From Gammaproteobacteria bacterium (GTDB lineage Bacteria; Pseudomonadota; Gammaproteobacteria; Steroidobacterales; Woeseiaceae), in assembly GCA_024640305.1 (NCBI GenBank), contig JAHEFG010000043.1:310001-374000 (forward strand): 64,000 nt of DNA. Direction: 5' to 3'. Both the position numbers and the translations under genes were made by a program. This document shows positions 1 through 64,000 of the stretch, in pieces. The notes beneath the pieces are model-generated. The model was given only the letters and a program-made list of their open reading frames with translations. It was not told where the DNA came from and made no database searches. Numbering within the stretch: the stretch's first letter is position 1; each line of letters starts with the position of its first letter.

Positions 1-549
1 CGGTCGTTATATGGCGGCTTCGTGGAACTGGAGAATCGTGCCCAGGACGTTTCGGTTTCCAGCCTGAGGGCCGCCGCCGATTGGCCGCTACAGGTTGTGG
101 TCGCCATTACGGCAACAGGGCCCAAGCCCGTCGGTTCGACCGAGGCAATGGAAGTCAGCCGCAAGACATCACCGTTTTTCGAGCGTTGGGTAGAACAGCA
201 GCCGCAGGATCTGGCCATCGCACGGGAGGCCATTGCCGGCAGCGACTTTGCCGCTTTGGCCGCGATTGCTGAACACAACTGCCTGAAGATGCACTCCGTG
301 ATGTGGGGATCGCGTCCACCAATGATTTACTGGAACAGCGTTACGCTCGCCTGCATGCAGACAATAAGGAATTTGCAGGAAGACGGCGTCCCGGTGTTTT
401 TTACGATCGATGCCGGGCCCCAGGTAAAGGCCGTTTGTACTGCCGAAGCTGTGTCGCAGGTGCAACTGGCACTGGCGGACACGACCGGCGTCGAAGCAGT
501 GATGCTCAGTGGTCTCGGCGCAGGCGCGGCATTGGAGTCGACTGCATGA
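1..549 (+). CDS. mvaD: Diphosphomevalonate decarboxylase, 3' part
   Basis: Last enzyme of the mevalonate pathway: ATP-dependent decarboxylation of mevalonate diphosphate to isopentenyl diphosphate, cytosolic. The reading frame is open from base 1 and runs through an RSLYGGFVE segment, which matches the conserved region following the serine-rich ATP loop of this family, so the true start lies left of the window. Further family marks are the AEHNCLKMHSVM helix and the FTIDAGPQVK strand near the C-terminus. The start-like codon at 22 is only a valine inside the gene. Its stop overlaps the ATG of the next kinase (ATGA), so translation is probably coupled. About 182 codons are visible. Confidence 0.93.
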   Translation, partial: RSLYGGFVELENRAQDVSVSSLRAAADWPLQVVVAITATGPKPVGSTEAMEVSRKTSPFFERWVEQQPQDLAIAREAIAGSDFAALAAIAEHNCLKMHSVMWGSRPPMIYWNSVTLACMQTIRNLQEDGVPVFFTIDAGPQVKAVCTAEAVSQVQLALADTTGVEAVMLSGLGAGAALESTA

Positions 550-1550
550 GCGATGCAATGCCGATAGTGGCAAGCGCGCCTGGCAAGGTGATTTTGTCTG
601 GTGAATACGCGGTACTCGATGGTGCGCCGGCCATATGCATGGCTGTCGATCGTCGTGCACGGGTTACTCTCGAATACTGCGATGAGGGTTATAACGTCGT
701 TGCCGCGCCAGGCTATACGGAGTCAACGGCCCGATTCAGGGTCGCTGACGGTGCAGTGGAATGGCTTGAAGGCGGCGAGGACTTCAAGCTTGTGGAAGAC
801 TTGTGGCGAACAGCATACGTCGAAACAGGCAGGCACTTTTCAATTCGCCTGGATACAAGCGAATTCGTCGATGCGGCAAGTGGCGCCAAAATTGGTATTG
901 GTTCCAGTGCCGCGTTGATGAGCGCATTCGCCGCCGCGCTGTGCCATGCTGGCGACGTTGACGAAGACGCCAGCAGGATCGCTTTTGCTGCGCACCGAGC
1001 GCTTCAGGAAGGCCTGGGCAGCGGCGCAGACATAGCGTGCTGCAGTCGCGGCGGTCTGATCGAGTACACGATGGGCAAAGGTACTGGTCACTCTGTCGCT
1101 TGGCCTGAGGGTCTGGTTTTCGGCCTGTTTTGGAGCGGTGTTCCGGCAATTACGAGCGCCAAACTGAAGCAACTTATTAAAAGTGACCCGCGCCCATCGC
1201 GAGCCGCGCTTATGCTCGCCTCGAGGCGTGTGGCGTCGGCCTGGAGCAGTGGTAACGCGCGGCAGGTTCTGCTCGAATATCGGGACTACATACAGGTGCT
1301 GCGGGAATTCAGCGGTGATCATGCACTTGGTATTTTTGACGCCGGTCATGCAGAGATGGGGGCGGTAGCTGAAGCGGCAGGCCTTGTCTACAAGCCGTGT
1401 GGCGCAGGAGGCGGCGATATCGGAATCGTCCTGTGCGACGATGCGGAATCGCTTGCAGCGTTCGTCGATCGTGCAAAAGAGCAGAATTTCCGGCACCTTC
1501 CAATAAGTGCCGACCCACTCGGCGTGCAGGTTACAGGACAAGGTTGTTGA
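546..1550 (+). CDS. Phosphomevalonate kinase (GHMP family)
   Basis: Phosphorylates mevalonate-5-phosphate to mevalonate diphosphate. The 334-residue protein has the three GHMP kinase motifs: an N-terminal APGKVILSGEYAVL, the ATP loop KIGIGSSAALMSAF (about residues 115-127) and a C-terminal KPCGAGGGDIGIVL. The ATG at 546 is chosen because it sits in an ATGA overlap with mvaD and begins just before the first motif; the same frame is open much further upstream but that part overlaps mvaD and shows no family similarity. The gene stops at 1550 inside the TTGA junction with the reductase-kinase fusion. Assignment as phosphomevalonate rather than mevalonate kinase follows from position and from the separate mevalonate kinase domain next door. 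Confidence 0.88.
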   Translation: MSDAMPIVASAPGKVILSGEYAVLDGAPAICMAVDRRARVTLEYCDEGYNVVAAPGYTESTARFRVADGAVEWLEGGEDFKLVEDLWRTAYVETGRHFSIRLDTSEFVDAASGAKIGIGSSAALMSAFAAALCHAGDVDEDASRIAFAAHRALQEGLGSGADIACCSRGGLIEYTMGKGTGHSVAWPEGLVFGLFWSGVPAITSAKLKQLIKSDPRPSRAALMLASRRVASAWSSGNARQVLLEYRDYIQVLREFSGDHALGIFDAGHAEMGAVAEAAGLVYKPCGAGGGDIGIVLCDDAESLAAFVDRAKEQNFRHLPISADPLGVQVTGQGC

Positions 1551-3775
1551 GCGACTCCCGGATCAAAGGTCTCTACCGGCTAAGCATCGCCGAGCGCATT
1601 CGTGCGCTCCGGCAGCAGGGATGGCTATCGGCTGCAGATGCGGAGCTGCTGCAACAGGGCAGGCACGTGTTGTCGCCGGCTGTTGCGGACAGAATGATCG
1701 AGAATGTCGTTGGTGTTTTCGGTTTGCCCATGGCGGTCGCGCCCAATTTCGTCGTTAATGGTCAGGATTACATCGTGCCGATGGTTGTCGAGGAGCCCTC
1801 TATAGTTGCTGCGACGAGTAACGCGGCGCGATTGGCGCGCAGTTGTGGCGGTTTCACCGCATCATGTGCCGAATCACTGCTCGTCGGGCAAATACACGTC
1901 ACGAATGTAGACGATCCGGAATCCGCACTGTCGAGGCTGAACTCCGTCAGCGTCGAGTTGCTCGAGCGGGCCAACGCGGTTCATCCGAGGCTCGTAGCTC
2001 GCGGCGGTGGTGTGCGGGAAATCGTATCGCGGTCGATGTTGCTCGACGATGGCACCACAGCGATTGCCGTACACATGCTGGTTGATACTTGCGACGCGAT
2101 GGGAGCCAACCTGGTCAATACGATTTGCGAGGCGGTGGCGTCGCGAGTCGCGGAGCTTTGTGGTGGTGAAGTCGCGCTGGCAATCCTTTCAAATCTCGCC
2201 GACAGGTCGCTGGTGTCGGCACGAGTTCGATACCGACCAGCAGATCTTGCCACGTGCGATACCACCGGAGACCTGGTGCGGGATCGAATCGTGCTTGCCA
2301 GCGATATTGCAAGCGCAGACCCCTATCGTGCGGCAACTCACAACAAAGGCGTCATGAACGGCATTGACGCTGTTGCCATAGCGACGGGCAATGATTGGCG
2401 CGCGATTGAAGCGGGTGCACATGCGTTTGCAGCAGCAACAGGTACCTACAGACCGCTGGCAACCTGGTCCGTCGCCGACAATGGCGAGCTCCAGGGTGAT
2501 ATCGAAATGCCACTGAAAGTCGGGGTTGTGGGTGGCAACCTGGACGCAAATCCTGCGGTGGCTGCTGCCATCAGAATTGCCGGCGTGCAGTCGGCAATCG
2601 AGCTTGCCGAATTGATGGCCGCAGTCGGATTGGCCCAGAATTTCGCGGCATTGAAGGCCCTGGCGACGACGGGAATCCAGGATGGGCATATGCGACTGCA
2701 TGCGCGCAGCGTCGCGGCGACGGCCGGCGTGCCGGACGAATATTTCGACGAAGTGCTGGACGAGATGATTGCCAGCGGCGATATCAAGGTTCAGAAGGCA
2801 CAGGAATTACTAGCCAGGCGGCGCTCGACATTGCCGCGACGCGAACCGTGTGCAACAGCGGCGGGCAAAGTTATTCTGCTGGGCGAGCACGCGGTGGTTT
2901 ATGGACGGCACGCGCTGGCATTGCCTATACCAGACGCGGTGTCAGCAAAGGTCAGCAAGATTGATGCCGGTGTAAGTATCTCGATACCCGAATGGGGCGT
3001 TTCGCAGCGGATCGACGTCGGCGATTCCACTGGTATTGCCGCGGCACTGAACCTGATTCTTCGTGAGCTGGATATCGCGGGGTCGGGATACGAGATCCGT
3101 TTGCGCGCAGATTTGCCTCGCGCGATGGGGCTGGGGTCATCGGCTGCTCTCGCCGTAGCTATCGTGCGTGCGTTTAGCGCGGAACTTGGGCTGGGTCTTG
3201 ACGATGCCCGGGTAAACGCGATCGCGTTCGAGTGCGAGAAGCTTGCACATGGCACGCCATCGGGAATCGATAACACGATAGCGACCTATGCGGTGCCGAT
3301 GAAATTTCGTAATGCCGGGTCGCTGCAGGTTGAGAACCTCGCATTGACAGAGTCGCCACCGATCATCATCGCCTGCAGCAACTCACCGGGTTTGACCATG
3401 GAGCAGGTTGCCGGTGTTCGTGCGCGCCACGAGCAACACCTGGTGCGTTATGAGGCGCTGTTCGACGAAATAGATGCGCTGAGTCAGGCTGGCGCTGACG
3501 CGCTTGTCAGGGCTGATTATGCGGAGCTCGGCATGCTAATGAACATCTGCCAGGGATTGCTAGGCGCTATCCAGGTTTCGACCGCCGAGCTCGAGGGGAT
3601 GGTGCATTTAGCTCGCTCAGCAGGCGCAAGTGGAGCCAAGTTGACCGGTGGTGGCGGCGGCGGTTCGATTATTGCGCTTTGCCCTGGCAAAGTTTCAGCG
3701 GTTCGTAATGCACTGGCATCGGCGGGGTTCAGAACCCTGAGTCTGAGCCAACAAGATGAGGTAGGGAGTGAATAG
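1547..3775 (+). CDS. HMG-CoA reductase-mevalonate kinase fusion protein
   Basis: One frame of 742 codons encodes two consecutive mevalonate enzymes. Residues 1 to about 425 are a class II HMG-CoA reductase. With the TTG at 1547 as codon 1, the catalytic residues fall at Glu83 (EEPSIVAA), Lys267 (HNKGVMNG), Asp283 (ATGND) and His381 (GHMRLH), the same numbers as known for Pseudomonas mevalonii reductase, which supports this start. After a short Arg-rich linker, residues from about 434 form a GHMP mevalonate kinase: AAGKVILLGEHAVVYG, PRAMGLGSSAALA and KLTGGGGGGS. The frame is continuous with no frameshift. The TTG overlaps the preceding stop (TTGA) and the end overlaps idi by eight bases, so the cluster reads as one operon. 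The upstream in-frame ATG at 1397 lies within the kinase gene and is rejected. Confidence 0.93.
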   Translation: MSDSRIKGLYRLSIAERIRALRQQGWLSAADAELLQQGRHVLSPAVADRMIENVVGVFGLPMAVAPNFVVNGQDYIVPMVVEEPSIVAATSNAARLARSCGGFTASCAESLLVGQIHVTNVDDPESALSRLNSVSVELLERANAVHPRLVARGGGVREIVSRSMLLDDGTTAIAVHMLVDTCDAMGANLVNTICEAVASRVAELCGGEVALAILSNLADRSLVSARVRYRPADLATCDTTGDLVRDRIVLASDIASADPYRAATHNKGVMNGIDAVAIATGNDWRAIEAGAHAFAAATGTYRPLATWSVADNGELQGDIEMPLKVGVVGGNLDANPAVAAAIRIAGVQSAIELAELMAAVGLAQNFAALKALATTGIQDGHMRLHARSVAATAGVPDEYFDEVLDEMIASGDIKVQKAQELLARRRSTLPRREPCATAAGKVILLGEHAVVYGRHALALPIPDAVSAKVSKIDAGVSISIPEWGVSQRIDVGDSTGIAAALNLILRELDIAGSGYEIRLRADLPRAMGLGSSAALAVAIVRAFSAELGLGLDDARVNAIAFECEKLAHGTPSGIDNTIATYAVPMKFRNAGSLQVENLALTESPPIIIACSNSPGLTMEQVAGVRARHEQHLVRYEALFDEIDALSQAGADALVRADYAELGMLMNICQGLLGAIQVSTAELEGMVHLARSAGASGAKLTGGGGGGSIIALCPGKVSAVRNALASAGFRTLSLSQQDEVGSE

Positions 3776-4340
3776 CGCACATCGAGTTGTTTCGTCCGAG
3801 GCCGAAGAACTGATTCTTGTCGACGCTGACGATAACGAAGTCGGCTTCCTGTCCAAAGCTGACTGTCACGATGGCGCCGGCATTCTGCACCGCGCGTTTT
3901 CCCTGTTTCTCTTCAATGGAGAAGGTGAGCTGTTGCTGCAACAGCGCAGTCAGTCGAAGCGGCTGTGGCCGGGTTTCTGGTCAAATAGTTGTTGCAGCCA
4001 CCCGCGCCGCGGGGAGTCGATGCAAGTCGCAACACAGCGCCGGCTGCTCGATGAACTGAACATCGAAACATCGCTCGAGTATGTCTACAAATTCAGTTAC
4101 GAAGCCAGTTTTGGCGACCTCGGATCCGAGAATGAGCTGTGCCAGGTTTACCTTGGCAAAGTCGGGGAAGCGGTGCGGGCAAACGCCCACGAGATCGCCG
4201 ACATCCGTTTCGTTTCGGCTGCAGCTTTGGCTGCCGAAATGGATGCGTCGCCGCAACAATTTACACCGTGGTTCAAAATGGAGTGGCAAACACTCCTGAC
4301 GGAGCACAAGGCAATGCTCGCAAACTACTGCGGCGACTAG
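3768..4340 (+). CDS. idi: Isopentenyl-diphosphate delta-isomerase, type I (Nudix)
   Basis: Interconverts IPP and DMAPP, cytosolic, metal dependent. The 190-residue length fits type I isomerases. Visible motifs are the FSLFLFNGEGELLLQQRS Nudix-type strand, the WSNSCCSHPRRGE segment that carries the catalytic cysteine, and SENELCQVY carrying the catalytic glutamate. GTG at 3768 is preceded by a GTAGGGA ribosome site and overlaps the fusion gene by eight bases, indicating coupling. Its stop TAG shares the palindromic CTAG with the stop of the convergent HMG-CoA synthase gene. It completes the pathway to DMAPP in this operon. Confidence 0.93.
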   Translation: MNSAHRVVSSEAEELILVDADDNEVGFLSKADCHDGAGILHRAFSLFLFNGEGELLLQQRSQSKRLWPGFWSNSCCSHPRRGESMQVATQRRLLDELNIETSLEYVYKFSYEASFGDLGSENELCQVYLGKVGEAVRANAHEIADIRFVSAAALAAEMDASPQQFTPWFKMEWQTLLTEHKAMLANYCGD

Positions 4341-5821
4341 CTCACGTACTTGTAGTATTCGATTCCCAGGTCGCTGAAGTGCCGTTCGTCGGCAATTCCC
4401 ACCCGATCGATCACGAATTCGTCTCGCGGGGCGTAGTCCAGGCCATTAACGCGGCGGCCATCGTGCAGAGCTACGTACTGATCAGCGTTGAGGTCGATGG
4501 TGAAGTCCATTGCGTCACCAAAACGAATTGCTGCGGTGGCCTCGCGCCACCCTTCGGCCATGAAGAACGGAATAACCTCTGCGGCGTCGCCACTGCCGTA
4601 ACCGAGTGTTAGTACTTCCTCACCTGGTGCGAGTGAATTTTCATCGAGTGCCTGTTCAAAACCGGCAGCCATCCAGGCAGGGAGCGCGGCGGTGTAAAGG
4701 TTGCCGAGATCGAGCATTGTGTCGCTGCCGAGCGCGAGCTTGTCGAGAATCTCTCGTCGGTAGCGGCGCGATGCACGAAAAACTTTGTGCACGGCCATCG
4801 TCAGCGGATACACCTCAAATTGCAGCTGCTCCGCATTGGCAAGCTGAGCCACATCCGGTTTCGTGATCATTTCACTGTGTAGCGCCGCGGCGTCGATACC
4901 TGCTTCATAACAATACGAAGCGAGTTCTGCGCGATCTTCGGCATTGCCCCGGCTGAGCCCGAACAGGTAAGAGATAGCCCAACCGGTTTCGGGCATGCGA
5001 CGATAGGGCCGATGCATGAATACAGTCCTTAATGAGCGCATGTATTCGGCAGCATTGATGCCCCGTTTCGCGTACATGTCATTCAATGCATGCAGCGTTT
5101 CGTCAATGTAACAAGTAGTCGAGTACTTGCCATTAAAAACCGGGAAATCCTGAACCTGGTGTGTCTCAGCACGACTTTGCCCACAAAAACGGGACATTGG
5201 TTTGCGGAAGTCCATTATCCGGTAGTCCGAAGCCGACCCGGACGCGGGGAGATCGACGACGGCCAGTTTTGGATCTTCCTCGAGCAACATCGCCACGGCT
5301 CCGGCGCCCTGTGTTGGTTCGCCGCTGGAACCGCGCGCGTATTCGGCAATGTCAGCACAAACGACAATTGCCTGCCCGCCGGCGCCATCTAGCGCGAGGT
5401 GTCGAATCGCACCTTTCATGCCATAGACGCCACCCAGACAAGCGTGCTTGAACTCAGGTACTTCGCAGCTTCTTGCGATAGGGGCTTTGCCACGAGCGAT
5501 GAGGGCCCGATCGACCATGCCCTTGACGATAATTGCACCGGCGGAGTTGTCAGTACTCGACTCCGTGCCCAGTCCCAGGAACTTGATCTGGGTCGGGTCG
5601 ACGTCGTATTGCTCGATGAGCCGCATGACAGCGGTTGCGGCCATTGTATAGACGCTTTGATCGGGACCGCGCATGCGGAAGCTCCGCCCAACAACCTCGC
5701 GGATCTTTGGCCATTGGTTGTCCGTCCAGCTACACCAGTCTTCCAGCCAGACACGATATGGCGGTATATAAGCGGCAAGCCCGCTTATTCCGATTTTCCT
5801 ATTTTGGCTGGTTTGATTCAT
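4337..5821 (-). CDS. Hydroxymethylglutaryl-CoA synthase
   Basis: Condenses acetyl-CoA with acetoacetyl-CoA to HMG-CoA, the entry step of the mevalonate pathway. Of 494 residues, the catalytic Glu lies in LGLGTESSTDNS (about 87), the acyl-binding Cys in KHACLGGVYGMKGA (about 128) and the catalytic His in FMHRPYRRMP (about 270); LGYGSGDAAEVIPF matches the late GSG motif. ATG at 5821 (MNQTSQNRK) is preferred over the in-frame codon 18 residues upstream because similarity begins right after it. It is longer than the roughly 390-residue Gram-positive enzymes. It faces idi, sharing four bases at the stops. No acetoacetyl-CoA thiolase is seen in the window. Confidence 0.9.
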   Translation of the reverse strand: MNQTSQNRKIGISGLAAYIPPYRVWLEDWCSWTDNQWPKIREVVGRSFRMRGPDQSVYTMAATAVMRLIEQYDVDPTQIKFLGLGTESSTDNSAGAIIVKGMVDRALIARGKAPIARSCEVPEFKHACLGGVYGMKGAIRHLALDGAGGQAIVVCADIAEYARGSSGEPTQGAGAVAMLLEEDPKLAVVDLPASGSASDYRIMDFRKPMSRFCGQSRAETHQVQDFPVFNGKYSTTCYIDETLHALNDMYAKRGINAAEYMRSLRTVFMHRPYRRMPETGWAISYLFGLSRGNAEDRAELASYCYEAGIDAAALHSEMITKPDVAQLANAEQLQFEVYPLTMAVHKVFRASRRYRREILDKLALGSDTMLDLGNLYTAALPAWMAAGFEQALDENSLAPGEEVLTLGYGSGDAAEVIPFFMAEGWREATAAIRFGDAMDFTIDLNADQYVALHDGRRVNGLDYAPRDEFVIDRVGIADERHFSDLGIEYYKYVS

Positions 5822-5879
5822 GAGTCGAAAAGTCTTTAGCCCGGGAATTCTAGTGTTCCGGAGCCCATCACTCAACCAT

Positions 5880-6392
5880 CTATTTGACGGTAATGATAAT
5901 CGGATCCGACATTATCGGCGAATCGTGAGGTATGTGGAGGTGATCGCCCAATAACATCCGCAGTGTATGGGTGCCTGGCGCAAGGGTTATTTCGGTAGAC
6001 GTGCTGCCATCGCCGAAGTGGATATGGTGCTCATCGGCCGGAATCGGGAGCCCAAAATCGGGTAGATCCGTATCGACCAGCAAGTGGTGATGACCGGAAT
6101 CCGGCTGACTATTGCCCGCTTTTACAACGCTCATGCCTGCGATGCCAAACTCGATGCTGACGGGGTTTGTAACAGTGTCACCATCGGCCGGGCTGATGAA
6201 AAACACCCTGGCACCCTCGGGGGAGGCGGTTCGAGGTGTCACTGCCGGCGATAACGTCTCGGCGGCAACTGCTGCAACCTTGTCGTCGCCGGTGGCAGTT
6301 TCAGCCTGCGGCGATTGATGTTGGTTACATGCAATCAATAAGGCGGCCGCGCTAAATGTAGCCAGTTTAAGAGCCAGGCTGACAATTTTCAT
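5880..6392 (-). CDS. DUF4399 lipoprotein
   Basis: A 170-residue secreted lipoprotein: the signal segment ends in LLIAC, with Cys22 as the likely lipidated residue. The mature part carries the DUF4399 pattern (ARVFFISPADGDTV, GHHHLLVD, HIHFGDGSTSTEI, TLRMLLGDHLHIPH), rich in histidine, which might bind metal although this is only inference. Function of the family is not known to me. It lies 58 bases downstream of the HMG-CoA synthase start on the same strand, separated from the next upstream gene by 76 bases. Confidence 0.85.
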   Translation of the reverse strand: MKIVSLALKLATFSAAALLIACNQHQSPQAETATGDDKVAAVAAETLSPAVTPRTASPEGARVFFISPADGDTVTNPVSIEFGIAGMSVVKAGNSQPDSGHHHLLVDTDLPDFGLPIPADEHHIHFGDGSTSTEITLAPGTHTLRMLLGDHLHIPHDSPIMSDPIIITVK

Positions 6393-6468
6393 TATTCCGT
6401 TCTTCCGGCGACATTTCAGACGCCTAATAATAAGTGTTCAGGACGCGTTGCACATCCCCAAAATGCTG

Positions 6469-7845
6469 TTATATCGAAAATGCCGCGATCGCAAGCGCCC
6501 CCATCATTGTGGCGAAAAAGCCGACCAGGTAGGTACTAAGGAGCATTACAAACTTGAGAAAGGTCACAACTCCGCCCTGTCCATAGACTCGGCGCATCGA
6601 CTTGAACAGATACACCGGTACGTAAAAGGATGTAACAACAACAGTCACTATTGGCAGTGCCTCGGGTATGCCGAGCAATGTTGCCAGCCGCATCAACAGC
6701 ACTTGCAGTGTCAGAATCAGGAAGAAGAAAGCATGAAAGTGTACGAAAAACAGCAAATGCTCTACGTAGTAGCGTTTGGATAACGGATACAAAGCTTTAA
6801 GCACGAATGCCATCAGCGGCAACAGGACAATCAAAGCGGCCGGAATATTGTCGAGCAATTTGTCTACGAACGCCTTACCGCCGTCGATCTGTGTTTTCTC
6901 GCAGATTCGCTTAAGGCGTTCCGGTGTCAATCGTCGGGCGATCCAGTCAGGCACGTCGTCGACATCCGTGGGCTCAACGTTGCAATCACCCTGGACGTCG
7001 ATTTGCTCGGATTCGTCGTTAAATTTGAGCAGGAAACCGCCGTCATTGGTGTCAGTATCTTCGGGCAATTCGACATCCGGCAGAATACCGTCTGCCGCGA
7101 GTTCGTCGAGAACCTGACGAGCCTCATCAATTGCCTCATCCGGAATGGCGATCTCGACATCACCTGCGGCGCTGCTGGTTTGTTCCGACTCGGGTTCAAA
7201 GAGCAGGCCCAGTTCTTCGCGAGGGTCGAAGAATGCGACCACGAAGAACAGCAGGCTCAGAACGAGGTACATGCGAAATGGCGGCATGTAACGCGCACGC
7301 CGCCCTTGCAGGTAATCGTGGGTGAGCTGACCCGGGCGAATCATCAGGGGAACGAGTGTCTGCCAGAGGCGGGAGTCGATCTCGAACAGGTCACCAAAGG
7401 CGTCACTAATTAGTTCCCAGAGACTGATGAGCCTGCTGCGGGATCTTTGCCCACAATTGCCGCAATATTGCCCTTTCAGCTGCGCGCCGCAGTTCAGGCA
7501 ATCGGGCGACTCCGCCGGCGGATGATCGAGTGTACTGTCCTCCCTGAGAACACGAGCAGCTGCTGTAACCAGCCCTCCGAATCGGGACATAACATCGTTT
7601 GGAATATCGGAGCCGATGCCATACAGAAAATTGTTCAGGGCGTTATCGCTGTCGAAATCATAAAGACATACGAAGCCACTGCGGCCGTCGTCACGATCCG
7701 CTGTCAAGAAGGAGTTGCACTCTGCGATGTCCGCTACACGACGTATTTCACTAACGTGCTCGCCGAGCCAGTTATTGAAATCATCGCGGACACTGTTGTC
7801 TACGGCAAAGGAGACTTCATATACAGATCCGGAGCGAGTCGGCAT
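6469..7845 (-). CDS. DUF4286-DUF3667 fusion membrane protein
   Basis: A 458-residue protein of two recognisable parts. Residues 1 to about 100 (YEVSFAVDNSVRDDFNNWL) look like the small ferredoxin-fold DUF4286 domain. Cys116, Cys119, Cys127 and Cys130 (CLNCG...CGNCG) form a zinc-ribbon, followed by the DUF3667 signature around PGQLTHDYLQGRRARYMPPFRMYL and about four membrane segments. An acidic insert separates the first membrane helix from the later ones. The gene starts seven bases after the fadE stop, so it is probably cotranscribed with fadE. The function is unknown. Confidence 0.8.
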   Translation of the reverse strand: MPTRSGSVYEVSFAVDNSVRDDFNNWLGEHVSEIRRVADIAECNSFLTADRDDGRSGFVCLYDFDSDNALNNFLYGIGSDIPNDVMSRFGGLVTAAARVLREDSTLDHPPAESPDCLNCGAQLKGQYCGNCGQRSRSRLISLWELISDAFGDLFEIDSRLWQTLVPLMIRPGQLTHDYLQGRRARYMPPFRMYLVLSLLFFVVAFFDPREELGLLFEPESEQTSSAAGDVEIAIPDEAIDEARQVLDELAADGILPDVELPEDTDTNDGGFLLKFNDESEQIDVQGDCNVEPTDVDDVPDWIARRLTPERLKRICEKTQIDGGKAFVDKLLDNIPAALIVLLPLMAFVLKALYPLSKRYYVEHLLFFVHFHAFFFLILTLQVLLMRLATLLGIPEALPIVTVVVTSFYVPVYLFKSMRRVYGQGGVVTFLKFVMLLSTYLVGFFATMMGALAIAAFSI

Positions 7846-7851
7846 GAAGAC

Positions 7852-10398
7852 TTACGATTTGCTTACTTTCTTTTTGCTATTAGCTTTCTTGCGTACTTTT
7901 TTCCTGCTCGGCGCGTTCTTTTTCGCCGTGGTGGTGGGTGCTGCTTGCGGAGTGCTCGGACATCTGGCGAGCTCCTCGGGTGAGAAATCGTCTACAGCCA
8001 ACAGCGCAGAAACTTTCTCATGATAGTCACGCAATTCTGCGGCTTCGTTCTTGCTGATGACGCCAGCATGTTCTGCCTCATCGATCTGACCACCGAGAGC
8101 TCCGGGATGGATCAAGCCCTCCCGCTCTGCCTGTCGAAGCCGGCGCTCCATCGGCGAGTATTTCTCGGCCAGTTCGAGCGCTTCCTGCAGGAGCCCAAGC
8201 GGATTGCCTGGTTCAAGTGTCGTATACGCCTCGCGGCTTAGGCGTTCGCGAGCTTCGCCCGAGCGGGTCATCATTTGCACTACTTTGCGGCCGATATCAT
8301 CTGAAGGTGCCGAATACGTTCTGCCACGCGGGAAAATGAATACGCGTAGAAAAGCCGCAACCCAGCGATTCGGGAAGTTTCGCAGGAATGCGTGTAACGA
8401 CTCCTGTGCCTGGTACATCAGTGTGCGAACAGACCACTCGACGAGTGGCAGGTCGGTTGCCCGTCGTCCCTGGTTCTCGAAATGTTTCAACACAGTCGAC
8501 GCGAGGTACATCGAGCTCAACACATCCCCAAGTCGCGCCGACAACAGTTCACGCTTTTTCAGCGCGCCGCCCAACGTGAGCATCGCGAAATCGGACGCGA
8601 GCGCGAATGCGGCGCTGTAGCGATTGATGTTTTGGTAATAGCGACGTGTCGGCGTATTCAGTGGTACGCGACTGAACTTGGCGTGCGTCAGTGCGAGAAA
8701 AAGTGAACGTGCCAAATTGCTGATCGCGTAGCCGATATGGCCAAATAAAGCCTTGTCAAATTCGATCAGCCCCCGATCAGTGTCCTCGTCTGCCGCAGCG
8801 TGCATTTCCGGTAGTACGAACGGGTGACAACGGATCGCACCCTGGCCGTAAATGATCAGGCTGCGCGTCAGGATGTTTGCACCTTCCACCGTTATCGCGA
8901 TAGGCGCGGCCATGAAACTGCGGCCGATGTAATTATTTGGCCCCAGGCTGATGGCTTTGCCGCCGTGAACATCCATCGTGTCGCTGCTGACTTTCCGGCC
9001 GAGTTCGGTGCAGTGATACTTGAGTATCGCCGACGGCACCGCGGGCTTTTCACCCTGGTCAATTGCGCCAGAGGTAACCGATACCGCCGCATTCATTATG
9101 TAGGTGTGACCGGCAATACGCGTCAGGGCCTCTCCGACACCTTCAAATTTGGCGATCGACGTATTGAATTGCTTGCGGATCATCGTATACGCACCGGACG
9201 CGTAACTGGCGGCTTGACCACCACCGGCACCAGTTGACGGCAATGTGATTGCGCGACCGACGGACAGCAATTCCATGAGCATCTTCCAGCCTTTGCCGGC
9301 CATGTCCCCGCCACCGATAATGCTGTCGAGCGGCACGAATACATCCGTACCGGTTGTTGGGCCGTTCAAAAATGCAATTGTCATTGGATGATGGCGACGA
9401 CCGACAACGACACCCGGAAGATCTGTCGGAATCAATGCGACTGTTATGCCGTAGTCATCCTTGTCACCGATCAGGTGGTCAGGATCGTAGAGCTTGAAAG
9501 CAAGGCCGAGCACCGTCGCAACAGGCGCCAGTGTGATGTATCGCTTGTTCCAGTTGAGTCGAATACCGATCGTCTGCTTGCCGTTCCACTTGCCTTTGCA
9601 CACGACACCGCTGTCGATCAATGAGGCCGCATCTGAGCCGGCCTCGGGCGATGTCAAAGCGAAGCACGGGATTTCAGTGCCAGCAGCGAGACCGGGAAGG
9701 TAGTGGTTCTTCTGTTCCTCGGTGCCATAGTGCAGCAGCAACTCGGCCGGACCGAGAGAATTGGGCACGCCAATGGTTGATGAAGCTGTTGGGCTGCGGC
9801 TGGCCAGTTTGGCGATGACCATCGCGTTCGCGTATGCCGAGAATTCCAGGCCCCCGTACTGCTTCGGAATAATCATCGCAAAGAAGCGCTGTTCGATAAT
9901 GAAGTCCCAGACTTCTTTCGGCATATCCGCCAGTTCGTGGCAGATTTGCCAGTCGTCGAGCATTCGGCACAGCTCTTCGCACGGGCCATCCAGGAACGCC
10001 TGCTCTTCGTCGGACAAAGTCGGCGCCGGGTAGGACATGAGGCGATCCCACTGGGGCATTCCCGAGAACAATTCGCCGTCCCACCAGACATTGCCAGCTT
10101 CAAGCGCCTCGCGCTCGGTTTCAGACATTGCGGGCAACATCTTGCGATAGACAGCCAGCAGGGGTTTGGTGATTTTTTCCCGCCGCAGGTCAATGAGATT
10201 CGGAATTACCATTGCAGCGAACCCGAGCCACAAAATCGGTAGCAGGATCCAGCCACCATTGCCGAAAATTGTGTAGGCGAGTAAGGCAAGCCCCGTTGCA
10301 ACCGTGGACGTACGCAAATCGATACGCCGGTAGGCAAGAAATATGCCGCCGCCGACAAACAGCAGTAACCACGCTAGACTCACAAGCAAACTCGACAC
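7852..10398 (-). CDS. fadE: Membrane-associated acyl-CoA dehydrogenase
   Basis: First oxidation step of fatty acid beta-oxidation. The 848-residue protein has the FadE layout: N-terminal hydrophobic segments (SLLVSLAWLLLFVGGGIFL and a second pair), then an acyl-CoA dehydrogenase core with CFALTSPEAGSDAASL and a substrate-domain region PSTGAGGGQAA. GTG at 10398 is chosen since AAGGGG stands six bases upstream; an in-frame TTG at 10437 lies in the hairpin region. The C-terminus ends in an unusual Lys/Arg-rich tail of about 28 residues after a Thr/Pro stretch. It shares strand with mdh upstream and the DUF4286 gene downstream. Confidence 0.93.
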   Translation of the reverse strand: MSSLLVSLAWLLLFVGGGIFLAYRRIDLRTSTVATGLALLAYTIFGNGGWILLPILWLGFAAMVIPNLIDLRREKITKPLLAVYRKMLPAMSETEREALEAGNVWWDGELFSGMPQWDRLMSYPAPTLSDEEQAFLDGPCEELCRMLDDWQICHELADMPKEVWDFIIEQRFFAMIIPKQYGGLEFSAYANAMVIAKLASRSPTASSTIGVPNSLGPAELLLHYGTEEQKNHYLPGLAAGTEIPCFALTSPEAGSDAASLIDSGVVCKGKWNGKQTIGIRLNWNKRYITLAPVATVLGLAFKLYDPDHLIGDKDDYGITVALIPTDLPGVVVGRRHHPMTIAFLNGPTTGTDVFVPLDSIIGGGDMAGKGWKMLMELLSVGRAITLPSTGAGGGQAASYASGAYTMIRKQFNTSIAKFEGVGEALTRIAGHTYIMNAAVSVTSGAIDQGEKPAVPSAILKYHCTELGRKVSSDTMDVHGGKAISLGPNNYIGRSFMAAPIAITVEGANILTRSLIIYGQGAIRCHPFVLPEMHAAADEDTDRGLIEFDKALFGHIGYAISNLARSLFLALTHAKFSRVPLNTPTRRYYQNINRYSAAFALASDFAMLTLGGALKKRELLSARLGDVLSSMYLASTVLKHFENQGRRATDLPLVEWSVRTLMYQAQESLHAFLRNFPNRWVAAFLRVFIFPRGRTYSAPSDDIGRKVVQMMTRSGEARERLSREAYTTLEPGNPLGLLQEALELAEKYSPMERRLRQAEREGLIHPGALGGQIDEAEHAGVISKNEAAELRDYHEKVSALLAVDDFSPEELARCPSTPQAAPTTTAKKNAPSRKKVRKKANSKKKVSKS

Positions 10399-10427
10399 TT
10401 CAAACCCCTTGATAAATTCAATTGACC

Positions 10428-10470
10428 AGCACGACAAACCCTATCACCAAGGCACAGGGTTTGCCGTGCT
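10428..10470 (-). terminator. Long hairpin between mdh and fadE
   Basis: A 15-bp inverted repeat (10428-10442 against 10456-10470, one G-U pair) with a 13-base loop directly follows the mdh stop. There is no T-tract after it, so it could be a terminator helper, an mRNA 3' stabiliser or an attenuator for fadE. The structure is seen directly; the role is inferred. Confidence 0.45.
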
Positions 10471-10480
10471 CGTAATCACA

Positions 10481-11458
10481 CTAGAGTAGTTCCTCAATCG
10501 CCGCTCGTTCTTCGCGCAATTCGACTTCCGTCGCATCCATGCGTTCGCGGCTGAATTCGGAAATGTCCAGATCCTGGACGATTTCGTATTCACCACCACG
10601 GCAACGAACCGGATAGGAATAAATGACACCTGGCTCAACGCCATAGCTGCCATCAGCCGGAATGCCCATGCTGACCCAGTCGCCATCCGGGGAGCCCAAC
10701 ACCCAATCGCGCATGTGATCGATGGCGGCAGATGCGGCCGAAGCGGCTGACGACGCGCCACGGGCCTTGATAATTGCCGCGCCACGTTGCTGTACGACCG
10801 GGATGAAATCGTCCACCAGCCAGGTTTGGTCGACCAGATCCAGCGCAGGTGTGCCATCAACCAATGTGTGAGAGATGTCCGGATACTGTGTGGCGGAATG
10901 ATTGCCCCAGATCGTCATGCGTTCTACATCATTTACGTGCTTGCCCGTTTTTGCAGCAAGCTGGGCAGAGGCGCGATTGTGATCGAGGCGGGTCATCGAC
11001 GTGAAGTTGCGTGGGTTCAGGTCAGGCGCGTTGCATTGAGTAATCAGCGCATTCGTGTTCGCCGGGTTACCGACAACCAGTACGCGAATATCTTTGCTCG
11101 CATTGTCATTCATTGCCTTACCCTGCACCGAGAAGATCGCCGCGTTTGCTTCAAGCAGATCTTTGCGCTCCATGCCAGGACCTCTTGGCCGGGCCCCGAC
11201 GAGTAATGCATAGTCGCTGTCTTTGAAAGCCAGGTTCGGGTCGTCTGTAGCGACAATCCCCGCAAGAGTGCTGAAAGCACAATCATCGAGTTCCATGACC
11301 ACGCCATGGAGTGCGGGCAGGGCCGGCGGAATCTCGAGTAGCTGCAGAATGACTGGTTGATCGGCGCCGAGCATCTGGCCGGAGGCGATACGAAAGGCGA
11401 GCTGATAGCCGATTTGGCCGGCAGCGCCGGTTATGGTGACGCGAACTGGTGACTTCAT
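10481..11458 (-). CDS. mdh: Malate dehydrogenase
   Basis: NAD-dependent malate/oxaloacetate interconversion in the TCA cycle, 325 residues, cytosolic. The Rossmann motif is [13 protein letters not shown] (residues 10-22), the substrate-binding loop contains [16 protein letters not shown], and the catalytic Asp and His are in TRLDHNRA and [11 protein letters not shown]. This is the longer two-type MDH with the GAAGQIGY signature rather than the short E. coli type. ATG at 11458 is preferred to an upstream extension of 20 residues because an AGGAATAAG ribosome site precedes it and the fold begins there. Confidence 0.95.
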
Positions 11459-11553
11459 TTTCTTATTCCTGGTTGGTCGCAGTGAAAAAGCATAGCTTTG
11501 CGGCGGCGATTTTAGCATCCGCCGGGTTGCACAGCACTTGTTAGATACCGAAA

Positions 11554-12288
11554 CTAAAGTGGTTCGTCGGCCGGGTAGGCGGCGTCGAATAGTGCGCGTT
11601 GCTCGTTTGCTTCAGCCATTCGACCGGTATCTTCGAGCCTTTGAATGCAAAGCAGCCAGGAGTCTGGATTTGCGACCTCGGTTTCAGTGCAGGAGGGCTC
11701 CGCAGAATCTGCGGCAATCGTCGCTGCACCCAGTTCGTGATGCGATTCGCTCATGTTGCCCGTGCTCCGTGTCGTAATTTCCCTGGCCCGGGCCGGCATA
11801 TCGTCGTCTTTCATGGAAAACTCTTCCGCACTGCCGGGCTTCGCCGCAATCTGCTGGCGAAGATCCTTGCTCATTTTCGCTGCGCGCTTCCTTTCCGCAG
11901 GCACCTCGGCCTCCTGCAAGGCTTCAGGGAGTGCCTCGGTTTTGATCTGCTCAGTTCTGTTTAACTCAGGTGCAGGCGCGGCTGAGGACGCGGGTGCATG
12001 AGCGTCGAGTCGACCGGACGGCAGTATCACATCGCTGCTTTCAGGAACGGGCGCGTTCGTGATTTCGAGCACCAGTGCGACGCAGAGGGTTATCGTCGCT
12101 GCCCAGGCCATCGGGCGCGTCCAGGACACAGACCTGAGGTAGCGCGGGCGTGCTGCTTCGGCAGCCTGCCGCATTACCGCCCTGTTGAGGTGCTCAGGTG
12201 CAAGCTCGTTCGCCATCTCTTTGTAGGTTTGGGTGACGCGCGAGTCCATTTCGCCATCGGACTGCGGTCTGATTCGATCTTCGGTCAT
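11554..12288 (-). CDS. Putative anti-sigma factor, single-pass membrane protein
   Basis: A 244-residue protein with an N-terminal cytoplasmic part, one membrane segment ([18 protein letters not shown], about residues 58-75) and a long Ala/Glu-rich exported region ending in a Cys pair ([15 protein letters not shown]). I do not recognise a zinc anti-sigma HxxxCxxC motif. Its ATG overlaps the stop of the upstream ECF sigma gene (ATGA), which is the usual arrangement for a cognate anti-sigma factor. The role is therefore inferred from context and topology. Confidence 0.65.
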
Positions 12289-12920
12289 GATGTCTCCGCT
12301 GGCTCATCTATCGCTACGCGCAATTTGTTCACGGCGTAACGAAGTCGGCTTTTCGCGGTTTCGCGATTGGCGCCAGTGACTGACGCGATTTGGTCAAGAT
12401 TCAGCCCTGCCTCTTCGTGCAGCAGGAACACATCGCGTTGCTCTTCGGGCAGCTCCCTTAAGGCGGTATCAAGCCTGCGCCTTGCCATACTTCTCTCTGC
12501 CAATGCCTCAGGCTGGTCTCCCGGGTCAGGCCGACTGTCCGGTTCGACATCGACAGTGTGGGAGTGTCGTTTGTTACGGCGAATGTGGTCGATGAAACAA
12601 TTGTGCGCTACGCGATAGAGAAAGGTCGAAAACTTCGCTGTTGGCCGATAATTTTGCCGCGATTTGATGATCTTCCCCCAAACATCCTGAAATATGTCCT
12701 CTGCGGTGTCGCGGTGGTGGCAGAGCCTCAATAAATAGCGATAGAGGGCATCATTGTGTCGTTGGTAAAGCACCTCGAACGCCACGACATCGCCGTCGCG
12801 GTAACGCAGCATCAGGGCGCTGTCTTCAGGCGTTTCGTCCATTCTCAGAGCATAGGCGACGGCGGCCGCCCGGGGAACCCGAAATTCAGAGTCGGTCGTC
12901 ATGTGGGTAGCGGTGGCCAT
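12285..12920 (-). CDS. ECF RNA polymerase sigma factor
   Basis: Sigma-70 family regulator of the extracytoplasmic-function type. Region 2 is seen as FEVLYQRHNDALYRYLLRL and AEDIFQDVWGKIIKS, region 4 as LRELPEEQRDVFLLHEEAG followed by the helix-turn-helix LDQIASVTGANRETAKSRL. The longest version is 211 residues; the ATG at 12842 (MDETPEDSALM) would give a 185-residue protein closer to the family norm, and the start is unresolved. It is coupled to the membrane protein downstream, suggesting an envelope signal. Confidence 0.88.
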   Translation of the reverse strand: MATATHMTTDSEFRVPRAAAVAYALRMDETPEDSALMLRYRDGDVVAFEVLYQRHNDALYRYLLRLCHHRDTAEDIFQDVWGKIIKSRQNYRPTAKFSTFLYRVAHNCFIDHIRRNKRHSHTVDVEPDSRPDPGDQPEALAERSMARRRLDTALRELPEEQRDVFLLHEEAGLNLDQIASVTGANRETAKSRLRYAVNKLRVAIDEPAETS

Positions 12921-12976
12921 ATCTTTACAAACGGGGTAGGCAGGCCGTTCGGGTTAGCAAAACTGTGAAAAAAGGC

Positions 12977-13004
12977 TTGCAAAGAGCAATATTGGTGTTA
13001 TAGT
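12977..13004 (+). promoter_or_regulatory. Promoter of the small-peptide/GntR/ABC operon
   Basis: TTGCAA at 12977-12982 and TATAGT at 12999-13004, separated by 16 bases. The -10 box lies inside the palindromic operator, so a bound repressor would block polymerase. Confidence 0.55.
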
Positions 13005-13016
13005 CAACTATAACAC
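12995..13016 (+). promoter_or_regulatory. Palindromic operator, probable GntR (YtrA-type) site
   Basis: A perfect inverted repeat with GTGTTATAG at 12995-13003 and CTATAACAC at 13008-13016 around a four-base centre. It covers the -10 box and lies 36 bases before the 54-codon gene. Operators of YtrA-subfamily GntR regulators are typically such TATA-containing palindromes at their own promoter, so autorepression by the regulator at 13386 is inferred. Confidence 0.7.
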
Positions 13017-13051
13017 TAGCTCACTAGCAAGAAAGAACCTGTGGAGCAGCA

Positions 13052-13216
13052 ATGAAACATCTAATTCGACGCTACCTGAACGAAATTGTTGGCCTGACAA
13101 TGATGGCACTCCTGACAATTGCGCTCGTGGCAGGTCAGGTCGAAGCAACGACCCAGGAAGCGGCGGCCAAGAGCGCAGCGGATGCCATTGAAATTCACGT
13201 TAGTTTCAAAGGCTAA
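13052..13216 (+). CDS. 54-residue single-pass membrane peptide, first gene of GntR/ABC operon
   Basis: An ORF of 54 codons starts with ATG at 13052, five bases after a GGAG ribosome site, and begins MKHLIRRYLNEIVG, followed by a hydrophobic stretch (about residues 12-29) ending in VAGQVEA and a short Ala-rich polar tail. It could be a signal-anchored or secreted small protein; an A-x-A-like processing site around VEA is possible. It is the first frame after the operator and promoter, and a strong hairpin terminator separates it from the regulator gene. I do not recognise a family. Its likely link is to the ABC transporter that follows, as substrate, sensor or accessory subunit. Confidence 0.6.
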   Translation: MKHLIRRYLNEIVGLTMMALLTIALVAGQVEATTQEAAAKSAADAIEIHVSFKG

Positions 13217-13291
13217 TAGGATCGTTGCGCTGGACATGACCACATATTCAGTTTCCGTCCCCAAGGCGAGTAAAGTAGCGACGGACTTGTT

Positions 13292-13325
13292 GCGCCAGCC
13301 TGTACACGCAGGCTGGCGCCTTTTT
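13292..13325 (+). terminator. Intrinsic terminator between small peptide gene and gntR
   Basis: A perfect 11-bp stem (13292-13302 with 13309-13319), six-base loop, then C and five T. It should partially terminate transcripts of the 54-codon gene, making the downstream regulator and transporter less abundant than the peptide. Confidence 0.8.
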
Positions 13326-13385
13326 AATCAACAACCTTTGCTGCTCGAAAAAAGCGGCGACCAATACAGGCAGGGCACATAAACG

Positions 13386-13769
13386 ATGGACCCGAAATGG
13401 AATGAAGATCTGCCGATTTACCGACAACTACGGGATCGAGTCGTTGCGATGATCCTGGAGGGCGTGCTAGGTGATGGCGACGCGCTGCCTTCCGTGCGCA
13501 ATGTCGCCGCCGAGTATCGTCTCAACCCGCTGACGGTTCTGAAGGGCTATCAGGAGCTCGTTGACGAAGGACTGGTCGAGAAGAAACGTGGGCGCGGCAT
13601 GTTTGTGAACGACGGCGCTCGGCAGCAATTGCTGAAAGACGAGCGCCAACGTTTTGTTGAGAAGGAGTGGCCGGTGATATTTGCCACCATCCAGCGTCTC
13701 GGGCTCGACATTGTGGCCTTGAGTGAACAGGAACAAGAGGGAAAAGGCGTAGGAGATAAGGATGACTAG
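13386..13769 (+). CDS. GntR-family regulator, YtrA subfamily
   Basis: A 127-residue DNA-binding protein. The N-terminal winged helix (YRQLRDRVVAMILEG, LPSVRNVAAEYRLNPLTVLKGYQELVDEG, GRGMFV) is typical GntR, and the effector part is only about 50 residues of helix, the hallmark of the short YtrA subfamily that usually controls ABC transporter operons. Its stop overlaps the ATPase gene by eight bases. The likely target is the palindrome at 12995-13016. The inducing signal is unknown; for relatives it is often cell-wall or antimicrobial stress. Confidence 0.9.
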   Translation: MDPKWNEDLPIYRQLRDRVVAMILEGVLGDGDALPSVRNVAAEYRLNPLTVLKGYQELVDEGLVEKKRGRGMFVNDGARQQLLKDERQRFVEKEWPVIFATIQRLGLDIVALSEQEQEGKGVGDKDD

Positions 13770-14619
13770 TCTGGTCAGTGCCAGGAACGTATCGAAGAGC
13801 TTCGGGTCTGTTCGAGCCGTGGATAATGTCAGCTTTGACATCGAAAAGGGCAAAATTACAGGGCTTTTCGGTCCGAATGGTGCTGGCAAAACTACTCTGT
13901 TAAAGGCCTTACTTGGGTTGACAGATTGTGATGGTGACTTGTCCGTCCTGGGGCTGGATCCGTTTCGGCAGCGCAAGGAACTAATGAAGAATATTTGTTT
14001 CATTGCCGATGTGGCCGTGTTGCCAGGCTGGATAAAAGTCGAGCAGTTACTCGATTTCGTAGAGGCCACGCACCCGAACTATTCGCGAAAACGCTCGGAG
14101 GAGTTGTTGTCCCGAACCAAGGTTCGCAAGAATGCCAAGGTGCGCGAACTATCCAAAGGCATGGTCACTCAGCTGCACCTGTCAATCATAACGGCAGTAG
14201 ATGCGCGGCTTCTTGTTCTCGATGAGCCGACACTCGGTCTGGACATCATTTTTCGCAAAGAGTTTTACAGTAACCTGCTCAACGACTATTTCGACGGCGA
14301 GCGAACGATCCTCATTACGACTCATCAGGTTGAGGAAATCGAAAACCTGATGACCGACATCATCTTTATCAACGACGGTCGCTTGCTCCTGGATACAAGT
14401 ATGGAGTCACTTGCGAGCAAATATGTTGAGCTTGTGACGTCCGGCGAAGACGCCGACAGGGCGCGGAGCCTTGGGCCGCTATATGAGCGCGATGTGTTTG
14501 GCAAAAAGGTGATGACATTCGAGGGGGTCGACAGGGACAAGGTGTCAGCTTTTGGAGAACTGCATACTCCGTCGGTCGCCGATTTATTTGTCGCAAAGGT
14601 CATGGGGGCAGCAGGATGA
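13762..14619 (+). CDS. ABC transporter ATP-binding protein
   Basis: A 285-residue ATPase. Walker A is GPNGAGKT (residues 37-44), the signature is the atypical LSKGMVTQLHLS (Met and Val replacing the usual GQ), Walker B is LLVLDEPTLGLD, and the switch His is in TTHQVEEIE. This matches the single-ATPase exporters or drug/bacitracin-type systems found with YtrA regulators. It overlaps the gntR gene upstream and the permease gene downstream (ATGA), so the three proteins are probably made together. The substrate cannot be read from the sequence. Confidence 0.92.
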   Translation: MTSLVSARNVSKSFGSVRAVDNVSFDIEKGKITGLFGPNGAGKTTLLKALLGLTDCDGDLSVLGLDPFRQRKELMKNICFIADVAVLPGWIKVEQLLDFVEATHPNYSRKRSEELLSRTKVRKNAKVRELSKGMVTQLHLSIITAVDARLLVLDEPTLGLDIIFRKEFYSNLLNDYFDGERTILITTHQVEEIENLMTDIIFINDGRLLLDTSMESLASKYVELVTSGEDADRARSLGPLYERDVFGKKVMTFEGVDRDKVSAFGELHTPSVADLFVAKVMGAAG

Positions 14620-15542
14620 TTACGAACCAATTAGCACTGATGCGGCGCGAGATTTGGGAGCATCGCTCGATCTGGATTACGCCTGCGGCAGTAGCGACGA
14701 TCACAACACTGATGGCTGTAGCGATGGTCATAGCGGTAGCCGCGTTCGGCGAAATACTCAATCCGGATATTGAGAAGATCGCGGATGCGACGGTGCCGGA
14801 ATCGATGCGGCGGGTTGCGCTCGCCGTTTTCCTGTTAGGCAATACGACCGTATTCCTGTTTGCGATGTGGTTTCTCGGGATTTTCTATTGCCTGGATGCT
14901 CTGTACGCGGAGCGCAAGGATAAGAGCATTCTATTCTGGCGCTCATTGCCGATTACTGATGCCGAAACGGTGGTGTCAAAACTCCTAACGGTGGCTATTG
15001 CAATACCGCTGGCCACGATGGCCGGGGTCATAGTCTCCCATCTTCTGAACCTGATCATCGTCAGCATTTGGCTGGCCTCCGAAGGCGCGAACCCGATGCG
15101 GTTTATCTGGGGCGCTGTACCGTTGTTCGATACGTGGATCGCTGTAACTACGATATTACTCGCGGTGCCGATCTGGCTGGCTCCGCTGCTCGGCTGGTTT
15201 CTGTTTATATCGGCGTGGGCAAAGCGTGGCCCGCTCCTTCGCGCAGTATTGCCGATTGCCATTCTGCCTATTCTCGAATACATCGTCTTCAGATCGTGGA
15301 CGCTCGGCGAAGCAATCCTGTCCCGGTTGAGTATCATTACCATGCCGATCTTCGAATCGATCGCAAAAGCGGGGTTCGACGAGGACGACCTGCAATCAAT
15401 GCTGTCGGAGAACATCAGCCTGGTGTCCTGGCTGGATTACGGCAGATTTCTGACCAGCATCGAAGTCTGGGCCGGACTTGTCGTATGCGGCATATTCTCT
15501 ACTGCAGCGATATACGTTCGGCGGTATCGCGACGAGAGCTAA
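14616..15542 (+). CDS. ABC transporter permease
   Basis: A 308-residue integral membrane protein with about six hydrophobic segments, beginning with an N-terminal amphipathic stretch (QLALMRREIWEHRSIWITP) and a first helix near residues 20-42. The pattern FYCLDALYAERKDKSILFWRSLP resembles ABC-2 type permeases, in which the cytoplasmic coupling loop has D-x-L-x-x-E-R-K-D-K-S. The start overlaps the ATPase stop by four bases. It probably forms a homodimer with the ATPase. It ends seven bases before the convergent pspF. Confidence 0.85.
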   Translation: MITNQLALMRREIWEHRSIWITPAAVATITTLMAVAMVIAVAAFGEILNPDIEKIADATVPESMRRVALAVFLLGNTTVFLFAMWFLGIFYCLDALYAERKDKSILFWRSLPITDAETVVSKLLTVAIAIPLATMAGVIVSHLLNLIIVSIWLASEGANPMRFIWGAVPLFDTWIAVTTILLAVPIWLAPLLGWFLFISAWAKRGPLLRAVLPIAILPILEYIVFRSWTLGEAILSRLSIITMPIFESIAKAGFDEDDLQSMLSENISLVSWLDYGRFLTSIEVWAGLVVCGIFSTAAIYVRRYRDES

Positions 15543-15549
15543 GGATCCG

Positions 15550-16569
15550 CTAGGAAGGGCGACCGGAGATCTTGTGCTTGCGGAGTTTACCGCGAAACTG
15601 GTGGTAGCTAAGCCCCAATAGATCCGCCGCCATGCTTTGATTGAAGCGTGCTTTCTCTAATGCGGCATTCAACAGGCCTCTTTCGGTTTCTCTGAGCCGC
15701 TGCGGTAAGTCGGTTGGCAGCAACGGCTCCCGTTGCGCTCGAGGTGCCGGGGCCTGTGCTCTGTCTTCCACTGCATCGGCAAGCTTGAACGGCGAATCGA
15801 ATGGATCGAATGCGATAACCGAAATAGCTTGCTCGGGGTCGCCTGACCGATACACAGATCGCTCTATCGTGTTCTTCAGTTCGCGCACATTGCCCGGCCA
15901 TTTGTGCCGCAGTAGTGCCGAGGCGGCTGTAGGTGCGAAACCTGGGAAATAGGCCCGTTTCATTTCGCTGACCATGTTAACGGCGAATGCATGAGCCAGT
16001 GTCAGAATATCCTCGAGGCGCTCTCGCAACGGTGGAATCGTAATGACATCGAACGCGAGGCGATCCAGTAAATCCCGACGGAATCCCCCACTTGCGGCAA
16101 GAGCTAACAGATCCGAATTTGTCGAACCGACAATCCGCACATCGACTCGCAGAGTGTCACTGCCGCCGACCCGTTGAATTTCGCCGTACTCGATTGCGCG
16201 CAGGATCTTCTCCTGCATCCGAGGTGTAATTGTTGCCAGCTCATCGAGAATCATCGAGCCGCCGTCAGCACGCTCAAAGTGACCAATATGAGTGTGCGTC
16301 GCCCCTGTAAATGCACCAGCTTCATGGCCGAACAATTCTGACTCCAGGATTGACTCCGTCAGAGCAGCGCAATTTACCTTTACAACATTTTGCTCCCAAC
16401 GTTCGGAAAGGAAGTGTAGCCGTGAAGCGATCAGCTCCTTGCCGGTGCCGCGCTCGCCAACAACCAAGACGGGTTTGTTTAGCGGAGCCACGCGGGAGAC
16501 GTGTTCGAGCATTTCCAGAAAGGCCGGTGCTTCCCCGATTATTTGCTGGCCAGAGGTCGGTGCAGACAT
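15550..16569 (-). CDS. pspF: Phage shock protein operon activator PspF
   Basis: Sigma-54 dependent bacterial enhancer-binding protein of 339 residues without a receiver domain. Walker A is GERGTGKE (38-45), the sigma-54 contact loop is GAFTGA (85-90), the Walker B region is GGSMILDELATI, and the C-terminus holds a Fis-type helix-turn-helix (NQSMAADLLGLSYHQFRGKL). It is divergent from pspA, whose promoter carries a -24/-12 element, which is the standard pspF-pspA arrangement. PspA normally restrains PspF until envelope stress occurs. Confidence 0.95.
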   Translation of the reverse strand: MSAPTSGQQIIGEAPAFLEMLEHVSRVAPLNKPVLVVGERGTGKELIASRLHFLSERWEQNVVKVNCAALTESILESELFGHEAGAFTGATHTHIGHFERADGGSMILDELATITPRMQEKILRAIEYGEIQRVGGSDTLRVDVRIVGSTNSDLLALAASGGFRRDLLDRLAFDVITIPPLRERLEDILTLAHAFAVNMVSEMKRAYFPGFAPTAASALLRHKWPGNVRELKNTIERSVYRSGDPEQAISVIAFDPFDSPFKLADAVEDRAQAPAPRAQREPLLPTDLPQRLRETERGLLNAALEKARFNQSMAADLLGLSYHQFRGKLRKHKISGRPS

Positions 16570-16701
16570 TGGCTAATTTCACCAGAGAATAGTAAGAAAT
16601 ACCACTAGTTAGCCTAAAACGCCATAATTAACAACCCGGAAATACATCAAATATTATTATTTTCCTTTTAAATACAGTGTGTTATTGCTATCGGCGCGAG
16701 T
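16570..16701 (+). promoter_or_regulatory. pspF-pspA intergenic enhancer region
   Basis: An A/T-rich stretch between the divergent genes, just upstream of the sigma-54 element. By analogy with other psp loci it should hold the PspF binding sites and a bend site for IHF, but I cannot define individual sites by eye. Confidence 0.4.
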
Positions 16702-16717
16702 TGGCATGGATGCTGCA
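16702..16717 (+). promoter_or_regulatory. Sigma-54 (-24/-12) promoter of pspA
   Basis: TGGCATGGATGCTGCA: the invariant GG (16703-16704) and GC (16715-16716) are exactly ten bases apart, and 14 of 16 positions fit the consensus. Transcription should begin about 12 bases further on, which rules out start codons before 16729 for pspA. Confidence 0.82.
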
Positions 16718-16756
16718 GTACTAATCATGAGTTTCACCAATTACGAGGAAAGAGCC

Positions 16757-17440
16757 ATGGGCATATTCACGAGATTCAGCGACATCGTGAACTCGAACAT
16801 CAACGCAATTCTCGACAAAGCGGAAGATCCCGAGAAAATCGTGCGATTGATGATCCAGGAAATGGAAGACACGCTGGTTGAAGTTCGTTCCGCGGCAGCC
16901 AGATCTATTGCGGACAAGAAAGATCTGAATCGCAAGCTCGAATCACTTGACCGCGAGTTGTGCGATTGGGATGAGAAGGCCGAGTTGGCGATACGAAAAG
17001 GTCGTGAAGACCTGGCGAAGGCCGCTCTAATCGAGAAGTCGCGGGTAGCGTCTGCAACCGAGGTGCTGAAGCAGGACTACCTGGCCGTCGACGAAGGTCT
17101 GGGTAAACTGAATGAAGATATAGCGCGGTTGGAAGGCAAGCTGGAGGATGCGAAGACACGGCAGAAATCGTTACTTGCACGGCACAAGACGGCAAGCAGT
17201 CGCCTGGCCGCGAGAAAAAAGATCTATGACTACCAGATTGATGACGCAATGATTCGATTCGAACAGTACACACGCCGCATTGACGATGTGGAAGGCCGGG
17301 TCGAAGCTTATGATCTGGGCCAGCCGAAGGATCTCAACCATCAGTTTGCGAGCCTTGAGGCCGAAGAAGCTGTCAAGGAAGAGTTAGATGCCCTGAAGCA
17401 AAGGGTGGCTGGTGAAAATAGTAACGCTGCGGAAGGATAA
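16757..17440 (+). CDS. pspA: Phage shock protein A
   Basis: A 227-residue PspA/IM30 peripheral membrane protein of the ESCRT-III superfamily that protects the inner membrane and inhibits PspF. It starts MGIFTRFSDIVNSNINAILDK and continues as an almost uninterrupted charged coiled coil (EDPEKIVRLMIQEMEDTLVEVRSAAARS region). ATG at 16757 follows GAGGAAAGAG. A longer reading from 16679 is excluded because it would include the sigma-54 promoter. The next gene begins immediately after the stop. Confidence 0.95.
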   Translation: MGIFTRFSDIVNSNINAILDKAEDPEKIVRLMIQEMEDTLVEVRSAAARSIADKKDLNRKLESLDRELCDWDEKAELAIRKGREDLAKAALIEKSRVASATEVLKQDYLAVDEGLGKLNEDIARLEGKLEDAKTRQKSLLARHKTASSRLAARKKIYDYQIDDAMIRFEQYTRRIDDVEGRVEAYDLGQPKDLNHQFASLEAEEAVKEELDALKQRVAGENSNAAEG

Positions 17441-17734
17441 ATGAGTCAACGTACCTGGAATACCGACTACGGGCCGCTGCGCGGTCTTTACCGAGATCGT
17501 GAAAGCGGATGGATTTTCGGCGTTTGCGCGGGTCTCGCAGATCGTTTCAATTTTCGATTGGGGACGGTGCGGGTAATCGCGGTTATTTGTCTCGTTTTGT
17601 TTTTCTGGATGACCGTTGCAATCTACATTGCCGCGACGCTCATTATCCGAGACAAACCACTGATCTACTCCGGCAATTATTCCGAATTCGAGTTCTGGCG
17701 CCGTAACCGCCGCGATAATTGGAGTCGCCCATGA
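17441..17734 (+). CDS. Short PspC-domain membrane protein
   Basis: A 97-residue protein with the PspC core (LYRDRESGWIFGVCAGLADRFNF) followed by one long hydrophobic helix (VIAVICLVLFFWMTVAIYIAATLII) and a polar, aromatic-rich tail. It lies directly after pspA, with the AAGGA of the pspA end as ribosome site, and its own stop overlaps the next PspC gene (ATGA). It takes the position that PspB has in enterobacteria, but the sequence is PspC-like. Confidence 0.85.
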   Translation: MSQRTWNTDYGPLRGLYRDRESGWIFGVCAGLADRFNFRLGTVRVIAVICLVLFFWMTVAIYIAATLIIRDKPLIYSGNYSEFEFWRRNRRDNWSRP

Positions 17735-18141
17735 CTGCTGAAGCACCGATGTACGAAAGAATGTACGAGAGACGATTTTGTAGACGCACAGATGGGGCGC
17801 TGCTCGGCGGCGTCTGCGCCGGGTTTGCAGACTACTTCGGGTTCAACTTGCGCGTCACTCGGCTGCTTGCCTTTATCGCTTTTGTAATGGCTATGCCGAT
17901 GGCCATTATTACCTACCTGGCAATAGTCTTTCTCGTTCCGGCAGATTCAAGCCGGCCAGCGAAACGCGCCGATCGAAAACGCAGGCGCAGAGCACGTTCA
18001 GAGGCAGCGCAACCGGCGCCTTCACCAACCATGAATGATGTACGACGTCGTTGCCAATCGCTCGACAAGCGCATGGCACATCTGGAGAAATATGTGACGT
18101 CTTCCCGTTACAATCTCGACAGGGAATTCAGGAATCTCTAA
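17731..18141 (+). CDS. pspC: PspC-domain envelope stress membrane protein
   Basis: A 136-residue protein with a second PspC core (FCRRTDGALLGGVCAGFADYFGFN), one membrane region (LLAFIAFVMAMPMAIITYLAIVFLV), a very basic linker, and a C-terminal coiled segment ending SSRYNLDREFRNL, typical of PspC in proteobacteria. ATG at 17731 is used because it overlaps the previous stop. PspC senses envelope damage and releases PspF by binding PspA in known systems. Confidence 0.87.
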   Translation: MTAEAPMYERMYERRFCRRTDGALLGGVCAGFADYFGFNLRVTRLLAFIAFVMAMPMAIITYLAIVFLVPADSSRPAKRADRKRRRRARSEAAQPAPSPTMNDVRRRCQSLDKRMAHLEKYVTSSRYNLDREFRNL

Positions 18142-18173
18142 ACAATGAATAAGTCAATCCAAGGGAGCCACCG

Positions 18174-18395
18174 ATGAACGGTACACTCGTTTTCGTCTTA
18201 CTAATTGTCGCCATGGCCATTGGGGCAAATATTGTGCAGACGCTCATCAAGGCACGAATGGCCAAAACGGAAAAGAACCCGGAACTAGAAGAAACACTGG
18301 CGCAGATCGATAAACTCGAAGAACGAATTCGAGTGCTTGAGCGCATAATTACGGAAAATAAATACGATTTGCGCCACGAAATAAATAAGCTCTAA
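18174..18395 (+). CDS. PspB-like small membrane protein
   Basis: A 73-residue protein with an N-terminal membrane helix (LVFVLLIVAMAIGANIV) and a cytoplasmic coiled coil (DKLEERIRVLERIITENKYDLRHEI). The topology and leucine-rich tail fit PspB. The tail also resembles the C-terminal end of the adjacent PspC (LDKRMAHLEKYVTSSRYNLDREF), suggesting the two pair or bind the same partner. AGGGAG precedes the ATG. It is the last gene of the psp operon here. Confidence 0.7.
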   Translation: MNGTLVFVLLIVAMAIGANIVQTLIKARMAKTEKNPELEETLAQIDKLEERIRVLERIITENKYDLRHEINKL

Positions 18396-18397
18396 CG

Positions 18398-18419
18398 GGC
18401 CGCAGATAAGACTGCGGCC
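18398..18419 (+). terminator. Hairpin after the psp operon
   Basis: Eight-bp G/C stem (18398-18405 with 18412-18419) and a six-base loop three bases after the last psp stop. There is no T-run, so it is a candidate terminator or 3' stabiliser only. Confidence 0.45.
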
Positions 18420-18440
18420 TATCAGGAACCCGCGACGCTT

Positions 18441-18809
18441 TTACTCCGATTTCTTTCTCTTGCCGTTGTAAGCGCGAACCTGTTGGTTGAACTGCTCACC
18501 AACCATCGCCTTTTCCTCGTTGGCGGCATCGAACTTTCTGTTCAACGACTTATCCCGCTCCGCCCGCTCTTCCGGCGTTGGATTTTCCATTGCTGCTAAT
18601 GCCGCTTGTTCCTCTAGTTCGACGCATTGTAGATACTCATCTACTGATGCAAGAAATGTCTGAACTCCATCCTTGGCAGCCAGCAATTCTTCTTTTGAAG
18701 CCGTTGCCCCATCCGGAATAAATGGCCGCTCCGGATAATCACAGGCGAGTACCGTGAAGGACGCGAGAATGAGGGTTGCGCCTAGCGCGGGTCGGAAAAG
18801 ATTAGTCAT
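18441..18809 (-). CDS. Small hypothetical lipoprotein
   Basis: A 122-residue protein with a signal segment ending in TVLAC (lipobox, Cys at about 23), then a charged, helix-forming mature part with many Glu, Lys and Ala residues (EELLAAKDGVQTFLASVDEYLQC) and a basic C-terminus. No family recognised. It is convergent with the psp operon and lies upstream of nothing on its own strand within 45 bases. Confidence 0.65.
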   Translation of the reverse strand: MTNLFRPALGATLILASFTVLACDYPERPFIPDGATASKEELLAAKDGVQTFLASVDEYLQCVELEEQAALAAMENPTPEERAERDKSLNRKFDAANEEKAMVGEQFNQQVRAYNGKRKKSE

Positions 18810-18910
18810 GAGTTCAACTTCTGTTTGTGCTGGCCGAAAACGGGTTTCCGGAATTCCAGGTTAGGTAATGTGCCGCTATTAAATCATGTTGCCCGGCTCT
18901 AGTGAAGCTG

Positions 18911-21376
18911 TCAGGCGAACAGTGCCCTGTGCGTATCCGTCCCTTCGGCCTGGGCAACGAGCAGCTCGAGATAGTTGTCCGAACTCATCGGGCTTCCAAA
19001 CAGCAGGCCCTGTACCTGCGTGCAGTGAAGGCTTTGCAGGAAATTAAGTTGGTCCTCAGTTTCAACACCTTCCGCGACGACATCCAGATTCAGGTTCTGG
19101 CCCATCTGAATAATCGTGCTAACGAGAGTCGCATCGTCCGGATTGATGGCGATGTCACGAACAAAAGATTTATCGATTTTCAACGTGCTAATAGGAAACT
19201 GTTGCAGCGAGCTCAGTGACGAATATCCCGTGCCAAAATCGTCGATAGCCAGGTGCAACCCCAGTGAGTACAGCTGATCGAGCAGCTTGATCGTGCGATC
19301 CGGGTTTTCCATTAAGGTCGTCTCGGTAATTTCAAGCTCGAGAGATGTCGGTGAAACCTCATGGCCACGCATGATAGAACTGATACGGTGTGTAAAGTTG
19401 GGTTGTCTGAGCTGCTTCAGAGAAAGGTTGACGGATACGCGCCCTGGTGATGAAACCGATCTTTGCCAAAGGCGGAAATCCTCGCAAACCTTGTCGAGTA
19501 CCCACTCGCCGATTTCGATAATCAGATTGGAATCTTCTGCAATAGGAATGAAATCAGATGGCAGAATCAGGCCACGATCCGGAAGTTCCCAGCGCACAAG
19601 CGCTTCTGCACCGAAAATTTCACCAGTTCTGAGGTTGTACTTTGGCTGGTAGTGAACAAGTAGCTCATCGCGCTCGAACGAACGTTTGAGTTTGCTCCTG
19701 GTCATGAGCCTCTCAACCGCTGCTTCATTCATCTGCGGTTTGTAATAGGAGTAGACATTGCCGCCGGCTTTCTTGGAGCTATACAAAGCCGCGTCCGCAT
19801 TGCGAATAAGATCGATTACATTCGGGGCATCTTCAGGGTAGTAAGCAATACCCATGCTCGCAGTCATGAACACTTCGTGACCCTGCACATAGAAAGGATC
19901 AGCGAGCCGATTGAGCAGCACTTTGGCAAGTTTGTCAGTATCAGCCTTACCGCCGGTATCGGGTCCAAGGTCGTTCACAATGACTGCGAACTCGTCGCCC
20001 GCGAGCCGGCCAATTACCGAACCGTCGGGCATGGCCAACGTCAATCTTTCGGCAACGGTTTCAAGAGTTGTATCGCCGGCCAGGTGCCCGAACGTATCGT
20101 TGATCTCTTTGAAGTGGTCTACATCAACATAGAACAGACATAATGGCTTGTTGGCACGCCTTGCTCTCGCTATCGCACGTTGCAATAGGTGTTGGAATTG
20201 CATTCGATTTGGAACTTTGGTGAGTGCGTCGATGCGGGCAAGGTAGCGAATGCGCTGCTCAGCTCGTCGTCTCTCGGTGATATTTCGCGCAGCGTAAATT
20301 CGATCTGCTTGTCCATCTTTGCCGGTAACAATAGAACAGGTATAAGAAACCGGAATAGAGTCACCGAATTTGTTTTCAAAAAAAGCTTCCCTGGGCAGGT
20401 CGGACGGTTCATCTTCGACCAGGGTCTTGGTCTTGCTCTGATCGAGGATGAAATCAATGGACGTGCCCTGCAGCTCTCCTTCCTCGTAGTCGAGGAGCCG
20501 AGCTGTTGCCTTGTTTATTCTTTCAATGGTTCCATCGAGCGACGTAATAACGATTGCCTCGCTCATTCCTGACAACACGTTATCCAGGTAGTCGCGCGAT
20601 ATTGTCGTGGAACGTAACTTGTCACGCATATCGTTGAATACGGCAGCAAGTTCGCCGAGCGAATCACTGCGCACGATAGCCAATGGCTCGCCGAAGTCAG
20701 CCTCACTCAATTTTTCCGCTTGCAGACAAAGATCGCGGATTCTGGTGGTCTGGTTGCGAACGATCAGCCAGACGAAACCTGCACAAACCAGCAACGTGAT
20801 CAGCGTACCTGAACCAATCCACAGATAAGTCAGGTTCCGGCTCTGCGACTCTTTGGCGAGCAAACCGGCGGAAAACATCTGTGAATCAGCTTGCAGTGAC
20901 TGCAATTCGAACGAGCCGGTCAAAACCCCCATAAATTGATCGTGGTGGACTACGTCGTATGACATCAATAGATGGTCGGGCAACCAAACGGTCGTATCTG
21001 ATGACTGGGTTACGGGATTGCTCCCCGTTTGCTGCACATCTGAGTCACTGCCGACAAACCGCAGGCCAGCAATTGAGTCGTGTTGCCTGATCGCCCGATT
21101 AAGAACCGCTAGTATCGAGGCGTCATCTGGTGATTGGTCGACTGAAGTGAGATCGTCCGATATGGCGTGTAATTCCGCACGCGCGCGCCGTTCGAAACTC
21201 TCTCGCAAAAGCGTGCTGTGCGCTGCCTCGCTTGCTGTGGTGATATCTTTCGCGAGCCAGCGGTATTGGACGTAAAACATCGATAGCATGATTACCGCAA
21301 CGGCTGTGCCCAGCGTCAGTACAAACAGGAGGTATCGCGGTATTCGGCTGCCGATCATTTGTCTTCTGTTCTGCAC
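18911..21376 (-). CDS. Membrane GGDEF/EAL protein (HAMP-PAS-GGDEF-EAL)
   Basis: A c-di-GMP enzyme of 821 residues. Order: membrane helix (about 15-36), periplasmic sensor part, second helix (about 185-206), HAMP-like segment, PAS (about 265-370), GGDEF (about 385-555) and EAL (about 560-810). The cyclase motif reads RLAGDEF; an Ala at the first position is tolerated in active enzymes, so activity is possible. The phosphodiesterase part has EALVRW, a DDFGTGYSSL loop and the AEGVET motif, so it looks intact. Whether it mainly makes or degrades c-di-GMP cannot be told. A c-di-GMP riboswitch lies elsewhere in the window. Confidence 0.93.
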   Translation of the reverse strand: MQNRRQMIGSRIPRYLLFVLTLGTAVAVIMLSMFYVQYRWLAKDITTASEAAHSTLLRESFERRARAELHAISDDLTSVDQSPDDASILAVLNRAIRQHDSIAGLRFVGSDSDVQQTGSNPVTQSSDTTVWLPDHLLMSYDVVHHDQFMGVLTGSFELQSLQADSQMFSAGLLAKESQSRNLTYLWIGSGTLITLLVCAGFVWLIVRNQTTRIRDLCLQAEKLSEADFGEPLAIVRSDSLGELAAVFNDMRDKLRSTTISRDYLDNVLSGMSEAIVITSLDGTIERINKATARLLDYEEGELQGTSIDFILDQSKTKTLVEDEPSDLPREAFFENKFGDSIPVSYTCSIVTGKDGQADRIYAARNITERRRAEQRIRYLARIDALTKVPNRMQFQHLLQRAIARARRANKPLCLFYVDVDHFKEINDTFGHLAGDTTLETVAERLTLAMPDGSVIGRLAGDEFAVIVNDLGPDTGGKADTDKLAKVLLNRLADPFYVQGHEVFMTASMGIAYYPEDAPNVIDLIRNADAALYSSKKAGGNVYSYYKPQMNEAAVERLMTRSKLKRSFERDELLVHYQPKYNLRTGEIFGAEALVRWELPDRGLILPSDFIPIAEDSNLIIEIGEWVLDKVCEDFRLWQRSVSSPGRVSVNLSLKQLRQPNFTHRISSIMRGHEVSPTSLELEITETTLMENPDRTIKLLDQLYSLGLHLAIDDFGTGYSSLSSLQQFPISTLKIDKSFVRDIAINPDDATLVSTIIQMGQNLNLDVVAEGVETEDQLNFLQSLHCTQVQGLLFGSPMSSDNYLELLVAQAEGTDTHRALFA

Positions 21377-21546
21377 AACTTGCCTGCAGACCTTTTATTA
21401 TTGTTGTTAGGCCGTTTCTCTCTGCCAGTGTAGCACCGGGTAAGGCGGGCAAAGATAATTTCTGGAATAGGCCAAATAAAGGGGCGGCCTGGGGCGAGAA
21501 ATACGAAAAATGGTCGAAATTGCGCAAATATAGTCGCAATATACCT

Positions 21547-21990
21547 CTAGTTGCCTTTGCGCTTTTCAACAAATTCCACTGGTTTGGGCGAGCCAGTCGT
21601 CTTCATGACGCCCTCCACGACGGCCCCTTCCGCAACTGCAATGGCTGCCGCCGCTACTGTTCCGGTGATGCGTGCGGTGTCGGTGATCTCGACTTTGCCA
21701 TCGGCGGCAATATCGCCCTCGACATGGCCGGCCACGATAACGTTGCCGGCCTTGATGGAACCCTTCCATAAACCGTTTTCGGCTAAGGTCACAGTGCCAC
21801 TGAGGTCGCAGTCACCTTCTATCTCGCCATTGATCAGGAAATCGCCGCTGCCCGTGATAAGGCCCGATATTTTGCAGCCTTCACTGATGAGTGTCGCCGA
21901 ATCGGATTTGAGGTCGCGCAAGCGGCGCAATCGAGAGTCATTCATGGATGTCATGCCTTTGCGGACTGAAATTGCCTGGAAGAGCTGCAT
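21547..21990 (-). CDS. Bactofilin family cytoskeletal protein
   Basis: A 147-residue protein with the bactofilin beta-helix (DUF583) pattern: repeated short strands such as LITGSGDFLINGEIEGDC, AGNVIVAGHVEGDI and ARITGTVAAAAIAVAEGAVVEG. Bactofilins form filaments that scaffold envelope or stalk enzymes. The first ATG (21990) has an AAAAGG site four bases away; ATGs at 21954 and 21945 are alternatives nearer to where similarity starts. It stands alone upstream of gshA on the other strand. Confidence 0.85.
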   Translation of the reverse strand: MQLFQAISVRKGMTSMNDSRLRRLRDLKSDSATLISEGCKISGLITGSGDFLINGEIEGDCDLSGTVTLAENGLWKGSIKAGNVIVAGHVEGDIAADGKVEITDTARITGTVAAAAIAVAEGAVVEGVMKTTGSPKPVEFVEKRKGN

Positions 21991-22154
21991 AGTACCTTTT
22001 GAAAGCGGGGTTTGTCAGGTACACAGGCTTTTTTCCGAAGCACTAAACTCGCCTCCTACATACGCGAAATGGGTGCGCTTGTGGTAAAACAAGCGAGCTT
22101 GGCTGTTGGCCTCGTGAGCACCGCCGCTAATCCAAACAAAAAGAGACCATTAGA

Positions 22155-23723
22155 TTGAGCCAGGGATTCGACAAACGACACAGGGAGCTCACCAATGCGA
22201 GTGGCAATTTATTCGCAGGTAGCCTCCGCGGCGTTGAGAAGGAAGCTTTGCGCGTAAACAGTGGCGGCTATTTGTCGCGTACTTCGCATCCTGTTCGACT
22301 TGGATCCGCTTTGAGTCACCGCTACATCACTACGGATTTTTCCGAAGCGCTGCTCGAATTCGTAACGCCGGCGTTCTCGAGTACCTGGGAAGCGCTGCAC
22401 TTCCTTTGCGATATTCACCAATTTACTTATGACCGCCTCGGAGACGAAATGCTCTGGGTGGCGAGCATGCCATGCCGTATTCCAGGGGATATGGAAATAC
22501 CGCTGGCGAAATACGGCACGTCAAATGTTGGTCGGATGAAAACAATTTATCGGCGCGGGCTCGGGCTTCGCTACGGCAGACAGATGCAGACGATAGCGGG
22601 CGTACATTTTAACTATTCCCTCGCGGGGTCTTTCTGGTCCCGCTATCAGCAGATTATTGGCGATGATCGGAAGGAAGATGATTTTCGCTCCGACCACTAC
22701 CTGCGCCTGATTCGCAACTTTCGGCGATTCGGCTGGCTGGTGCTCTATCTTTTCGGCGCATCGCCCGCAATGTGCAAGTCTTTTGCAAGGGACGAAGACC
22801 TCGCGATGCCATCGCTTAACGCAGAAACATGGTACGAACCATACGGGACATCACTGCGCATGAGTGATCTTGGTTACAGTAACCAGAATCAATCGCGTAT
22901 CAACATCTCCCTGAATAACCTGGATAGTTATATTCGTGATCTCAGCAACGCGATCAGAACACCAGAGCCGGAGTACGAAAAAATAGGAGTCAAGGTCGAC
23001 GGTAAGTACCGGCAGCTAAATGTAAATCGACTACAGATCGAGAACGAGTACTACAGCTCGGTGCGGCCAAAAAGAGTGGCCGCCAGTGGCGAGCGGCCAA
23101 CAGCCGCGCTGCGACGCGGTGGCATTGAGTATGTAGAGATTCGATCGCTCGATATCAACTTTAATGATCCTGCTGGTATTAACCAGAACACGATGCGATT
23201 TATCGAGGCGTTCCTGATCTACTGTTTGCTGGAAGATAGTGCACCGTTTGACGATACGTCTCTCGACGAAACAAAGCGCAATCAGACACAGACGGCGAAG
23301 CGTGGGCGTGACCCGAAGTTTCGTCTGCACAGGGACGGCCGTGAAGTTGAGCTTGCAGTCTGGGCGCGCGAAATATTGGATAAGATCAGCGCGATTGCGG
23401 AACTCATCGACCGCGAAGAAGGTGGTGAAAGCTACGCGCAGGCAACTCGCCTCATGCTCGACACGGTAAACGACGTTGAGACGACACCTTCGGCTCGCCT
23501 GCTCGCGGAGTTGCGTAAAGAAGACTGCAGCTTTTTCGAATATGCACTTTCATTGGCGAGAAACCATCGTGATTACTTCGCTGAGATCACGCCGCTGTCC
23601 GATGATCGTGAAGCTGAGTTCGAACGAGAGACGCAACAGTCCATCGAGCGCCAACGCGCAATCGAGGAAAGCGACGCAATCAGCCTCGACGAGTATCTTG
23701 AGAGCTACTTTAGTTCAGATTAA
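22155..23723 (+). CDS. gshA: Glutamate-cysteine ligase
   Basis: First step of glutathione synthesis, ATP-dependent joining of glutamate and cysteine. The 522-residue protein begins with the conserved RGVEKEALRVNSGGYLS and continues with TTDFSEALLEFVTPA and QTIAGVHFNYS, as in proteobacterial type 1 GshA. A TTG start at 22155 follows an AAGAGA site; no better ATG is present. Its stop overlaps the convergent aminotransferase gene through a shared TTAA. A hairpin lies about 60 bases upstream (22076-22095). Confidence 0.95.
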   Translation: MSQGFDKRHRELTNASGNLFAGSLRGVEKEALRVNSGGYLSRTSHPVRLGSALSHRYITTDFSEALLEFVTPAFSSTWEALHFLCDIHQFTYDRLGDEMLWVASMPCRIPGDMEIPLAKYGTSNVGRMKTIYRRGLGLRYGRQMQTIAGVHFNYSLAGSFWSRYQQIIGDDRKEDDFRSDHYLRLIRNFRRFGWLVLYLFGASPAMCKSFARDEDLAMPSLNAETWYEPYGTSLRMSDLGYSNQNQSRINISLNNLDSYIRDLSNAIRTPEPEYEKIGVKVDGKYRQLNVNRLQIENEYYSSVRPKRVAASGERPTAALRRGGIEYVEIRSLDINFNDPAGINQNTMRFIEAFLIYCLLEDSAPFDDTSLDETKRNQTQTAKRGRDPKFRLHRDGREVELAVWAREILDKISAIAELIDREEGGESYAQATRLMLDTVNDVETTPSARLLAELRKEDCSFFEYALSLARNHRDYFAEITPLSDDREAEFERETQQSIERQRAIEESDAISLDEYLESYFSSD

Positions 23724-24628
23724 GCACCAGCGAATGGCAATGGCGTGCCGTGCTCATACGCGAACGCACGGTGTAGCTTCTGCAAAGCCCTGGTTTTCTC
23801 TCCTACGCTGCCGTCTCCAATAACCCTGCCGTCAGCCTCGAGAATTGGTGTTAATTCCCCCATCGTGCCGCTGGTGAAAACCTCACTTGCCGTGTACAGC
23901 TCTGTCAATGACAGGTTGCGCTCTTCGGCGGGAATTCTATTCGTGTTGCATATGTCCAAAATCATGCGTCGCGTTAAGCCGGGCAAACAGGCATCCGCAA
24001 AGGGGGTACAGACAACCCCTCTGCTGACAATAAAAATATTTGTGTCATTGGTCTCGGATACAAAACCATTGATATCGAGCATGATTGCGCTGTCTACACC
24101 GGCAACATTTGCCTCAATGGCAGCAAGAATGTTGTTCAGCAGATTGTTGTGGTGAATTTTGGAATCGAGACATTGCGGCGTGTTTCGTCGCGTAGAGGCG
24201 GTGATAACCCGTATTCCCGAATCGGAATATACGGGCGGTTTCCATTCCGCAAGCACGATCAATGTGCATCCGGACTGGTTGAAGTTCGGGTTCATGCCAG
24301 ACGTAACTTTCTCGCCCCGAGTCAGGGTCAGGCGAATATGTGCCTCGTCGCTCATGCCGTTTGCTTCGAGCGTCCGAAAAATGGCATCACGTATCTCGCT
24401 GGATGGCGGCACTGCACTAAACGCGAGTGTCTTTGCAGAGTCCTGCAGGCGCTGGAGATGTTCTTCGAGAGCCGCGATCCGGCCTCTGTAAACGCGCAGT
24501 CCTTCCCACACCGCATCGCCGCCCTGGACGACACTATCAAACACCGATACCTTCGCTTCATCGCGTGGAACGAGTTTGTCGCCGACAAAAACAACGATAT
24601 CCCGGTTGCGTGGATCGGGCAGATTCAT
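23720..24628 (-). CDS. Class IV PLP aminotransferase (branched-chain/D-amino acid type)
   Basis: A 302-residue fold-type IV transaminase. The PLP lysine is Lys157 in DSKIHHNNLLNN; other family marks are GDAVWEGLRVYRGRI, the SETNDTNIFIV strand and SGTMGELTPI. It could be a branched-chain, D-alanine or related aminotransferase; the sequence alone does not say which. The start ATG overlaps the stop of the sulfotransferase-like gene upstream (TAATG), so the two products are very likely used together. Confidence 0.88.
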   Translation of the reverse strand: MNLPDPRNRDIVVFVGDKLVPRDEAKVSVFDSVVQGGDAVWEGLRVYRGRIAALEEHLQRLQDSAKTLAFSAVPPSSEIRDAIFRTLEANGMSDEAHIRLTLTRGEKVTSGMNPNFNQSGCTLIVLAEWKPPVYSDSGIRVITASTRRNTPQCLDSKIHHNNLLNNILAAIEANVAGVDSAIMLDINGFVSETNDTNIFIVSRGVVCTPFADACLPGLTRRMILDICNTNRIPAEERNLSLTELYTASEVFTSGTMGELTPILEADGRVIGDGSVGEKTRALQKLHRAFAYEHGTPLPFAGA

Positions 24629-25368
24629 TAATCATCTCCTTGCGTGCTCGCCCGGAATGCGTGCTCGTACAAGCGGTCGTACCAGGGGGCACACTCTTTG
24701 AGTAGGGGCTCGAGGTGCGAGGGAAAATCGGTCTTGGCCTTATACGGCGCAAACCCCGTACTTTGGTGTACCGCATGGTACCAGTGTGGCGACCAAACAC
24801 CGTCCTCGGCGCGCGGCCCGCTCGGCCAATGCAACATCCGTTCGCTGAACCCGAGTTCGAGGTGGCGGCACAACTGTTCTAATACGCCCGCCGGATCCAG
24901 CAACAACTCTCGAGAATCGAGAACAGCCGGTTGTTGGCCTGATGCGAGCAAATCCCCAAACAGATGCCACTGTTGCTCCAGTCCGGTATCGGCTAGCCGG
25001 GCGTGTGGTAATTGTACGGTTAGCGACGGTAGCATTTCCTGCGGATCCCGGATCAGAAAAATGTTCCGCGTGTGCTGCAGGAAGCCCAGGTCGATAGCGA
25101 CAAGGTGGTGCGCCATATGCTTTATGAACAGCTGTTTTGCGCAGTCCGATTCAGCATCATCGAGCATGTCGCGTATGACTGCGTCGCCATCGCAGTTCAT
25201 CTTCTCCAGTACCTCATCCCGTCCCGGATGATCGGCACCACTGACGCGTAAATAGTGGCCGTAAAGAGGCTCGTCGACCACTCGCACGTCTGCGAGTTGC
25301 GCGAAACTGTACATCAAAGCCGTCGATATATTTCGCGGCCCTGACCATAGGCATATCGGTTTTGTCAT
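24628..25368 (-). CDS. Sulfotransferase-like P-loop protein
   Basis: A 246-residue protein with the sulfotransferase N-terminus LWSGPRNISTALMYSF, corresponding to the PAPS 5'-phosphate-binding loop, and an NIFLIRDPQEMLPSL segment matching the 3'-phosphate-binding region. ATG at 25368 is chosen because the loop begins six residues later; the upstream 14 codons are rejected. It overlaps the class IV aminotransferase gene by one base. Some eukaryotic proteins are reported to join the same two domains in one chain, which supports a functional pair. The substrate is unknown. Confidence 0.75.
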   Translation of the reverse strand: MTKPICLWSGPRNISTALMYSFAQLADVRVVDEPLYGHYLRVSGADHPGRDEVLEKMNCDGDAVIRDMLDDAESDCAKQLFIKHMAHHLVAIDLGFLQHTRNIFLIRDPQEMLPSLTVQLPHARLADTGLEQQWHLFGDLLASGQQPAVLDSRELLLDPAGVLEQLCRHLELGFSERMLHWPSGPRAEDGVWSPHWYHAVHQSTGFAPYKAKTDFPSHLEPLLKECAPWYDRLYEHAFRASTQGDD

Positions 25369-25463
25369 TTTGGTGCCGTATTCGAGGCCTTGTGTTGTGC
25401 GGTCTGTCACAAATTGGTGCTGAGGAGTATGACCGTAACGCCAATTTAACTAAACTCTCGGAC

Positions 25464-26036
25464 ATGTTTAAGACTTTTGTTGCAGGAATTCTGCTGGGCA
25501 TCGCGGGCGCGGCCGCTGGCTTGTATTACTTGCCCGTGGTCGACCAGAGCCGGGAGCAATCGCTGATCATTGTGCACCCGAACCTGGGCAACACTGAGAC
25601 CTTCTATGCCAACGTGCCCACGGATCGGATTTTGATAGGTGCGAAATCGCAACAGAATCCTCTGCCGCCAGGGCTGCAATGGCCGGATGACGCAGAGTTC
25701 GCCAACCTGCGCGTCGAGCTGTTCAAGATCCGAAACGCCAAGGACGCTGTTGTAGGCGTCGCCAGCAGGATGGCGGCCAATGACGAGGTCCCGGGCGATG
25801 TCGTGGAATGGGTTCTTCACCTGCCGGCTCGGGGTTCGATTTACTTCTCGATGCAGCCCGAGCCTGAAGAGGGCGGTCATCGAGTCGGGCAGTTGCAGGC
25901 AGGCACTCGCGAATTTGGTTCGTTGCACGGTGAGATATCCGAACGCTGGATAGCGGACACTACGGAATCTGACGATGCCCCGGCAGGCCGTATCGAGCTC
26001 ATAACAGCCCTCGCCGCGCTGCAGGCAGATTTGTGA
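25464..26036 (+). CDS. TM-anchored protein of unknown function
   Basis: A 190-residue protein with an N-terminal membrane segment (FVAGILLGIAGAAAGLYYLPVV) and an exported soluble domain. The stretch WVLHLPARGSIYFSMQ parallels WHIYMPERGSLFVAQSE in the next gene, and both domains are of similar size, so the two look like diverged paralogues. ATG at 25464 is selected as it precedes the membrane helix; the frame extends upstream over the sulfotransferase start. No family recognised. It overlaps the next gene by four bases. Confidence 0.65.
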   Translation: MFKTFVAGILLGIAGAAAGLYYLPVVDQSREQSLIIVHPNLGNTETFYANVPTDRILIGAKSQQNPLPPGLQWPDDAEFANLRVELFKIRNAKDAVVGVASRMAANDEVPGDVVEWVLHLPARGSIYFSMQPEPEEGGHRVGQLQAGTREFGSLHGEISERWIADTTESDDAPAGRIELITALAALQADL

Positions 26037-26737
26037 TCAAGTACTTAATAGCACTGCTATTCGGGATGGCCGTCGGAGCGGTTGTGTTTCTTGGTTTGCT
26101 GTACTTCAATCCGCTCACGACGCAGCAGCGGTTGTCGCCAATAACGGTGACCGACAATGAAGTCGTCAAGCTTGGGTATTCGGCTGCTGTACAAGACATG
26201 CTCATTTATACCAACGATGGTGAGTCCAGGGTCGACCCTCATCCAGCCAAGGTATTGCAGTTGTGGGAGGCGCCGATTCGCAAGACACGGGCGATGGCGA
26301 CAGTCCTGACGGATAGCCGTGGACAAGCTGCCGGAATTGGCATCAAATTTTGGTCCGATTCAGAGAGTACAAATATCCTGAACGGGCAGGCAATTGTTGA
26401 CAGCGTCTGGCATATCTATATGCCCGAGCGCGGTAGCCTGTTCGTCGCGCAGAGTGAGAATCTCTGGAGTTACCTGCGGGAAGTTGTTATTCCCGCGTAC
26501 TGGAGCTCAGCCGATAACTGGCGTGGAATATGGCGAGGCAATATTACTGCAGGACCGGGAGCGCTCGGAACGGCAAGCGTGGCCGGTGGCAGTGGCGAGT
26601 TCGCAGGGCTGAGGTCTGAAGGAGTCGAGGCGCTCAGTGCAAAGGCGTACTCGGTGGAGCTTGGGCCGGTTGCCGTCGAAGGCGAGCTGTCTATCGAAAT
26701 TCCGAGCGAGGAATTGGAGGCTAGCCCAGATCCTTGA
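26033..26737 (+). CDS. TM-anchored protein of unknown function, paralogue of preceding gene
   Basis: A 234-residue protein with a GTG start overlapping the previous stop, an N-terminal membrane helix (LIALLFGMAVGAVVFLGLLYF) and an exported domain with Trp-rich turns (WHIYMPERGSLF, YWSSADNWRGIWRGN). The late GEFAGLRSEGVEALSA resembles the TREFGSLHGEISERW part of its neighbour. No known family or catalytic motif was seen. It overlaps the convergent flavoprotein gene by 17 bases. Confidence 0.65.
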   Translation: MIKYLIALLFGMAVGAVVFLGLLYFNPLTTQQRLSPITVTDNEVVKLGYSAAVQDMLIYTNDGESRVDPHPAKVLQLWEAPIRKTRAMATVLTDSRGQAAGIGIKFWSDSESTNILNGQAIVDSVWHIYMPERGSLFVAQSENLWSYLREVVIPAYWSSADNWRGIWRGNITAGPGALGTASVAGGSGEFAGLRSEGVEALSAKAYSVELGPVAVEGELSIEIPSEELEASPDP

Positions 26738-27935
26738 GCGCGACGTTAGCGTTGGCTAATCGTTGCGGGTCGATTCGAGCGCGTGCCGCGATCAGCGCTT
26801 TTGACTGCAGAAAGTCTTTCGGCGAATTGATAGCGTCGACCGCGATTAGGATGCCGTCCTTCAGATATAAACAAGAAAAGCTGGCGCTTTCCGGATTGCC
26901 TCGCAATATCGTCGTGTCGTAACCCTGAGACAGCCCCGCGATCTGAAGCTTGAGGTCGTACTGGTCGGACCAGAACCAAGGCACCTGTGCGTAGTGCATT
27001 TCCACACCGCAAATATTGCTGGCGGCGGTTTTCGCTTGTTCAACGGCGTTATGCACCGACTCGAGTCGCAATTGTGTATCGTAAATTGCGTTGGGGTGCG
27101 AAGTGCAGTCGCCAACAGCATAGATATTCGAATCCGAAGTCTGGCACTTGTCATTAACGACAATTCCGTCGTTGACCTCCAGACCTGCGGATTCGGCGAG
27201 CTCGACATTGGGCAGGATGCCGACGCCAATGACGACAAAATCAGCTGCCAATACCTGCCCATCGCCGGTATTGACCGAGTGCACCTTGCCATTGCCATGA
27301 AAGCCGCTGAGGCCAGTCGCGAGCAACAGTTTGACGCCATGACTAGCGTGCGTTCTTTGATAAAAGTCTGACACCTGGGTCGATACAACGCGGCTCAATA
27401 CACGGTCAGCCATTTCTATTACGGTGACGTCCAGACCACGCTGACGACACACGGCGGCCACTTCCAGGCCAATATATCCGGCACCCACGATGACAACACG
27501 CGCGCCTTTGGATGCGGCTGCGCGGATGCCGTCGACGTCTGCTATACCACGCAAATAGTGGATGCCCTCGAGCTCGCAGCCTTCGACCTGTAATTTTCGA
27601 ACACGCGAACCGGTTGCCAGGATGAGTTTGTCGTAGGCGACTTCGTTACCATTACTGGTCGTGAGCCGTCGTGTACTGCGATCGACATCGCTGACCCGTG
27701 TATTCAATCGCAACTCGATTTGAGCATCGCCATAAAAGGCAGCCGGTTTTACGTACAGGCGTTCGACCGCCAGCTCACCCGCAAGGTATTTCTTCGACAA
27801 TGGAGGGCGCTGGTACGGCAGGTACGGTTCGTCCCCGATGAGCACAATGCGTCCGCCAAATTTCTTTTGTCTGAGCGTTGCAATGGCCTGACCCGCCGCG
27901 TGGCCGGCACCGACGATCGCAATGGTTTCCGTCAC
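26721..27935 (-). CDS. FAD-dependent ferredoxin/rubredoxin reductase family protein
   Basis: A 404-residue flavoprotein: FAD-binding IVGAGHAAGQAIATLRQ at the N-terminus, NAD(P)-binding VVIVGAGYIGLEVA near residues 145-160, ATG motif LILATGSRVRKL and the second FAD motif IYAVGDC. This is the putidaredoxin/rhodocoxin/rubredoxin reductase group that passes electrons from NADH to a small redoxin for a P450 or hydroxylase. No redoxin or P450 gene is adjacent, so its partner must lie elsewhere. Confidence 0.85.
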   Translation of the reverse strand: MTETIAIVGAGHAAGQAIATLRQKKFGGRIVLIGDEPYLPYQRPPLSKKYLAGELAVERLYVKPAAFYGDAQIELRLNTRVSDVDRSTRRLTTSNGNEVAYDKLILATGSRVRKLQVEGCELEGIHYLRGIADVDGIRAAASKGARVVIVGAGYIGLEVAAVCRQRGLDVTVIEMADRVLSRVVSTQVSDFYQRTHASHGVKLLLATGLSGFHGNGKVHSVNTGDGQVLAADFVVIGVGILPNVELAESAGLEVNDGIVVNDKCQTSDSNIYAVGDCTSHPNAIYDTQLRLESVHNAVEQAKTAASNICGVEMHYAQVPWFWSDQYDLKLQIAGLSQGYDTTILRGNPESASFSCLYLKDGILIAVDAINSPKDFLQSKALIAARARIDPQRLANANVALKDLG

Positions 27936-27948
27936 GCTGGCCTCAGCC

Positions 27949-30312
27949 CTATTGTATGGCTTGCAGCGGCCACATCATGGGTAACAGAACCATGACTGCG
28001 ATAAATACGACAATGGTTAGTGGCACGCCGACTTTCAGATAGTCGACGAAGCGGTAACCACCGGGACCCATTACGAGAATGTTAGCCGGATGTGATATCG
28101 GGCTCGTGAAACTTGCCGATGCGGCCATCGCGACTGCCATCATCGCGGTTTCGGGCTGCAGCCCCATATCGCTCATGGCTGAGAGCACGATAGGCGACAT
28201 CAGTACAACCAGTGCCGCGGTAGGAATGATCATTGTCGCCATAGCAGTCAGGATGTACAGACCCATAATGACCGGCCACGGACCGGCGTCGCCAAGGAAT
28301 GCCATAACCTGATTTGCCAGGTAGGTTGCCGCGCCGGAATCCTGCATCGCGGTGCCCAATGGCAACATGCCGGCTATGAGAAATATGGCTCGCCAATCGA
28401 TAGCACGATACGCCTGTTCCATATTGAGGCAGCCCGTTAACACCATGACCGTGCCACCAATGACCGCAGCCACTGCGATGGGCGCGTAGCCGAGCATGAC
28501 CGCGAGCACAACACCCAGCATTATAGCCGCCGCGAGAGGCGCACGGCCTGTGTCGGGAGGCTCCTGACCCAGTGGCGTCAGAATAAGAAAATCGGATTCA
28601 GCGGATAGCAGTTGCAAGCGGTCGCGGGGGCCCAGCAATAGCAATGCATCACCAATTTGCAGGCGTTCATCGGCCAGCTCGGTGCCGACAGTTTCACCTT
28701 CGCGCCAGATGCCGGCGAGCTCGATGCCATAACGCTCCCGAAAATTCAGTTCACCGACTGTTCGACCGGCCAGGCTGGTGCGTGGATCCAGGGTTGCGTC
28801 CATCAACGTCAGGCGCTCGGATTCGAGCGCTCCGAGGTTCGGTGAAACACTGGTCTCAATCTCAAGTTCCTGCAAACCTCGCAATACGTCCAGGTCTGAC
28901 GGCTGACCCTCGATGAGTATCAGATCTCCGCCCAGGAGATCGTCATCAACTTGCGGCATGACCGTAAGGGACCCGTCGCGGAAAACGGCGACGACGCGAA
29001 AATCGAAGACATCGGCAAGGCGGCGTTTGCTCAAGGTGGCATTGGCGAGCTCACTTTCCTTGGGCAGGCGTACGACAAACATCCGTTCGTCGGATTGGTA
29101 TACCTCGTCCAGCCGCTCAGGCGAGAGAATTTCAACTGCGGAGAATTCCGAAAACTTCTCCAGCTGCGCGACCGCGTCGACCTCTCCATGGACTAATACT
29201 CGTTCGCCCTTGCGCAATGGAACATAGGCAAGATTCGTAAGCCGGTATTGATCTCTGCGTTTTACGCCGACAACAGAGACGTTGAAGCGTGTACGAAAAT
29301 TTGCGTCGCGTATGAGTTCAGATACGAGTGGTGAGGTGTCGCCAATCGTTACTTCAGCGTAGGCGATCTTCTCAGCGACCATGGATTTCAAGACCGGCGC
29401 TTCGCGTTCGATGACGAGATCTGACCAGCGACGCAACTCACGAAACTGGTCGACGCGGCCTTGCACAAGTATGCCATCGCCACCGCGCAGAATGGTCTGC
29501 CTGCCTGGCAGGGGTTTGCTGCGGCCCTGTCGAACAACGGCAAGGATGATCAGGCCGGTCGAGGTGCCAACGCGGCTCTCGGCAAGTGTCTTGCCAACAA
29601 GTATTGAGTTGGTTGGTACTCGCAGCATAAACGTCCGTTCATGCAGTTTGTAACGTGCACGCAAGCTGCGCTGGCTGACGTGTTTGCCGTGTTCTGCGCG
29701 TTTCTTCGGCAGCAGGAATCTGCCAAACAGTGCGACAAACAACACACCGATAACCATGACGCTGCCGCCTATAGGCGTGAAATCAAATAGCTTGAAGGGT
29801 GCGTGTCCGCCCAGCACCAGGGACTCACTGATGAGCAGGTTGGGCGGCGTACCTATCAGGGTCGTGAGGCCGCCCAGTAATGTTGAATAGGCAAGCGGCA
29901 TTAATAGCCTGGAAGCGGGGATTCGCGTGCGTCGTGACACTTCGACGACGACCGGCAACATCAGTGCCGCAACGCCAATATTGTTCATGAAGGCAGAAAG
30001 TACGGCCCCGGTAACCATAATGACGAGGATCATTGCGAACTCGCGACGCCCAGCAATGCGCATGACCTGGCGGCCTATGATGTCCGCGATACCAGTCCTG
30101 GTGAGGCCTTCGCTGAGGATGAACATTGCCCAGACGGTGATGACGGCGCTGTTCGAGAAACCTGCGAACGCCTGATTGGAGTCAACCAGTCCGGTAATAG
30201 CCAGCGCGCCGAGCACCAGCAAGGCGACCAGGTCCATGCGGATGACTTCGCTGATAAACAGAATCAGCGAGACGACAAGAATGCCGAGGACAAGTGCGAT
30301 GTCGTAAGTCAT
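27949..30312 (-). CDS. SLC13/DASS-type transporter with TrkA-C (RCK_C) domains
   Basis: A 787-residue inner membrane protein. About five N-terminal and several C-terminal membrane helices (for example MLPVVVEVSRRTRIPASRLLMPLAY and MATMIIPTAALVVLMSPIVL) enclose a large cytosolic part of repeated TrkA-C domains (LKSMVAEKIAYAEVTIGDTSPL and related repeats). This arrangement is common in putative sulfate or dicarboxylate symporters. ATG at 30312 is used since the first helix follows; the 18 upstream codons lack similarity. The substrate is not determinable. Confidence 0.88.
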   Translation of the reverse strand: MTYDIALVLGILVVSLILFISEVIRMDLVALLVLGALAITGLVDSNQAFAGFSNSAVITVWAMFILSEGLTRTGIADIIGRQVMRIAGRREFAMILVIMVTGAVLSAFMNNIGVAALMLPVVVEVSRRTRIPASRLLMPLAYSTLLGGLTTLIGTPPNLLISESLVLGGHAPFKLFDFTPIGGSVMVIGVLFVALFGRFLLPKKRAEHGKHVSQRSLRARYKLHERTFMLRVPTNSILVGKTLAESRVGTSTGLIILAVVRQGRSKPLPGRQTILRGGDGILVQGRVDQFRELRRWSDLVIEREAPVLKSMVAEKIAYAEVTIGDTSPLVSELIRDANFRTRFNVSVVGVKRRDQYRLTNLAYVPLRKGERVLVHGEVDAVAQLEKFSEFSAVEILSPERLDEVYQSDERMFVVRLPKESELANATLSKRRLADVFDFRVVAVFRDGSLTVMPQVDDDLLGGDLILIEGQPSDLDVLRGLQELEIETSVSPNLGALESERLTLMDATLDPRTSLAGRTVGELNFRERYGIELAGIWREGETVGTELADERLQIGDALLLLGPRDRLQLLSAESDFLILTPLGQEPPDTGRAPLAAAIMLGVVLAVMLGYAPIAVAAVIGGTVMVLTGCLNMEQAYRAIDWRAIFLIAGMLPLGTAMQDSGAATYLANQVMAFLGDAGPWPVIMGLYILTAMATMIIPTAALVVLMSPIVLSAMSDMGLQPETAMMAVAMAASASFTSPISHPANILVMGPGGYRFVDYLKVGVPLTIVVFIAVMVLLPMMWPLQAIQ

Positions 30313-30655
30313 GCAGCCAGTTTGATTGGTAGAAAAAGCAGTCGGAGTATGCGGGATTCTATACAAACAGACTAGAGCGTACCGGCGTTACGTCATTGTG
30401 GCCGTGATGCCAGTCACTGATGTCTACAAAGCTACCTGCTTGCGGCGAGTGGTCCGTCTACGCGTTGGTGGCGCCAAATGCTCGATCACCGTATCGAGAA
30501 TGTCGACGAATCCGGATTTTCTCGAACAGGCAGCCCTCTACGTCCTGGCACAGCGTACCTGGAGCAGGAATCCGGGCAGCGCCTTGCCACAAGGCGCCTG
30601 CGCTGAAGAATTCCTTTTATCAACAGTCACTTGAACCTTGTGAATGCATCCAGTA
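30313..30655. other. Intergenic region before the helicase
   Basis: The 381-base space between the divergent SLC13 and helicase genes holds an unlabelled hairpin (GCGCCTT at 30579-30585 with AAGGCGC at 30591-30597), the helicase promoter and a LexA-like box. Open frames here (about 30326-30634 and 30420-30707) show no family likeness or ribosome site and are treated as chance. Confidence 0.45.
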
Positions 30656-30671
30656 CTGTATAAAAATACAT
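30631..30671 (+). promoter_or_regulatory. Helicase promoter with LexA-like box
   Basis: TTGAAC at 30631-30636 stands 17 bases before TACTGT (30654-30659). Overlapping it, CTGTATAAAAATACAT at 30656-30671 fits the gammaproteobacterial LexA box CTGT-N8-ACAG with one mismatch at the last base. uvrD-type genes are SOS regulated in E. coli, so repression by LexA is plausible. Confidence 0.5.
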
Positions 30672-30693
30672 ATCTTCAGGGTGGAGTGCGGGC

Positions 30694-32793
30694 GTGCAAG
30701 CAGCTGAGCATATTGATGACTATCTGGAACTGCTGAACCCGGCGCAGCGTCAGGCGGCTGCGTACGGAGAGAAGCCAGCTGGTGGCGCCTTTCAGGCGGG
30801 ACCTCTCCTTATTATTGCCGGAGCAGGTACGGGTAAGACAATGACGCTTGCGCATCGTGTGGCGCATTTGGTTATCCAGGGCGTGAGTCCCGAACGCATT
30901 CTGCTACTGACGTTTACCCGGCGGGCGGCACAGGAGATGACGCGGCGTGTCGATAACATTGTCCGAAGAATGCTCGATGGCGGCAGGACGAGGCTTGTCG
31001 CGGCCGGCGTGCTTCCATGGTCCGGTACATTTCACTCCGTCGCGAATCGCCTGCTTCGACAATTCGCGGCCAACCTGAATCTCGACCCTGGTTTTTCGGT
31101 GCTCGACAGAGGTGATGCAGCAGATCTGATCGATGTTGCCCGACATGAGATGGCACTTTCAAAAAAGTCGCGCCGTTTTCCCAAGAAAGACACTTGCCTG
31201 GCAATTTACTCGCGTTGTGTGAATTCGCAGCAGCCACTACTCGATGTTCTGAATGAAACCTACCCGTGGTGTGTGGATTGGGAGCCGGAATTGCGAGAGC
31301 TTTTCCGCCACTACGTCGAACGGAAGCAAAATATCCAGGCGCTGGATTACGACGATTTGCTGCTGTACTGGAGCCACCTTGTCGCGGATGCAGAGTTTGC
31401 AGCGGAGATTGGGTCCTGGTTTGACCATGTGCTCGTCGATGAATACCAGGATACCAACCTGGTTCAGGCGCAAATACTAAGGGCGCTTAAACCGGACGGC
31501 TCAGGTGTAACCGTTGTTGGCGACGACGCGCAGTCGATTTATTCATTTCGAGCTGCGGAGGTGGAAAACATCCTCGGCTTTCCTGATCAATTCATGCCAA
31601 CAGCGCAAATTGTTTCACTGGAAGAAAATTATCGATCCAGCCAGTCGATTCTGGACTCGGCAAACTTCCTGATTGCCGAAAGTGAGCGGCAATATCGTAA
31701 GAACCTGTATTCGAATAGCAAGCACGGCGACAAACCGCACTATGTCACTGTGGAAGACAGCGATGCCGAAGCTGAGTACGTTGTAGAGTCGATTCTCGAA
31801 AATCGTGAGATGGGGATGCAGCTCATGGATCAGGCCGTCTTGTTTCGTGGCTCGCACCACAGTGACAGGCTCGAACTCGAACTCGTGCGGCGGAAAATTC
31901 CCTACGTGAAATATGGTGGCCTGAAATTTCTTGAAGCCGGGCATGTAAAGGATGTCTTGTCCGTTCTTAAGTGGGCTGAGAACCCGAAAAACGAGGTGGC
32001 GGCATTTCGGGTTCTGAAGTTGCTGCCTGGTATGGGGCCGGCCTACGCGTCGCGCGGATACGAGTATCTGGCGCTCAATGACTTCAGTTTCTGCTCGTTG
32101 CGTGAATTTCGCCCACCGTCGGCAACCAGCAATGACTGGCAGGGCTTTTGCCGGTTAATGGAATCGTTGTCCGCGGCTGAGGCCAGCGACAGCGGCTGGC
32201 AAGCACAGTTCGCCGAGGTTCGGCGATGGTATCAGCCGCAGCTCGAACGTTTGTATGACGGCCTCGACACTCGCGAGGCGGATCTCGAGCAGCTCGAGCA
32301 AATTTCCGGCCGCTATCCGACACGCGAGCGGTTTCTGACCGAGTTGACGCTTGACCCGCCAAGTGCGGCGGGCGATCTGGCCGGCGATCCTTTGCTGGAC
32401 GAAGACTACTTGATTCTATCGACCGTGCACTCAGCCAAGGGACAGGAGTGGGATGCGGTCTATATTTTGAATGTTGCGGACGGAATTTTTCCTTCGGAGT
32501 TCGCGACAGGAAAGCCCGCGATGATCGAAGAGGAGAGGCGCCTCTTATACGTTGCAATGACGCGCGCCAAACAATCGCTTGCCCTTATCGCACCGCTTAA
32601 GTATCACGTTACTCAGCAGCGCCGCGATGGTGACAAACATGTCTATGGCGCGCGCAGTCGTTTTCTCACGGACGGGATGTTGGAGACACTGGACGCTCGT
32701 TTCCATGGACGTGCTGAAGCAAATGGCGGGCCGCGAGTAGTTGTCTCTGGAAAGCAATTGGACGTGGCTGCTCGGATGCGTGAGATGTGGTAA
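30694..32793 (+). CDS. UvrD/Rep-family SF1 DNA helicase
   Basis: A 699-residue ATP-dependent 3'-5' DNA helicase. Motifs in order: LNPAQRQAAAYG (Q motif), AGAGTGKT (residues 42-49, Walker A), VDEYQDTN (motif II), GDDAQSIYSFRAAE (motif III), LEENYRSSQSIL (motif IV), STVHSAKGQEWDAVYILN (motif V) and EERRLLYVAMTRAKQSL (motif VI). GTG at 30694 follows AGGGTGGAG. It is shorter than UvrD of E. coli, and belongs with the smaller UvrD-like enzymes. It is probably involved in DNA repair given the LexA-like box upstream. Confidence 0.92.
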   Translation: MQAAEHIDDYLELLNPAQRQAAAYGEKPAGGAFQAGPLLIIAGAGTGKTMTLAHRVAHLVIQGVSPERILLLTFTRRAAQEMTRRVDNIVRRMLDGGRTRLVAAGVLPWSGTFHSVANRLLRQFAANLNLDPGFSVLDRGDAADLIDVARHEMALSKKSRRFPKKDTCLAIYSRCVNSQQPLLDVLNETYPWCVDWEPELRELFRHYVERKQNIQALDYDDLLLYWSHLVADAEFAAEIGSWFDHVLVDEYQDTNLVQAQILRALKPDGSGVTVVGDDAQSIYSFRAAEVENILGFPDQFMPTAQIVSLEENYRSSQSILDSANFLIAESERQYRKNLYSNSKHGDKPHYVTVEDSDAEAEYVVESILENREMGMQLMDQAVLFRGSHHSDRLELELVRRKIPYVKYGGLKFLEAGHVKDVLSVLKWAENPKNEVAAFRVLKLLPGMGPAYASRGYEYLALNDFSFCSLREFRPPSATSNDWQGFCRLMESLSAAEASDSGWQAQFAEVRRWYQPQLERLYDGLDTREADLEQLEQISGRYPTRERFLTELTLDPPSAAGDLAGDPLLDEDYLILSTVHSAKGQEWDAVYILNVADGIFPSEFATGKPAMIEEERRLLYVAMTRAKQSLALIAPLKYHVTQQRRDGDKHVYGARSRFLTDGMLETLDARFHGRAEANGGPRVVVSGKQLDVAARMREMW

Positions 32794-32821
32794 AAAAAAG
32801 CGGTGACCGCAGGGTCACCGC
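32792..32821 (-). terminator. Intrinsic terminator of ilvA
   Basis: On the minus strand a 9-bp stem (32813-32821 with 32800-32808, four-base loop) is followed by eight T (32799-32792). It ends right at the helicase stop codon and terminates ilvA transcripts that come from the right. The 170 bases up to ilvA hold nothing else recognised. Confidence 0.85.
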
Positions 32822-32990
32822 AAACATTACGAAACAAACAGCATAAGGGAATTATTTAGTTTGTTACGTGAATCTCGTCTTCAGCCGTAGCGTTGTTACA
32901 TACCTTCGATGCCCCGGCGCACGAATTGGTTGCGACCAAAATGGAATAATGGCGTCGTATATTCCAGAAACAGGGTGTCAGAAGATTCCG

Positions 32991-34508
32991 TCAGGAAAGG
33001 AATATGGCGTAAGCGGGGTTGTCGCTTTCTTCCCAGTGAGGGTAGCCGAGGTCGGCAAGGTGCGCTTCCAGTTCCGTAGTTTCCTCTTTGGGTACGTCAA
33101 TGCCGGCGAGGATGCGGCCGTAATCTGAGCCATGGTTACGGTAGTGGAACAAGCTTATATTCCAGTTGGTGCCTATCGCATTCAGGAAGTCGAGGAGCGC
33201 GCCCGGTCGTTCCGGGAATTCAAAGCGAAACAAGCGTTCGTTGGCAATCCCGGTTGCGCGACCGCCCACCATATGGCGCACATGCAGTTTCACCATTTCA
33301 TTGTCGCTGAGATCGTCGACAGGATAATTTGCATCCCTTAACTCGGCCAATAGCTGATGACGTTCTTTGAGGCCATGTCGCAGCTGAACGCCGACAAATA
33401 TGTGCGCCTTGCTGGTATCGCTGTAGCGGTAGTTGAATTCAGTAATGCCGCGACGCCCAATGATTTCGCAAAAGTTGCGAAAGCTGCCTGGTTCTTCCGG
33501 AATTTCGGCGGCCAGCAACATTTCGGCTTGTTCGCCAACTGCAGCGCGCTCGGCAATATGCCGAAGGCGATCGAAATTCACATTGGCACCGCAATTGATC
33601 GTGATGATCGATTGATTCTCGAGCTTATGGTCAGCGATGTATTTCTTAACGCCGGCTACGGCGAGGCCCCCGGCTGGCTCGACGATGGATCGAGTGTCTT
33701 CGAAAATGTCGCGAATGGCTGCGCAGATCTGGTCAGTGTCGACGGTGACGACCTCATCCACGAATTGCTGGCACAGTCGAAATGTCTCATCGCCCACGCG
33801 CCGCACGGCGACGCCATCCGCAAAGATGCCAACATGATCCAAAACGACCGGGTGGCCGGCCTGCAGTGATTCGTGCATCGCGGCCGAGTCCGCGGGTTCG
33901 ACGCCAACAATACGAATATTTGGATTCACGGACTTGATGTATGTGGCAATGCCGGCAATGAGACCTCCGCCGCCTATCGGCACAAAGATGGCATCGATAT
34001 CCTCCTCCGCCTGCTTGAGAATCTCTACGGCAATCGTGCCCTGGCCGGCAATAACGTCCGGATCGTCAAACGGATGAATGAAGACGAGGCCGAGTTGCTG
34101 TTCCAGTTCTCGCCCTCGCGCATAGGCTTCGTCGTAGTTGTCGCCATGCAAGACGACCTCACCAGCCAGCGAACGTACGGCGTCGACCTTGATGGATGGC
34201 GTCGTAACGGGCATAACGATGACCGCTCGAACGCCACGGCGCTGGGCGGCTAGCGCGACGCCTTGTGCGTGATTGCCGGCAGAACTGCAGATCACACCGT
34301 TGGCCAGCTCGTCATCTGATAACGAGGCGAGTTTGGCGTACGCACCGCGTAACTTGAACGAGAAAACCGGTTGCAGGTCCTCGCGTTTCAGCCAGATCCG
34401 GTTTTTCAGGCGCGCCGACAGGTTACGCGCAAAATCCAGCGGTGACTCGATGGCTACCTCATAGACCGCCGCATTTCGAATTCGCTCCTGATAGCTGATG
34501 TCGTTCAT
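32991..34508 (-). CDS. ilvA: Threonine ammonia-lyase, biosynthetic
   Basis: Deaminates threonine to 2-oxobutanoate, the committed step of isoleucine synthesis; PLP enzyme. The 505-residue length and two C-terminal ACT-like domains (EIPEEPGSFRNFCEIIG and FEFPERPGALLDFLNAIG) mark the allosteric biosynthetic enzyme rather than the short catabolic one. The PLP lysine is in FSFKLRGAYAKL and the phosphate-binding loop in PIGGGGLIAG. It is divergent from pyrC with 162 bases between. Confidence 0.95.
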   Translation of the reverse strand: MNDISYQERIRNAAVYEVAIESPLDFARNLSARLKNRIWLKREDLQPVFSFKLRGAYAKLASLSDDELANGVICSSAGNHAQGVALAAQRRGVRAVIVMPVTTPSIKVDAVRSLAGEVVLHGDNYDEAYARGRELEQQLGLVFIHPFDDPDVIAGQGTIAVEILKQAEEDIDAIFVPIGGGGLIAGIATYIKSVNPNIRIVGVEPADSAAMHESLQAGHPVVLDHVGIFADGVAVRRVGDETFRLCQQFVDEVVTVDTDQICAAIRDIFEDTRSIVEPAGGLAVAGVKKYIADHKLENQSIITINCGANVNFDRLRHIAERAAVGEQAEMLLAAEIPEEPGSFRNFCEIIGRRGITEFNYRYSDTSKAHIFVGVQLRHGLKERHQLLAELRDANYPVDDLSDNEMVKLHVRHMVGGRATGIANERLFRFEFPERPGALLDFLNAIGTNWNISLFHYRNHGSDYGRILAGIDVPKEETTELEAHLADLGYPHWEESDNPAYAIFLS

Positions 34509-34670
34509 CTGTTGCCCGTTATGGAAGTGCCAGCTCGGTTATCGCATACACAGCCGCCACTCGCAAAATTTCACCAGCAAACCCGAAATCTGTGGTGACA
34601 TTGCACGTGAGCGTTTTGTGCAACAAGACCTCGCATAGCTTTTGCCGCGCGACCCTCTCATAATCGGCAT

Positions 34671-36011
34671 ATGGACAAAATGTTGATTACCAATGCCCGC
34701 CTGGTCAACGAAGGTGAGGTTCGCGACGCCGACGTGCTGATTAGCGGTGACAGGATAGACAAGATCGCCAGCAGTATTACTGCAACCGACAATGTTGACG
34801 TTATCGATGCGCGGGGCTGTTACCTGATTCCCGGGATGATCGATGACCAGGTTCATTTTCGCGAGCCGGGTTTGACAGCAAAAGGTGATCTCGCTACAGA
34901 ATCGGCTGCTGCTGCGGCAGGTGGCATTACCAGTTTCATGGATATGCCGAACGTAAACCCGCTAACTACGACAAGTGAGGCGTTGGCCGATAAATATCGC
35001 ATCGCTGCAGATCGTTGCACCTCCAATTACGGGTTTTACCTGGGGGGCACAAATACCAACATCGAGGAGATCAAACGGCTTCGAGTAGGAGAAGCGTGTG
35101 GCATCAAGCTCTTCATGGGGGCGTCCACCGGCGATATGCTCGTAGATGATCCTGATACGCTCGAGCTGGTTTTTGAGCATGCGCCCATAATGGTAGCAAC
35201 GCATTGCGAGTATTCACCGACGATCTGGGCAAACGAAGCGCGCGCCAAAGATAAGTATGGCGATGACGTGCCGATGGCGGAACATCCGAGCATACGTTCT
35301 GCTGAGGCCTGTCTTGCCTCGTCCGAGATGGCCATCGATCTTGCGAGTCGCCACGACGCACTGTTGCACGTCCTGCATCTGACGACAGCTATTGAAATGG
35401 GACAATTCTCGCCGTTGCATCGGTCCGAAAAGCGAATAACGGCCGAGGTATGCGTGCACCACCTCTGGTTTGATGAGTCACGCTACGAAGAGCTCGGCAC
35501 GCGCATCAAGTGCAATCCGGCGATTAAAACCGAGGCGGATCGACTGGCGTTGATTGCGGCACTCAATGAAGGTCGAATCGATATTATTGCGACGGATCAC
35601 GCGCCGCATACGGCCAGCGAAAAAGACAACCCGTATTTTAAAGCGCCAGCCGGGCTGCCTCTTGTGCAGCACGCACTTCTGTCGCTGTTTGATCTTGCCG
35701 CTGCGAATCAGATCAGTCTCGAGCTGCTGGTCGACAGAACCAGTCACGCCCCGGCCGATATTTTTGGCGTGCGGGATCGTGGCTATGTGCGTGAGGGTTG
35801 GTTTGCCGATCTGGCCATCATCGACCCAAATACGCCTTACAAGGTCGACGCGTCGAACGTGCTGTACAAGTGCGGCTGGTCTCCATTCGAAGGCCATGAA
35901 TTCAGTTCGTCCATCGATACGACGATTGTCAACGGGCGGATTGTTTTCCGTAATGGGGCGCTAACTGGCGCGGTGGCCGGGCAACGCTTGGAGTTCAATC
36001 GTTCGCGATAG
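34671..36011 (+). CDS. pyrC: Dihydroorotase, QxH-type
   Basis: Amidohydrolase superfamily enzyme of 446 residues, closing carbamoyl-aspartate to dihydroorotate in pyrimidine synthesis. The metal site shows GIKLFMGASTG (bridging Lys), ATHCE, LHVLHLTT and IIATDHAPHT. The first metal motif reads DDQVHFREPG: the usual HxH has Gln in the first position, a variant I associate with a subgroup of dihydroorotases. Function as true dihydroorotase is likely but rests on family likeness. The remaining metal ligands are present. Confidence 0.85.
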   Translation: MDKMLITNARLVNEGEVRDADVLISGDRIDKIASSITATDNVDVIDARGCYLIPGMIDDQVHFREPGLTAKGDLATESAAAAAGGITSFMDMPNVNPLTTTSEALADKYRIAADRCTSNYGFYLGGTNTNIEEIKRLRVGEACGIKLFMGASTGDMLVDDPDTLELVFEHAPIMVATHCEYSPTIWANEARAKDKYGDDVPMAEHPSIRSAEACLASSEMAIDLASRHDALLHVLHLTTAIEMGQFSPLHRSEKRITAEVCVHHLWFDESRYEELGTRIKCNPAIKTEADRLALIAALNEGRIDIIATDHAPHTASEKDNPYFKAPAGLPLVQHALLSLFDLAAANQISLELLVDRTSHAPADIFGVRDRGYVREGWFADLAIIDPNTPYKVDASNVLYKCGWSPFEGHEFSSSIDTTIVNGRIVFRNGALTGAVAGQRLEFNRSR

Positions 36012-36108
36012 CGCGAAATAGTTTACTTTCCGACCGATCCCGCTATGCTAGCGCCGGATATGAGCCCGGATCGATTGCCAGGCAACATGGGATTTTCCTG
36101 CGCGTCTA

Positions 36109-37911
36109 ATGAAACCGACTGATACCAACAACCCCGACTACTTTCATAAAGTCGTCGATTGTCAGTGGGCCTGCCCAGCCCATACCGACGTGCCGCTCTA
36201 CATCCGCATGATTGCGCAGGGCCGTTTCGGTGACGCATACATAGAAAACCGCAAGTCAAACGTCTTCCCGGGAATTTTGGGGCGCGTCTGCGACCGGCCG
36301 TGCGAGCCGGCCTGCCGACGTGGCCGCGTTGAAGATCGCCCTGTCGCGATCTGTCGGCTGAAACGCGTTGCCGCTGATCACCGTGATGACATCAGCGACC
36401 GGCTGCCAAAAGCAACGGCAAGCAACGGCAAGAAAGTTGCGCTAATTGGTGCCGGCTGCGCTTCCTTAACGGTCGCCAATGATCTTGCGCCGCTGGGATA
36501 TGAAATTACGATCTTCGAGGCGCTGAAAACCACTGGCGGGCTAATGCGGACCAACATCCCGCAATTTCGTCTACCGCCCAAAGTGCTGGACGAGGAGATT
36601 GGCTACATTCTCGATATTGGCGTCGACCTGAAGCTGAATCACCCGATCGACAGCATGAAAGAACTGCTCGATCAGGGGTATGACGCTGTGTTCGTCGGCA
36701 CGGGTGCTCCTCGCGGTAAGAATCTAGACATTCCGGGGCGTTATGACTCCGAAAACATCCACATTGGTATCGATTGGCTGGAGTCGGTCGCGTTCGACCA
36801 TATTGAAAAGATTGGTAAGCGGGTCCTGATTATCGGGGTGGGTAATACGGCCATGGACTGCTGCCGCACATCAATGAGAATTGGCGCCGAAGATGTAAAA
36901 GTCATGGCGCGCAAGCCGCGCGAATTTTTCAAGGCTTCCGCCTGGGAACTGGAAGATGCCGAGGAAGAGCATGTCGAGATTCTCGTCAATCATTCGCCTA
37001 AAAATTTCGTTATAGAAGACGGCAAGCTAGTCGGCATGACGTTCGAGATCATGGAGTACAAGATTGATGATGGCGGCCGTATCGATCGTGGCACCGTCGT
37101 TGGTGAGGAAGTCATTCCCTGCGATGACGTTATCCTGGCAATTGGCCAGGACAATGCATTTCCCTGGATCGAACGCGACATAGGCATCGAGTTCAACGAC
37201 TGGGAATGTCCGATCGTCAGTGAAGAAACGATGATGTGTTCGCGTGACGGAGTGTTTTTCGGAGGTGACGCGGCATTTGGACCGAAGAATATTATCTGGG
37301 CAGTTGCTCATGGCCACGAGGCGGCCATTTCGATACATAGGTATATCCAGGGCAATAGCCTGACAGACAGGTTGCCGCGCGGCGTTAATCTGTCGAGCCA
37401 GAAAATGGGCGTTCACGAGTGGAGTTTCTCCAACGATTTCGATCCGACGGGCCGGCGCCTGATGCCGCACGTCGATCTGAAAGAACGCTTCAAGAAACTC
37501 GATATAGAGGTCGAGCTCGGGTTTACGGCTGAGCAGGTGACACAAGAAGTTGAGCGTTGTCTGAATTGTGATATCCAGACAGTTTTCACCGAGAAACTGT
37601 GTATCGAATGCGATGCGTGTATCGATATTTGTCCCGTCAATTGCCTGACGATCACTCACAATGGCGATGAAGCGGACCTTAGAACACGATTATCGGCGCC
37701 GGCGGAAAACCTCGAGCAGGCGCTTTACGTTTCAGGCGACTTGCCGCAAACCTCCAGGGTCATGGTGAAGGATGAAGATCTATGCGTGCATTGCAGCCTG
37801 TGCGCAGAGCGTTGCCCGACCGGTGCGTGGGATATGCAGAAGTCTATCGTGCTGATTCCACAGGTCGCTGACGAAGTCGCTGATGACAAGGCGCAAACCT
37901 CGGCGGCATAA
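36109..37911 (+). CDS. Fe-S/FAD/NAD(P) oxidoreductase subunit paired with KorAB
   Basis: A 600-residue electron-transfer protein. The N-terminal 110 residues hold a cysteine-rich GltD/DPD-type domain (DCQWACPAHTDVPL, CDRPCEPACRRG). Then come a FAD fold (VALIGAGCASLTVANDLAPLGY), a NAD(P) fold (RVLIIGVGNTAMDCCR) and a second FAD motif (GVFFGGDAAFGPKNI). The C-terminus has two ferredoxin motifs (CIECDACIDICPVNC, CVHCSLCAERCPTG). It probably moves electrons between the 2-oxoacid oxidoreductase encoded by the next two genes and NAD(P). A weak promoter-like TTTACT/TATGCT pair lies upstream. Confidence 0.88.
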   Translation: MKPTDTNNPDYFHKVVDCQWACPAHTDVPLYIRMIAQGRFGDAYIENRKSNVFPGILGRVCDRPCEPACRRGRVEDRPVAICRLKRVAADHRDDISDRLPKATASNGKKVALIGAGCASLTVANDLAPLGYEITIFEALKTTGGLMRTNIPQFRLPPKVLDEEIGYILDIGVDLKLNHPIDSMKELLDQGYDAVFVGTGAPRGKNLDIPGRYDSENIHIGIDWLESVAFDHIEKIGKRVLIIGVGNTAMDCCRTSMRIGAEDVKVMARKPREFFKASAWELEDAEEEHVEILVNHSPKNFVIEDGKLVGMTFEIMEYKIDDGGRIDRGTVVGEEVIPCDDVILAIGQDNAFPWIERDIGIEFNDWECPIVSEETMMCSRDGVFFGGDAAFGPKNIIWAVAHGHEAAISIHRYIQGNSLTDRLPRGVNLSSQKMGVHEWSFSNDFDPTGRRLMPHVDLKERFKKLDIEVELGFTAEQVTQEVERCLNCDIQTVFTEKLCIECDACIDICPVNCLTITHNGDEADLRTRLSAPAENLEQALYVSGDLPQTSRVMVKDEDLCVHCSLCAERCPTGAWDMQKSIVLIPQVADEVADDKAQTSAA

Positions 37912-37924
37912 CAGGAAAGCAATC

Positions 37925-39727
37925 GTGGCTAAACTTAACGACGTCGTCATCAAAATCGCTACAGTCAACGGTACCGGTTCGGCAAGCGCAAACGGTCTGA
38001 TCATGAAATCTCTTTTTCGCATGGGGATTCCGGTCGTTGGCAAGAACTATTTCCCGTCAAATATTCAGGGTCTGCCTACCTGGTACGAAATACGCGTGAC
38101 GGGTGACGATTACCAGTGCCGATCGGATCGCGTTGACGTAATGGTCGCGATGAACGCGCAAACATACGCCCGCGATCTGGCGGAAGTGATTCCGGGTGGT
38201 TGGTTCATTTACGATTCTACGTGGCCGAGAAATACTCAGCTTGGCCGAGATGACATCACCATTATTGGTATCCCGCTGTCGAGAATGTGTAACGAACATT
38301 TCGACGGTGCCCGCGCCCGTATTCTGATGAAGAATATTGCATATGTCGGGGCGTTGGCGGCATTCCTGGCTATCGACATTGACACCATTACCGAGTTGAT
38401 CGAAGAGACGTTTGCTGACAAGAAACACCTTATCGCCTCCAATATGGAGGCGATAAAGCTGGGTTTTGACTATGCCAGGAAAAACTTCGTGTGCCCGCTG
38501 CCCAGCAAGGTTGCGGCGATGGATGGCACGAAGGGGCACATCATCATCGACGGTAACACTGCCGCAGGTCTGGGTTGCCTGTATGCCGGCGCGACCGTTG
38601 GCGCGTGGTATCCGATTACACCGTCGACATCATTAATGGACGCGTTTCGGACCTTCTGTGCCGAGTATCGCGTCGACCCGGAAACAGGGAAGCGCACGTA
38701 TTGCATTATCCAGGCCGAAGACGAGCTTGCCGCAATTGGCATGGTTCTCGGTGCAAGCTGGAACGGCGCACGATCATTCACGTCCACGAGTGGCCCGGGC
38801 ATTTCGCTGATGAGTGAGTTCCTGGGCTATGCGTACTATGCGGAAATACCGGCGGTTCTTTTCAATGTGCAGCGTTGCGGGCCATCCACTGGCATGCCGA
38901 CGCGCACTCAGCAGTCAGACATTATTAGTTGCGCGTATGCTTCGCATGGCGATACCAAGCATGTGTTGCTGTTCCCGGCGGATCCGGGCGAGTGCTTCAC
39001 GATGGCACAAACAGCTTTTGATCTCGCCGAGCGTTTGCAGACACCTGTAATGGTATTGTCGGATCTAGATATCGGGATGAATGATTGGATGGTCCCGGAG
39101 TTCGAATTTGACGAAAAGAAGATTGCGGATAGAGGCAAAGTCCTTTCTGCCGCAGAACTCGAGCAGATGGAGTCATTCCATCGCTATCTGGACGTTGATG
39201 GTGACGGCATTCCGTATCGGTCATTGCCTGGTGTGCATCCGAAAGGGTCTTATTTCACGCGCGGCTCCGGACACACGAAGTATGGTGCTTATACCGAGGA
39301 ATCGAGTGAGTACCAGGATGTTGTTGATCGCTTGCTGCTCAAATGGGAAACCGCGAGATCGATTGTGCCGGAGCCGGAAATCGAATTCTCGAAATTCAAT
39401 AAAGCAGCGATATTGAGTTTTGGCAGTAGTCACGGTGCCTGCCAGGAAGCGCGCGACCGTCTTGCGGCGCAGAACATTGCTCTGAACTATTGCCGCGTCA
39501 AGTCGTTTCCGTTCTCTGCGTCCATCAAGGAGTTCATTCAGCAGCACGAAGTTGTCTATGTCGTTGAGCAGAACCGTGACGCTCAGTTCAGGGCACTGCT
39601 AATGCTTGATAGCGACGCAGATCCGTCCAAGCTCATTTCGCTGTTGCATTACGATGGTATGCCGTTAAACGCCGGTTTTGTGGTCCGGAGAGTGCTTGAG
39701 GAAATCGCAAAAGGCCAGGCCGCCTGA
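37925..39727 (+). CDS. korA: 2-oxoacid:acceptor oxidoreductase, fused gamma-alpha subunit
   Basis: A 600-residue subunit. The N-terminal third is the gamma domain (TVNGTGSASANGLIMKSLFRM); the rest is the alpha domain, with the marker GNTAAGLGCLYAGATVGAWYPITPSTSL and SGPGISLMSEFLGYAYYAEIPAV. The fused order is that of KorA-type 2-oxoglutarate enzymes, though pyruvate or other 2-oxoacids cannot be excluded. GTG at 37925 follows AGGAAAG, 13 bases after the preceding stop. It pairs with the beta subunit 12 bases downstream. Confidence 0.88.
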   Translation: MAKLNDVVIKIATVNGTGSASANGLIMKSLFRMGIPVVGKNYFPSNIQGLPTWYEIRVTGDDYQCRSDRVDVMVAMNAQTYARDLAEVIPGGWFIYDSTWPRNTQLGRDDITIIGIPLSRMCNEHFDGARARILMKNIAYVGALAAFLAIDIDTITELIEETFADKKHLIASNMEAIKLGFDYARKNFVCPLPSKVAAMDGTKGHIIIDGNTAAGLGCLYAGATVGAWYPITPSTSLMDAFRTFCAEYRVDPETGKRTYCIIQAEDELAAIGMVLGASWNGARSFTSTSGPGISLMSEFLGYAYYAEIPAVLFNVQRCGPSTGMPTRTQQSDIISCAYASHGDTKHVLLFPADPGECFTMAQTAFDLAERLQTPVMVLSDLDIGMNDWMVPEFEFDEKKIADRGKVLSAAELEQMESFHRYLDVDGDGIPYRSLPGVHPKGSYFTRGSGHTKYGAYTEESSEYQDVVDRLLLKWETARSIVPEPEIEFSKFNKAAILSFGSSHGACQEARDRLAAQNIALNYCRVKSFPFSASIKEFIQQHEVVYVVEQNRDAQFRALLMLDSDADPSKLISLLHYDGMPLNAGFVVRRVLEEIAKGQAA

Positions 39728-39739
39728 GGGCTAGTAATA

Positions 39740-40795
39740 ATGAGTTATATTTCCAAACCAAAGATCCAGCACCCGAACGCACGTCGTAACAAGCTTGGGC
39801 TTACATCCCGGGATTACGAGGGCGCCGTCTCGACATTATGCGCTGGCTGCGGCCATGACTCGGTTACGGCTGCCATCGTTCAGTCCGTATACGAATTGAA
39901 CATCGAGCCTCATATGCTGGCGAAGATGAGTGGCATCGGTTGCTCGTCGAAGACGCCCGCGTACTTTGCGAGCCAGTCGCACGGTTTCAATTCGGTACAT
40001 GGGCGCATGCCGTCGGTTACTACCGGAGCCAATGCGGCGAACAGAACGTTGACGTATATCGGCGTGTCCGGCGATGGGGACTCCCTTTCGATCGGCGCGG
40101 GCCAGTTCGTACATGCAATTCGGCGTAACCTGAATATGTGCTACATCATCGAAAACAATGGTGTATACGGGCTGACGAAGGGGCAATTCTCAGCGTCGGC
40201 GGATATCGGCAGCAAACCCAAAAAAGGTCTGCCGAATCAACAGGAACCCATCGATCCGGTCAGTATGGCGTTAAGCCTGGGCGCTACGTACATAGCCAGG
40301 AGTTTTTCCGGCGACAAGGAACAACTCGTGCCCCTCATTCAGGGCGCCCTGATGCACAAGGGTTTCGCGCTTGTGGATGTGATTAGCCCCTGTGTGACAT
40401 TTAACGACCATGAGGGCTCGACAAAAAGCTACGCGCATACGAGGAAGCATTATCATAATGTCGTCAACGCTGACTTCATCGCGCCCGCGGAAGAGATAAA
40501 AACTGCCTATGACGAAGGATCGGCGATGTCTGTCGAGCTACATGGCGGCAGCAAGATCGTCCTGCGCAAGGTCGACAAAGACTATGACCCGAGCAGTCGC
40601 GCATCGTCCTTCAAGTACCTGCGTGACAGGTTTAACGCGGGCGAAATAATAACTGGATTGCTGTATATCGACGAGGCGCGCAACGAAATGCATGATTTGA
40701 TGGGCAATGTCGATATGCCCCTGTCGCAGCTTCCGCTGGAAACGCTCAACCCCGGCAACAAAGAGCTCAAGAAGATACTGAGTGGTTACCGCTAG
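39740..40795 (+). CDS. korB: 2-oxoacid:acceptor oxidoreductase beta subunit
   Basis: A 351-residue thiamine diphosphate-binding subunit: CAGCGHDSVTAAIVQ at the N-terminus, SGIGCSSKTPAYF, the GDGDSLSIGAGQFVHA TPP-Mg motif and NNGVYGLTKGQFSAS. The Fe-S cluster cysteines of the beta subunit are partly visible as Cys in CAGCGH and GCSS. With the alpha-gamma subunit it forms an enzyme that oxidises a 2-oxoacid to its CoA ester, or carboxylates it in reverse. It ends 65 bases before the terminator-like hairpin. Confidence 0.9.
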   Translation: MSYISKPKIQHPNARRNKLGLTSRDYEGAVSTLCAGCGHDSVTAAIVQSVYELNIEPHMLAKMSGIGCSSKTPAYFASQSHGFNSVHGRMPSVTTGANAANRTLTYIGVSGDGDSLSIGAGQFVHAIRRNLNMCYIIENNGVYGLTKGQFSASADIGSKPKKGLPNQQEPIDPVSMALSLGATYIARSFSGDKEQLVPLIQGALMHKGFALVDVISPCVTFNDHEGSTKSYAHTRKHYHNVVNADFIAPAEEIKTAYDEGSAMSVELHGGSKIVLRKVDKDYDPSSRASSFKYLRDRFNAGEIITGLLYIDEARNEMHDLMGNVDMPLSQLPLETLNPGNKELKKILSGYR

Positions 40796-40859
40796 AGGCG
40801 TGTTCCGCAAACACGAGCGCTGTTAACAGCGGCAGGAAAGAAGAACGCGCACAGGCAAG

Positions 40860-40881
40860 AGCCCCGGTTCCAACCGGGGCT
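40860..40881. terminator. Bidirectional terminator-like hairpin
   Basis: A perfect 10-bp G/C stem (40860-40869 with 40872-40881) around two bases, between the convergent korB and DUF2330 genes. T-runs on either side are short. The 10-bp stem alone would still be stable. Confidence 0.65.
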
Positions 40882-40904
40882 TTGCAGTAATGCTAATGGC
40901 TGGG

Positions 40905-42248
40905 CTATTGCCAGATTCGTTTCCACCAGGGGGTAACAACGGGCTCTGGCGTAATGCCATCGATACGCGGTATTTTTGAGCGAATCTCGTCGATATTCCA
41001 TCCCGTCAGATTGGCCAATGCCTGGGCCTCACGTTCCTGGCGGTCACGCACCGAGGTCTTGTATTGACTTGCGTCGCAGCTCGTTGTGCCTTTGTAAGGG
41101 TGACGAATGATATAGCGACCCTGGTAGTTCTGTCGGTCACCCGTCTCCTGGAACATCAGGTCTTCGGGAAAGTGTTCGCGGTCGTAACGCAGATGCAGGC
41201 GCGTCACGAATACGTTTTGCGCCGGTGATTGTGATGGTGCAAATCGCCCGTTGCTGTCGTCAGCTGTCCAGAACACGCCAAGTCGGCGCAGTTCATCCTG
41301 GCTCATCGGGTCAGCCGCGCAAGGGTCGCACCACGCCATGTCCCAGGCGTACTCGAGAAACACCGCACGCTCGTTCTCCTGGATAGTCTGCCTCGCAAAC
41401 ATATCGCGGTAAAACTCGGCAAACTCGGCCTGAACAAACTCGGGGACCTCCGTATCGCTTGGTAACTTCACAGTGCGGTAATTGGTCGTCTCAACTCGCC
41501 CGGTTCGCGTCAGCGCATAGACGTAGAGTTCCTGTTTGCCGTTTGCATTCAGTGTGCCGAGACGAATAGGCAGCATGAACTTGTTACTTTCGTAGGCGAC
41601 CTGCAGTGGACGCAGGTAGGAATATCCAAGTTTCGATTGTTCTGCCAGGTTCACCTTGGCGACGAAGAAGCGCATGTCTTGCTTCAGGTAACTGCCGACG
41701 ACTCGCTCGGCACCTTTCGGGATGTTGTAATTATTTTCTTTGAGCCACTCGATCAGGCCGTCACTTTCACTGGCTGACAGAATCAATATGTCGTACTCGC
41801 CGACGGTGTAACTTGCTTCGATAGTCACGCCTTGAGAGCGCCCTGCCAGATCACCTTCCTGTACTGAAGACGGCAGCGCCGCATCGGACATCTGCGAATT
41901 TTTTCTTAATTCGTAGCGCGCGCAAGGATCCGGATCGTGATATTCGACCAGCCGAGGGGCCGTGTAGGCATCGAGATGTTCAACCAGCGCGCGGTCGGCG
42001 ACGTTGATTTGCCCGCGCTCAATAAACGTCGGGACCGGAATCACAACTGCAAAGTCTTCAACCGCTCCCCGGAAATCATTGGCCATCGTTATAACGGTGC
42101 GATCCGCATCTCGAACAAGAACCACCTGCGAAGCGCGGTTGAATAAACTGGTATCTGCGCGCGCGACGTAAAATCCGCAGAATGCCTGCGCAGTTGTAGT
42201 GATCGCGACCGTCAATACAACAACGGCAACTGTGATTAACATTCTCAT
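40905..42248 (-). CDS. DUF2330 exported protein
   Basis: A 447-residue protein with a cleavable signal (MLITVAVVVLTVAITTTAQA) followed by CGFYVARADTSLFNRASQVVLVRD, which is the DUF2330 pattern. It has several cysteines (for example DPCARYEL, WCDPCAADPM) that may form disulfides in the periplasm. ATG at 42248 is used; the frame reads 17 codons further up over the end of the adjacent gene. Its start overlaps that gene's stop by one base, so the two are coupled. The role of the family is unknown to me. Confidence 0.85.
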   Translation of the reverse strand: MRMLITVAVVVLTVAITTTAQAFCGFYVARADTSLFNRASQVVLVRDADRTVITMANDFRGAVEDFAVVIPVPTFIERGQINVADRALVEHLDAYTAPRLVEYHDPDPCARYELRKNSQMSDAALPSSVQEGDLAGRSQGVTIEASYTVGEYDILILSASESDGLIEWLKENNYNIPKGAERVVGSYLKQDMRFFVAKVNLAEQSKLGYSYLRPLQVAYESNKFMLPIRLGTLNANGKQELYVYALTRTGRVETTNYRTVKLPSDTEVPEFVQAEFAEFYRDMFARQTIQENERAVFLEYAWDMAWCDPCAADPMSQDELRRLGVFWTADDSNGRFAPSQSPAQNVFVTRLHLRYDREHFPEDLMFQETGDRQNYQGRYIIRHPYKGTTSCDASQYKTSVRDRQEREAQALANLTGWNIDEIRSKIPRIDGITPEPVVTPWWKRIWQ

Positions 42249-43099
42249 CAGAAGACTCCTTTGATTTGAGTTGCCGGATTTCCGGCTGGCTGTTTCCACC
42301 GATAGAGCTGCCCTTGCAGCACGGCGTCGATCAGTGGCACGAATGGTGCTGACATAATCAACGCGAGTATCGGCCCATTGGGTTCATAGAAAATAAACTG
42401 GATCGTGTAAGCGATTGACGCGACAAGTGCGCCAAACAGAAGTCGACCGCCGCGTGCATCCGGCGAAGTCTTGGGATCGGAGATCATGAAAAATGCGAAG
42501 ATCAACAAGGCGCCGTTTTGCATTTGATGTAACGGGATTGTCAGCGGATCCTCCAGCCAGAGCGCGCGCCCAACGAGCAGGACTGCGTAGGTGGTCGCGA
42601 AGGCGATAGTGGTTTCTGAACGTTTCGCACGGGTCAGCACCATGAAGCCGAGGCATGCCAGGGCCAGTGCGCCAATTGCGGCGCTACCCCATTGCCCCGA
42701 TGACACCCATGCCTTGTCGCTGATCAGCATCAGGGAAACGAGTGCGGCATTCGCCGGATTGAACACGTGTTTTCCACGGATGCGGATCAGGAATTTGCTG
42801 CCGATCGCAATGACAGCTGCGAGCGTTGCGAGAGCAATGACATCGGTACGTAGCAGCAGCGTTAGTGACATTGATGTTATCAATGCGCTCAGCGGGTCAA
42901 AGCGGCTCAATCCAGCTGCACGGGTGCCAAGAAATTGAGTGAACTGGGCTGCCGCCAAGATTGCCAGGGCGTTCTGCCAGCGAATCCCGAAGTCCAGCGC
43001 GACGATCCCGTAACACAGCAAAAGGCCGAGCACGGCCACCTGGTAGAAGCGCGGATCCCGAAATCTGGGGGCATGGCAGGTTGTAGTTCCCATGCACAT
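42248..43099 (-). CDS. RnfD/NqrB-like membrane protein
   Basis: A 283-residue integral membrane protein with about seven helices. GKHVFNPANAALVSLMLI and FFMISDPKTSPDARGGRLLFGALVASIAY match the RnfD/NqrB family, subunits that carry flavin in Rnf and Na+-NQR complexes. I see no SGAT-like flavinylation motif, and no other Rnf/Nqr subunit is nearby, so it is an orphan. It is coupled to the DUF2330 gene. The exact start (43099 or 43093) is unclear. Confidence 0.72.
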   Translation of the reverse strand: MCMGTTTCHAPRFRDPRFYQVAVLGLLLCYGIVALDFGIRWQNALAILAAAQFTQFLGTRAAGLSRFDPLSALITSMSLTLLLRTDVIALATLAAVIAIGSKFLIRIRGKHVFNPANAALVSLMLISDKAWVSSGQWGSAAIGALALACLGFMVLTRAKRSETTIAFATTYAVLLVGRALWLEDPLTIPLHQMQNGALLIFAFFMISDPKTSPDARGGRLLFGALVASIAYTIQFIFYEPNGPILALIMSAPFVPLIDAVLQGQLYRWKQPAGNPATQIKGVF

Positions 43100-43242
43100 T
43101 ACAAACGCAGCGGTTGTCAGATAAGGGTTAGCTGAATAAAAATCAACGAGTTACGATCATTGCATCCAAAAGTGTTGCGGCAGGCATCTACCGGATGAGA
43201 GCTGCTGAAATAGCAGAAATACACATCTAGGAGTAGATTAAA

Positions 43243-43608
43243 GTGTCTGAAGAATGGGTACCAATTGTTATGTTTATCGGGTTGACGGTCGTTGTTGGCC
43301 TGTTTTTCTGGTTTCGCTATCGAGGGCGGAATGATATGCAGCAGACGATCCGTACTGCGATCGAAAAAGGACAGGAATTGAGTCCGGAGCTCATTGATCG
43401 TCTCGGTAGTCCGACACCCCCGAAGGACAAAGATTTGCGCCTGGCGCTGATCTGGCTGGCACTGGCGGCAGGACTGGTGCTCAGTGGCTTTTTCGTGCCA
43501 GAGCCAAGTGGCAACGCATTTAGCGGCAGCCTGGCCGGAGCGGCATTTCCGCTCTGCATAGGAATTGCCTATCTGATCATGTGGCGATTTACGGGTAACG
43601 AACGTTAG
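43243..43608 (+). CDS. DUF6249-like small membrane protein
   Basis: A 121-residue protein with one N-terminal helix (VPIVMFIGLTVVVGLFFWF), a charged cytosolic stretch (DMQQTIRTAIEKGQELSPELIDRL) and two further helices. The pattern fits the DUF6249 family found with ECF sigma genes. GTG at 43243 has a GGAG ribosome site upstream. The sigma factor gene follows directly, and the two probably form an operon with the membrane protein after it. Confidence 0.75.
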   Translation: MSEEWVPIVMFIGLTVVVGLFFWFRYRGRNDMQQTIRTAIEKGQELSPELIDRLGSPTPPKDKDLRLALIWLALAAGLVLSGFFVPEPSGNAFSGSLAGAAFPLCIGIAYLIMWRFTGNER

Positions 43609-43624
43609 CAACGTAGCGACATCG

Positions 43625-44173
43625 CTGGAAGGAGACGATCAATATCTCGTCGCGTTGGCGGTCGGGTCGCAGGACACGGCCGCCTTCGGCGAGCTGATCC
43701 GTCGCCACCAGTCGCAGGTCAGGAACTTCCTGCGCAAGCTGAGCGGCGATACTTTTGCAGCCGATGACCTTGCGCAGGAGTGTTTCCTGCATGCCTGGGA
43801 CAAGCTGCAGACGTACTCAGGTCGAGGCTCGTTCATCGGCTGGCTGCTCAAGGTTGCTTACACGACGTTTCTGCAATCTAAACGCAAGTCGAAGCGCTAC
43901 GCAGAGGTGCTCGATGAAGCAGCATACGTCGCGCAGACCGAATCAAGGAGCTACACTGAGACTTCGAGTGAAGTTTCTGATCTGGACAAACTTATGGCGG
44001 TGCTGACGCAGGAGGAGCGGGCTGTAATGATTATGTCCTACGCCTGTGGGCTGTCACATCGCGAAATTGGCGAGGCCACCGGAATGCCCGTTGGCACCAT
44101 TAAATCCGTGATTTTTCGCGGTAAAGAGAAGATCAGGACAAGTTTTGAAATCAAAGATCATCAACATGGCTGA
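43625..44173 (+). CDS. Second ECF RNA polymerase sigma factor
   Basis: Region 2 (FGELIRRHQSQVRNFLRKL, DLAQECFLHAWDKLQ) and region 4 (LTQEERAVMIMSYACGLSHREIGEATGMPVGTIKS) are clear. The frame holds no ATG or GTG before 43655; TTG at 43655 would cut about ten residues (DDQYLVAL) that belong to the family N-terminus, so I extend to CTG at 43625. A GGAAGGAG stretch lies at 43626-43633, inside this proposed reading. The start is therefore doubtful; the 3' end is sure. It follows DUF6249 by 16 bases and overlaps the next gene. Confidence 0.82.
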   Translation: MEGDDQYLVALAVGSQDTAAFGELIRRHQSQVRNFLRKLSGDTFAADDLAQECFLHAWDKLQTYSGRGSFIGWLLKVAYTTFLQSKRKSKRYAEVLDEAAYVAQTESRSYTETSSEVSDLDKLMAVLTQEERAVMIMSYACGLSHREIGEATGMPVGTIKSVIFRGKEKIRTSFEIKDHQHG

Positions 44174-44504
44174 AAAAATGAAAGACGCTGAAGATCGATT
44201 GCTTGAGTCGATGTTCCAATCGGAACCGATCGCAGACGACGGTTTCAGCCGTCAGATCGTGACAAGAATTCGCCGCCGCATGTGGTTGCGCCGTCTTGCT
44301 TTGCCGATTGCAATGTTTGTCGGTGGGGGTGTTGCCATCAAACCGCTGGCACAGCTTTCGGTGGCCGCGGCGAAGCTGTTGACTGTCATCCCGATGGATT
44401 TTCTCGAGATGTCGGTAACGTGGATTCCGCAGCCGCAGTACGTTGTATTGGGTGCAATGTTGCTTGTTGCCGCCATGCTCGGCGTGAGGATGCTCGAAGA
44501 GTAG
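44166..44504 (+). CDS. Small membrane protein, possible anti-sigma partner
   Basis: A 112-residue protein with a charged N-terminus (AEKMKDAEDRLLESMFQSEPIADDGFS), a basic RIRRRMWLRRLALPIAMFVGGGVAI membrane entry and a second helix near the C-terminus (VVLGAMLLVAAMLGVRML). Its ATG at 44166 overlaps the stop of the sigma gene, as is usual for anti-sigma factors. I see no Cys/His zinc motif. The role is inferred from position. Confidence 0.65.
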   Translation: MAEKMKDAEDRLLESMFQSEPIADDGFSRQIVTRIRRRMWLRRLALPIAMFVGGGVAIKPLAQLSVAAAKLLTVIPMDFLEMSVTWIPQPQYVVLGAMLLVAAMLGVRMLEE

Positions 44505-44560
44505 ACCGTCGCGTTTTTCATCGCATTGTCATGGGCGCAGCGCTCGGTTACATTGCGCCT

Positions 44561-44761
44561 ATGAGTCTTCGCGATCAAGTTGAATCACTTCTGCCGAACT
44601 GGGAACGTTGGTACCCAAGCCTGTTCGATGCTGCGAACGACCTGGGGCTGATCCGGGCAGAGATCTGCGATCCCAACTCTCTATTACTAACACGACGACA
44701 CGCGAAAGTTCGTCAGCGTGCCGAAGATGCGCACAGAGAAAAGTGGGGAGGCAAGGAGTAG
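44561..44761 (+). CDS. Small hypothetical protein
   Basis: A possible 66-residue gene beginning MSLRDQVESLLPNWERWYPSLF, rich in charged residues and ending HAKVRQRAEDAHREKWGG. The amino-acid make-up looks natural and it lies between two genes on the same strand, but no ribosome site or family is evident. An ATG at 44531 would add ten residues. Confidence 0.35.
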   Translation: MSLRDQVESLLPNWERWYPSLFDAANDLGLIRAEICDPNSLLLTRRHAKVRQRAEDAHREKWGGKE

Positions 44762-44784
44762 TAGCAACCGTCCTTACCCTGACC

Positions 44785-46059
44785 ATGACTCTTGATCTCG
44801 CAACTATTCGCTCGCAGTTTCCCGCTCTGGCAGCAACCGACGATGGCAGGCAGCGGTTTTATTTCGATAACCCGGCGGGTACCCAGGTTCCACAATCGGT
44901 TGCTGACAAAATATCGGACTGCCTGCTGTGGTCAAACGCAAACCTTGGCGGTTATTTCCAGACATCGCATTTAGCGGATAAAGTCGTTAGCGATGCGCGC
45001 GATGCGATGGTGGACTTTTTAAATGCGCCATCGGCGGACGAAATCATCTTCGGGCAAAACATGACAACGATGACGTTGCACTTGTCGCGCTCGATTGGCC
45101 GATACTTGAATGCCGGCGATGAAATCATCTTGTCGCAGATGTGTCACGACGCGAACGTTGAGCCGTGGGTTTTGCTGGCGCGAGATTTCGACCTTCAAAT
45201 TCGGTGGTTACCATTCGACGTTGAGGCGTTCGAATTCGATCTGGCAAAACTCGATAATTTGCTAACCAGCAAGACACGTCTTGTCTGTATTGGTGGTGCC
45301 AGCAACTTAACCGGTACGATAAACGACGTTAAGACAGTATGCTCCAAAGCCCGGCAAGCAGGCGCCTGGAGCTTTATCGATGCCGTGCAGTCGGTGCCAC
45401 ACGTATCGACCGATGTTCAGGCATTGGGCTGTGATTTCCTGGTTTGTTCGGCCTACAAGTTTTTCGGCCCGCATCAGGGAATATTGTGGGGGCGTCGCGA
45501 GGTGCTTGAAGCTCTTGAACCTTACAAGGTTCGTCCGGCATCGGACAAGATTCCGGGTTGCTTTGAGACCGGTACGCAAAGCCATGAAGGTATGGCAGGA
45601 GTCGCCGCAGCTGTGGATTATTTCGCGTGGATCGGCGAGACAATGGCGAGTGATTTTCATGCGGCGAATCGGCAATACGACGGGCGTTGCATGTATACGC
45701 ATGCCGCAATGGATTGCCTGTTCGCGTACGAAAAAGATCTTGCAGAGCGACTCATTTCCGGCCTGCAAAATATTCGCGGTGTAACCGTGCAGGGCGTTAC
45801 GGATCCGGATGCTATGCATCGCAGAGTGCCGACCGTGTCGTTTACGCATGACAGGCACTCTCCCGCAGATACCGCAAGAGCTCTTGGTGAGCGAAATATC
45901 TTTGTCTGGAACGGACACAACTACGCAATCGAGCCGGCGAAAGCACTGGGCATCCTTGATTCAGGCGGTGCCGTTCGGATAGGTCCGGTTCACTACAACA
46001 GCATCGAGGAAATCGATGTGCTGCTCAATGAGCTGGAAGAAATTCTCGCCCGAGGTTAG
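44785..46059 (+). CDS. Cysteine desulfurase-like class V aminotransferase
   Basis: A 424-residue fold-type I PLP enzyme. DAVQSVPHVSTDVQALGCDFLVCSAYKFFGPHQGILWG contains the PLP-binding Lys region, and FYFDNPAGTQVP and GASNLTGTI match the VC1184-type subgroup of cysteine desulfurase-like proteins. ATG at 44785 is chosen because similarity starts there; the frame extends 59 codons upstream over the small ORF. Activity is not proven for this subgroup and could be a different desulfurase or lyase. A hairpin follows the stop. Confidence 0.85.
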   Translation: MTLDLATIRSQFPALAATDDGRQRFYFDNPAGTQVPQSVADKISDCLLWSNANLGGYFQTSHLADKVVSDARDAMVDFLNAPSADEIIFGQNMTTMTLHLSRSIGRYLNAGDEIILSQMCHDANVEPWVLLARDFDLQIRWLPFDVEAFEFDLAKLDNLLTSKTRLVCIGGASNLTGTINDVKTVCSKARQAGAWSFIDAVQSVPHVSTDVQALGCDFLVCSAYKFFGPHQGILWGRREVLEALEPYKVRPASDKIPGCFETGTQSHEGMAGVAAAVDYFAWIGETMASDFHAANRQYDGRCMYTHAAMDCLFAYEKDLAERLISGLQNIRGVTVQGVTDPDAMHRRVPTVSFTHDRHSPADTARALGERNIFVWNGHNYAIEPAKALGILDSGGAVRIGPVHYNSIEEIDVLLNELEEILARG

Positions 46060-46082
46060 TTGTAACTACCAACGACTACGAA

Positions 46083-46108
46083 GAAGGGCTGCCCGAGGGC
46101 AGCCCTTC
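46083..46108. terminator. Shared hairpin between two convergent genes
   Basis: A perfect 12-bp stem (46083-46094 with 46097-46108) around two bases, lying between the cysteine desulfurase-like gene and the end of the 26-codon gene. It could terminate transcripts from both sides; the T-runs are short. Confidence 0.7.
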
Positions 46109-46133
46109 GTGAGATTCGTGCGGGAAAACCAGG

Positions 46134-46214
46134 TCAGCAAGGTACGGGAGGTTGCTCCACAATCCGTACAAGACCCAACGGTTTTCTCAACACCTTTGAA
46201 TTCTCACTAGACAT
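46134..46214 (-). CDS. 26-residue orphan peptide gene with near-ideal Shine-Dalgarno
   Basis: A small gene of 26 codons. ATG at 46214 is preceded, with six bases between, by a GGAGG inside a 12-base stretch (46217-46228) almost fully complementary to the 16S rRNA 3' end. The peptide begins MSSENSKVLRKPLGL, continues with RIVEQ and ends PPVPC, with a single C-terminal Cys. A TTGGTA (46272-46277) and CATACT (46249-46254) pair with 17-base spacing and a hairpin after the stop form a complete transcription unit. It overlaps no other gene. No family recognised; a modified-peptide precursor, signal or regulatory peptide are possible. Confidence 0.55.
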   Translation of the reverse strand: MSSENSKVLRKPLGLVRIVEQPPVPC

Positions 46215-46248
46215 GAATCACCTCCTTTCAGATTGTTTGCCCATGGCG

Positions 46249-46277
46249 AGTATGTCTCGTAAGCCCTTAAATACCAA
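46249..46277 (-). promoter_or_regulatory. Promoter of the 26-codon gene
   Basis: On the minus strand TTGGTA (46277-46272) and CATACT (46254-46249) are 17 bases apart. Transcription would start near 46242, leaving a leader of about 28 bases that includes the strong ribosome site. Confidence 0.4.
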
Positions 46278-46390
46278 GTAAAAGTTGCTGAAAAAAACTG
46301 ACATAAACATCTCGCTTTCTGTGCGTTATCATATCCGGCTCAAAGTCTATTTCCCGTCGAAACAATTCCAACAACAGTCGAGAATCAATC

Positions 46391-47740
46391 ATGAACGATA
46401 TCGACCGAGAAAATAGCCCGGTGCCCGTCAGTGGTAACGGACTTGGTCCGATAACAAGCAACGAACGATTCATTAGCGTTGACGTTCTGCGTGGCGTTGC
46501 GGTGCTAGGCATCCTTGTTATGAATATTTACGCTTTCGCTATGCCGTTCGTGGCGTATAGCAACCCGCTGGCGCTCGGCGGTACCGAGCCGCACAACCTG
46601 GGCACCTGGTTTTTTACGCACATACTTTTTGATCAAAAATTTCTCAGTATATTTGCGATGCTGTTTGGCGCAGGGCTCGTGGTTATGTCGACACGTGCTG
46701 AGTCGCGGGGTGCCCGATTCGGCCGCATATACTATCGACGTCAGTTCTGGCTATTGCTTATCGGTGCCATTCACGGCTACTTCATCTGGGTGGGCGATAT
46801 TCTGTTCCTGTACGCGGCTATTGGCATGCTGGTTTACCTGTTTCGAAATCGCAGACCCAGGACGCTGATAATCGTGGCTGTGCTGATTTTGCCCATCGCG
46901 CTCTTGTTGGGTTACGGCAATGCGAAAATGGTGGATGCCATGATCGTGGAAGTGGCGGGAATTGAAGAGCTACAGGCTTCAGGTACTGAGCTGGACGATG
47001 AACAGAAAAAGAAGCTCGAAGACTGGGAAGAATCGCGGCCATTCATGGCGCCGACCGATGCAGACATGCAGGCTGACCTTGACGTGTATCGCGGCAGCTA
47101 CATGGAAATCGTTGAACATCGGGCACCAATCGTCCTGATGATGCAGGTTTTTGTGACTCTGTTCTTCGGCATTTGGCGGGTTGGCGCGCTCATGATGATA
47201 GGCATGGCGATGATGAAACTTGGCGTATTCTCGGGTGAGCGATCTGTGAGTTTCTACCGAAGGATGATGCTTGCAGGTTACCTTATCGGGCTGCCTCTGA
47301 TGGCTTTCAGCGCCAGCGATTTGTATGCGCACCAATTTGACCCGCTCTATGTAATGCGCGTCGGGGGCCTCGCCAACTATTGGGGCAGCGTGATCGTCGC
47401 TTTCGGTCACATCGGGCTGGTCATGCTAATTGTGAAGACAGGGTCGTTGCAAAAACTAATGGCGCGATTCGCGGCAGTTGGCCGCATGGCGCTGACCAAT
47501 TACCTGATGCATTCGGTTATCCTGACGACAGTATTTTATGGTTACGGCTTCGGCCTCTATGGTTCGATTCCGCGTTTCTGGCAGATGGGATTTGTTATCG
47601 CAGTTATCAGCCTGCAACTGACGCTCAGCCCGTGGTGGCTAAGCCGGTATCGCTTCGGCCCTGTTGAGTGGCTGTGGCGCTCACTGACCTACTGGAAACG
47701 ACAGCCGTTTCGCCAGCAGGAATCCGTCGCCACCCGGTGA
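46391..47740 (+). CDS. DUF418 membrane protein
   Basis: A 449-residue integral membrane protein of the YeiB/DUF418 group. The N-terminus RFISVDVLRGVAVLGILVMNI is the acyltransferase-like first helix; the C-terminal RMALTNYLMHSVILTTVFYG and QLTLSPWWLSRYRFGPVEWLWRSLTY are the family signatures. About nine to ten hydrophobic stretches are visible, with one acidic cytosolic loop (DDEQKKKLEDWEESR). Function is not known to me. It is followed by a TerB gene 88 bases downstream. Confidence 0.9.
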   Translation: MNDIDRENSPVPVSGNGLGPITSNERFISVDVLRGVAVLGILVMNIYAFAMPFVAYSNPLALGGTEPHNLGTWFFTHILFDQKFLSIFAMLFGAGLVVMSTRAESRGARFGRIYYRRQFWLLLIGAIHGYFIWVGDILFLYAAIGMLVYLFRNRRPRTLIIVAVLILPIALLLGYGNAKMVDAMIVEVAGIEELQASGTELDDEQKKKLEDWEESRPFMAPTDADMQADLDVYRGSYMEIVEHRAPIVLMMQVFVTLFFGIWRVGALMMIGMAMMKLGVFSGERSVSFYRRMMLAGYLIGLPLMAFSASDLYAHQFDPLYVMRVGGLANYWGSVIVAFGHIGLVMLIVKTGSLQKLMARFAAVGRMALTNYLMHSVILTTVFYGYGFGLYGSIPRFWQMGFVIAVISLQLTLSPWWLSRYRFGPVEWLWRSLTYWKRQPFRQQESVATR

Positions 47741-47828
47741 TTCTTGCCGCGCATGGCGTGTATACTCCGGGACTTACCTTTATAGCGGCAACCGCATTGA
47801 AATAACGAAAACGAAAAGAGAGACAACA

Positions 47829-48275
47829 ATGGCAATTGCAGATCTGAAGAGTGTATTGAAGATTTTTTCCGGCTCAGACATTGGGGAAGAAGAACGGAGC
47901 GAACTGTTCAAAGAGGTATTGCTGATGACCCTGGCCCGGGCAGCGGATGCCGATATCAACATTCAGAAGGTCGAAGTTGAGAGGATCCGGGCGATCCTTA
48001 AGGAACACACTGGCGTGGATTTCAGTTCAGGTGACATTCGTGTTGCGGCACGGGCGGAACTTTACGCGGAGGCCACACTGCGCAAGTACCTGGCTAGCGT
48101 CCGAGGCAAAATGGCGGATACTGATCGAGTTCACACGATTCAGGCATTAGCCGATGTGTTTCGCAGTGACAAGGTTGTCAGCGTACTGGAGATCGACTTT
48201 TTTAATGGGGTTGCCGAGGCTCTGAAGGCAACACCGGCTGAGATTGCGGGTCTTGCGGCCGGGGATGTCGACTGA
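47829..48275 (+). CDS. TerB family tellurite resistance-like protein
   Basis: A 148-residue all-helical protein with the TerB-like pattern LLMTLARAADADINIQKVEVERIRAIL, in which acidic residues may bind metal. TerB proteins occur in tellurite-resistance and stress systems; no other ter gene is present. A TATACT-like -10 box is seen at about 47760. The 3' end overlaps the convergent EamA gene by 74 bases. Confidence 0.85.
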   Translation: MAIADLKSVLKIFSGSDIGEEERSELFKEVLLMTLARAADADINIQKVEVERIRAILKEHTGVDFSSGDIRVAARAELYAEATLRKYLASVRGKMADTDRVHTIQALADVFRSDKVVSVLEIDFFNGVAEALKATPAEIAGLAAGDVD

Positions 48276-49161
48276 AGCCCGCTGAAATCGCAGCCCCGAT
48301 TTCGCGGTAAACAACAAACAGGCCTGAGGCGATAATTACCAGCGCACCGGTGACAACCCACCGGTCCGGCACCTCATTCCATATCAGGTAGCCTGCAATT
48401 GCGCCTCCTACTAATGCTGTGTACTCGAACGGTGCGAGCATTGCCGGTGATGCTCGCCGGTAGCCGCCGATAATGCCTATCCATGCAATCACCGAGCAGC
48501 TGCCAGCGAGCAGGAACAACAGCCAGCCATAGACATCAGGTGCCTGCCACCTGGTCTGGCTGAGTTTCAGCATTGCTACTAACAAAGGGCCCGCGATCAC
48601 GTAGACAGACAAAGCATAGCTACTTTCGGTAGTCCCTAACTTTCGCGACGTAATAGCAAGGCACGCGTAGCAAAAGGCCGCAAACAAAACGGTGACAGAT
48701 GCGAAAGATATTTCGCCACTGCCGCCAGGACGCAGAATAATCAGCACGCCGAGAAAACCGACGACCACCGCTGTCCATCGCCGCCAACCAACATGCTCCC
48801 CGAGTAACGGTACAGACAATGCGGTCACTATTAGAGGCGCGGTAAAACCCAGCGTCAGTGCATCCACAAGCGGCATGCGCGCCAATCCATAGAAGAACCC
48901 AAACATTGCACCGGTCGCGAGCAGTGTTCGCAGCAGGTGCCAGGGCCATTTGTTTGTGAACAGAGATTTCAAACCGCCAAACTGGCGGGCGAACAAAACG
49001 AATATTGCCAATCCGATCACGCTACGCAGGAAGACAAACTGCTCAAGCGAATACGTCGAGAGCAGAGCCTTTGCGCTCAGGTCCAGCCCGAGTCCGCCAG
49101 CAACACCAAATAGCAAATAGCCGATTGCGCTCGCACTCGAATGCTCGCTACTACGATTCAT
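48202..49161 (-). CDS. EamA/DMT family transporter
   Basis: A 319-residue membrane protein with about ten helices and two EamA repeats (SVIGLAIFVLFARQFGG...LGFTAPLIVTALSVPLLGEHVGWRRW and SPAMLAPFEYTALVGGAIAGYLIWNEVP). Members export or import small metabolites; the substrate is unclear. ATG at 49161 is chosen as the 23 upstream codons lack similarity. The last 30 residues (RHPRPQDPQSQPVLP) have no family match and coincide with the TerB overlap, so the end may be an extension. Confidence 0.87.
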   Translation of the reverse strand: MNRSSEHSSASAIGYLLFGVAGGLGLDLSAKALLSTYSLEQFVFLRSVIGLAIFVLFARQFGGLKSLFTNKWPWHLLRTLLATGAMFGFFYGLARMPLVDALTLGFTAPLIVTALSVPLLGEHVGWRRWTAVVVGFLGVLIILRPGGSGEISFASVTVLFAAFCYACLAITSRKLGTTESSYALSVYVIAGPLLVAMLKLSQTRWQAPDVYGWLLFLLAGSCSVIAWIGIIGGYRRASPAMLAPFEYTALVGGAIAGYLIWNEVPDRWVVTGALVIIASGLFVVYREIGAAISAGFSRHPRPQDPQSQPVLPSEPRQPH

Positions 49162-49295
49162 AGAGAACTGACTACAGAAACTTAACGACAGCTGAACATC
49201 ATCGCATGGCTTACGGACGGCACCTAGCAATTCAGCTTCGATTCATGATGCCGGGCATTTAATAGAAGTCACACTGCAAAGGTGAGGACGGAAAC

Positions 49296-50093
49296 ATGGA
49301 AACGTGCACAAGGACATCGAGAAATCTACGCTGGACAATAGTCGGTATATCTCTCGCCGTGCTGATGGTTGGCTCCGGGCTTGCTTTGGCCCAATCTTCG
49401 GAGGGTGAGAAACGGCTATCGGTAACGACGCAGAGCACGCGGGCGCAACGTGATGCCGGGCTTCCAGGGATCGTCTCGGAAGACGAATTTACAGAATTGG
49501 AAACAGGCGAACCGCGGCAGTCAGGCAAGCGGGTGTCGGTGCATTCGAAGGCAGGTACCAGCGCTCTGAGCACTGCGAGTGCCGATTTTTGGTTCTATAC
49601 AGCCGACGTCGTCCTGTTCGGTGATCATGACGGGGACGGTTACTTTCAGGGGATAGATTTGCTGTTCGACGCCGACACATACTTCTCGAGTGTCGACGTA
49701 TACGCAGTTGTCTACCTTAGCTACGAGGGCGGATCCTGGAACGAATACGCGGTAACCGAAAACTTCACGATTTTTGGCGCATCAAGCGATGATGACTATG
49801 TCCTGGTAACCGAGTTGGTTGAAGGTTATCCGAGCGGCAGCTACGACATACTGATCGAACTGTTCGATGCGTATAACGACGCTTATCTGGCTTACCTGGG
49901 ACCTGATGACACATCCGAACTTGCGTTCCTGCCACTCGAAGACTCTTACAGAGATGCGCCAATCGTGCCGGACATAATCATTGTCGAAGAACACGGTGGT
50001 GGTTCGCTGGGCTGGTTGGCGATATTCGGGCTTGGCATCGCAACGATCGGCCGACGATTATCGACAGTACTGCGCAAGAAACGGGCTAAGTAA
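49296..50093 (+). CDS. Choice-of-anchor H family surface protein with GlyGly-CTERM-like tail
   Basis: A 265-residue exported protein. It has an N-terminal signal (WTIVGISLAVLMVGSGLALAQ), an aromatic/acidic beta-rich body with the WFYTADVVLFGDHDGDGYF and FDADTYFSSVDVYA pattern known from choice-of-anchor H proteins, and a tail GGGSLGWLAIFGLGIATIGRR followed by basic residues. This tail fits the GlyGly-CTERM class that is cleaved by a rhombosortase. It has a GGTGAGGA ribosome site. It overlaps the convergent FAD oxidase by 36 bases. No rhombosortase is seen nearby. Confidence 0.78.
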   Translation: METCTRTSRNLRWTIVGISLAVLMVGSGLALAQSSEGEKRLSVTTQSTRAQRDAGLPGIVSEDEFTELETGEPRQSGKRVSVHSKAGTSALSTASADFWFYTADVVLFGDHDGDGYFQGIDLLFDADTYFSSVDVYAVVYLSYEGGSWNEYAVTENFTIFGASSDDDYVLVTELVEGYPSGSYDILIELFDAYNDAYLAYLGPDDTSELAFLPLEDSYRDAPIVPDIIIVEEHGGGSLGWLAIFGLGIATIGRRLSTVLRKKRAK

Positions 50094-51416
50094 GCGGTTT
50101 TCGGGGTCGAGTTGCTGCCGCATGCGGCGGAAGAAATCGAGGCGATTGGTGTAGGTTTGCTGCGCATGCGTGGCACGAGCGGCACGGGACTGGCTGATAA
50201 TTGGAGTTCCGGCCCATTGCTCAGCAAATTCTGCAAGGTCAATGACGAAATCATCCCAGCCGCGAATTTGGGTCGAAGCTGTTGTCAACGCAATCATGGG
50301 TTCATCGTATGACGGCGATAGCAGCGCCGAAGCATCCTGACAAAGGCGGTAACCGACCGCCGGTAAATCGCAACGGTAGTTTGTCGCTGCAAGTGTCGTT
50401 GCGCAGAAGTCCCGGTAGGCCTTGACGATCATTGAGAAGTTCGCGGCAGGAAAACACCAGGTCGAATAGTTGCAACCGCGTGCCCCGGCATTCCGGTGGT
50501 GATTCGATTGCGAAGCGGCATTGGATCCGTTGTTGACGAGTCTGGAGTTAACCAGCCCTTGTGTTGCTTCACTGATGCTGTCGATCAGTCGGTAGCGCAC
50601 CGTCGGAATGGGAACGATGCGATTGAGAGATTTGAAAACGTGCGGCAGGACAGTGCTTTCCCCCCAGTCTTTGAGTTTCCAGGGTGCTCTGTACGCATTG
50701 CCCGGCTCCGAATCGTAACGTCGCAAATCCAGATATACGCGATCACGGTATGGCATGAGGTAAAACTTGAGACCGATCTCACCGTTCGCAAGAGCATCGA
50801 CTACTGTCGAGAACTTATCAATCGTGACACGCCGGTGACTGGCCGAAAACGTGCGAATGGGCCGCACCCTGATTGTTGCTTCGCAAATGATTCCCAGTGC
50901 TCCGAAACTCATGCGAAACGCACTCAGCAGGTTTTCTTGTCGCGCCTCGATCTTCATGAGTCGGCCATCCGGCATAACGACTTTCATAGCGACAACGTGG
51001 CTGGAGAAGTAGCCGCCGTTATTACCGATGCAGGGCCCAAAGCACGGTGCAGCGATTGCACCACCCACTGTGCGGCCCTGCAGATCATAGCTGCCGATGA
51101 GTTCCAGCCCGTGCTCGGCAAGCGCTATGACGAGAACTTCCAGGCGCACACCGGCCTGGGCAGTAACAGTGTGGTTGTAGCTGTCGATATTGACGATTGT
51201 GTCTAAACCGGAGGTCTTGATATTCGTCCCGGTTTCACTGCTGTTACAGTCAGTCGCGGCCGTGCCCGCTCCCTGCGGACGGATCGGTAACGCTATAAAA
51301 GCATCCGCTTCGAGCAAGCGGTAAAGCTCATTGAGGTTCGCGGGTGTGCGCTCGACGGGCCCAGTCGGTTTTTGTCTTTGAAATCGCCCGGTCTTTCTCA
51401 AGCTTGTCGCTTGCAT
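50058..51416 (-). CDS. FAD-linked oxidase of the sugar-lactone oxidase family, riboswitch controlled
   Basis: A 452-residue protein. The N-terminal PCMH FAD-binding domain is seen as IALPIRPQGAGTAATDCN, TVTAQAGVRLEVLVIALAEHGLEL and TVGGAIAAPCFGPCIGNNGGYFSSHVVAMKVV; the C-terminus QLDPENRLLSPF matches the family end. It resembles D-arabinono-1,4-lactone or L-gulonolactone oxidases that use a covalent FAD His; I do not see that His clearly. The leader carries a c-di-GMP-I riboswitch, so expression likely follows c-di-GMP. The substrate is not determinable. Confidence 0.85.
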   Translation of the reverse strand: MQATSLRKTGRFQRQKPTGPVERTPANLNELYRLLEADAFIALPIRPQGAGTAATDCNSSETGTNIKTSGLDTIVNIDSYNHTVTAQAGVRLEVLVIALAEHGLELIGSYDLQGRTVGGAIAAPCFGPCIGNNGGYFSSHVVAMKVVMPDGRLMKIEARQENLLSAFRMSFGALGIICEATIRVRPIRTFSASHRRVTIDKFSTVVDALANGEIGLKFYLMPYRDRVYLDLRRYDSEPGNAYRAPWKLKDWGESTVLPHVFKSLNRIVPIPTVRYRLIDSISEATQGLVNSRLVNNGSNAASQSNHHRNAGARGCNYSTWCFPAANFSMIVKAYRDFCATTLAATNYRCDLPAVGYRLCQDASALLSPSYDEPMIALTTASTQIRGWDDFVIDLAEFAEQWAGTPIISQSRAARATHAQQTYTNRLDFFRRMRQQLDPENRLLSPFLAQYCR

Positions 51417-51497
51417 CCATGCTCTCCGGCAAAAAAAATCCCGAAAATGTCAAAGACACAGCAGCGAGTTATTCATCACCAGAGCAGTAATGAGCAG

Positions 51498-51590
51498 ATC
51501 GTGTCGGTAACCCCGCTGCCCTAGGACGAACCCTTAGACCGGAAGTTTTGCGACCCCGCCTTTCGACAGGTGTGCCTTTGTCATACGAAC
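51498..51590 (-). ncRNA. Cyclic-di-GMP-I (GEMM-I) riboswitch
   Basis: Read on the minus strand the leader has, in order, ACAAAGGCACACC, a GAAA tetraloop at 51564-51567, GGGTCGCAAAACTTCCGG with the CTAAG tetraloop-receptor, and AGCGGGGTTACCGA. These are the conserved cores of the GEMM-I aptamer (GCAAA-type G, receptor and the AGCGGGGUUACCGA segment), and a P1 pairing of TCGT (51588-51585) with ACGA (51502-51499) closes it. It lies 84 bases before the FAD oxidase. The expression platform is unclear: eight T near 51430-51440 follow only a short stem. Confidence 0.9.
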
Positions 51591-51595
51591 AACCA

Positions 51596-51624
51596 ATGTT
51601 GCACACCGCGGCAAGTACTGTCAA
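51596..51624 (-). promoter_or_regulatory. Promoter of the riboswitch-oxidase transcript
   Basis: TTGACA (51624-51619) and CAACAT (51601-51596) are 17 bases apart on the minus strand. Initiation about seven bases later puts the RNA 5' end at the first base of the aptamer, which supports both calls. Confidence 0.6.
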
Positions 51625-51742
51625 CGTGAGGTCTTGATTAACATTGATATTGTTAAATCGGCGTCCGGATCTGGTCAAATAGTCCGACTGGCGTGACGAT
51701 TTTCATTGGATAGAATGGCCCGTGGTCATTTTGGAGACTTGA

Positions 51743-52597
51743 ATGAAGTGGCGTGACGGAAGGCGCAGCAGCAATATTGAAGACAGGCGCGGTATGCGCC
51801 CGCGGGGCGGTTTGGTCGGTGGTGGGATAGGTTCGATCCTGATCATTATCGCCGCACTGTATTTTGGTGTGGACCCAAGCTTCCTGATCGAAGGCATGCA
51901 GTCGTCGAATGTTTCCACGTCCGGAACACAGCCGACAGCCGACGATCTGCGTAATGATCCGCTCGCAGACATGATTGCCGTGGTTATTGCCGATACCGAA
52001 GATGTTTGGGGAGAGCTGTTTGCGAATCAGGGGCGTCGCTATGAGCAGCCCACGCTGGTTTTGTTTACAGGATCCACTCGTTCCGCGTGCGGCCTGGGTC
52101 AGGCAGCGATGGGTCCGTTCTATTGTCCCGCTGACAGGAAAGCCTACATCGATCTGGGTTTTTACGATGAGATGCGCACACGCTTCCAGGCTCCGGGCGA
52201 TTTTGCCCAGGCGTATGTCATCGCCCACGAAATCGGACACCATGTGCAGAACCTGCTCGGTGTCTCCGGCAAGGTGCGTCAGATGCAGGCTCAGGCAGGC
52301 AAAGCGGAGGCAAACCAGCTTTCGGTTCGCCTTGAGTTGCAGGCCGACTGCCTGGCGGGTGTATGGGCTAATCGGGCAGATAAGGCCCGTGGGATACTTG
52401 AGTCCGGCGATATCGAAGAAGCGCTGAACGCGGCGAGCGCGATCGGCGATGATCGACTGCAGAAACAAACACGCGGCACTGTCGTACCTGAATCGTTCAC
52501 CCATGGCACGTCCACGCAACGACAGCACTGGTTTCGAACAGGGCTGCAAAGCGGCGACCCGGACAGTTGCGATACGTTCAATGCAGCGAGTTTGTAA
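51743..52597 (+). CDS. ypfJ: YpfJ-type neutral zinc metallopeptidase
   Basis: A 284-residue protein. The N-terminus is basic with a membrane helix (GGIGSILIIIAALYFGV), then a domain with HEIGHHVQNLLG (zinc motif) and the LELQADCLAGVWAN helix, which supplies the third ligand. The YpfJ family has no well-defined physiological role. No upstream gene shares its strand; the 152 bases before it contain no promoter I can identify with confidence. Confidence 0.9.
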   Translation: MKWRDGRRSSNIEDRRGMRPRGGLVGGGIGSILIIIAALYFGVDPSFLIEGMQSSNVSTSGTQPTADDLRNDPLADMIAVVIADTEDVWGELFANQGRRYEQPTLVLFTGSTRSACGLGQAAMGPFYCPADRKAYIDLGFYDEMRTRFQAPGDFAQAYVIAHEIGHHVQNLLGVSGKVRQMQAQAGKAEANQLSVRLELQADCLAGVWANRADKARGILESGDIEEALNAASAIGDDRLQKQTRGTVVPESFTHGTSTQRQHWFRTGLQSGDPDSCDTFNAASL

Positions 52598-52600
52598 GGC

Positions 52601-53572
52601 GTGAATTTGGACGCTCGCGACGTCGCTTCGTCTGCGGAACAGGCCGCAAAGCGGATTTCCGAGCTGGTGTGCAAGACGCCGCTGGAGCGCTCCCCGTTCT
52701 TCAGCGAAAAGTTCTCGGCGGACGTATATCTGAAGCTCGAGAACCAGCAGCGCACAGGGTCATTCAAACTGCGTGGGGCTAGCAATCGCCTGATGACCTT
52801 GTCGGCGGAGCAGCGGGCTCAGGGTTGCGTCGCGGCATCGAGCGGCAACCATGGTGCTGCGGTCGCCTACGCAATGCGTGCGCTTGATACTAACGGTGTC
52901 ATCTTCGTCCCGGAGCAGACATCCAGGGCCAAGGTCGAGGCCATCCGTAATTACGGCGGCGACGTTCGGTTTTTTGGAAGCGATGGTCTCGATACGGAAC
53001 AGCACGCGAGAGAGTTCGCCGATGGCAACGGGATGTTCTACCTGTCTCCCTATAACGATGCGGAAGTCATAGCGGGTCAGGGCAGTTGCGGCATCGAAAT
53101 CGCAAATCAACTCGCCGACGCTGATGTGGTATTTATCGCGGTCGGAGGTGGGGGTCTTATCAGCGGCGTCGGCAGTGTATTGAAGACCACGAACCCGGAC
53201 ATTCGCGTTGTCGGCTGCCAGCCAGGCGCGTCCGCTGTCATGGCCAGGTCAATTCAGGCCGGGCACATACTGGATATTCCCAGCGACCCAACATTGTCGG
53301 ATGGAACCGCCGGTGGTATCGAAGCAGGTTCACTTACTTTCGATCTGTGCCGGCAGCTTGTCGACGAATTCGTACTCGTCAGCGAAGCCGAAATTGCACA
53401 GGCGATGCGCGAATTCGCGGCTGAGCAACAGTCGGAAATCGAAGGCGCCGCTGGAGTTGCCATCGCCGCGCTGAACCATTGCCGCGAGTCAATTGTGGGG
53501 AAAAAAGTTGTCGTCATTGTTTGCGGGGGCAACATCAGCCAGGAAACTCTCGACGTCTCCCGCAGTCTGTAA
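52601..53572 (+). CDS. Threonine/serine dehydratase-like PLP enzyme
   Basis: A 323-residue fold-type II PLP enzyme. The PLP lysine is in RTGSFKLRGASNRL, the phosphate loop is VGGGGLISG, and AASSGNHGAAVAYA is the substrate loop. It has no ACT domain, so it fits the catabolic, serine or threo-3-hydroxyaspartate type, distinct from the ilvA in this window. It starts at GTG 52601 three bases after the peptidase stop, so it is likely cotranscribed with it. Confidence 0.87.
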   Translation: MNLDARDVASSAEQAAKRISELVCKTPLERSPFFSEKFSADVYLKLENQQRTGSFKLRGASNRLMTLSAEQRAQGCVAASSGNHGAAVAYAMRALDTNGVIFVPEQTSRAKVEAIRNYGGDVRFFGSDGLDTEQHAREFADGNGMFYLSPYNDAEVIAGQGSCGIEIANQLADADVVFIAVGGGGLISGVGSVLKTTNPDIRVVGCQPGASAVMARSIQAGHILDIPSDPTLSDGTAGGIEAGSLTFDLCRQLVDEFVLVSEAEIAQAMREFAAEQQSEIEGAAGVAIAALNHCRESIVGKKVVVIVCGGNISQETLDVSRSL

Positions 53573-53576
53573 CCAG

Positions 53577-54923
53577 ATGATAAAGAAATTATTGTTGCCC
53601 TTTTTACTGCTTGTTGCCGCATGCGATGTGGCCGGTGCTGCTTCTACCGCGTTCATCAACGTCAACATTGTGCCGATGCACGAAGAGATCGTTATTCCCG
53701 GTCAAACGGTTGTTGTCGAGAATGGACTGATTAGCGCGATAGGAAGTGTCGATGAGATCCCCGTTCCTGAAAATGCCGAGATCGTGGACGGTACCGATCG
53801 ATACCTGATGCCGGGTCTTGCAGAAATGCACGCGCATGTTCCCGATGGTACCTCGCGGAATCTTGATCGTGTGCTGACGTTGTTCGTGGCAAACGGAGTT
53901 ACCACCATCCGCGGCATGCTCGGTCAACCATCGCACCTTGTTCTGCGACAGAAATTATTGTCCGGTGAGGTTTTCGGACCGCGACTGATCACATCGGGAC
54001 CGTCACTGAATGGTAACTCCGTTAGTAGCGTGGCCGACGGAGTCGCGATGGTCCGCGCCCAGTTTGAGGCTGGGTATGACTTCATCAAAATTCACCCGGG
54101 ACTTAGTGCGGATGAGTTTATGGCGATCGCCTCGACGGCCAACGAAGTCGGCATGCCGTTCGCAGGCCATGTGCCGGTTGCTGTTGGAGTAGAAGATGCG
54201 TTACGTGCCGGTATGGCCACTATTGATCACCTGGATGGCTATTTGGCCGCGCTGTTGCCAGCAAATAGTGACCAGTCCGGCGGCTACGGTGGCTTTTTTG
54301 ATGTCCTGTTGGCGGAGCTGGTCAATACGGACGGGGTAGCGGAGCTTGCCAGCAAGACGGCGGAGGCGGGAACGTGGAACGTGCCGACAGAATCACTATT
54401 CGAGCATCGCGTGTCTGCAACGAGCGTCGTGGAGCTGAGTAATCGTCCCGAAATGAAGTATATGCCGGCGGCGACGGTCGAGCGCTGGGTCTCAGCGAAG
54501 CAGCGGCAACTCGATGAACGAGGTTTCGATGCGCAAGTTGCCGCCCGCGCGATTGCGCTGCGGCGCAATATAATTCTTGCGCTGCACAATGCCGGTGCGC
54601 GGCTGCTACTTGGGTCGGATGCGCCGCAAGTGTTCAATGTGCCCGGGTTTTCGATTCATCATGAGCTCGCGTTTCTCGTAGAGGCAGGACTCACACCGTT
54701 TGAGGCGCTGCAGACTGGAACCACCGCAGTGGCGGAGTTTCTTGGCACAAATACAGGTACGGTGGCTCTGGGTCAGGACGCGGATCTCGTGCTGCTGGAC
54801 GCAAATCCGCTTGCGGATATATCAAATTCGCGCCGCGTACACGGCGTTATGCTGCAGGGTTCCTGGCTATCTTCAGTGCAGCTGGAACAGCGTCTTCTGC
54901 CTTTCCGGCAGAAAATCGACTAA
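53577..54923 (+). CDS. Exported amidohydrolase (imidazolonepropionase-like)
   Basis: A 448-residue amidohydrolase. A lipoprotein-like signal (LLPFLLLVAACDVAGA) precedes the first metal motif EMHAHV, the Lys candidate in FIKIHPGLS, His in FAGHVPV and DHLDGY, and the Asp in LLGSDAPQ. The frame runs 28 codons upstream over the preceding gene; ATG at 53577 is chosen as it starts the signal. The substrate is unknown; related proteins act on peptides or N-acyl amino acids. Confidence 0.85.
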   Translation: MIKKLLLPFLLLVAACDVAGAASTAFINVNIVPMHEEIVIPGQTVVVENGLISAIGSVDEIPVPENAEIVDGTDRYLMPGLAEMHAHVPDGTSRNLDRVLTLFVANGVTTIRGMLGQPSHLVLRQKLLSGEVFGPRLITSGPSLNGNSVSSVADGVAMVRAQFEAGYDFIKIHPGLSADEFMAIASTANEVGMPFAGHVPVAVGVEDALRAGMATIDHLDGYLAALLPANSDQSGGYGGFFDVLLAELVNTDGVAELASKTAEAGTWNVPTESLFEHRVSATSVVELSNRPEMKYMPAATVERWVSAKQRQLDERGFDAQVAARAIALRRNIILALHNAGARLLLGSDAPQVFNVPGFSIHHELAFLVEAGLTPFEALQTGTTAVAEFLGTNTGTVALGQDADLVLLDANPLADISNSRRVHGVMLQGSWLSSVQLEQRLLPFRQKID

Positions 54924-54992
54924 TCGGGAGCCCCAATTCCGCAACGGCTGCTAGTATTAGAGCGCGCAGACGATAATAAAAAGGGGACTTTC

Positions 54993-55424
54993 ATGAAACT
55001 GGTGAAGCATCTGCTCGACGGCAAAGGGCGGCACATAGTGTCAGTAGTGCCCGATACAACAGTGCTCGAAGCAATAAAACTTATGGCGGACAAAGGCATC
55101 GGGTCTTTGGTTGTAATGGACGATGACGAGTTGCTTGGCATCGTTACCGAACGCGACTATGCCCGAAAGGTGATCATCAAAGGGCGTTCATCGAAAACCA
55201 CACGCGTTGCGGAGATTATGACGACAGGCATTTATACAACGTCCAGCGCGGAATCTGTAAACGATTGCATGTCGCTAATGACGGAGAAGCGCATCAGGCA
55301 CTTGCCGGTGATGGAGGATAATCGGATTATTGGGCTGATCTCGATTGGAGACCTGGTACAGGCAATCATCTCCGACCAAAAAGAAGAAATCGAACAGCTG
55401 GAAAACTACATTAGCGGAATGTAG
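54993..55424 (+). CDS. CBS-domain protein
   Basis: A 143-residue protein of two CBS repeats (IVSVVPDTTVLEAIKLMADKGIGSLVVMDD and IYTTSSAESVNDCMSLMTEKRIRHLPVMEDN). Paired CBS domains bind adenylates and act as energy sensors. AAGGGGACTTTC precedes the ATG. It is followed eight bases later by the TPR gene. The partner it regulates is not evident. Confidence 0.9.
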   Translation: MKLVKHLLDGKGRHIVSVVPDTTVLEAIKLMADKGIGSLVVMDDDELLGIVTERDYARKVIIKGRSSKTTRVAEIMTTGIYTTSSAESVNDCMSLMTEKRIRHLPVMEDNRIIGLISIGDLVQAIISDQKEEIEQLENYISGM

Positions 55425-55432
55425 TTGTAACC

Positions 55433-55930
55433 ATGATTAGCGTGCTGTGTCTGTTGTGCCTTTCACTGGCGGTGGCTGAACCGCAAAGCAGGACGGTCGT
55501 TGGCTCGACGAACCCTGAGCTACAACAAGGTGCTGATGCGCTCCTGGCGGAAGATGCGGAGGAGGGCGTGCGTCTGACACTGATCGGTCTGCGCCACGCC
55601 ACCAGCAAGCGCGAACGAGTCGTGGGCCTATCGAACCTGTGCGCCGGATACGTAATGCTGGAAAACTACGATACGGCATTTGATTATTGCGAACGGGCGC
55701 TTGAAGAAAACGATGCGCATTGGCGCACGTACAGCAATCGGGCGGTGGCTTATATCAAGACCGGCCAATTTGCGGAGGCGGAGAAGGATCTGCAAAGAGC
55801 GGAAGCGCTAGGCCCGGATTCCCGAACTGTTAAAATCGTCCGAGCAATGCTGTTAAACCAGACGAATCCCGTGGAGCCCGTTATCGTCATAGATGACAGA
55901 AGACAGCCAGGTGACGACCCCGACGAATAG
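55433..55930 (+). CDS. TPR-repeat exported protein
   Basis: A 165-residue protein with a signal-like start (VLCLLCLSLAVAEPQS) and tetratricopeptide helices (NLCAGYVMLENYDTAFDYCERALEENDAHWRTYSNRAVAYIKTGQFAEAEKDLQRAEALGP). It likely acts as a protein-interaction module in the periplasm. The stop overlaps the next gene by 38 bases, in another frame. Confidence 0.78.
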   Translation: MISVLCLLCLSLAVAEPQSRTVVGSTNPELQQGADALLAEDAEEGVRLTLIGLRHATSKRERVVGLSNLCAGYVMLENYDTAFDYCERALEENDAHWRTYSNRAVAYIKTGQFAEAEKDLQRAEALGPDSRTVKIVRAMLLNQTNPVEPVIVIDDRRQPGDDPDE

Positions 55931-56309
55931 CCAGTGTGCGACATTTCTTGCCGTCATGCTGTGCGCAGTTAATGGCGCCAATGCGACAGACGATGACGGT
56001 GCGCCCAGCGTTCCGGATCCGGTCGTCGAGCGGGTTCCGCTGCAAACACTGGCCCCCCGGTATCCGCCGCTTGCCCGGCAAATGAGACTTGAGGGCGAGG
56101 TGACGGTTTGTTTCAACGTCGATCGAGACGGCAAACCACACCGGGTAAAAGTGCGTAGCAGCACTAATCGGGTTTTTGAGAAACCGGCGAAAGAGGCAGT
56201 ACGTGGTTCATCGTACCAACCACTAAAGAAGGATCAGAAAGAATCCGGGATCAAGTCCTGCCGGACATTCCGGTTCAGTTTGGCGCCGGCGGAGACGGCG
56301 GAAGACTAA
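55893..56309 (+). CDS. TonB C-terminal domain protein
   Basis: A 138-residue protein with a short hydrophobic segment (CATFLAVMLCAVNGANA) and a TonB-like C-terminal fold (PRYPPLARQMRLEGEVTVCFNVDRDGKPHRVKV). It lacks the long proline-rich region of true TonB, so it is a small TonB-domain protein of unclear partner. The start is inside the TPR gene; the stop overlaps the convergent aldolase gene by four bases. Confidence 0.78.
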   Translation: MTEDSQVTTPTNSQCATFLAVMLCAVNGANATDDDGAPSVPDPVVERVPLQTLAPRYPPLARQMRLEGEVTVCFNVDRDGKPHRVKVRSSTNRVFEKPAKEAVRGSSYQPLKKDQKESGIKSCRTFRFSLAPAETAED

Positions 56310-56917
56310 CCGGCGCCTGCGTAAGTCAAGAGTATGCGATTAGTCGCTTCTTCCAGCGTCGTACCGAAGCTGATCAGTCCCTCATCATGGCCGCCAAGTA
56401 CAGCTATCCCGGCATCCTTGAAGCCCTCCATCCGGTAGAGCCGATCGAGTTCGTGGGCCATGTCAGGCGTGCCATAGGCAATATCCGGATCAGTGGTCGG
56501 CAGCCTGCCAAGACAGCGCTGCCAGAGCTCTGCGTTGTGTACGTGCACAACTGCGCCGATTGCGTCGCCCAGCGCGTAGATTGCCGCGTGCGTCATAGCT
56601 TCAGATGAGGCCTGGATGGGTCCACTGCACCTGACAATATTGTTGCGGATGTCGCAATCTGTAACCAGCGAGTAATGTCGCTCATCGGTGACCGGCAAAT
56701 TACCGGTCTGCGTGCCGCTGATCAGGAACAGGTCGTGCGAACCGCGACGTACACTTATGTTGCCGTAGCCGATACCGAGGTCCTTGTACTCGCCGATCAA
56801 CCCGGCTTCATACAATGGCTTGCGCCAGGTATCGAGTTCGCGTGCCGCCGCGACGTGCGTGGCGGATCCTGGCGTCCAGTGGCTGACGTATTTGATGTAG
56901 CCTTCGTCGATCGTCAA
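56306..56917 (-). CDS. Class II aldolase/adducin domain protein
   Basis: A 203-residue protein with GIGYGNISVRRG, the zinc-binding AVVHVHNAELWQR (HxH) and a third ligand in LGGHDEGLISFGTT. In an operon with mtnA it probably acts on methylthioribulose-1-phosphate, either as the dehydratase MtnB or as the aldolase of the MTA-isoprenoid shunt; I cannot separate these. Its ATG overlaps the mtnA stop by four bases. Confidence 0.8.
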   Translation of the reverse strand: MTIDEGYIKYVSHWTPGSATHVAAARELDTWRKPLYEAGLIGEYKDLGIGYGNISVRRGSHDLFLISGTQTGNLPVTDERHYSLVTDCDIRNNIVRCSGPIQASSEAMTHAAIYALGDAIGAVVHVHNAELWQRCLGRLPTTDPDIAYGTPDMAHELDRLYRMEGFKDAGIAVLGGHDEGLISFGTTLEEATNRILLTYAGAG

Positions 56918-58008
56918 GTGTTGGCCTCTTCGGGGAAAAGGCTTGCCAGCCCTGCCTCGCTGGCTTCACAAATACCGCGTTCCGTAATCAATCCGCTTAC
57001 CAGGCGCGCAGGCGTCACGTCGAAAGCGTAGTTGCTGATCGGGGTTGTGCGCATAACAGTTCGTACGGTGGTCAGCGCGTCGTTCGCTATGCCGGTCAGG
57101 TGAGACACCTCGGTCGAATCCCGCTCTTCGATGGGAATATCTCTGACGCCGTCGCGAGTGGCCCAATCGATGGTGGTCGATGGCAAGGCAACATAGAAAG
57201 GCACTCCGTTATCGAACGCTGCGAGGGCTTTGAGGTAAGTGCCGATCTTATTTGCGACATCGCCCGCACGTGTCGTCCTGTCGGTACCGGTAATGACGAT
57301 ATCGACCTGGCCGTGCTGCATAAGGTGTCCACCGGCGTTGTCGACGATTAGCGTATGTGGCACGCCGTTCCTGGCCAATTCCCAGGCAGTCAGTTGGGAG
57401 CCTTGGTTGCGTGGTCGCGTTTCATCTACCCATACATGCACATCAAGACCTTGCTGCTGCGCGAGATAGATCGGCGCAGTCGCTGTGCCCCAGTTGATTG
57501 TGGCCAGGGCGCCCGCATTGCAGTGCGTCAACACATTGATCGTGCCGCCACCTTTTCGTTTGGAAATCGCCTCGAGCAGCGTCAGTCCATGTTGACCAAT
57601 AGCGCGGCAGATCTGTACGTCCTCATCACATATCGCCTGCGCATCGGCCCGAATCTGCTGAGCGAGATCGGCATCCGTGGTGCTGTCGACAATGCGCAGA
57701 ATTCGCTCGACGGCCCATCCCAGGTTAACTGCCGTGGGTCGCGACGCGAGCAGCTTTGCCGCTGCTACGCGAACCGCCGCACCGGCAGGATTGCCGTGCA
57801 GTGCAGCCAGGTAGAGACTCCAGGCGGCTGTTGCTCCTATCAGCGGCGCGCCACGCACGAACATGTCGTCAATCGCCACGAGGCCGTCTTGCCAGCTCGT
57901 CAGGTCCTGGATGCAATATTCGTGCGGCAGCTTTCGCTGGTCGATAATCTGTACGATCGAGGGATCGTCAGGGTTCAGCCATATCGTGCGAAAACCCTCG
58001 TCAGCCAT
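56914..58008 (-). CDS. mtnA: S-methyl-5-thioribose-1-phosphate isomerase
   Basis: Isomerises methylthioribose-1-phosphate to methylthioribulose-1-phosphate in methionine salvage. Of 364 residues, [16 protein letters not shown], the catalytic Cys in [13 protein letters not shown], and [20 protein letters not shown] with the catalytic Asp are seen. It overlaps folD by eight bases upstream and the aldolase by four downstream, so all three are probably one operon. No mtnN, mtnK or later mtn gene is in the window. Confidence 0.93.
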
Positions 58009-58897
58009 CCAGGCCCACCGAAAGTTTCGCAGCGCGTAAGGTGTTGGCCATCAGCATGACGATTGTCATGGGACCGACCCCGCCTGGAACCGGAGTGACG
58101 GCCCTGGCCACTTCGCTCACAGATTCGAAATCAACATCACCGGTCAGTCGCGACTTCGTTTCTCCGTCGACAGTTGTCTCGACTCGATTGATTCCGACAT
58201 CAATCACCACCGCCCCGGGTTTGACCCAGCTACCCTCAATCATATTGGCGCGGCCGACGGCGGCAATGACAACGTCGGCCTGCCTGACAACGCCAGCCAA
58301 ATCCTTGGTGCGGCTGTGACAGACGGTTACCGTAGCATTCGCTTTGAGTAGCAAACTCGCCATGGGTTTGCCGACGATGTTCGAGCGCCCCACGACGACG
58401 GCACCGAGACCTGACAGGTCTGTGCCGAGATAGTCTTCAATCATCAACATACAACCTGCCGGTGTACATGGCACAAACGCATCCGCCAAATTACCGGAGG
58501 TTAGTTTGCCTATATTGACGAAGTGAAATCCGTCCACGTCCTTCGTCGGCAAAATGGATTGTGTAATCGTCTGCTCGTCGAGATGTTTTGGCAGTGGCAA
58601 CTGCACCAGGATGCCGTGAATGGCCGGGTCATTATTCAGGTTCTCTATCAGATCCAGAACATCATCCTGCGCTGCGTCCGACGCGAGTGTGTGCTGGACC
58701 GAATGGAAACCGCAGCTTTCCGCCGTGCGTTTCTTGTTTCGCACATAAACCTGACTGGCCGGATCTTCGCCGATGATGACAACCGCGAGCCCCGGCGTGA
58801 TGCCGTGTTCCTCCAGCAATGCTGCGGTTTCTTCCTTAATTCCGTTCGACATGCTGGCGGCTTTGGCTTTGCCGTCAATTCGTTCCGCGGTCGTCAT
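58001..58897 (-). CDS. folD: Methylenetetrahydrofolate dehydrogenase/cyclohydrolase
   Basis: Bifunctional folate enzyme of 298 residues. The catalytic Tyr/Lys are seen in [14 protein letters not shown], and [47 protein letters not shown] and [11 protein letters not shown] are the family signatures. ATG at 58897 is chosen because the fold starts there; the frame reads further up without similarity. It is the first gene of the mtnA operon and divergent from the methyltransferase gene. Confidence 0.95.
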
Positions 58898-59047
58898 TTT
58901 GTGCGTTTCCCAAAGTGTTGTAGTAAAGGGTCGGTAGATCCGACGGGCGCGGCGCATAGTAACGCCGTGGGAAGGGCGCGTAAAATACGTGCGACCCGCA
59001 ACCGCGGCCAGCAATGGTAGGGTGGTGCTTACAGAGGAGGAAAATTC

Positions 59048-59671
59048 GTGTCGGAACCATGGATAGAGCGCTGGCAACAAGGTCGCACGGGCTGGCACGA
59101 GGTAGACGGCAATGCCGGTCTGAGGAGTCACTGGCGTTCGACCGGCCGTCAGGTACTCGTGCCATTATGCGGTAAGACCGCGGATCTGAAATGGCTCGCA
59201 GAGCAGGGAAACGATGTCCTTGGTGTCGAGCTGTCACATCTTGCAATTGAAGCTTTTTTTGCCGAGCAAGAGTTGGACTACGATGTTCTCGACGGCGAGT
59301 TGCCGGCCTATCGGGCAAAAGCAGCGTCAATCACGATCATGTGTGGTGACTACTTCGAACTTAAATCTGTGCGTTGCGATGCGCATTACGATCGCGGCGC
59401 GCTAATCGCGATGCCGGCTGACAGACGTGCTGCTTATGCAAGGCATACGAGCAGTTTGCTTGAAAAGGGGGCGGAGCAATTCATTATCACGCTTGAATAC
59501 GATCAGACGATCGCCGATGGACCACCGTTCTGTGTCTCACCTGCCGAATTGCTTTCCTATTGGCCCGAGCTGATTCGTTTCGATGCGCAGAACGATATCG
59601 AGAATGCGCCGCCAAAGTTCATCGATGCGGGGCTGACCGAAATGGTCGAAGTTATCTGGCGCTCTCCCTGA
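59048..59671 (+). CDS. tpm: Thiopurine S-methyltransferase family protein
   Basis: A 207-residue SAM-dependent methyltransferase. The start [18 protein letters not shown], the SAM loop [28 protein letters not shown] and the [13 protein letters not shown] segment are typical of TPMT. In bacteria this family methylates selenite or tellurite products or thiols. GTG at 59048 follows AGAGGAGG. It overlaps the convergent ceramidase-like gene by 20 bases. Confidence 0.93.
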
Positions 59672-60437
59672 GGCCAGTTGAATAGCGGCGCTGAGAAAGC
59701 GCGAATAGGAGTGTTGCCGGCGCCAGCGACGCAAATAAGTGTTTTAGCGTGTGGCCGCTCACGATTTCACCCAGCGAAAAGATTTCGGCATCGAAGTGTT
59801 CGCATAGCTTTGCGACAACGTAAAGGGCGATCATTATCCAGAAATACCGTGCAAATCCGGACGCTGGCCGGTACGCAACCAATATGACCGGCACGAGCAG
59901 CATTGGCAGAAACTGGACGAGCGCATAAGGGCGCAGGTCCCCGGCGCCACGTGATTCCGTGATTGCCCAAAAGACTACTGACGCAATACCAATCACGAGT
60001 AAGGGAAGCAGCAGGCGACGTCCGATGCGAACCGAGACAAATTCTCCTGCGACAATCGAGAACAAGCCTGCAAAGCCAATCGTCATCGGCAAACGGTCAA
60101 ATACGAGCGACTCGTTGGATGGCAACAGGTGGTAGTACGCCGATCCACCCGCCGTTAGCAGGATGCCGATGAAGAACACTCGATAGGGCAAAACAAGTTT
60201 GGGTACACATACATTGTGGACATGCTTGTTTACGTACAACAGTCCCCACAAACCGATACCGAGGAAGGGCAGGCTCGAGAACACGTTCCAGCTATTTGGA
60301 ACAGCCAACCATTGGCGGCGATCGACGAACAGATGATAGCCAGGATCTTGTGGGATTGGTGACGTCACTGCAAACAGCAGGGCGACAATAGCCACGGCGA
60401 AGAGCGCGAGCAAAAAAAGCTGTCTTCTTTCGGTCAC
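59652..60437 (-). CDS. Ceramidase-like (CREST) membrane protein
   Basis: A 261-residue membrane protein with about seven helices. GGSAYYHLLPSNESLVFDRLPM and SGHTLKHLFASLAP carry the Ser, His, Asp and HxxxH pattern of alkaline ceramidase and related CREST hydrolases, which bind zinc. A GTG at 60437 is used. The natural substrate in bacteria is unknown; it might act on a lipid amide. Confidence 0.78.
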   Translation of the reverse strand: MTERRQLFLLALFAVAIVALLFAVTSPIPQDPGYHLFVDRRQWLAVPNSWNVFSSLPFLGIGLWGLLYVNKHVHNVCVPKLVLPYRVFFIGILLTAGGSAYYHLLPSNESLVFDRLPMTIGFAGLFSIVAGEFVSVRIGRRLLLPLLVIGIASVVFWAITESRGAGDLRPYALVQFLPMLLVPVILVAYRPASGFARYFWIMIALYVVAKLCEHFDAEIFSLGEIVSGHTLKHLFASLAPATLLFALSQRRYSTGLRESAR

Positions 60438-60624
60438 GCCGCAGCCAACGGATGCGCGCCCGGCTGACCGATTTGATGTTGCGGCTTGTCCTTGAAGTTC
60501 GATGTCATCATGTCACTGAGACCGTACTTGAAGCATGCGACCCGGGCAAGCATGGGCCGCAAATGACGCAAGATCCCGGAATGGCGTAGACTTAGGGTCT
60601 GAGCCTGATGACCGAGGGAAATCG

Positions 60625-60996
60625 ATGTCCGACAGTCGCTTCTACGATACGGTTGCGTTTGATGTACGTGACAACGCGACAATGCTTTTTTTCGCACGCA
60701 CAAGTGAAGAGGGGGATATCGACGACTATTTGCTATTGATGCGGACCATCGAAGATGATTTCGATTCATCGATGTACATCGAGATTAACGAAAAGCAATT
60801 CGGTGGGCATGACCTCGTCAAGGAGGCCGTGCTCATCGGCACGACGTTGACGCTGCGTCTGCACGAACCCGCCGCCGAGCTCGGTGGCATCTCCGAGATA
60901 GTACTGAGTTTTGCCGATACGACCGAGAACGGGGCAAGTATTGAGGCCGGTGCATTTCGTGTGCTTGGCGATACTTTGTCAGGTGGCAACGCCTGA
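60625..60996 (+). CDS. Hypothetical protein, paired with GIY-YIG gene
   Basis: A 123-residue protein beginning MSDSRFYDTVAFDVRDNA, acidic, with strand-rich segments (SMYIEINEKQFGGHDLV, TLTLRLHEPAAELGG). It looks like a soluble beta-fold protein without a signal. No family recognised. The frame is open 30 codons upstream, but the ATG at 60625 suits the body better. The stop overlaps the GIY-YIG frame, which has no ordinary start. Confidence 0.65.
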   Translation: MSDSRFYDTVAFDVRDNATMLFFARTSEEGDIDDYLLLMRTIEDDFDSSMYIEINEKQFGGHDLVKEAVLIGTTLTLRLHEPAAELGGISEIVLSFADTTENGASIEAGAFRVLGDTLSGGNA

Positions 60997-61322
60997 GCGT
61001 CGACAGCACATACAGTCTCTACATCGTTCGATGCGCGGATGGCAGCCTGTATACCGGCATAGCGATGGACGTCGAAAGACGATTCCAGGAACATCAGGCC
61101 GGCCCACGCGGAGCAAAATACCTGCGCGGAAAAGCGCCGCTCAAGCTTGAGTTCGTGGAGAGCGCAGGCGATCGTAGCAGCGCATCACGCGCCGAGTACA
61201 GGGTCAAGAAACTCGACCGCGAGAGCAAGGAAGAACTGATTGCCGGCCGCTATTCACTCGCGGAGCTTATGGCAGAGTTCTCTGCTGACGGTACTCAGGT
61301 TTCCGGCGAAATGCCCGGATAA
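60993..61322 (+). CDS. GIY-YIG nuclease-domain protein, non-standard start
   Basis: The GIY-YIG module SLYIVRCADGSLYTGIAMDVERRFQEHQAG is complete only if translation starts upstream of the first ATG (61065). The frame has no ATG or GTG there; a CTG at 60993 overlaps the preceding stop in a CTGA, which resembles the TTGA overlap at 1547. I therefore extend to 60993 (109 residues). The family includes small structure-specific endonucleases. It overlaps the convergent MBL gene by 28 bases. Confidence 0.75.
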   Translation: MSVDSTYSLYIVRCADGSLYTGIAMDVERRFQEHQAGPRGAKYLRGKAPLKLEFVESAGDRSSASRAEYRVKKLDRESKEELIAGRYSLAELMAEFSADGTQVSGEMPG

Positions 61323-62341
61323 AGTACAACTTTCCGGCCGAATTCGGGGATATGCAGCCGCGCATCCAGATCCCATGACTGTCGAGAGGACTCCAGCCAG
61401 CCCGCGACCTTCACAAAATCGTCGAGCGCACGCGGATAAAGTTCGACTTCTCCGAATGGCTGCGAGAATTCATCAAAATGTAATGGGACTACGTGATTGG
61501 CGCCTGTAGTTGTAACGAGCGCCTTCCAGTATCGCTCCGTATAGTCCCGACCAAGCCCCTCGAGCAAGCTGACGCCGAGCATGACCGTATCGGCCTTGAT
61601 ACCTACAAGTGCGCTATCGACGAATCCGGCGCTGCCTTGCACAACAGTCGTTCCGTGGGGGTGGCTGACAATGATTGAGTAGCTTTTTCCTTCGCGCCAT
61701 GCGGAAACGGGAGCCGGCGATTGCAGAGGCTGGTCGACCGTCCCATCGTATGGAACTGACCCGCTCCAGCCGATGGGCGCGTGAACGGACTCGATCAATC
61801 TTACGGAGAACTGGCCGAATTCATACTCTTCATCGCTTTTCACGACGACGATCTGGTCTTCCGGGACACCGGCACCACGGGCGATGTTCGCGCTCGTTTC
61901 CGAACCCAATATAGAAGCGCTGCTTCGATTGGCAATGGCGCCGATATCCATCGCGTGGTCGTAGTGCGAATGTACCGGAATTATCGCTGCGAGCCGGCGC
62001 ATGCGGTATTCGTCGATTACGCGATTTATTGTGGCGGCGTCGCTCGTTACGGGCTTATCCAGCAAAATATCTGCCAACGACGGTCGCGAGAAAAAGCCAT
62101 CGATCAAGATCTGTGTTTCGCCATCGTCAAACAACAGTGTCGTCACTCCGAACCATGTGACGGTGACACTATCGGCTGTCGCTTCATAGATCGGGTACGG
62201 CGGCCAATCGATGGCGTCGAGCGTGTCCCGGTCACGCCACAGCAGCACAGCCAGAACACAACCAATGATAATGGCAGCCACAGCGCCGATCACCATTCGG
62301 GCCGCCCAGCTTCTGGCCTTTTCGAAAATAGTCGCAGGCAT
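61295..62341 (-). CDS. MBL-fold metallo-hydrolase, membrane anchored
   Basis: A 348-residue protein with one N-terminal membrane helix (MVIGAVAAIIIGCVLAVLLW) and an exported or cytosolic metallo-beta-lactamase domain: IPVHSHYDHAMD (HxHxDH-type zinc motif) with later His in IVSHPHGTT and VVPLHFDEF. The substrate is unknown. Its ATG overlaps the DUF819 stop by one base, so they may form an operon. Confidence 0.87.
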   Translation of the reverse strand: MPATIFEKARSWAARMVIGAVAAIIIGCVLAVLLWRDRDTLDAIDWPPYPIYEATADSVTVTWFGVTTLLFDDGETQILIDGFFSRPSLADILLDKPVTSDAATINRVIDEYRMRRLAAIIPVHSHYDHAMDIGAIANRSSASILGSETSANIARGAGVPEDQIVVVKSDEEYEFGQFSVRLIESVHAPIGWSGSVPYDGTVDQPLQSPAPVSAWREGKSYSIIVSHPHGTTVVQGSAGFVDSALVGIKADTVMLGVSLLEGLGRDYTERYWKALVTTTGANHVVPLHFDEFSQPFGEVELYPRALDDFVKVAGWLESSRQSWDLDARLHIPEFGRKVVLYPGISPET

Positions 62342-63543
62342 TATTGTCCGACGGCCATCCGGGCGAGGTGACCGGTAAGTGGTGCGAGGTAATTGCCCAT
62401 CGCGTAGCCCAGCAGCGCCATCAGTATTGATGCTGGCACGAGACTCGGTCGGTGGTGGGCAGCCACTATGGGCGCAGAAGCAGCTGCGCCGATATTGGCG
62501 GCGGATGCGATAGCGACACTGTGTACATCAACGCGGAAGAGCCATGCGCCGGCAAGGCAAAACAAGCCGTGAATAAATATCCAGACAAAAGCGCCGGCAA
62601 CGAACATTGGCGCTTCGGCAAGTCCGGCAACGGATGCGCGCGCACCCATGCCCGCCACGAAAATATAGATCAGAGCAGTGCCCATAGCCGTTGAGTTGGG
62701 CAATCTCGATACGGGTGTTACCGATAGCAGCAAGGCGATTGTCGTGACAAGCAGAATTCGAACTGTCGTAACCGAGAACACAGATGCCGCGCCAGTGCTG
62801 ACCGTTTCAACCCAGGCCGCGATGTCCGGAGCCAGCGCCGTGGCAAACCAGGTTACACCGATGGCGGTCGCCGCAAGGAAAAGGTACTGCGGCATGGTTG
62901 GCGTTTGTTCGTCTTCTACGTGCAAGTCTGCGGCGGCATCCATCGCTGCCAGTCTCTCTTCGGGTACGCGTGCCCATTTGTTGAAACGATCGGCAAAGTC
63001 GCGCGACATCAGGAGCAGCGGAAGCCAGACAATGTAAATAACGTTGTCGGCAATAATAGCCAACCCGAACTGCTCCTTCGATGTGCCGAGCATCTCGGCG
63101 GTGGCGGCCATGTTCGCGGTACCGCCAATCCAGCTTCCAGCCAGGGCTCCATAGCCTTTCCACGCATCATCAGACAGCCAGCTGTGCACCAGCATATAGG
63201 CGACGACAGCACCGACCATGACGCCAGCCGTACCCATTAACATGACGAGCACACCTTTGCCCATCACGCTTATGACGGCCGGCACATTCACCTTGATAAG
63301 CATCAGGACAATGAACGCGGGCAGAAGATAGGCGCTAAGGCCTGCATAAACAGGAGAGTCAGCCGGAATAACGTTGAAGTTGTTCAGGAAGACCGGCGTC
63401 GCATAGATAAAAAGTAGCGGCGGCAGATACTTAAAAAGTTTCGAGCGCGTCGATTGTTCGATCATGAAGAAGAATGCTGCGACGAATGCCAGCACAGCGA
63501 GTACGCCGAGCGGAGAAGAAACCATGACGTCGGTATTATCCAT
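62341..63543 (-). CDS. DUF819 membrane protein
   Basis: A 400-residue integral membrane protein with about ten to eleven helices and the DUF819 pattern GSWIGGTANMAATAEMLG and ADNVIYIVWLPLLL. The family is a putative transporter group of unknown substrate. It ends at the start of the MBL gene. Confidence 0.88.
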   Translation of the reverse strand: MDNTDVMVSSPLGVLAVLAFVAAFFFMIEQSTRSKLFKYLPPLLFIYATPVFLNNFNVIPADSPVYAGLSAYLLPAFIVLMLIKVNVPAVISVMGKGVLVMLMGTAGVMVGAVVAYMLVHSWLSDDAWKGYGALAGSWIGGTANMAATAEMLGTSKEQFGLAIIADNVIYIVWLPLLLMSRDFADRFNKWARVPEERLAAMDAAADLHVEDEQTPTMPQYLFLAATAIGVTWFATALAPDIAAWVETVSTGAASVFSVTTVRILLVTTIALLLSVTPVSRLPNSTAMGTALIYIFVAGMGARASVAGLAEAPMFVAGAFVWIFIHGLFCLAGAWLFRVDVHSVAIASAANIGAAASAPIVAAHHRPSLVPASILMALLGYAMGNYLAPLTGHLARMAVGQ

Positions 63544-63619
63544 GCGATGCTGACCCTTGGTCTGCTAAAGACCCGAGCGAGTATAGAACAATGGACGAAA
63601 TTCGGCGCGCTGTGATGCG

Positions 63620-64000
63620 TCAGGCTATCTGGGCTCGCAGATCTTTGCGCGTGTCTTCATCGGTCAAAGCGGCCGACTTTACGGTGAGCCATGCTGCATC
63701 CCAGTCCTTGACCTTGCTGGGGCCAAATACGAACTTCGCGATGAAACTATCGAGCCTATCGACGAGAATTACGTTTTTGGGTGGTGGCGTCGGGAATTCA
63801 ACTGCGCCGGTGAACACTACAACGTTCGCAACAGGGACATCGGGAACCACCTTTTGCAGCGCTCGGGTGCGACCTTCATTCTGAATAAGAGGGTTCAGGA
63901 ATCGTCGCCGAAGCGTGCTATCAACATTCGTCCATTGCGGCTCGTCTTCAGCACCGAAGACGATACCGCTGTAGTGCTTGGTCTGGATGCAGAGAATGCC
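63620..64000 (-). CDS. NERD-domain protein, C-terminal part
   Basis: The visible 126 residues begin at the window edge with ILCIQTKHYSGIVFGAEDEPQW and contain the QNEGRTRALQKV segment, which resembles the nuclease-related NERD domain (usual pattern K-x-Y-x-G, then W). The C-terminus reads LRAQIA. The 5' part lies outside the window, so its other domains are unknown. Confidence 0.7.
   Translation of the reverse strand, partial: GILCIQTKHYSGIVFGAEDEPQWTNVDSTLRRRFLNPLIQNEGRTRALQKVVPDVPVANVVVFTGAVEFPTPPPKNVILVDRLDSFIAKFVFGPSKVKDWDAAWLTVKSAALTDEDTRKDLRAQIA

Follow-up and report, generated by a model that had tools for sequence, protein, structure and literature searches.

Is the single reading frame that unites HMG-CoA reductase (HMGR) with mevalonate kinase (MVK) at this locus a genuine gene, and if so, which pathway does its product serve? 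The gene lies at positions 1547..3775 on the plus strand of the window, i.e. the whole stretch of 64,000 nucleotides that was analysed, and encodes 742 amino acids between a TTG start and a TAG stop. The preliminary description had placed both domains in one uninterrupted frame. This was borne out, as the translation contains no internal stop over all 742 residues and both halves score above NCBIfam equivalog cut-offs. The TTG codon at 1547 shares bases with the stop codon of the gene before it and marks the same start point as in homologues opening with MSDSRI in alignment A1. Besides the query, the 44 rows of this alignment comprise 12 of 120 listed proteins together with 31 loci; not included were L012, which has a stop inside its range, and, for reasons of size, further fused loci. 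Residues 1-427 (1547..2827, +) form a class II HMGR domain, whose three-helix C-terminal flap is placed by the predicted model at about residues 377-427 (2675-2827, +; helices 377-392, 397-410 and 415-427). A linker of about residues 428-435 (2828..2851, +), delimited by the predicted model and the 44-row alignment, leads to the MVK domain at residues 436-735 (2852..3751, +), which contains GHMP motifs 1-3 and an HGTPSGIDN motif.

Domain searches assign the two halves consistently. Pfam matches above cut-off are PF00368 at residues 14-386 (338 bits), PF00288 at 499-581 and PF08544 at 651-726. The NCBIfam model for class II HMGR, TIGR00532, is passed at residues 3-386 with 390 bits (cut-off 259.95) and the MVK equivalog TIGR00549 at residues 438-711 with 222.4 bits (cut-off 163.05); TIGR00533, which represents the other, NADPH-related HMGR class, reaches 29.6 bits against a cut-off of 441.8. 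The best PDB matches obtained with the A1 profile are HMGRs for one half and MVKs for the other, in agreement with the fold matches of the predicted model. No thiolase domain was matched in the fusion protein by Pfam or NCBIfam, and the HMGR match already starts at residue 3. With no thiolase match and with a C-terminal kinase, the fusion is indeed unlike MvaE, as had been proposed. The reductase residues listed beforehand as intact, Glu83, Lys267, Asp283 and His381, occur at exactly these residue numbers and are invariant in A1; the catalytic Glu, Lys, Asp and His of HMGR are kept in 58/58 fused rows. The three kinase motifs noted at the outset also hold up, as the fusion protein carries the GHMP motifs GKVILLGEHAVVYG, PRAMGLGSSAA and GAKLTGGGGGG. 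Throughout the 44 rows of A1, the MVK half shares K441, E447, G528, G530, S532, E564, D575, G701 and G703-G706, and most residues of its glycine-rich motif are invariant. We take these residues, from K441 to G706, to represent the GHMP motifs and the region of the catalytic Asp.

The architecture is widely shared. All of the best 120 of 7959 protein matches, a selection that favours close relatives and includes the window's own protein (P0002), carry PF00368, PF00288 and PF08544 at lengths of 706-747 residues. Fifteen of these homologues (P0003-P0017), 88-91% identical over 96-100% of the query, span the linker, and the named MAG L007 (89% identical) is open there too; thus, the hidden stop or frameshift considered at this site was not found. 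Names among the best 120 of 7959 matches, some of them incomplete, refer to the reductase only and never to the kinase, so that the kinase step can seem missing in carrier genomes. Among the best 80 of 576 loci from named genomes, which likewise favour close relatives, 51 are fused, 22 contain adjacent separate genes and 7 contain a reductase with no kinase found in the locus. The names of the nearest loci (L001-L007) suggest that the window comes from a gammaproteobacterium close to Woeseiaceae. The fused loci include Rhodanobacter and Dyella isolates as well as MAGs named Woeseiaceae and Nevskia; several of the 51 (L017, L042, L047 and L055 among them) end at contig ends with the joint still in one frame. 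A Myxococcota label is attached to 19 of the 22 separate-gene pairs, the other three being L070, L073 and L074. The search for an HMGR-GHMP architecture in other genomes that the preliminary description had suggested did find the fusion elsewhere; the architecture is not rare, being common in one order. Two of the fused copies are from MAGs labelled as other phyla, namely L038 (G464), named Myxococcales, whose genome gave the fusion but no other match, IspH included, and L041 (G465), named Planctomycetota, in which fusion and IspH lie on separate contigs. These two cases are compatible with transfer as well as with misbinning.

As predicted from its genes, the operon around the fusion completes the lower mevalonate pathway. 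The order is diphosphomevalonate decarboxylase (MVD), phosphomevalonate kinase (PMK)-like gene, HMGR-MVK and type 1 isopentenyl-diphosphate isomerase (IDI-1), all on the plus strand, with neighbouring genes overlapping by 4 to 8 bases. MVD begins before the window, at contig position C13:309587, and its C-terminal part occupies 1..549 (+; TIGR01240, 250.8 bits, cut-off 171). The PMK-like GHMP kinase gene (546..1550, +) overlaps the fusion gene by 4 bases. Its product stays below the TIGR01220 cut-off (98.6 bits against 165.7) and matches PDB 3k17 at 1.8e-14; among the operon's enzymes its assignment is the least certain, being based mainly on operon position. IDI-1 (3768..4340, +), which overlaps the fusion gene by 8 bases, passes the cut-offs of NF002995 and TIGR02150. 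On the opposite strand follows a divergent HMG-CoA synthase homologue of 512 amino acids (4337..5875, -), with PF01154 and PF08540 above cut-off and PDB 5hwo as best structural match (2.4e-30). Its TIGR01835 score of 159 bits is far below the NCBIfam cut-off of 360 for this prokaryotic family, and the assignment rests partly on position. FPP synthase is encoded upstream of the mevalonate operon, also on the opposite strand. Among the 51 fused loci within the best 80 of 576, MVD precedes the fusion in 41 and IDI-1 follows it in 45, and 16 show the complete series that begins with FPP synthase and ends with HMG-CoA synthase. In L041, MVD and PMK are located downstream of the fusion instead, and L038 and L046 have neither gene despite long flanks. 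The divergent HMG-CoA synthase homologue adjoins the fusion in many near loci.

Distribution of the fusion was compared with that of DXR and IspH, markers of the MEP pathway. The window's own genome (G000) contains only one HMGR and only one MVK over the cut-off, and neither DXR nor IspH was matched in it; as this genome is only 78% complete, it is mainly its relatives that speak for a lack of MEP genes. The order sample comprised 99 genomes, 61 of the genus (own genome included) and 38 others. In the genus, the fusion query matched in 60/61 genomes and 59 have both domains in one frame; for six of these this was deduced from a pair of matches that abut and whose open frames are equal, and some copies end at contig ends. 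The exceptions are G006, with a reductase only, and G026 (73% complete), with no match. DXR was found in 0/61 and IspH in 0/61 genus genomes. Outside the genus, 22 of the 38 genomes carry the fusion and 16 carry DXR and/or IspH (both genes in 14, only DXR in G076, only IspH in G066). No genome among the 38 combines the fusion with either marker, and none is devoid of markers of both pathways. This mutual exclusion extends into a single family (f4), where G063 stands against G077 and G090. Among 369 genomes sampled evenly across the class, 29 match the query at <=1e-30: nine contain the whole fusion, G278 as the tenth carries a copy truncated at its contig end, and those beyond these ten have stand-alone reductases. 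DXR occurs in 300/369. Beyond the order, members of three other families sampled in the class (f55, f133 and f176) also carry the fusion. Weak partial matches to P0001 (25-45% identity) in the order and class samples were left out of all fusion counts. G137 is the only one of the ten fusion carriers of the class sample with DXR (fusion at G137:C4:29261-31498, L113), and exclusivity is therefore not absolute in the class; this genome is possibly in transition or equipped with two pathways. The exclusion inside one order, and even inside family f4, provides an example in which pathway replacement in Gammaproteobacteria can be studied. In the available part of PMC7691419, the mevalonate pathway is specific to Wenzhouxiangella as compared with Marinicella.

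The fused state probably has a single origin, judging from trees of the HMGR and MVK domains that were built with a quick method. In the 106-row HMGR tree, 58/58 fused rows fall on one side of one branch, with an SH-aLRT value of 91 that is below the 95 mark, and the fused state requires one change as compared with a mean of 35.2 after shuffling. In the MVK tree, the 22 separate-gene rows group together (99), but the tree carries a warning about long branches meeting. A second apparent change of the fused state in this tree stems from L124, which was counted as 'alone' and whose fusion is cut by a contig end. Pairwise distances of the HMGR and MVK domains are correlated over 57 fused rows (Mantel r 0.94; 0/2000 permutations as high), so both domains have travelled together. 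A plausible precursor-like arrangement, which by itself leaves ancestry unproven, is found in Myxococcota (Corallococcus, Myxococcus and Archangium), where adjoining HMGR and MVK genes occur in the same order as in the fusion. In contrast to the fusion, these pairs are separate open frames, and MVD, where found, mostly comes after the pair and not before it. Separate pairs of the Myxococcota type and fused proteins thus offer a natural test of what is gained by fusing consecutive enzymes.

With a probability of roughly 0.88, we consider the fusion product to be one bifunctional, biosynthetic enzyme on the route to isopentenyl diphosphate; both activities, the use of NADPH, the benefit of fusion and the route to it are what we infer here from sequence and context. 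The N-terminal class II HMGR would reduce HMG-CoA to mevalonate, probably with NADPH, and the kinase tethered at the end of the mobile HMGR flap would convert mevalonate and ATP to 5-phosphomevalonate. Fusion would set both activities at a ratio of 1:1 within one assembly, and the ATP-driven kinase step may draw the reversible reductase step forward with less mevalonate lost. The first of the two steps, HMGR, is described as rate-limiting in the accessible text of PMC13001223. The fusion probably originated once, when neighbouring HMGR and MVK genes lost the stop codon that separated them, and its product would serve a mevalonate pathway that replaces the MEP pathway in these gammaproteobacteria.

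Other explanations of the locus fare less well. Adjacent separate HMGR and MVK genes do occur, mostly in Myxococcota, and might be joined artificially by an assembly error or a frameshift; yet 119 homologues besides the window's own, among the best 120 of 7959, are also fused, and the fused loci stem from different named genomes including the Rhodanobacter and Dyella isolates. Because independent genomes carry the fusion, we regard such an artefact as refuted, with a vanishingly small residual chance. It is also highly unlikely that only one domain is active and the other half a structural passenger, given that catalytic residues are conserved in both halves and that the fusion is the sole HMGR of the genome and its sole MVK over the cut-off. 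Even less credible, though not as remote as the artefact, is a degradative enzyme in which HMGR is run backwards to feed on mevalonate. This reading can draw on the best NCBIfam match, TIGR00532, which carries that name, and on three homologues among the best 120 of 7959 (P0023, P0068 and P0121) that NCBI names 'hydroxymethylglutaryl-CoA reductase, degradative'. However, the kinase would presumably compete for the same mevalonate and, sitting on the same chain, would spend ATP on a substrate due for breakdown, the operon makes IPP, and DXR and IspH are missing from the sampled fusion genomes of the genus and order.

Moreover, the cofactor helix of the fusion is not of the NADH type. According to the excerpts available of the respective papers, NADPH-using enzymes carry a motif (H/Y)xSxxxR (PMC13370337), and the P. 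mevalonii HMGR employs Asp-146, Leu-148 and Leu-152 for NADH (PMC10070635). The window protein has His, Arg and Arg in place of this Asp, Leu and Leu; its helix HPRLVAR matches both ends of the NADPH motif but not the third position (Ser). Among the fused rows, the first position is His in 56/58 and the last Arg in 58/58, whereas the third is mixed, with Ser in 1/58 and Arg in the window protein; separate-gene rows resemble them (His 21/22, Arg 22/22). Five stand-alone reductase rows do contain the NADH-type Asp, and their genomes also match DXR, but so does the genome of G162 (L135), whose stand-alone reductase lacks this Asp. We read 'degradative' as a misnomer for the fusion enzyme and its role as biosynthetic. 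A more specific proposal is that mevalonate is truly channelled, the tethered kinase catching it before diffusion, perhaps gated by the flap at product release. In favour of this, the predicted model joins the kinase straight behind the HMGR flap helices, the flap of class II HMGRs closes and opens during catalysis, as stated in the available portion of PMC10070635, and the fusion has been kept across families. On the other hand, the linker is poorly conserved and variable in length, with 10-59 amino acids separating its conserved borders at residues 427 and 440 in 44 rows, and model confidence is low, with a pLDDT below 50 at linker residues 429-433. At a pTM of 0.58, the relative placement of the two domains is predicted with little confidence and the model offers no reliable interface. 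A channel is therefore unsupported here, and we consider it unlikely, although less so than a passenger domain. Proximity and co-production are the safer reading. Similarly doubtful is a kinase coupled to the HMGR flap, such that flap closure or product release would position or gate the kinase, mevalonate would stay within the assembly, and the reductase would be pulled and regulated by the state of the kinase. If this were true, the fusion would amount to a naturally occurring channelled unit where the mevalonate pathway is entered, and its single appearance would have gone along with the MEP pathway being replaced in one lineage of Gammaproteobacteria.

The bifunctional biosynthetic enzyme proposed here joins a known class of fused isoprenoid-pathway enzymes, of which MvaE and IspDF are named in the available part of a 2026 review (PMC13001223). 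The MvaE protein of Enterococcus, an acetoacetyl-CoA thiolase-HMG-CoA reductase, is likewise a natural two-enzyme fusion of the mevalonate pathway with a class II HMGR. In MvaE, the upstream thiolase sits on the N-terminus of HMGR, as described in the accessible sections of PMC10070635, whereas here the next enzyme, MVK, is attached to the C-terminus behind the flap. IspDF of the MEP pathway also fuses two enzymes of isoprenoid precursor synthesis; as far as the available text of PMC13001223 goes, these catalyse non-consecutive steps of that other pathway, whereas HMGR and MVK catalyse consecutive ones. In stand-alone class II HMGRs from Pseudomonas mevalonii, Delftia, Burkholderia and Streptococcus pneumoniae, the matched PDB chains stop at the flap. 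An earlier wide description of the architecture, named beforehand as a possible refutation, was not found as far as the open-access literature reaches, outside of which most subscription papers lie: no prior description came up there, and the HMGR-MVK fusion is unmentioned in the available portions of PMC13001223, PMC13412983, PMC7691419, PMC13370337, PMC10070635 and PMC12292504. The architecture is already visible in sequence databases, but its meaning and spread seem to be undescribed. As a natural bifunctional enzyme, it would cover two consecutive steps of a widely engineered pathway.

Some additional reductase sequences were encountered in the survey. One genus genome that also has the fusion encodes a second, stand-alone reductase with 45% identity (G047:C28:14720-15967). 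Partial matches to the reductase half, with 25-28% identity over about 335-345 residues, are located at G002:C246:3167-4204, G016:C48:8080-9087 and G068:C22:10427-11434; G002 and G016 belong to the genus, and G068, with 28% identity, is an MEP genome of the order. These distant matches perhaps belong to another, more remote family of HMGR-like proteins. Ten other proteins of the window were surveyed with Pfam, which revealed nothing bearing on the fusion. At 36109-40795 (+), three genes for FAD/NAD and ferredoxin-type, POR-type and TPP-binding proteins resemble a 2-oxoacid:ferredoxin oxidoreductase.
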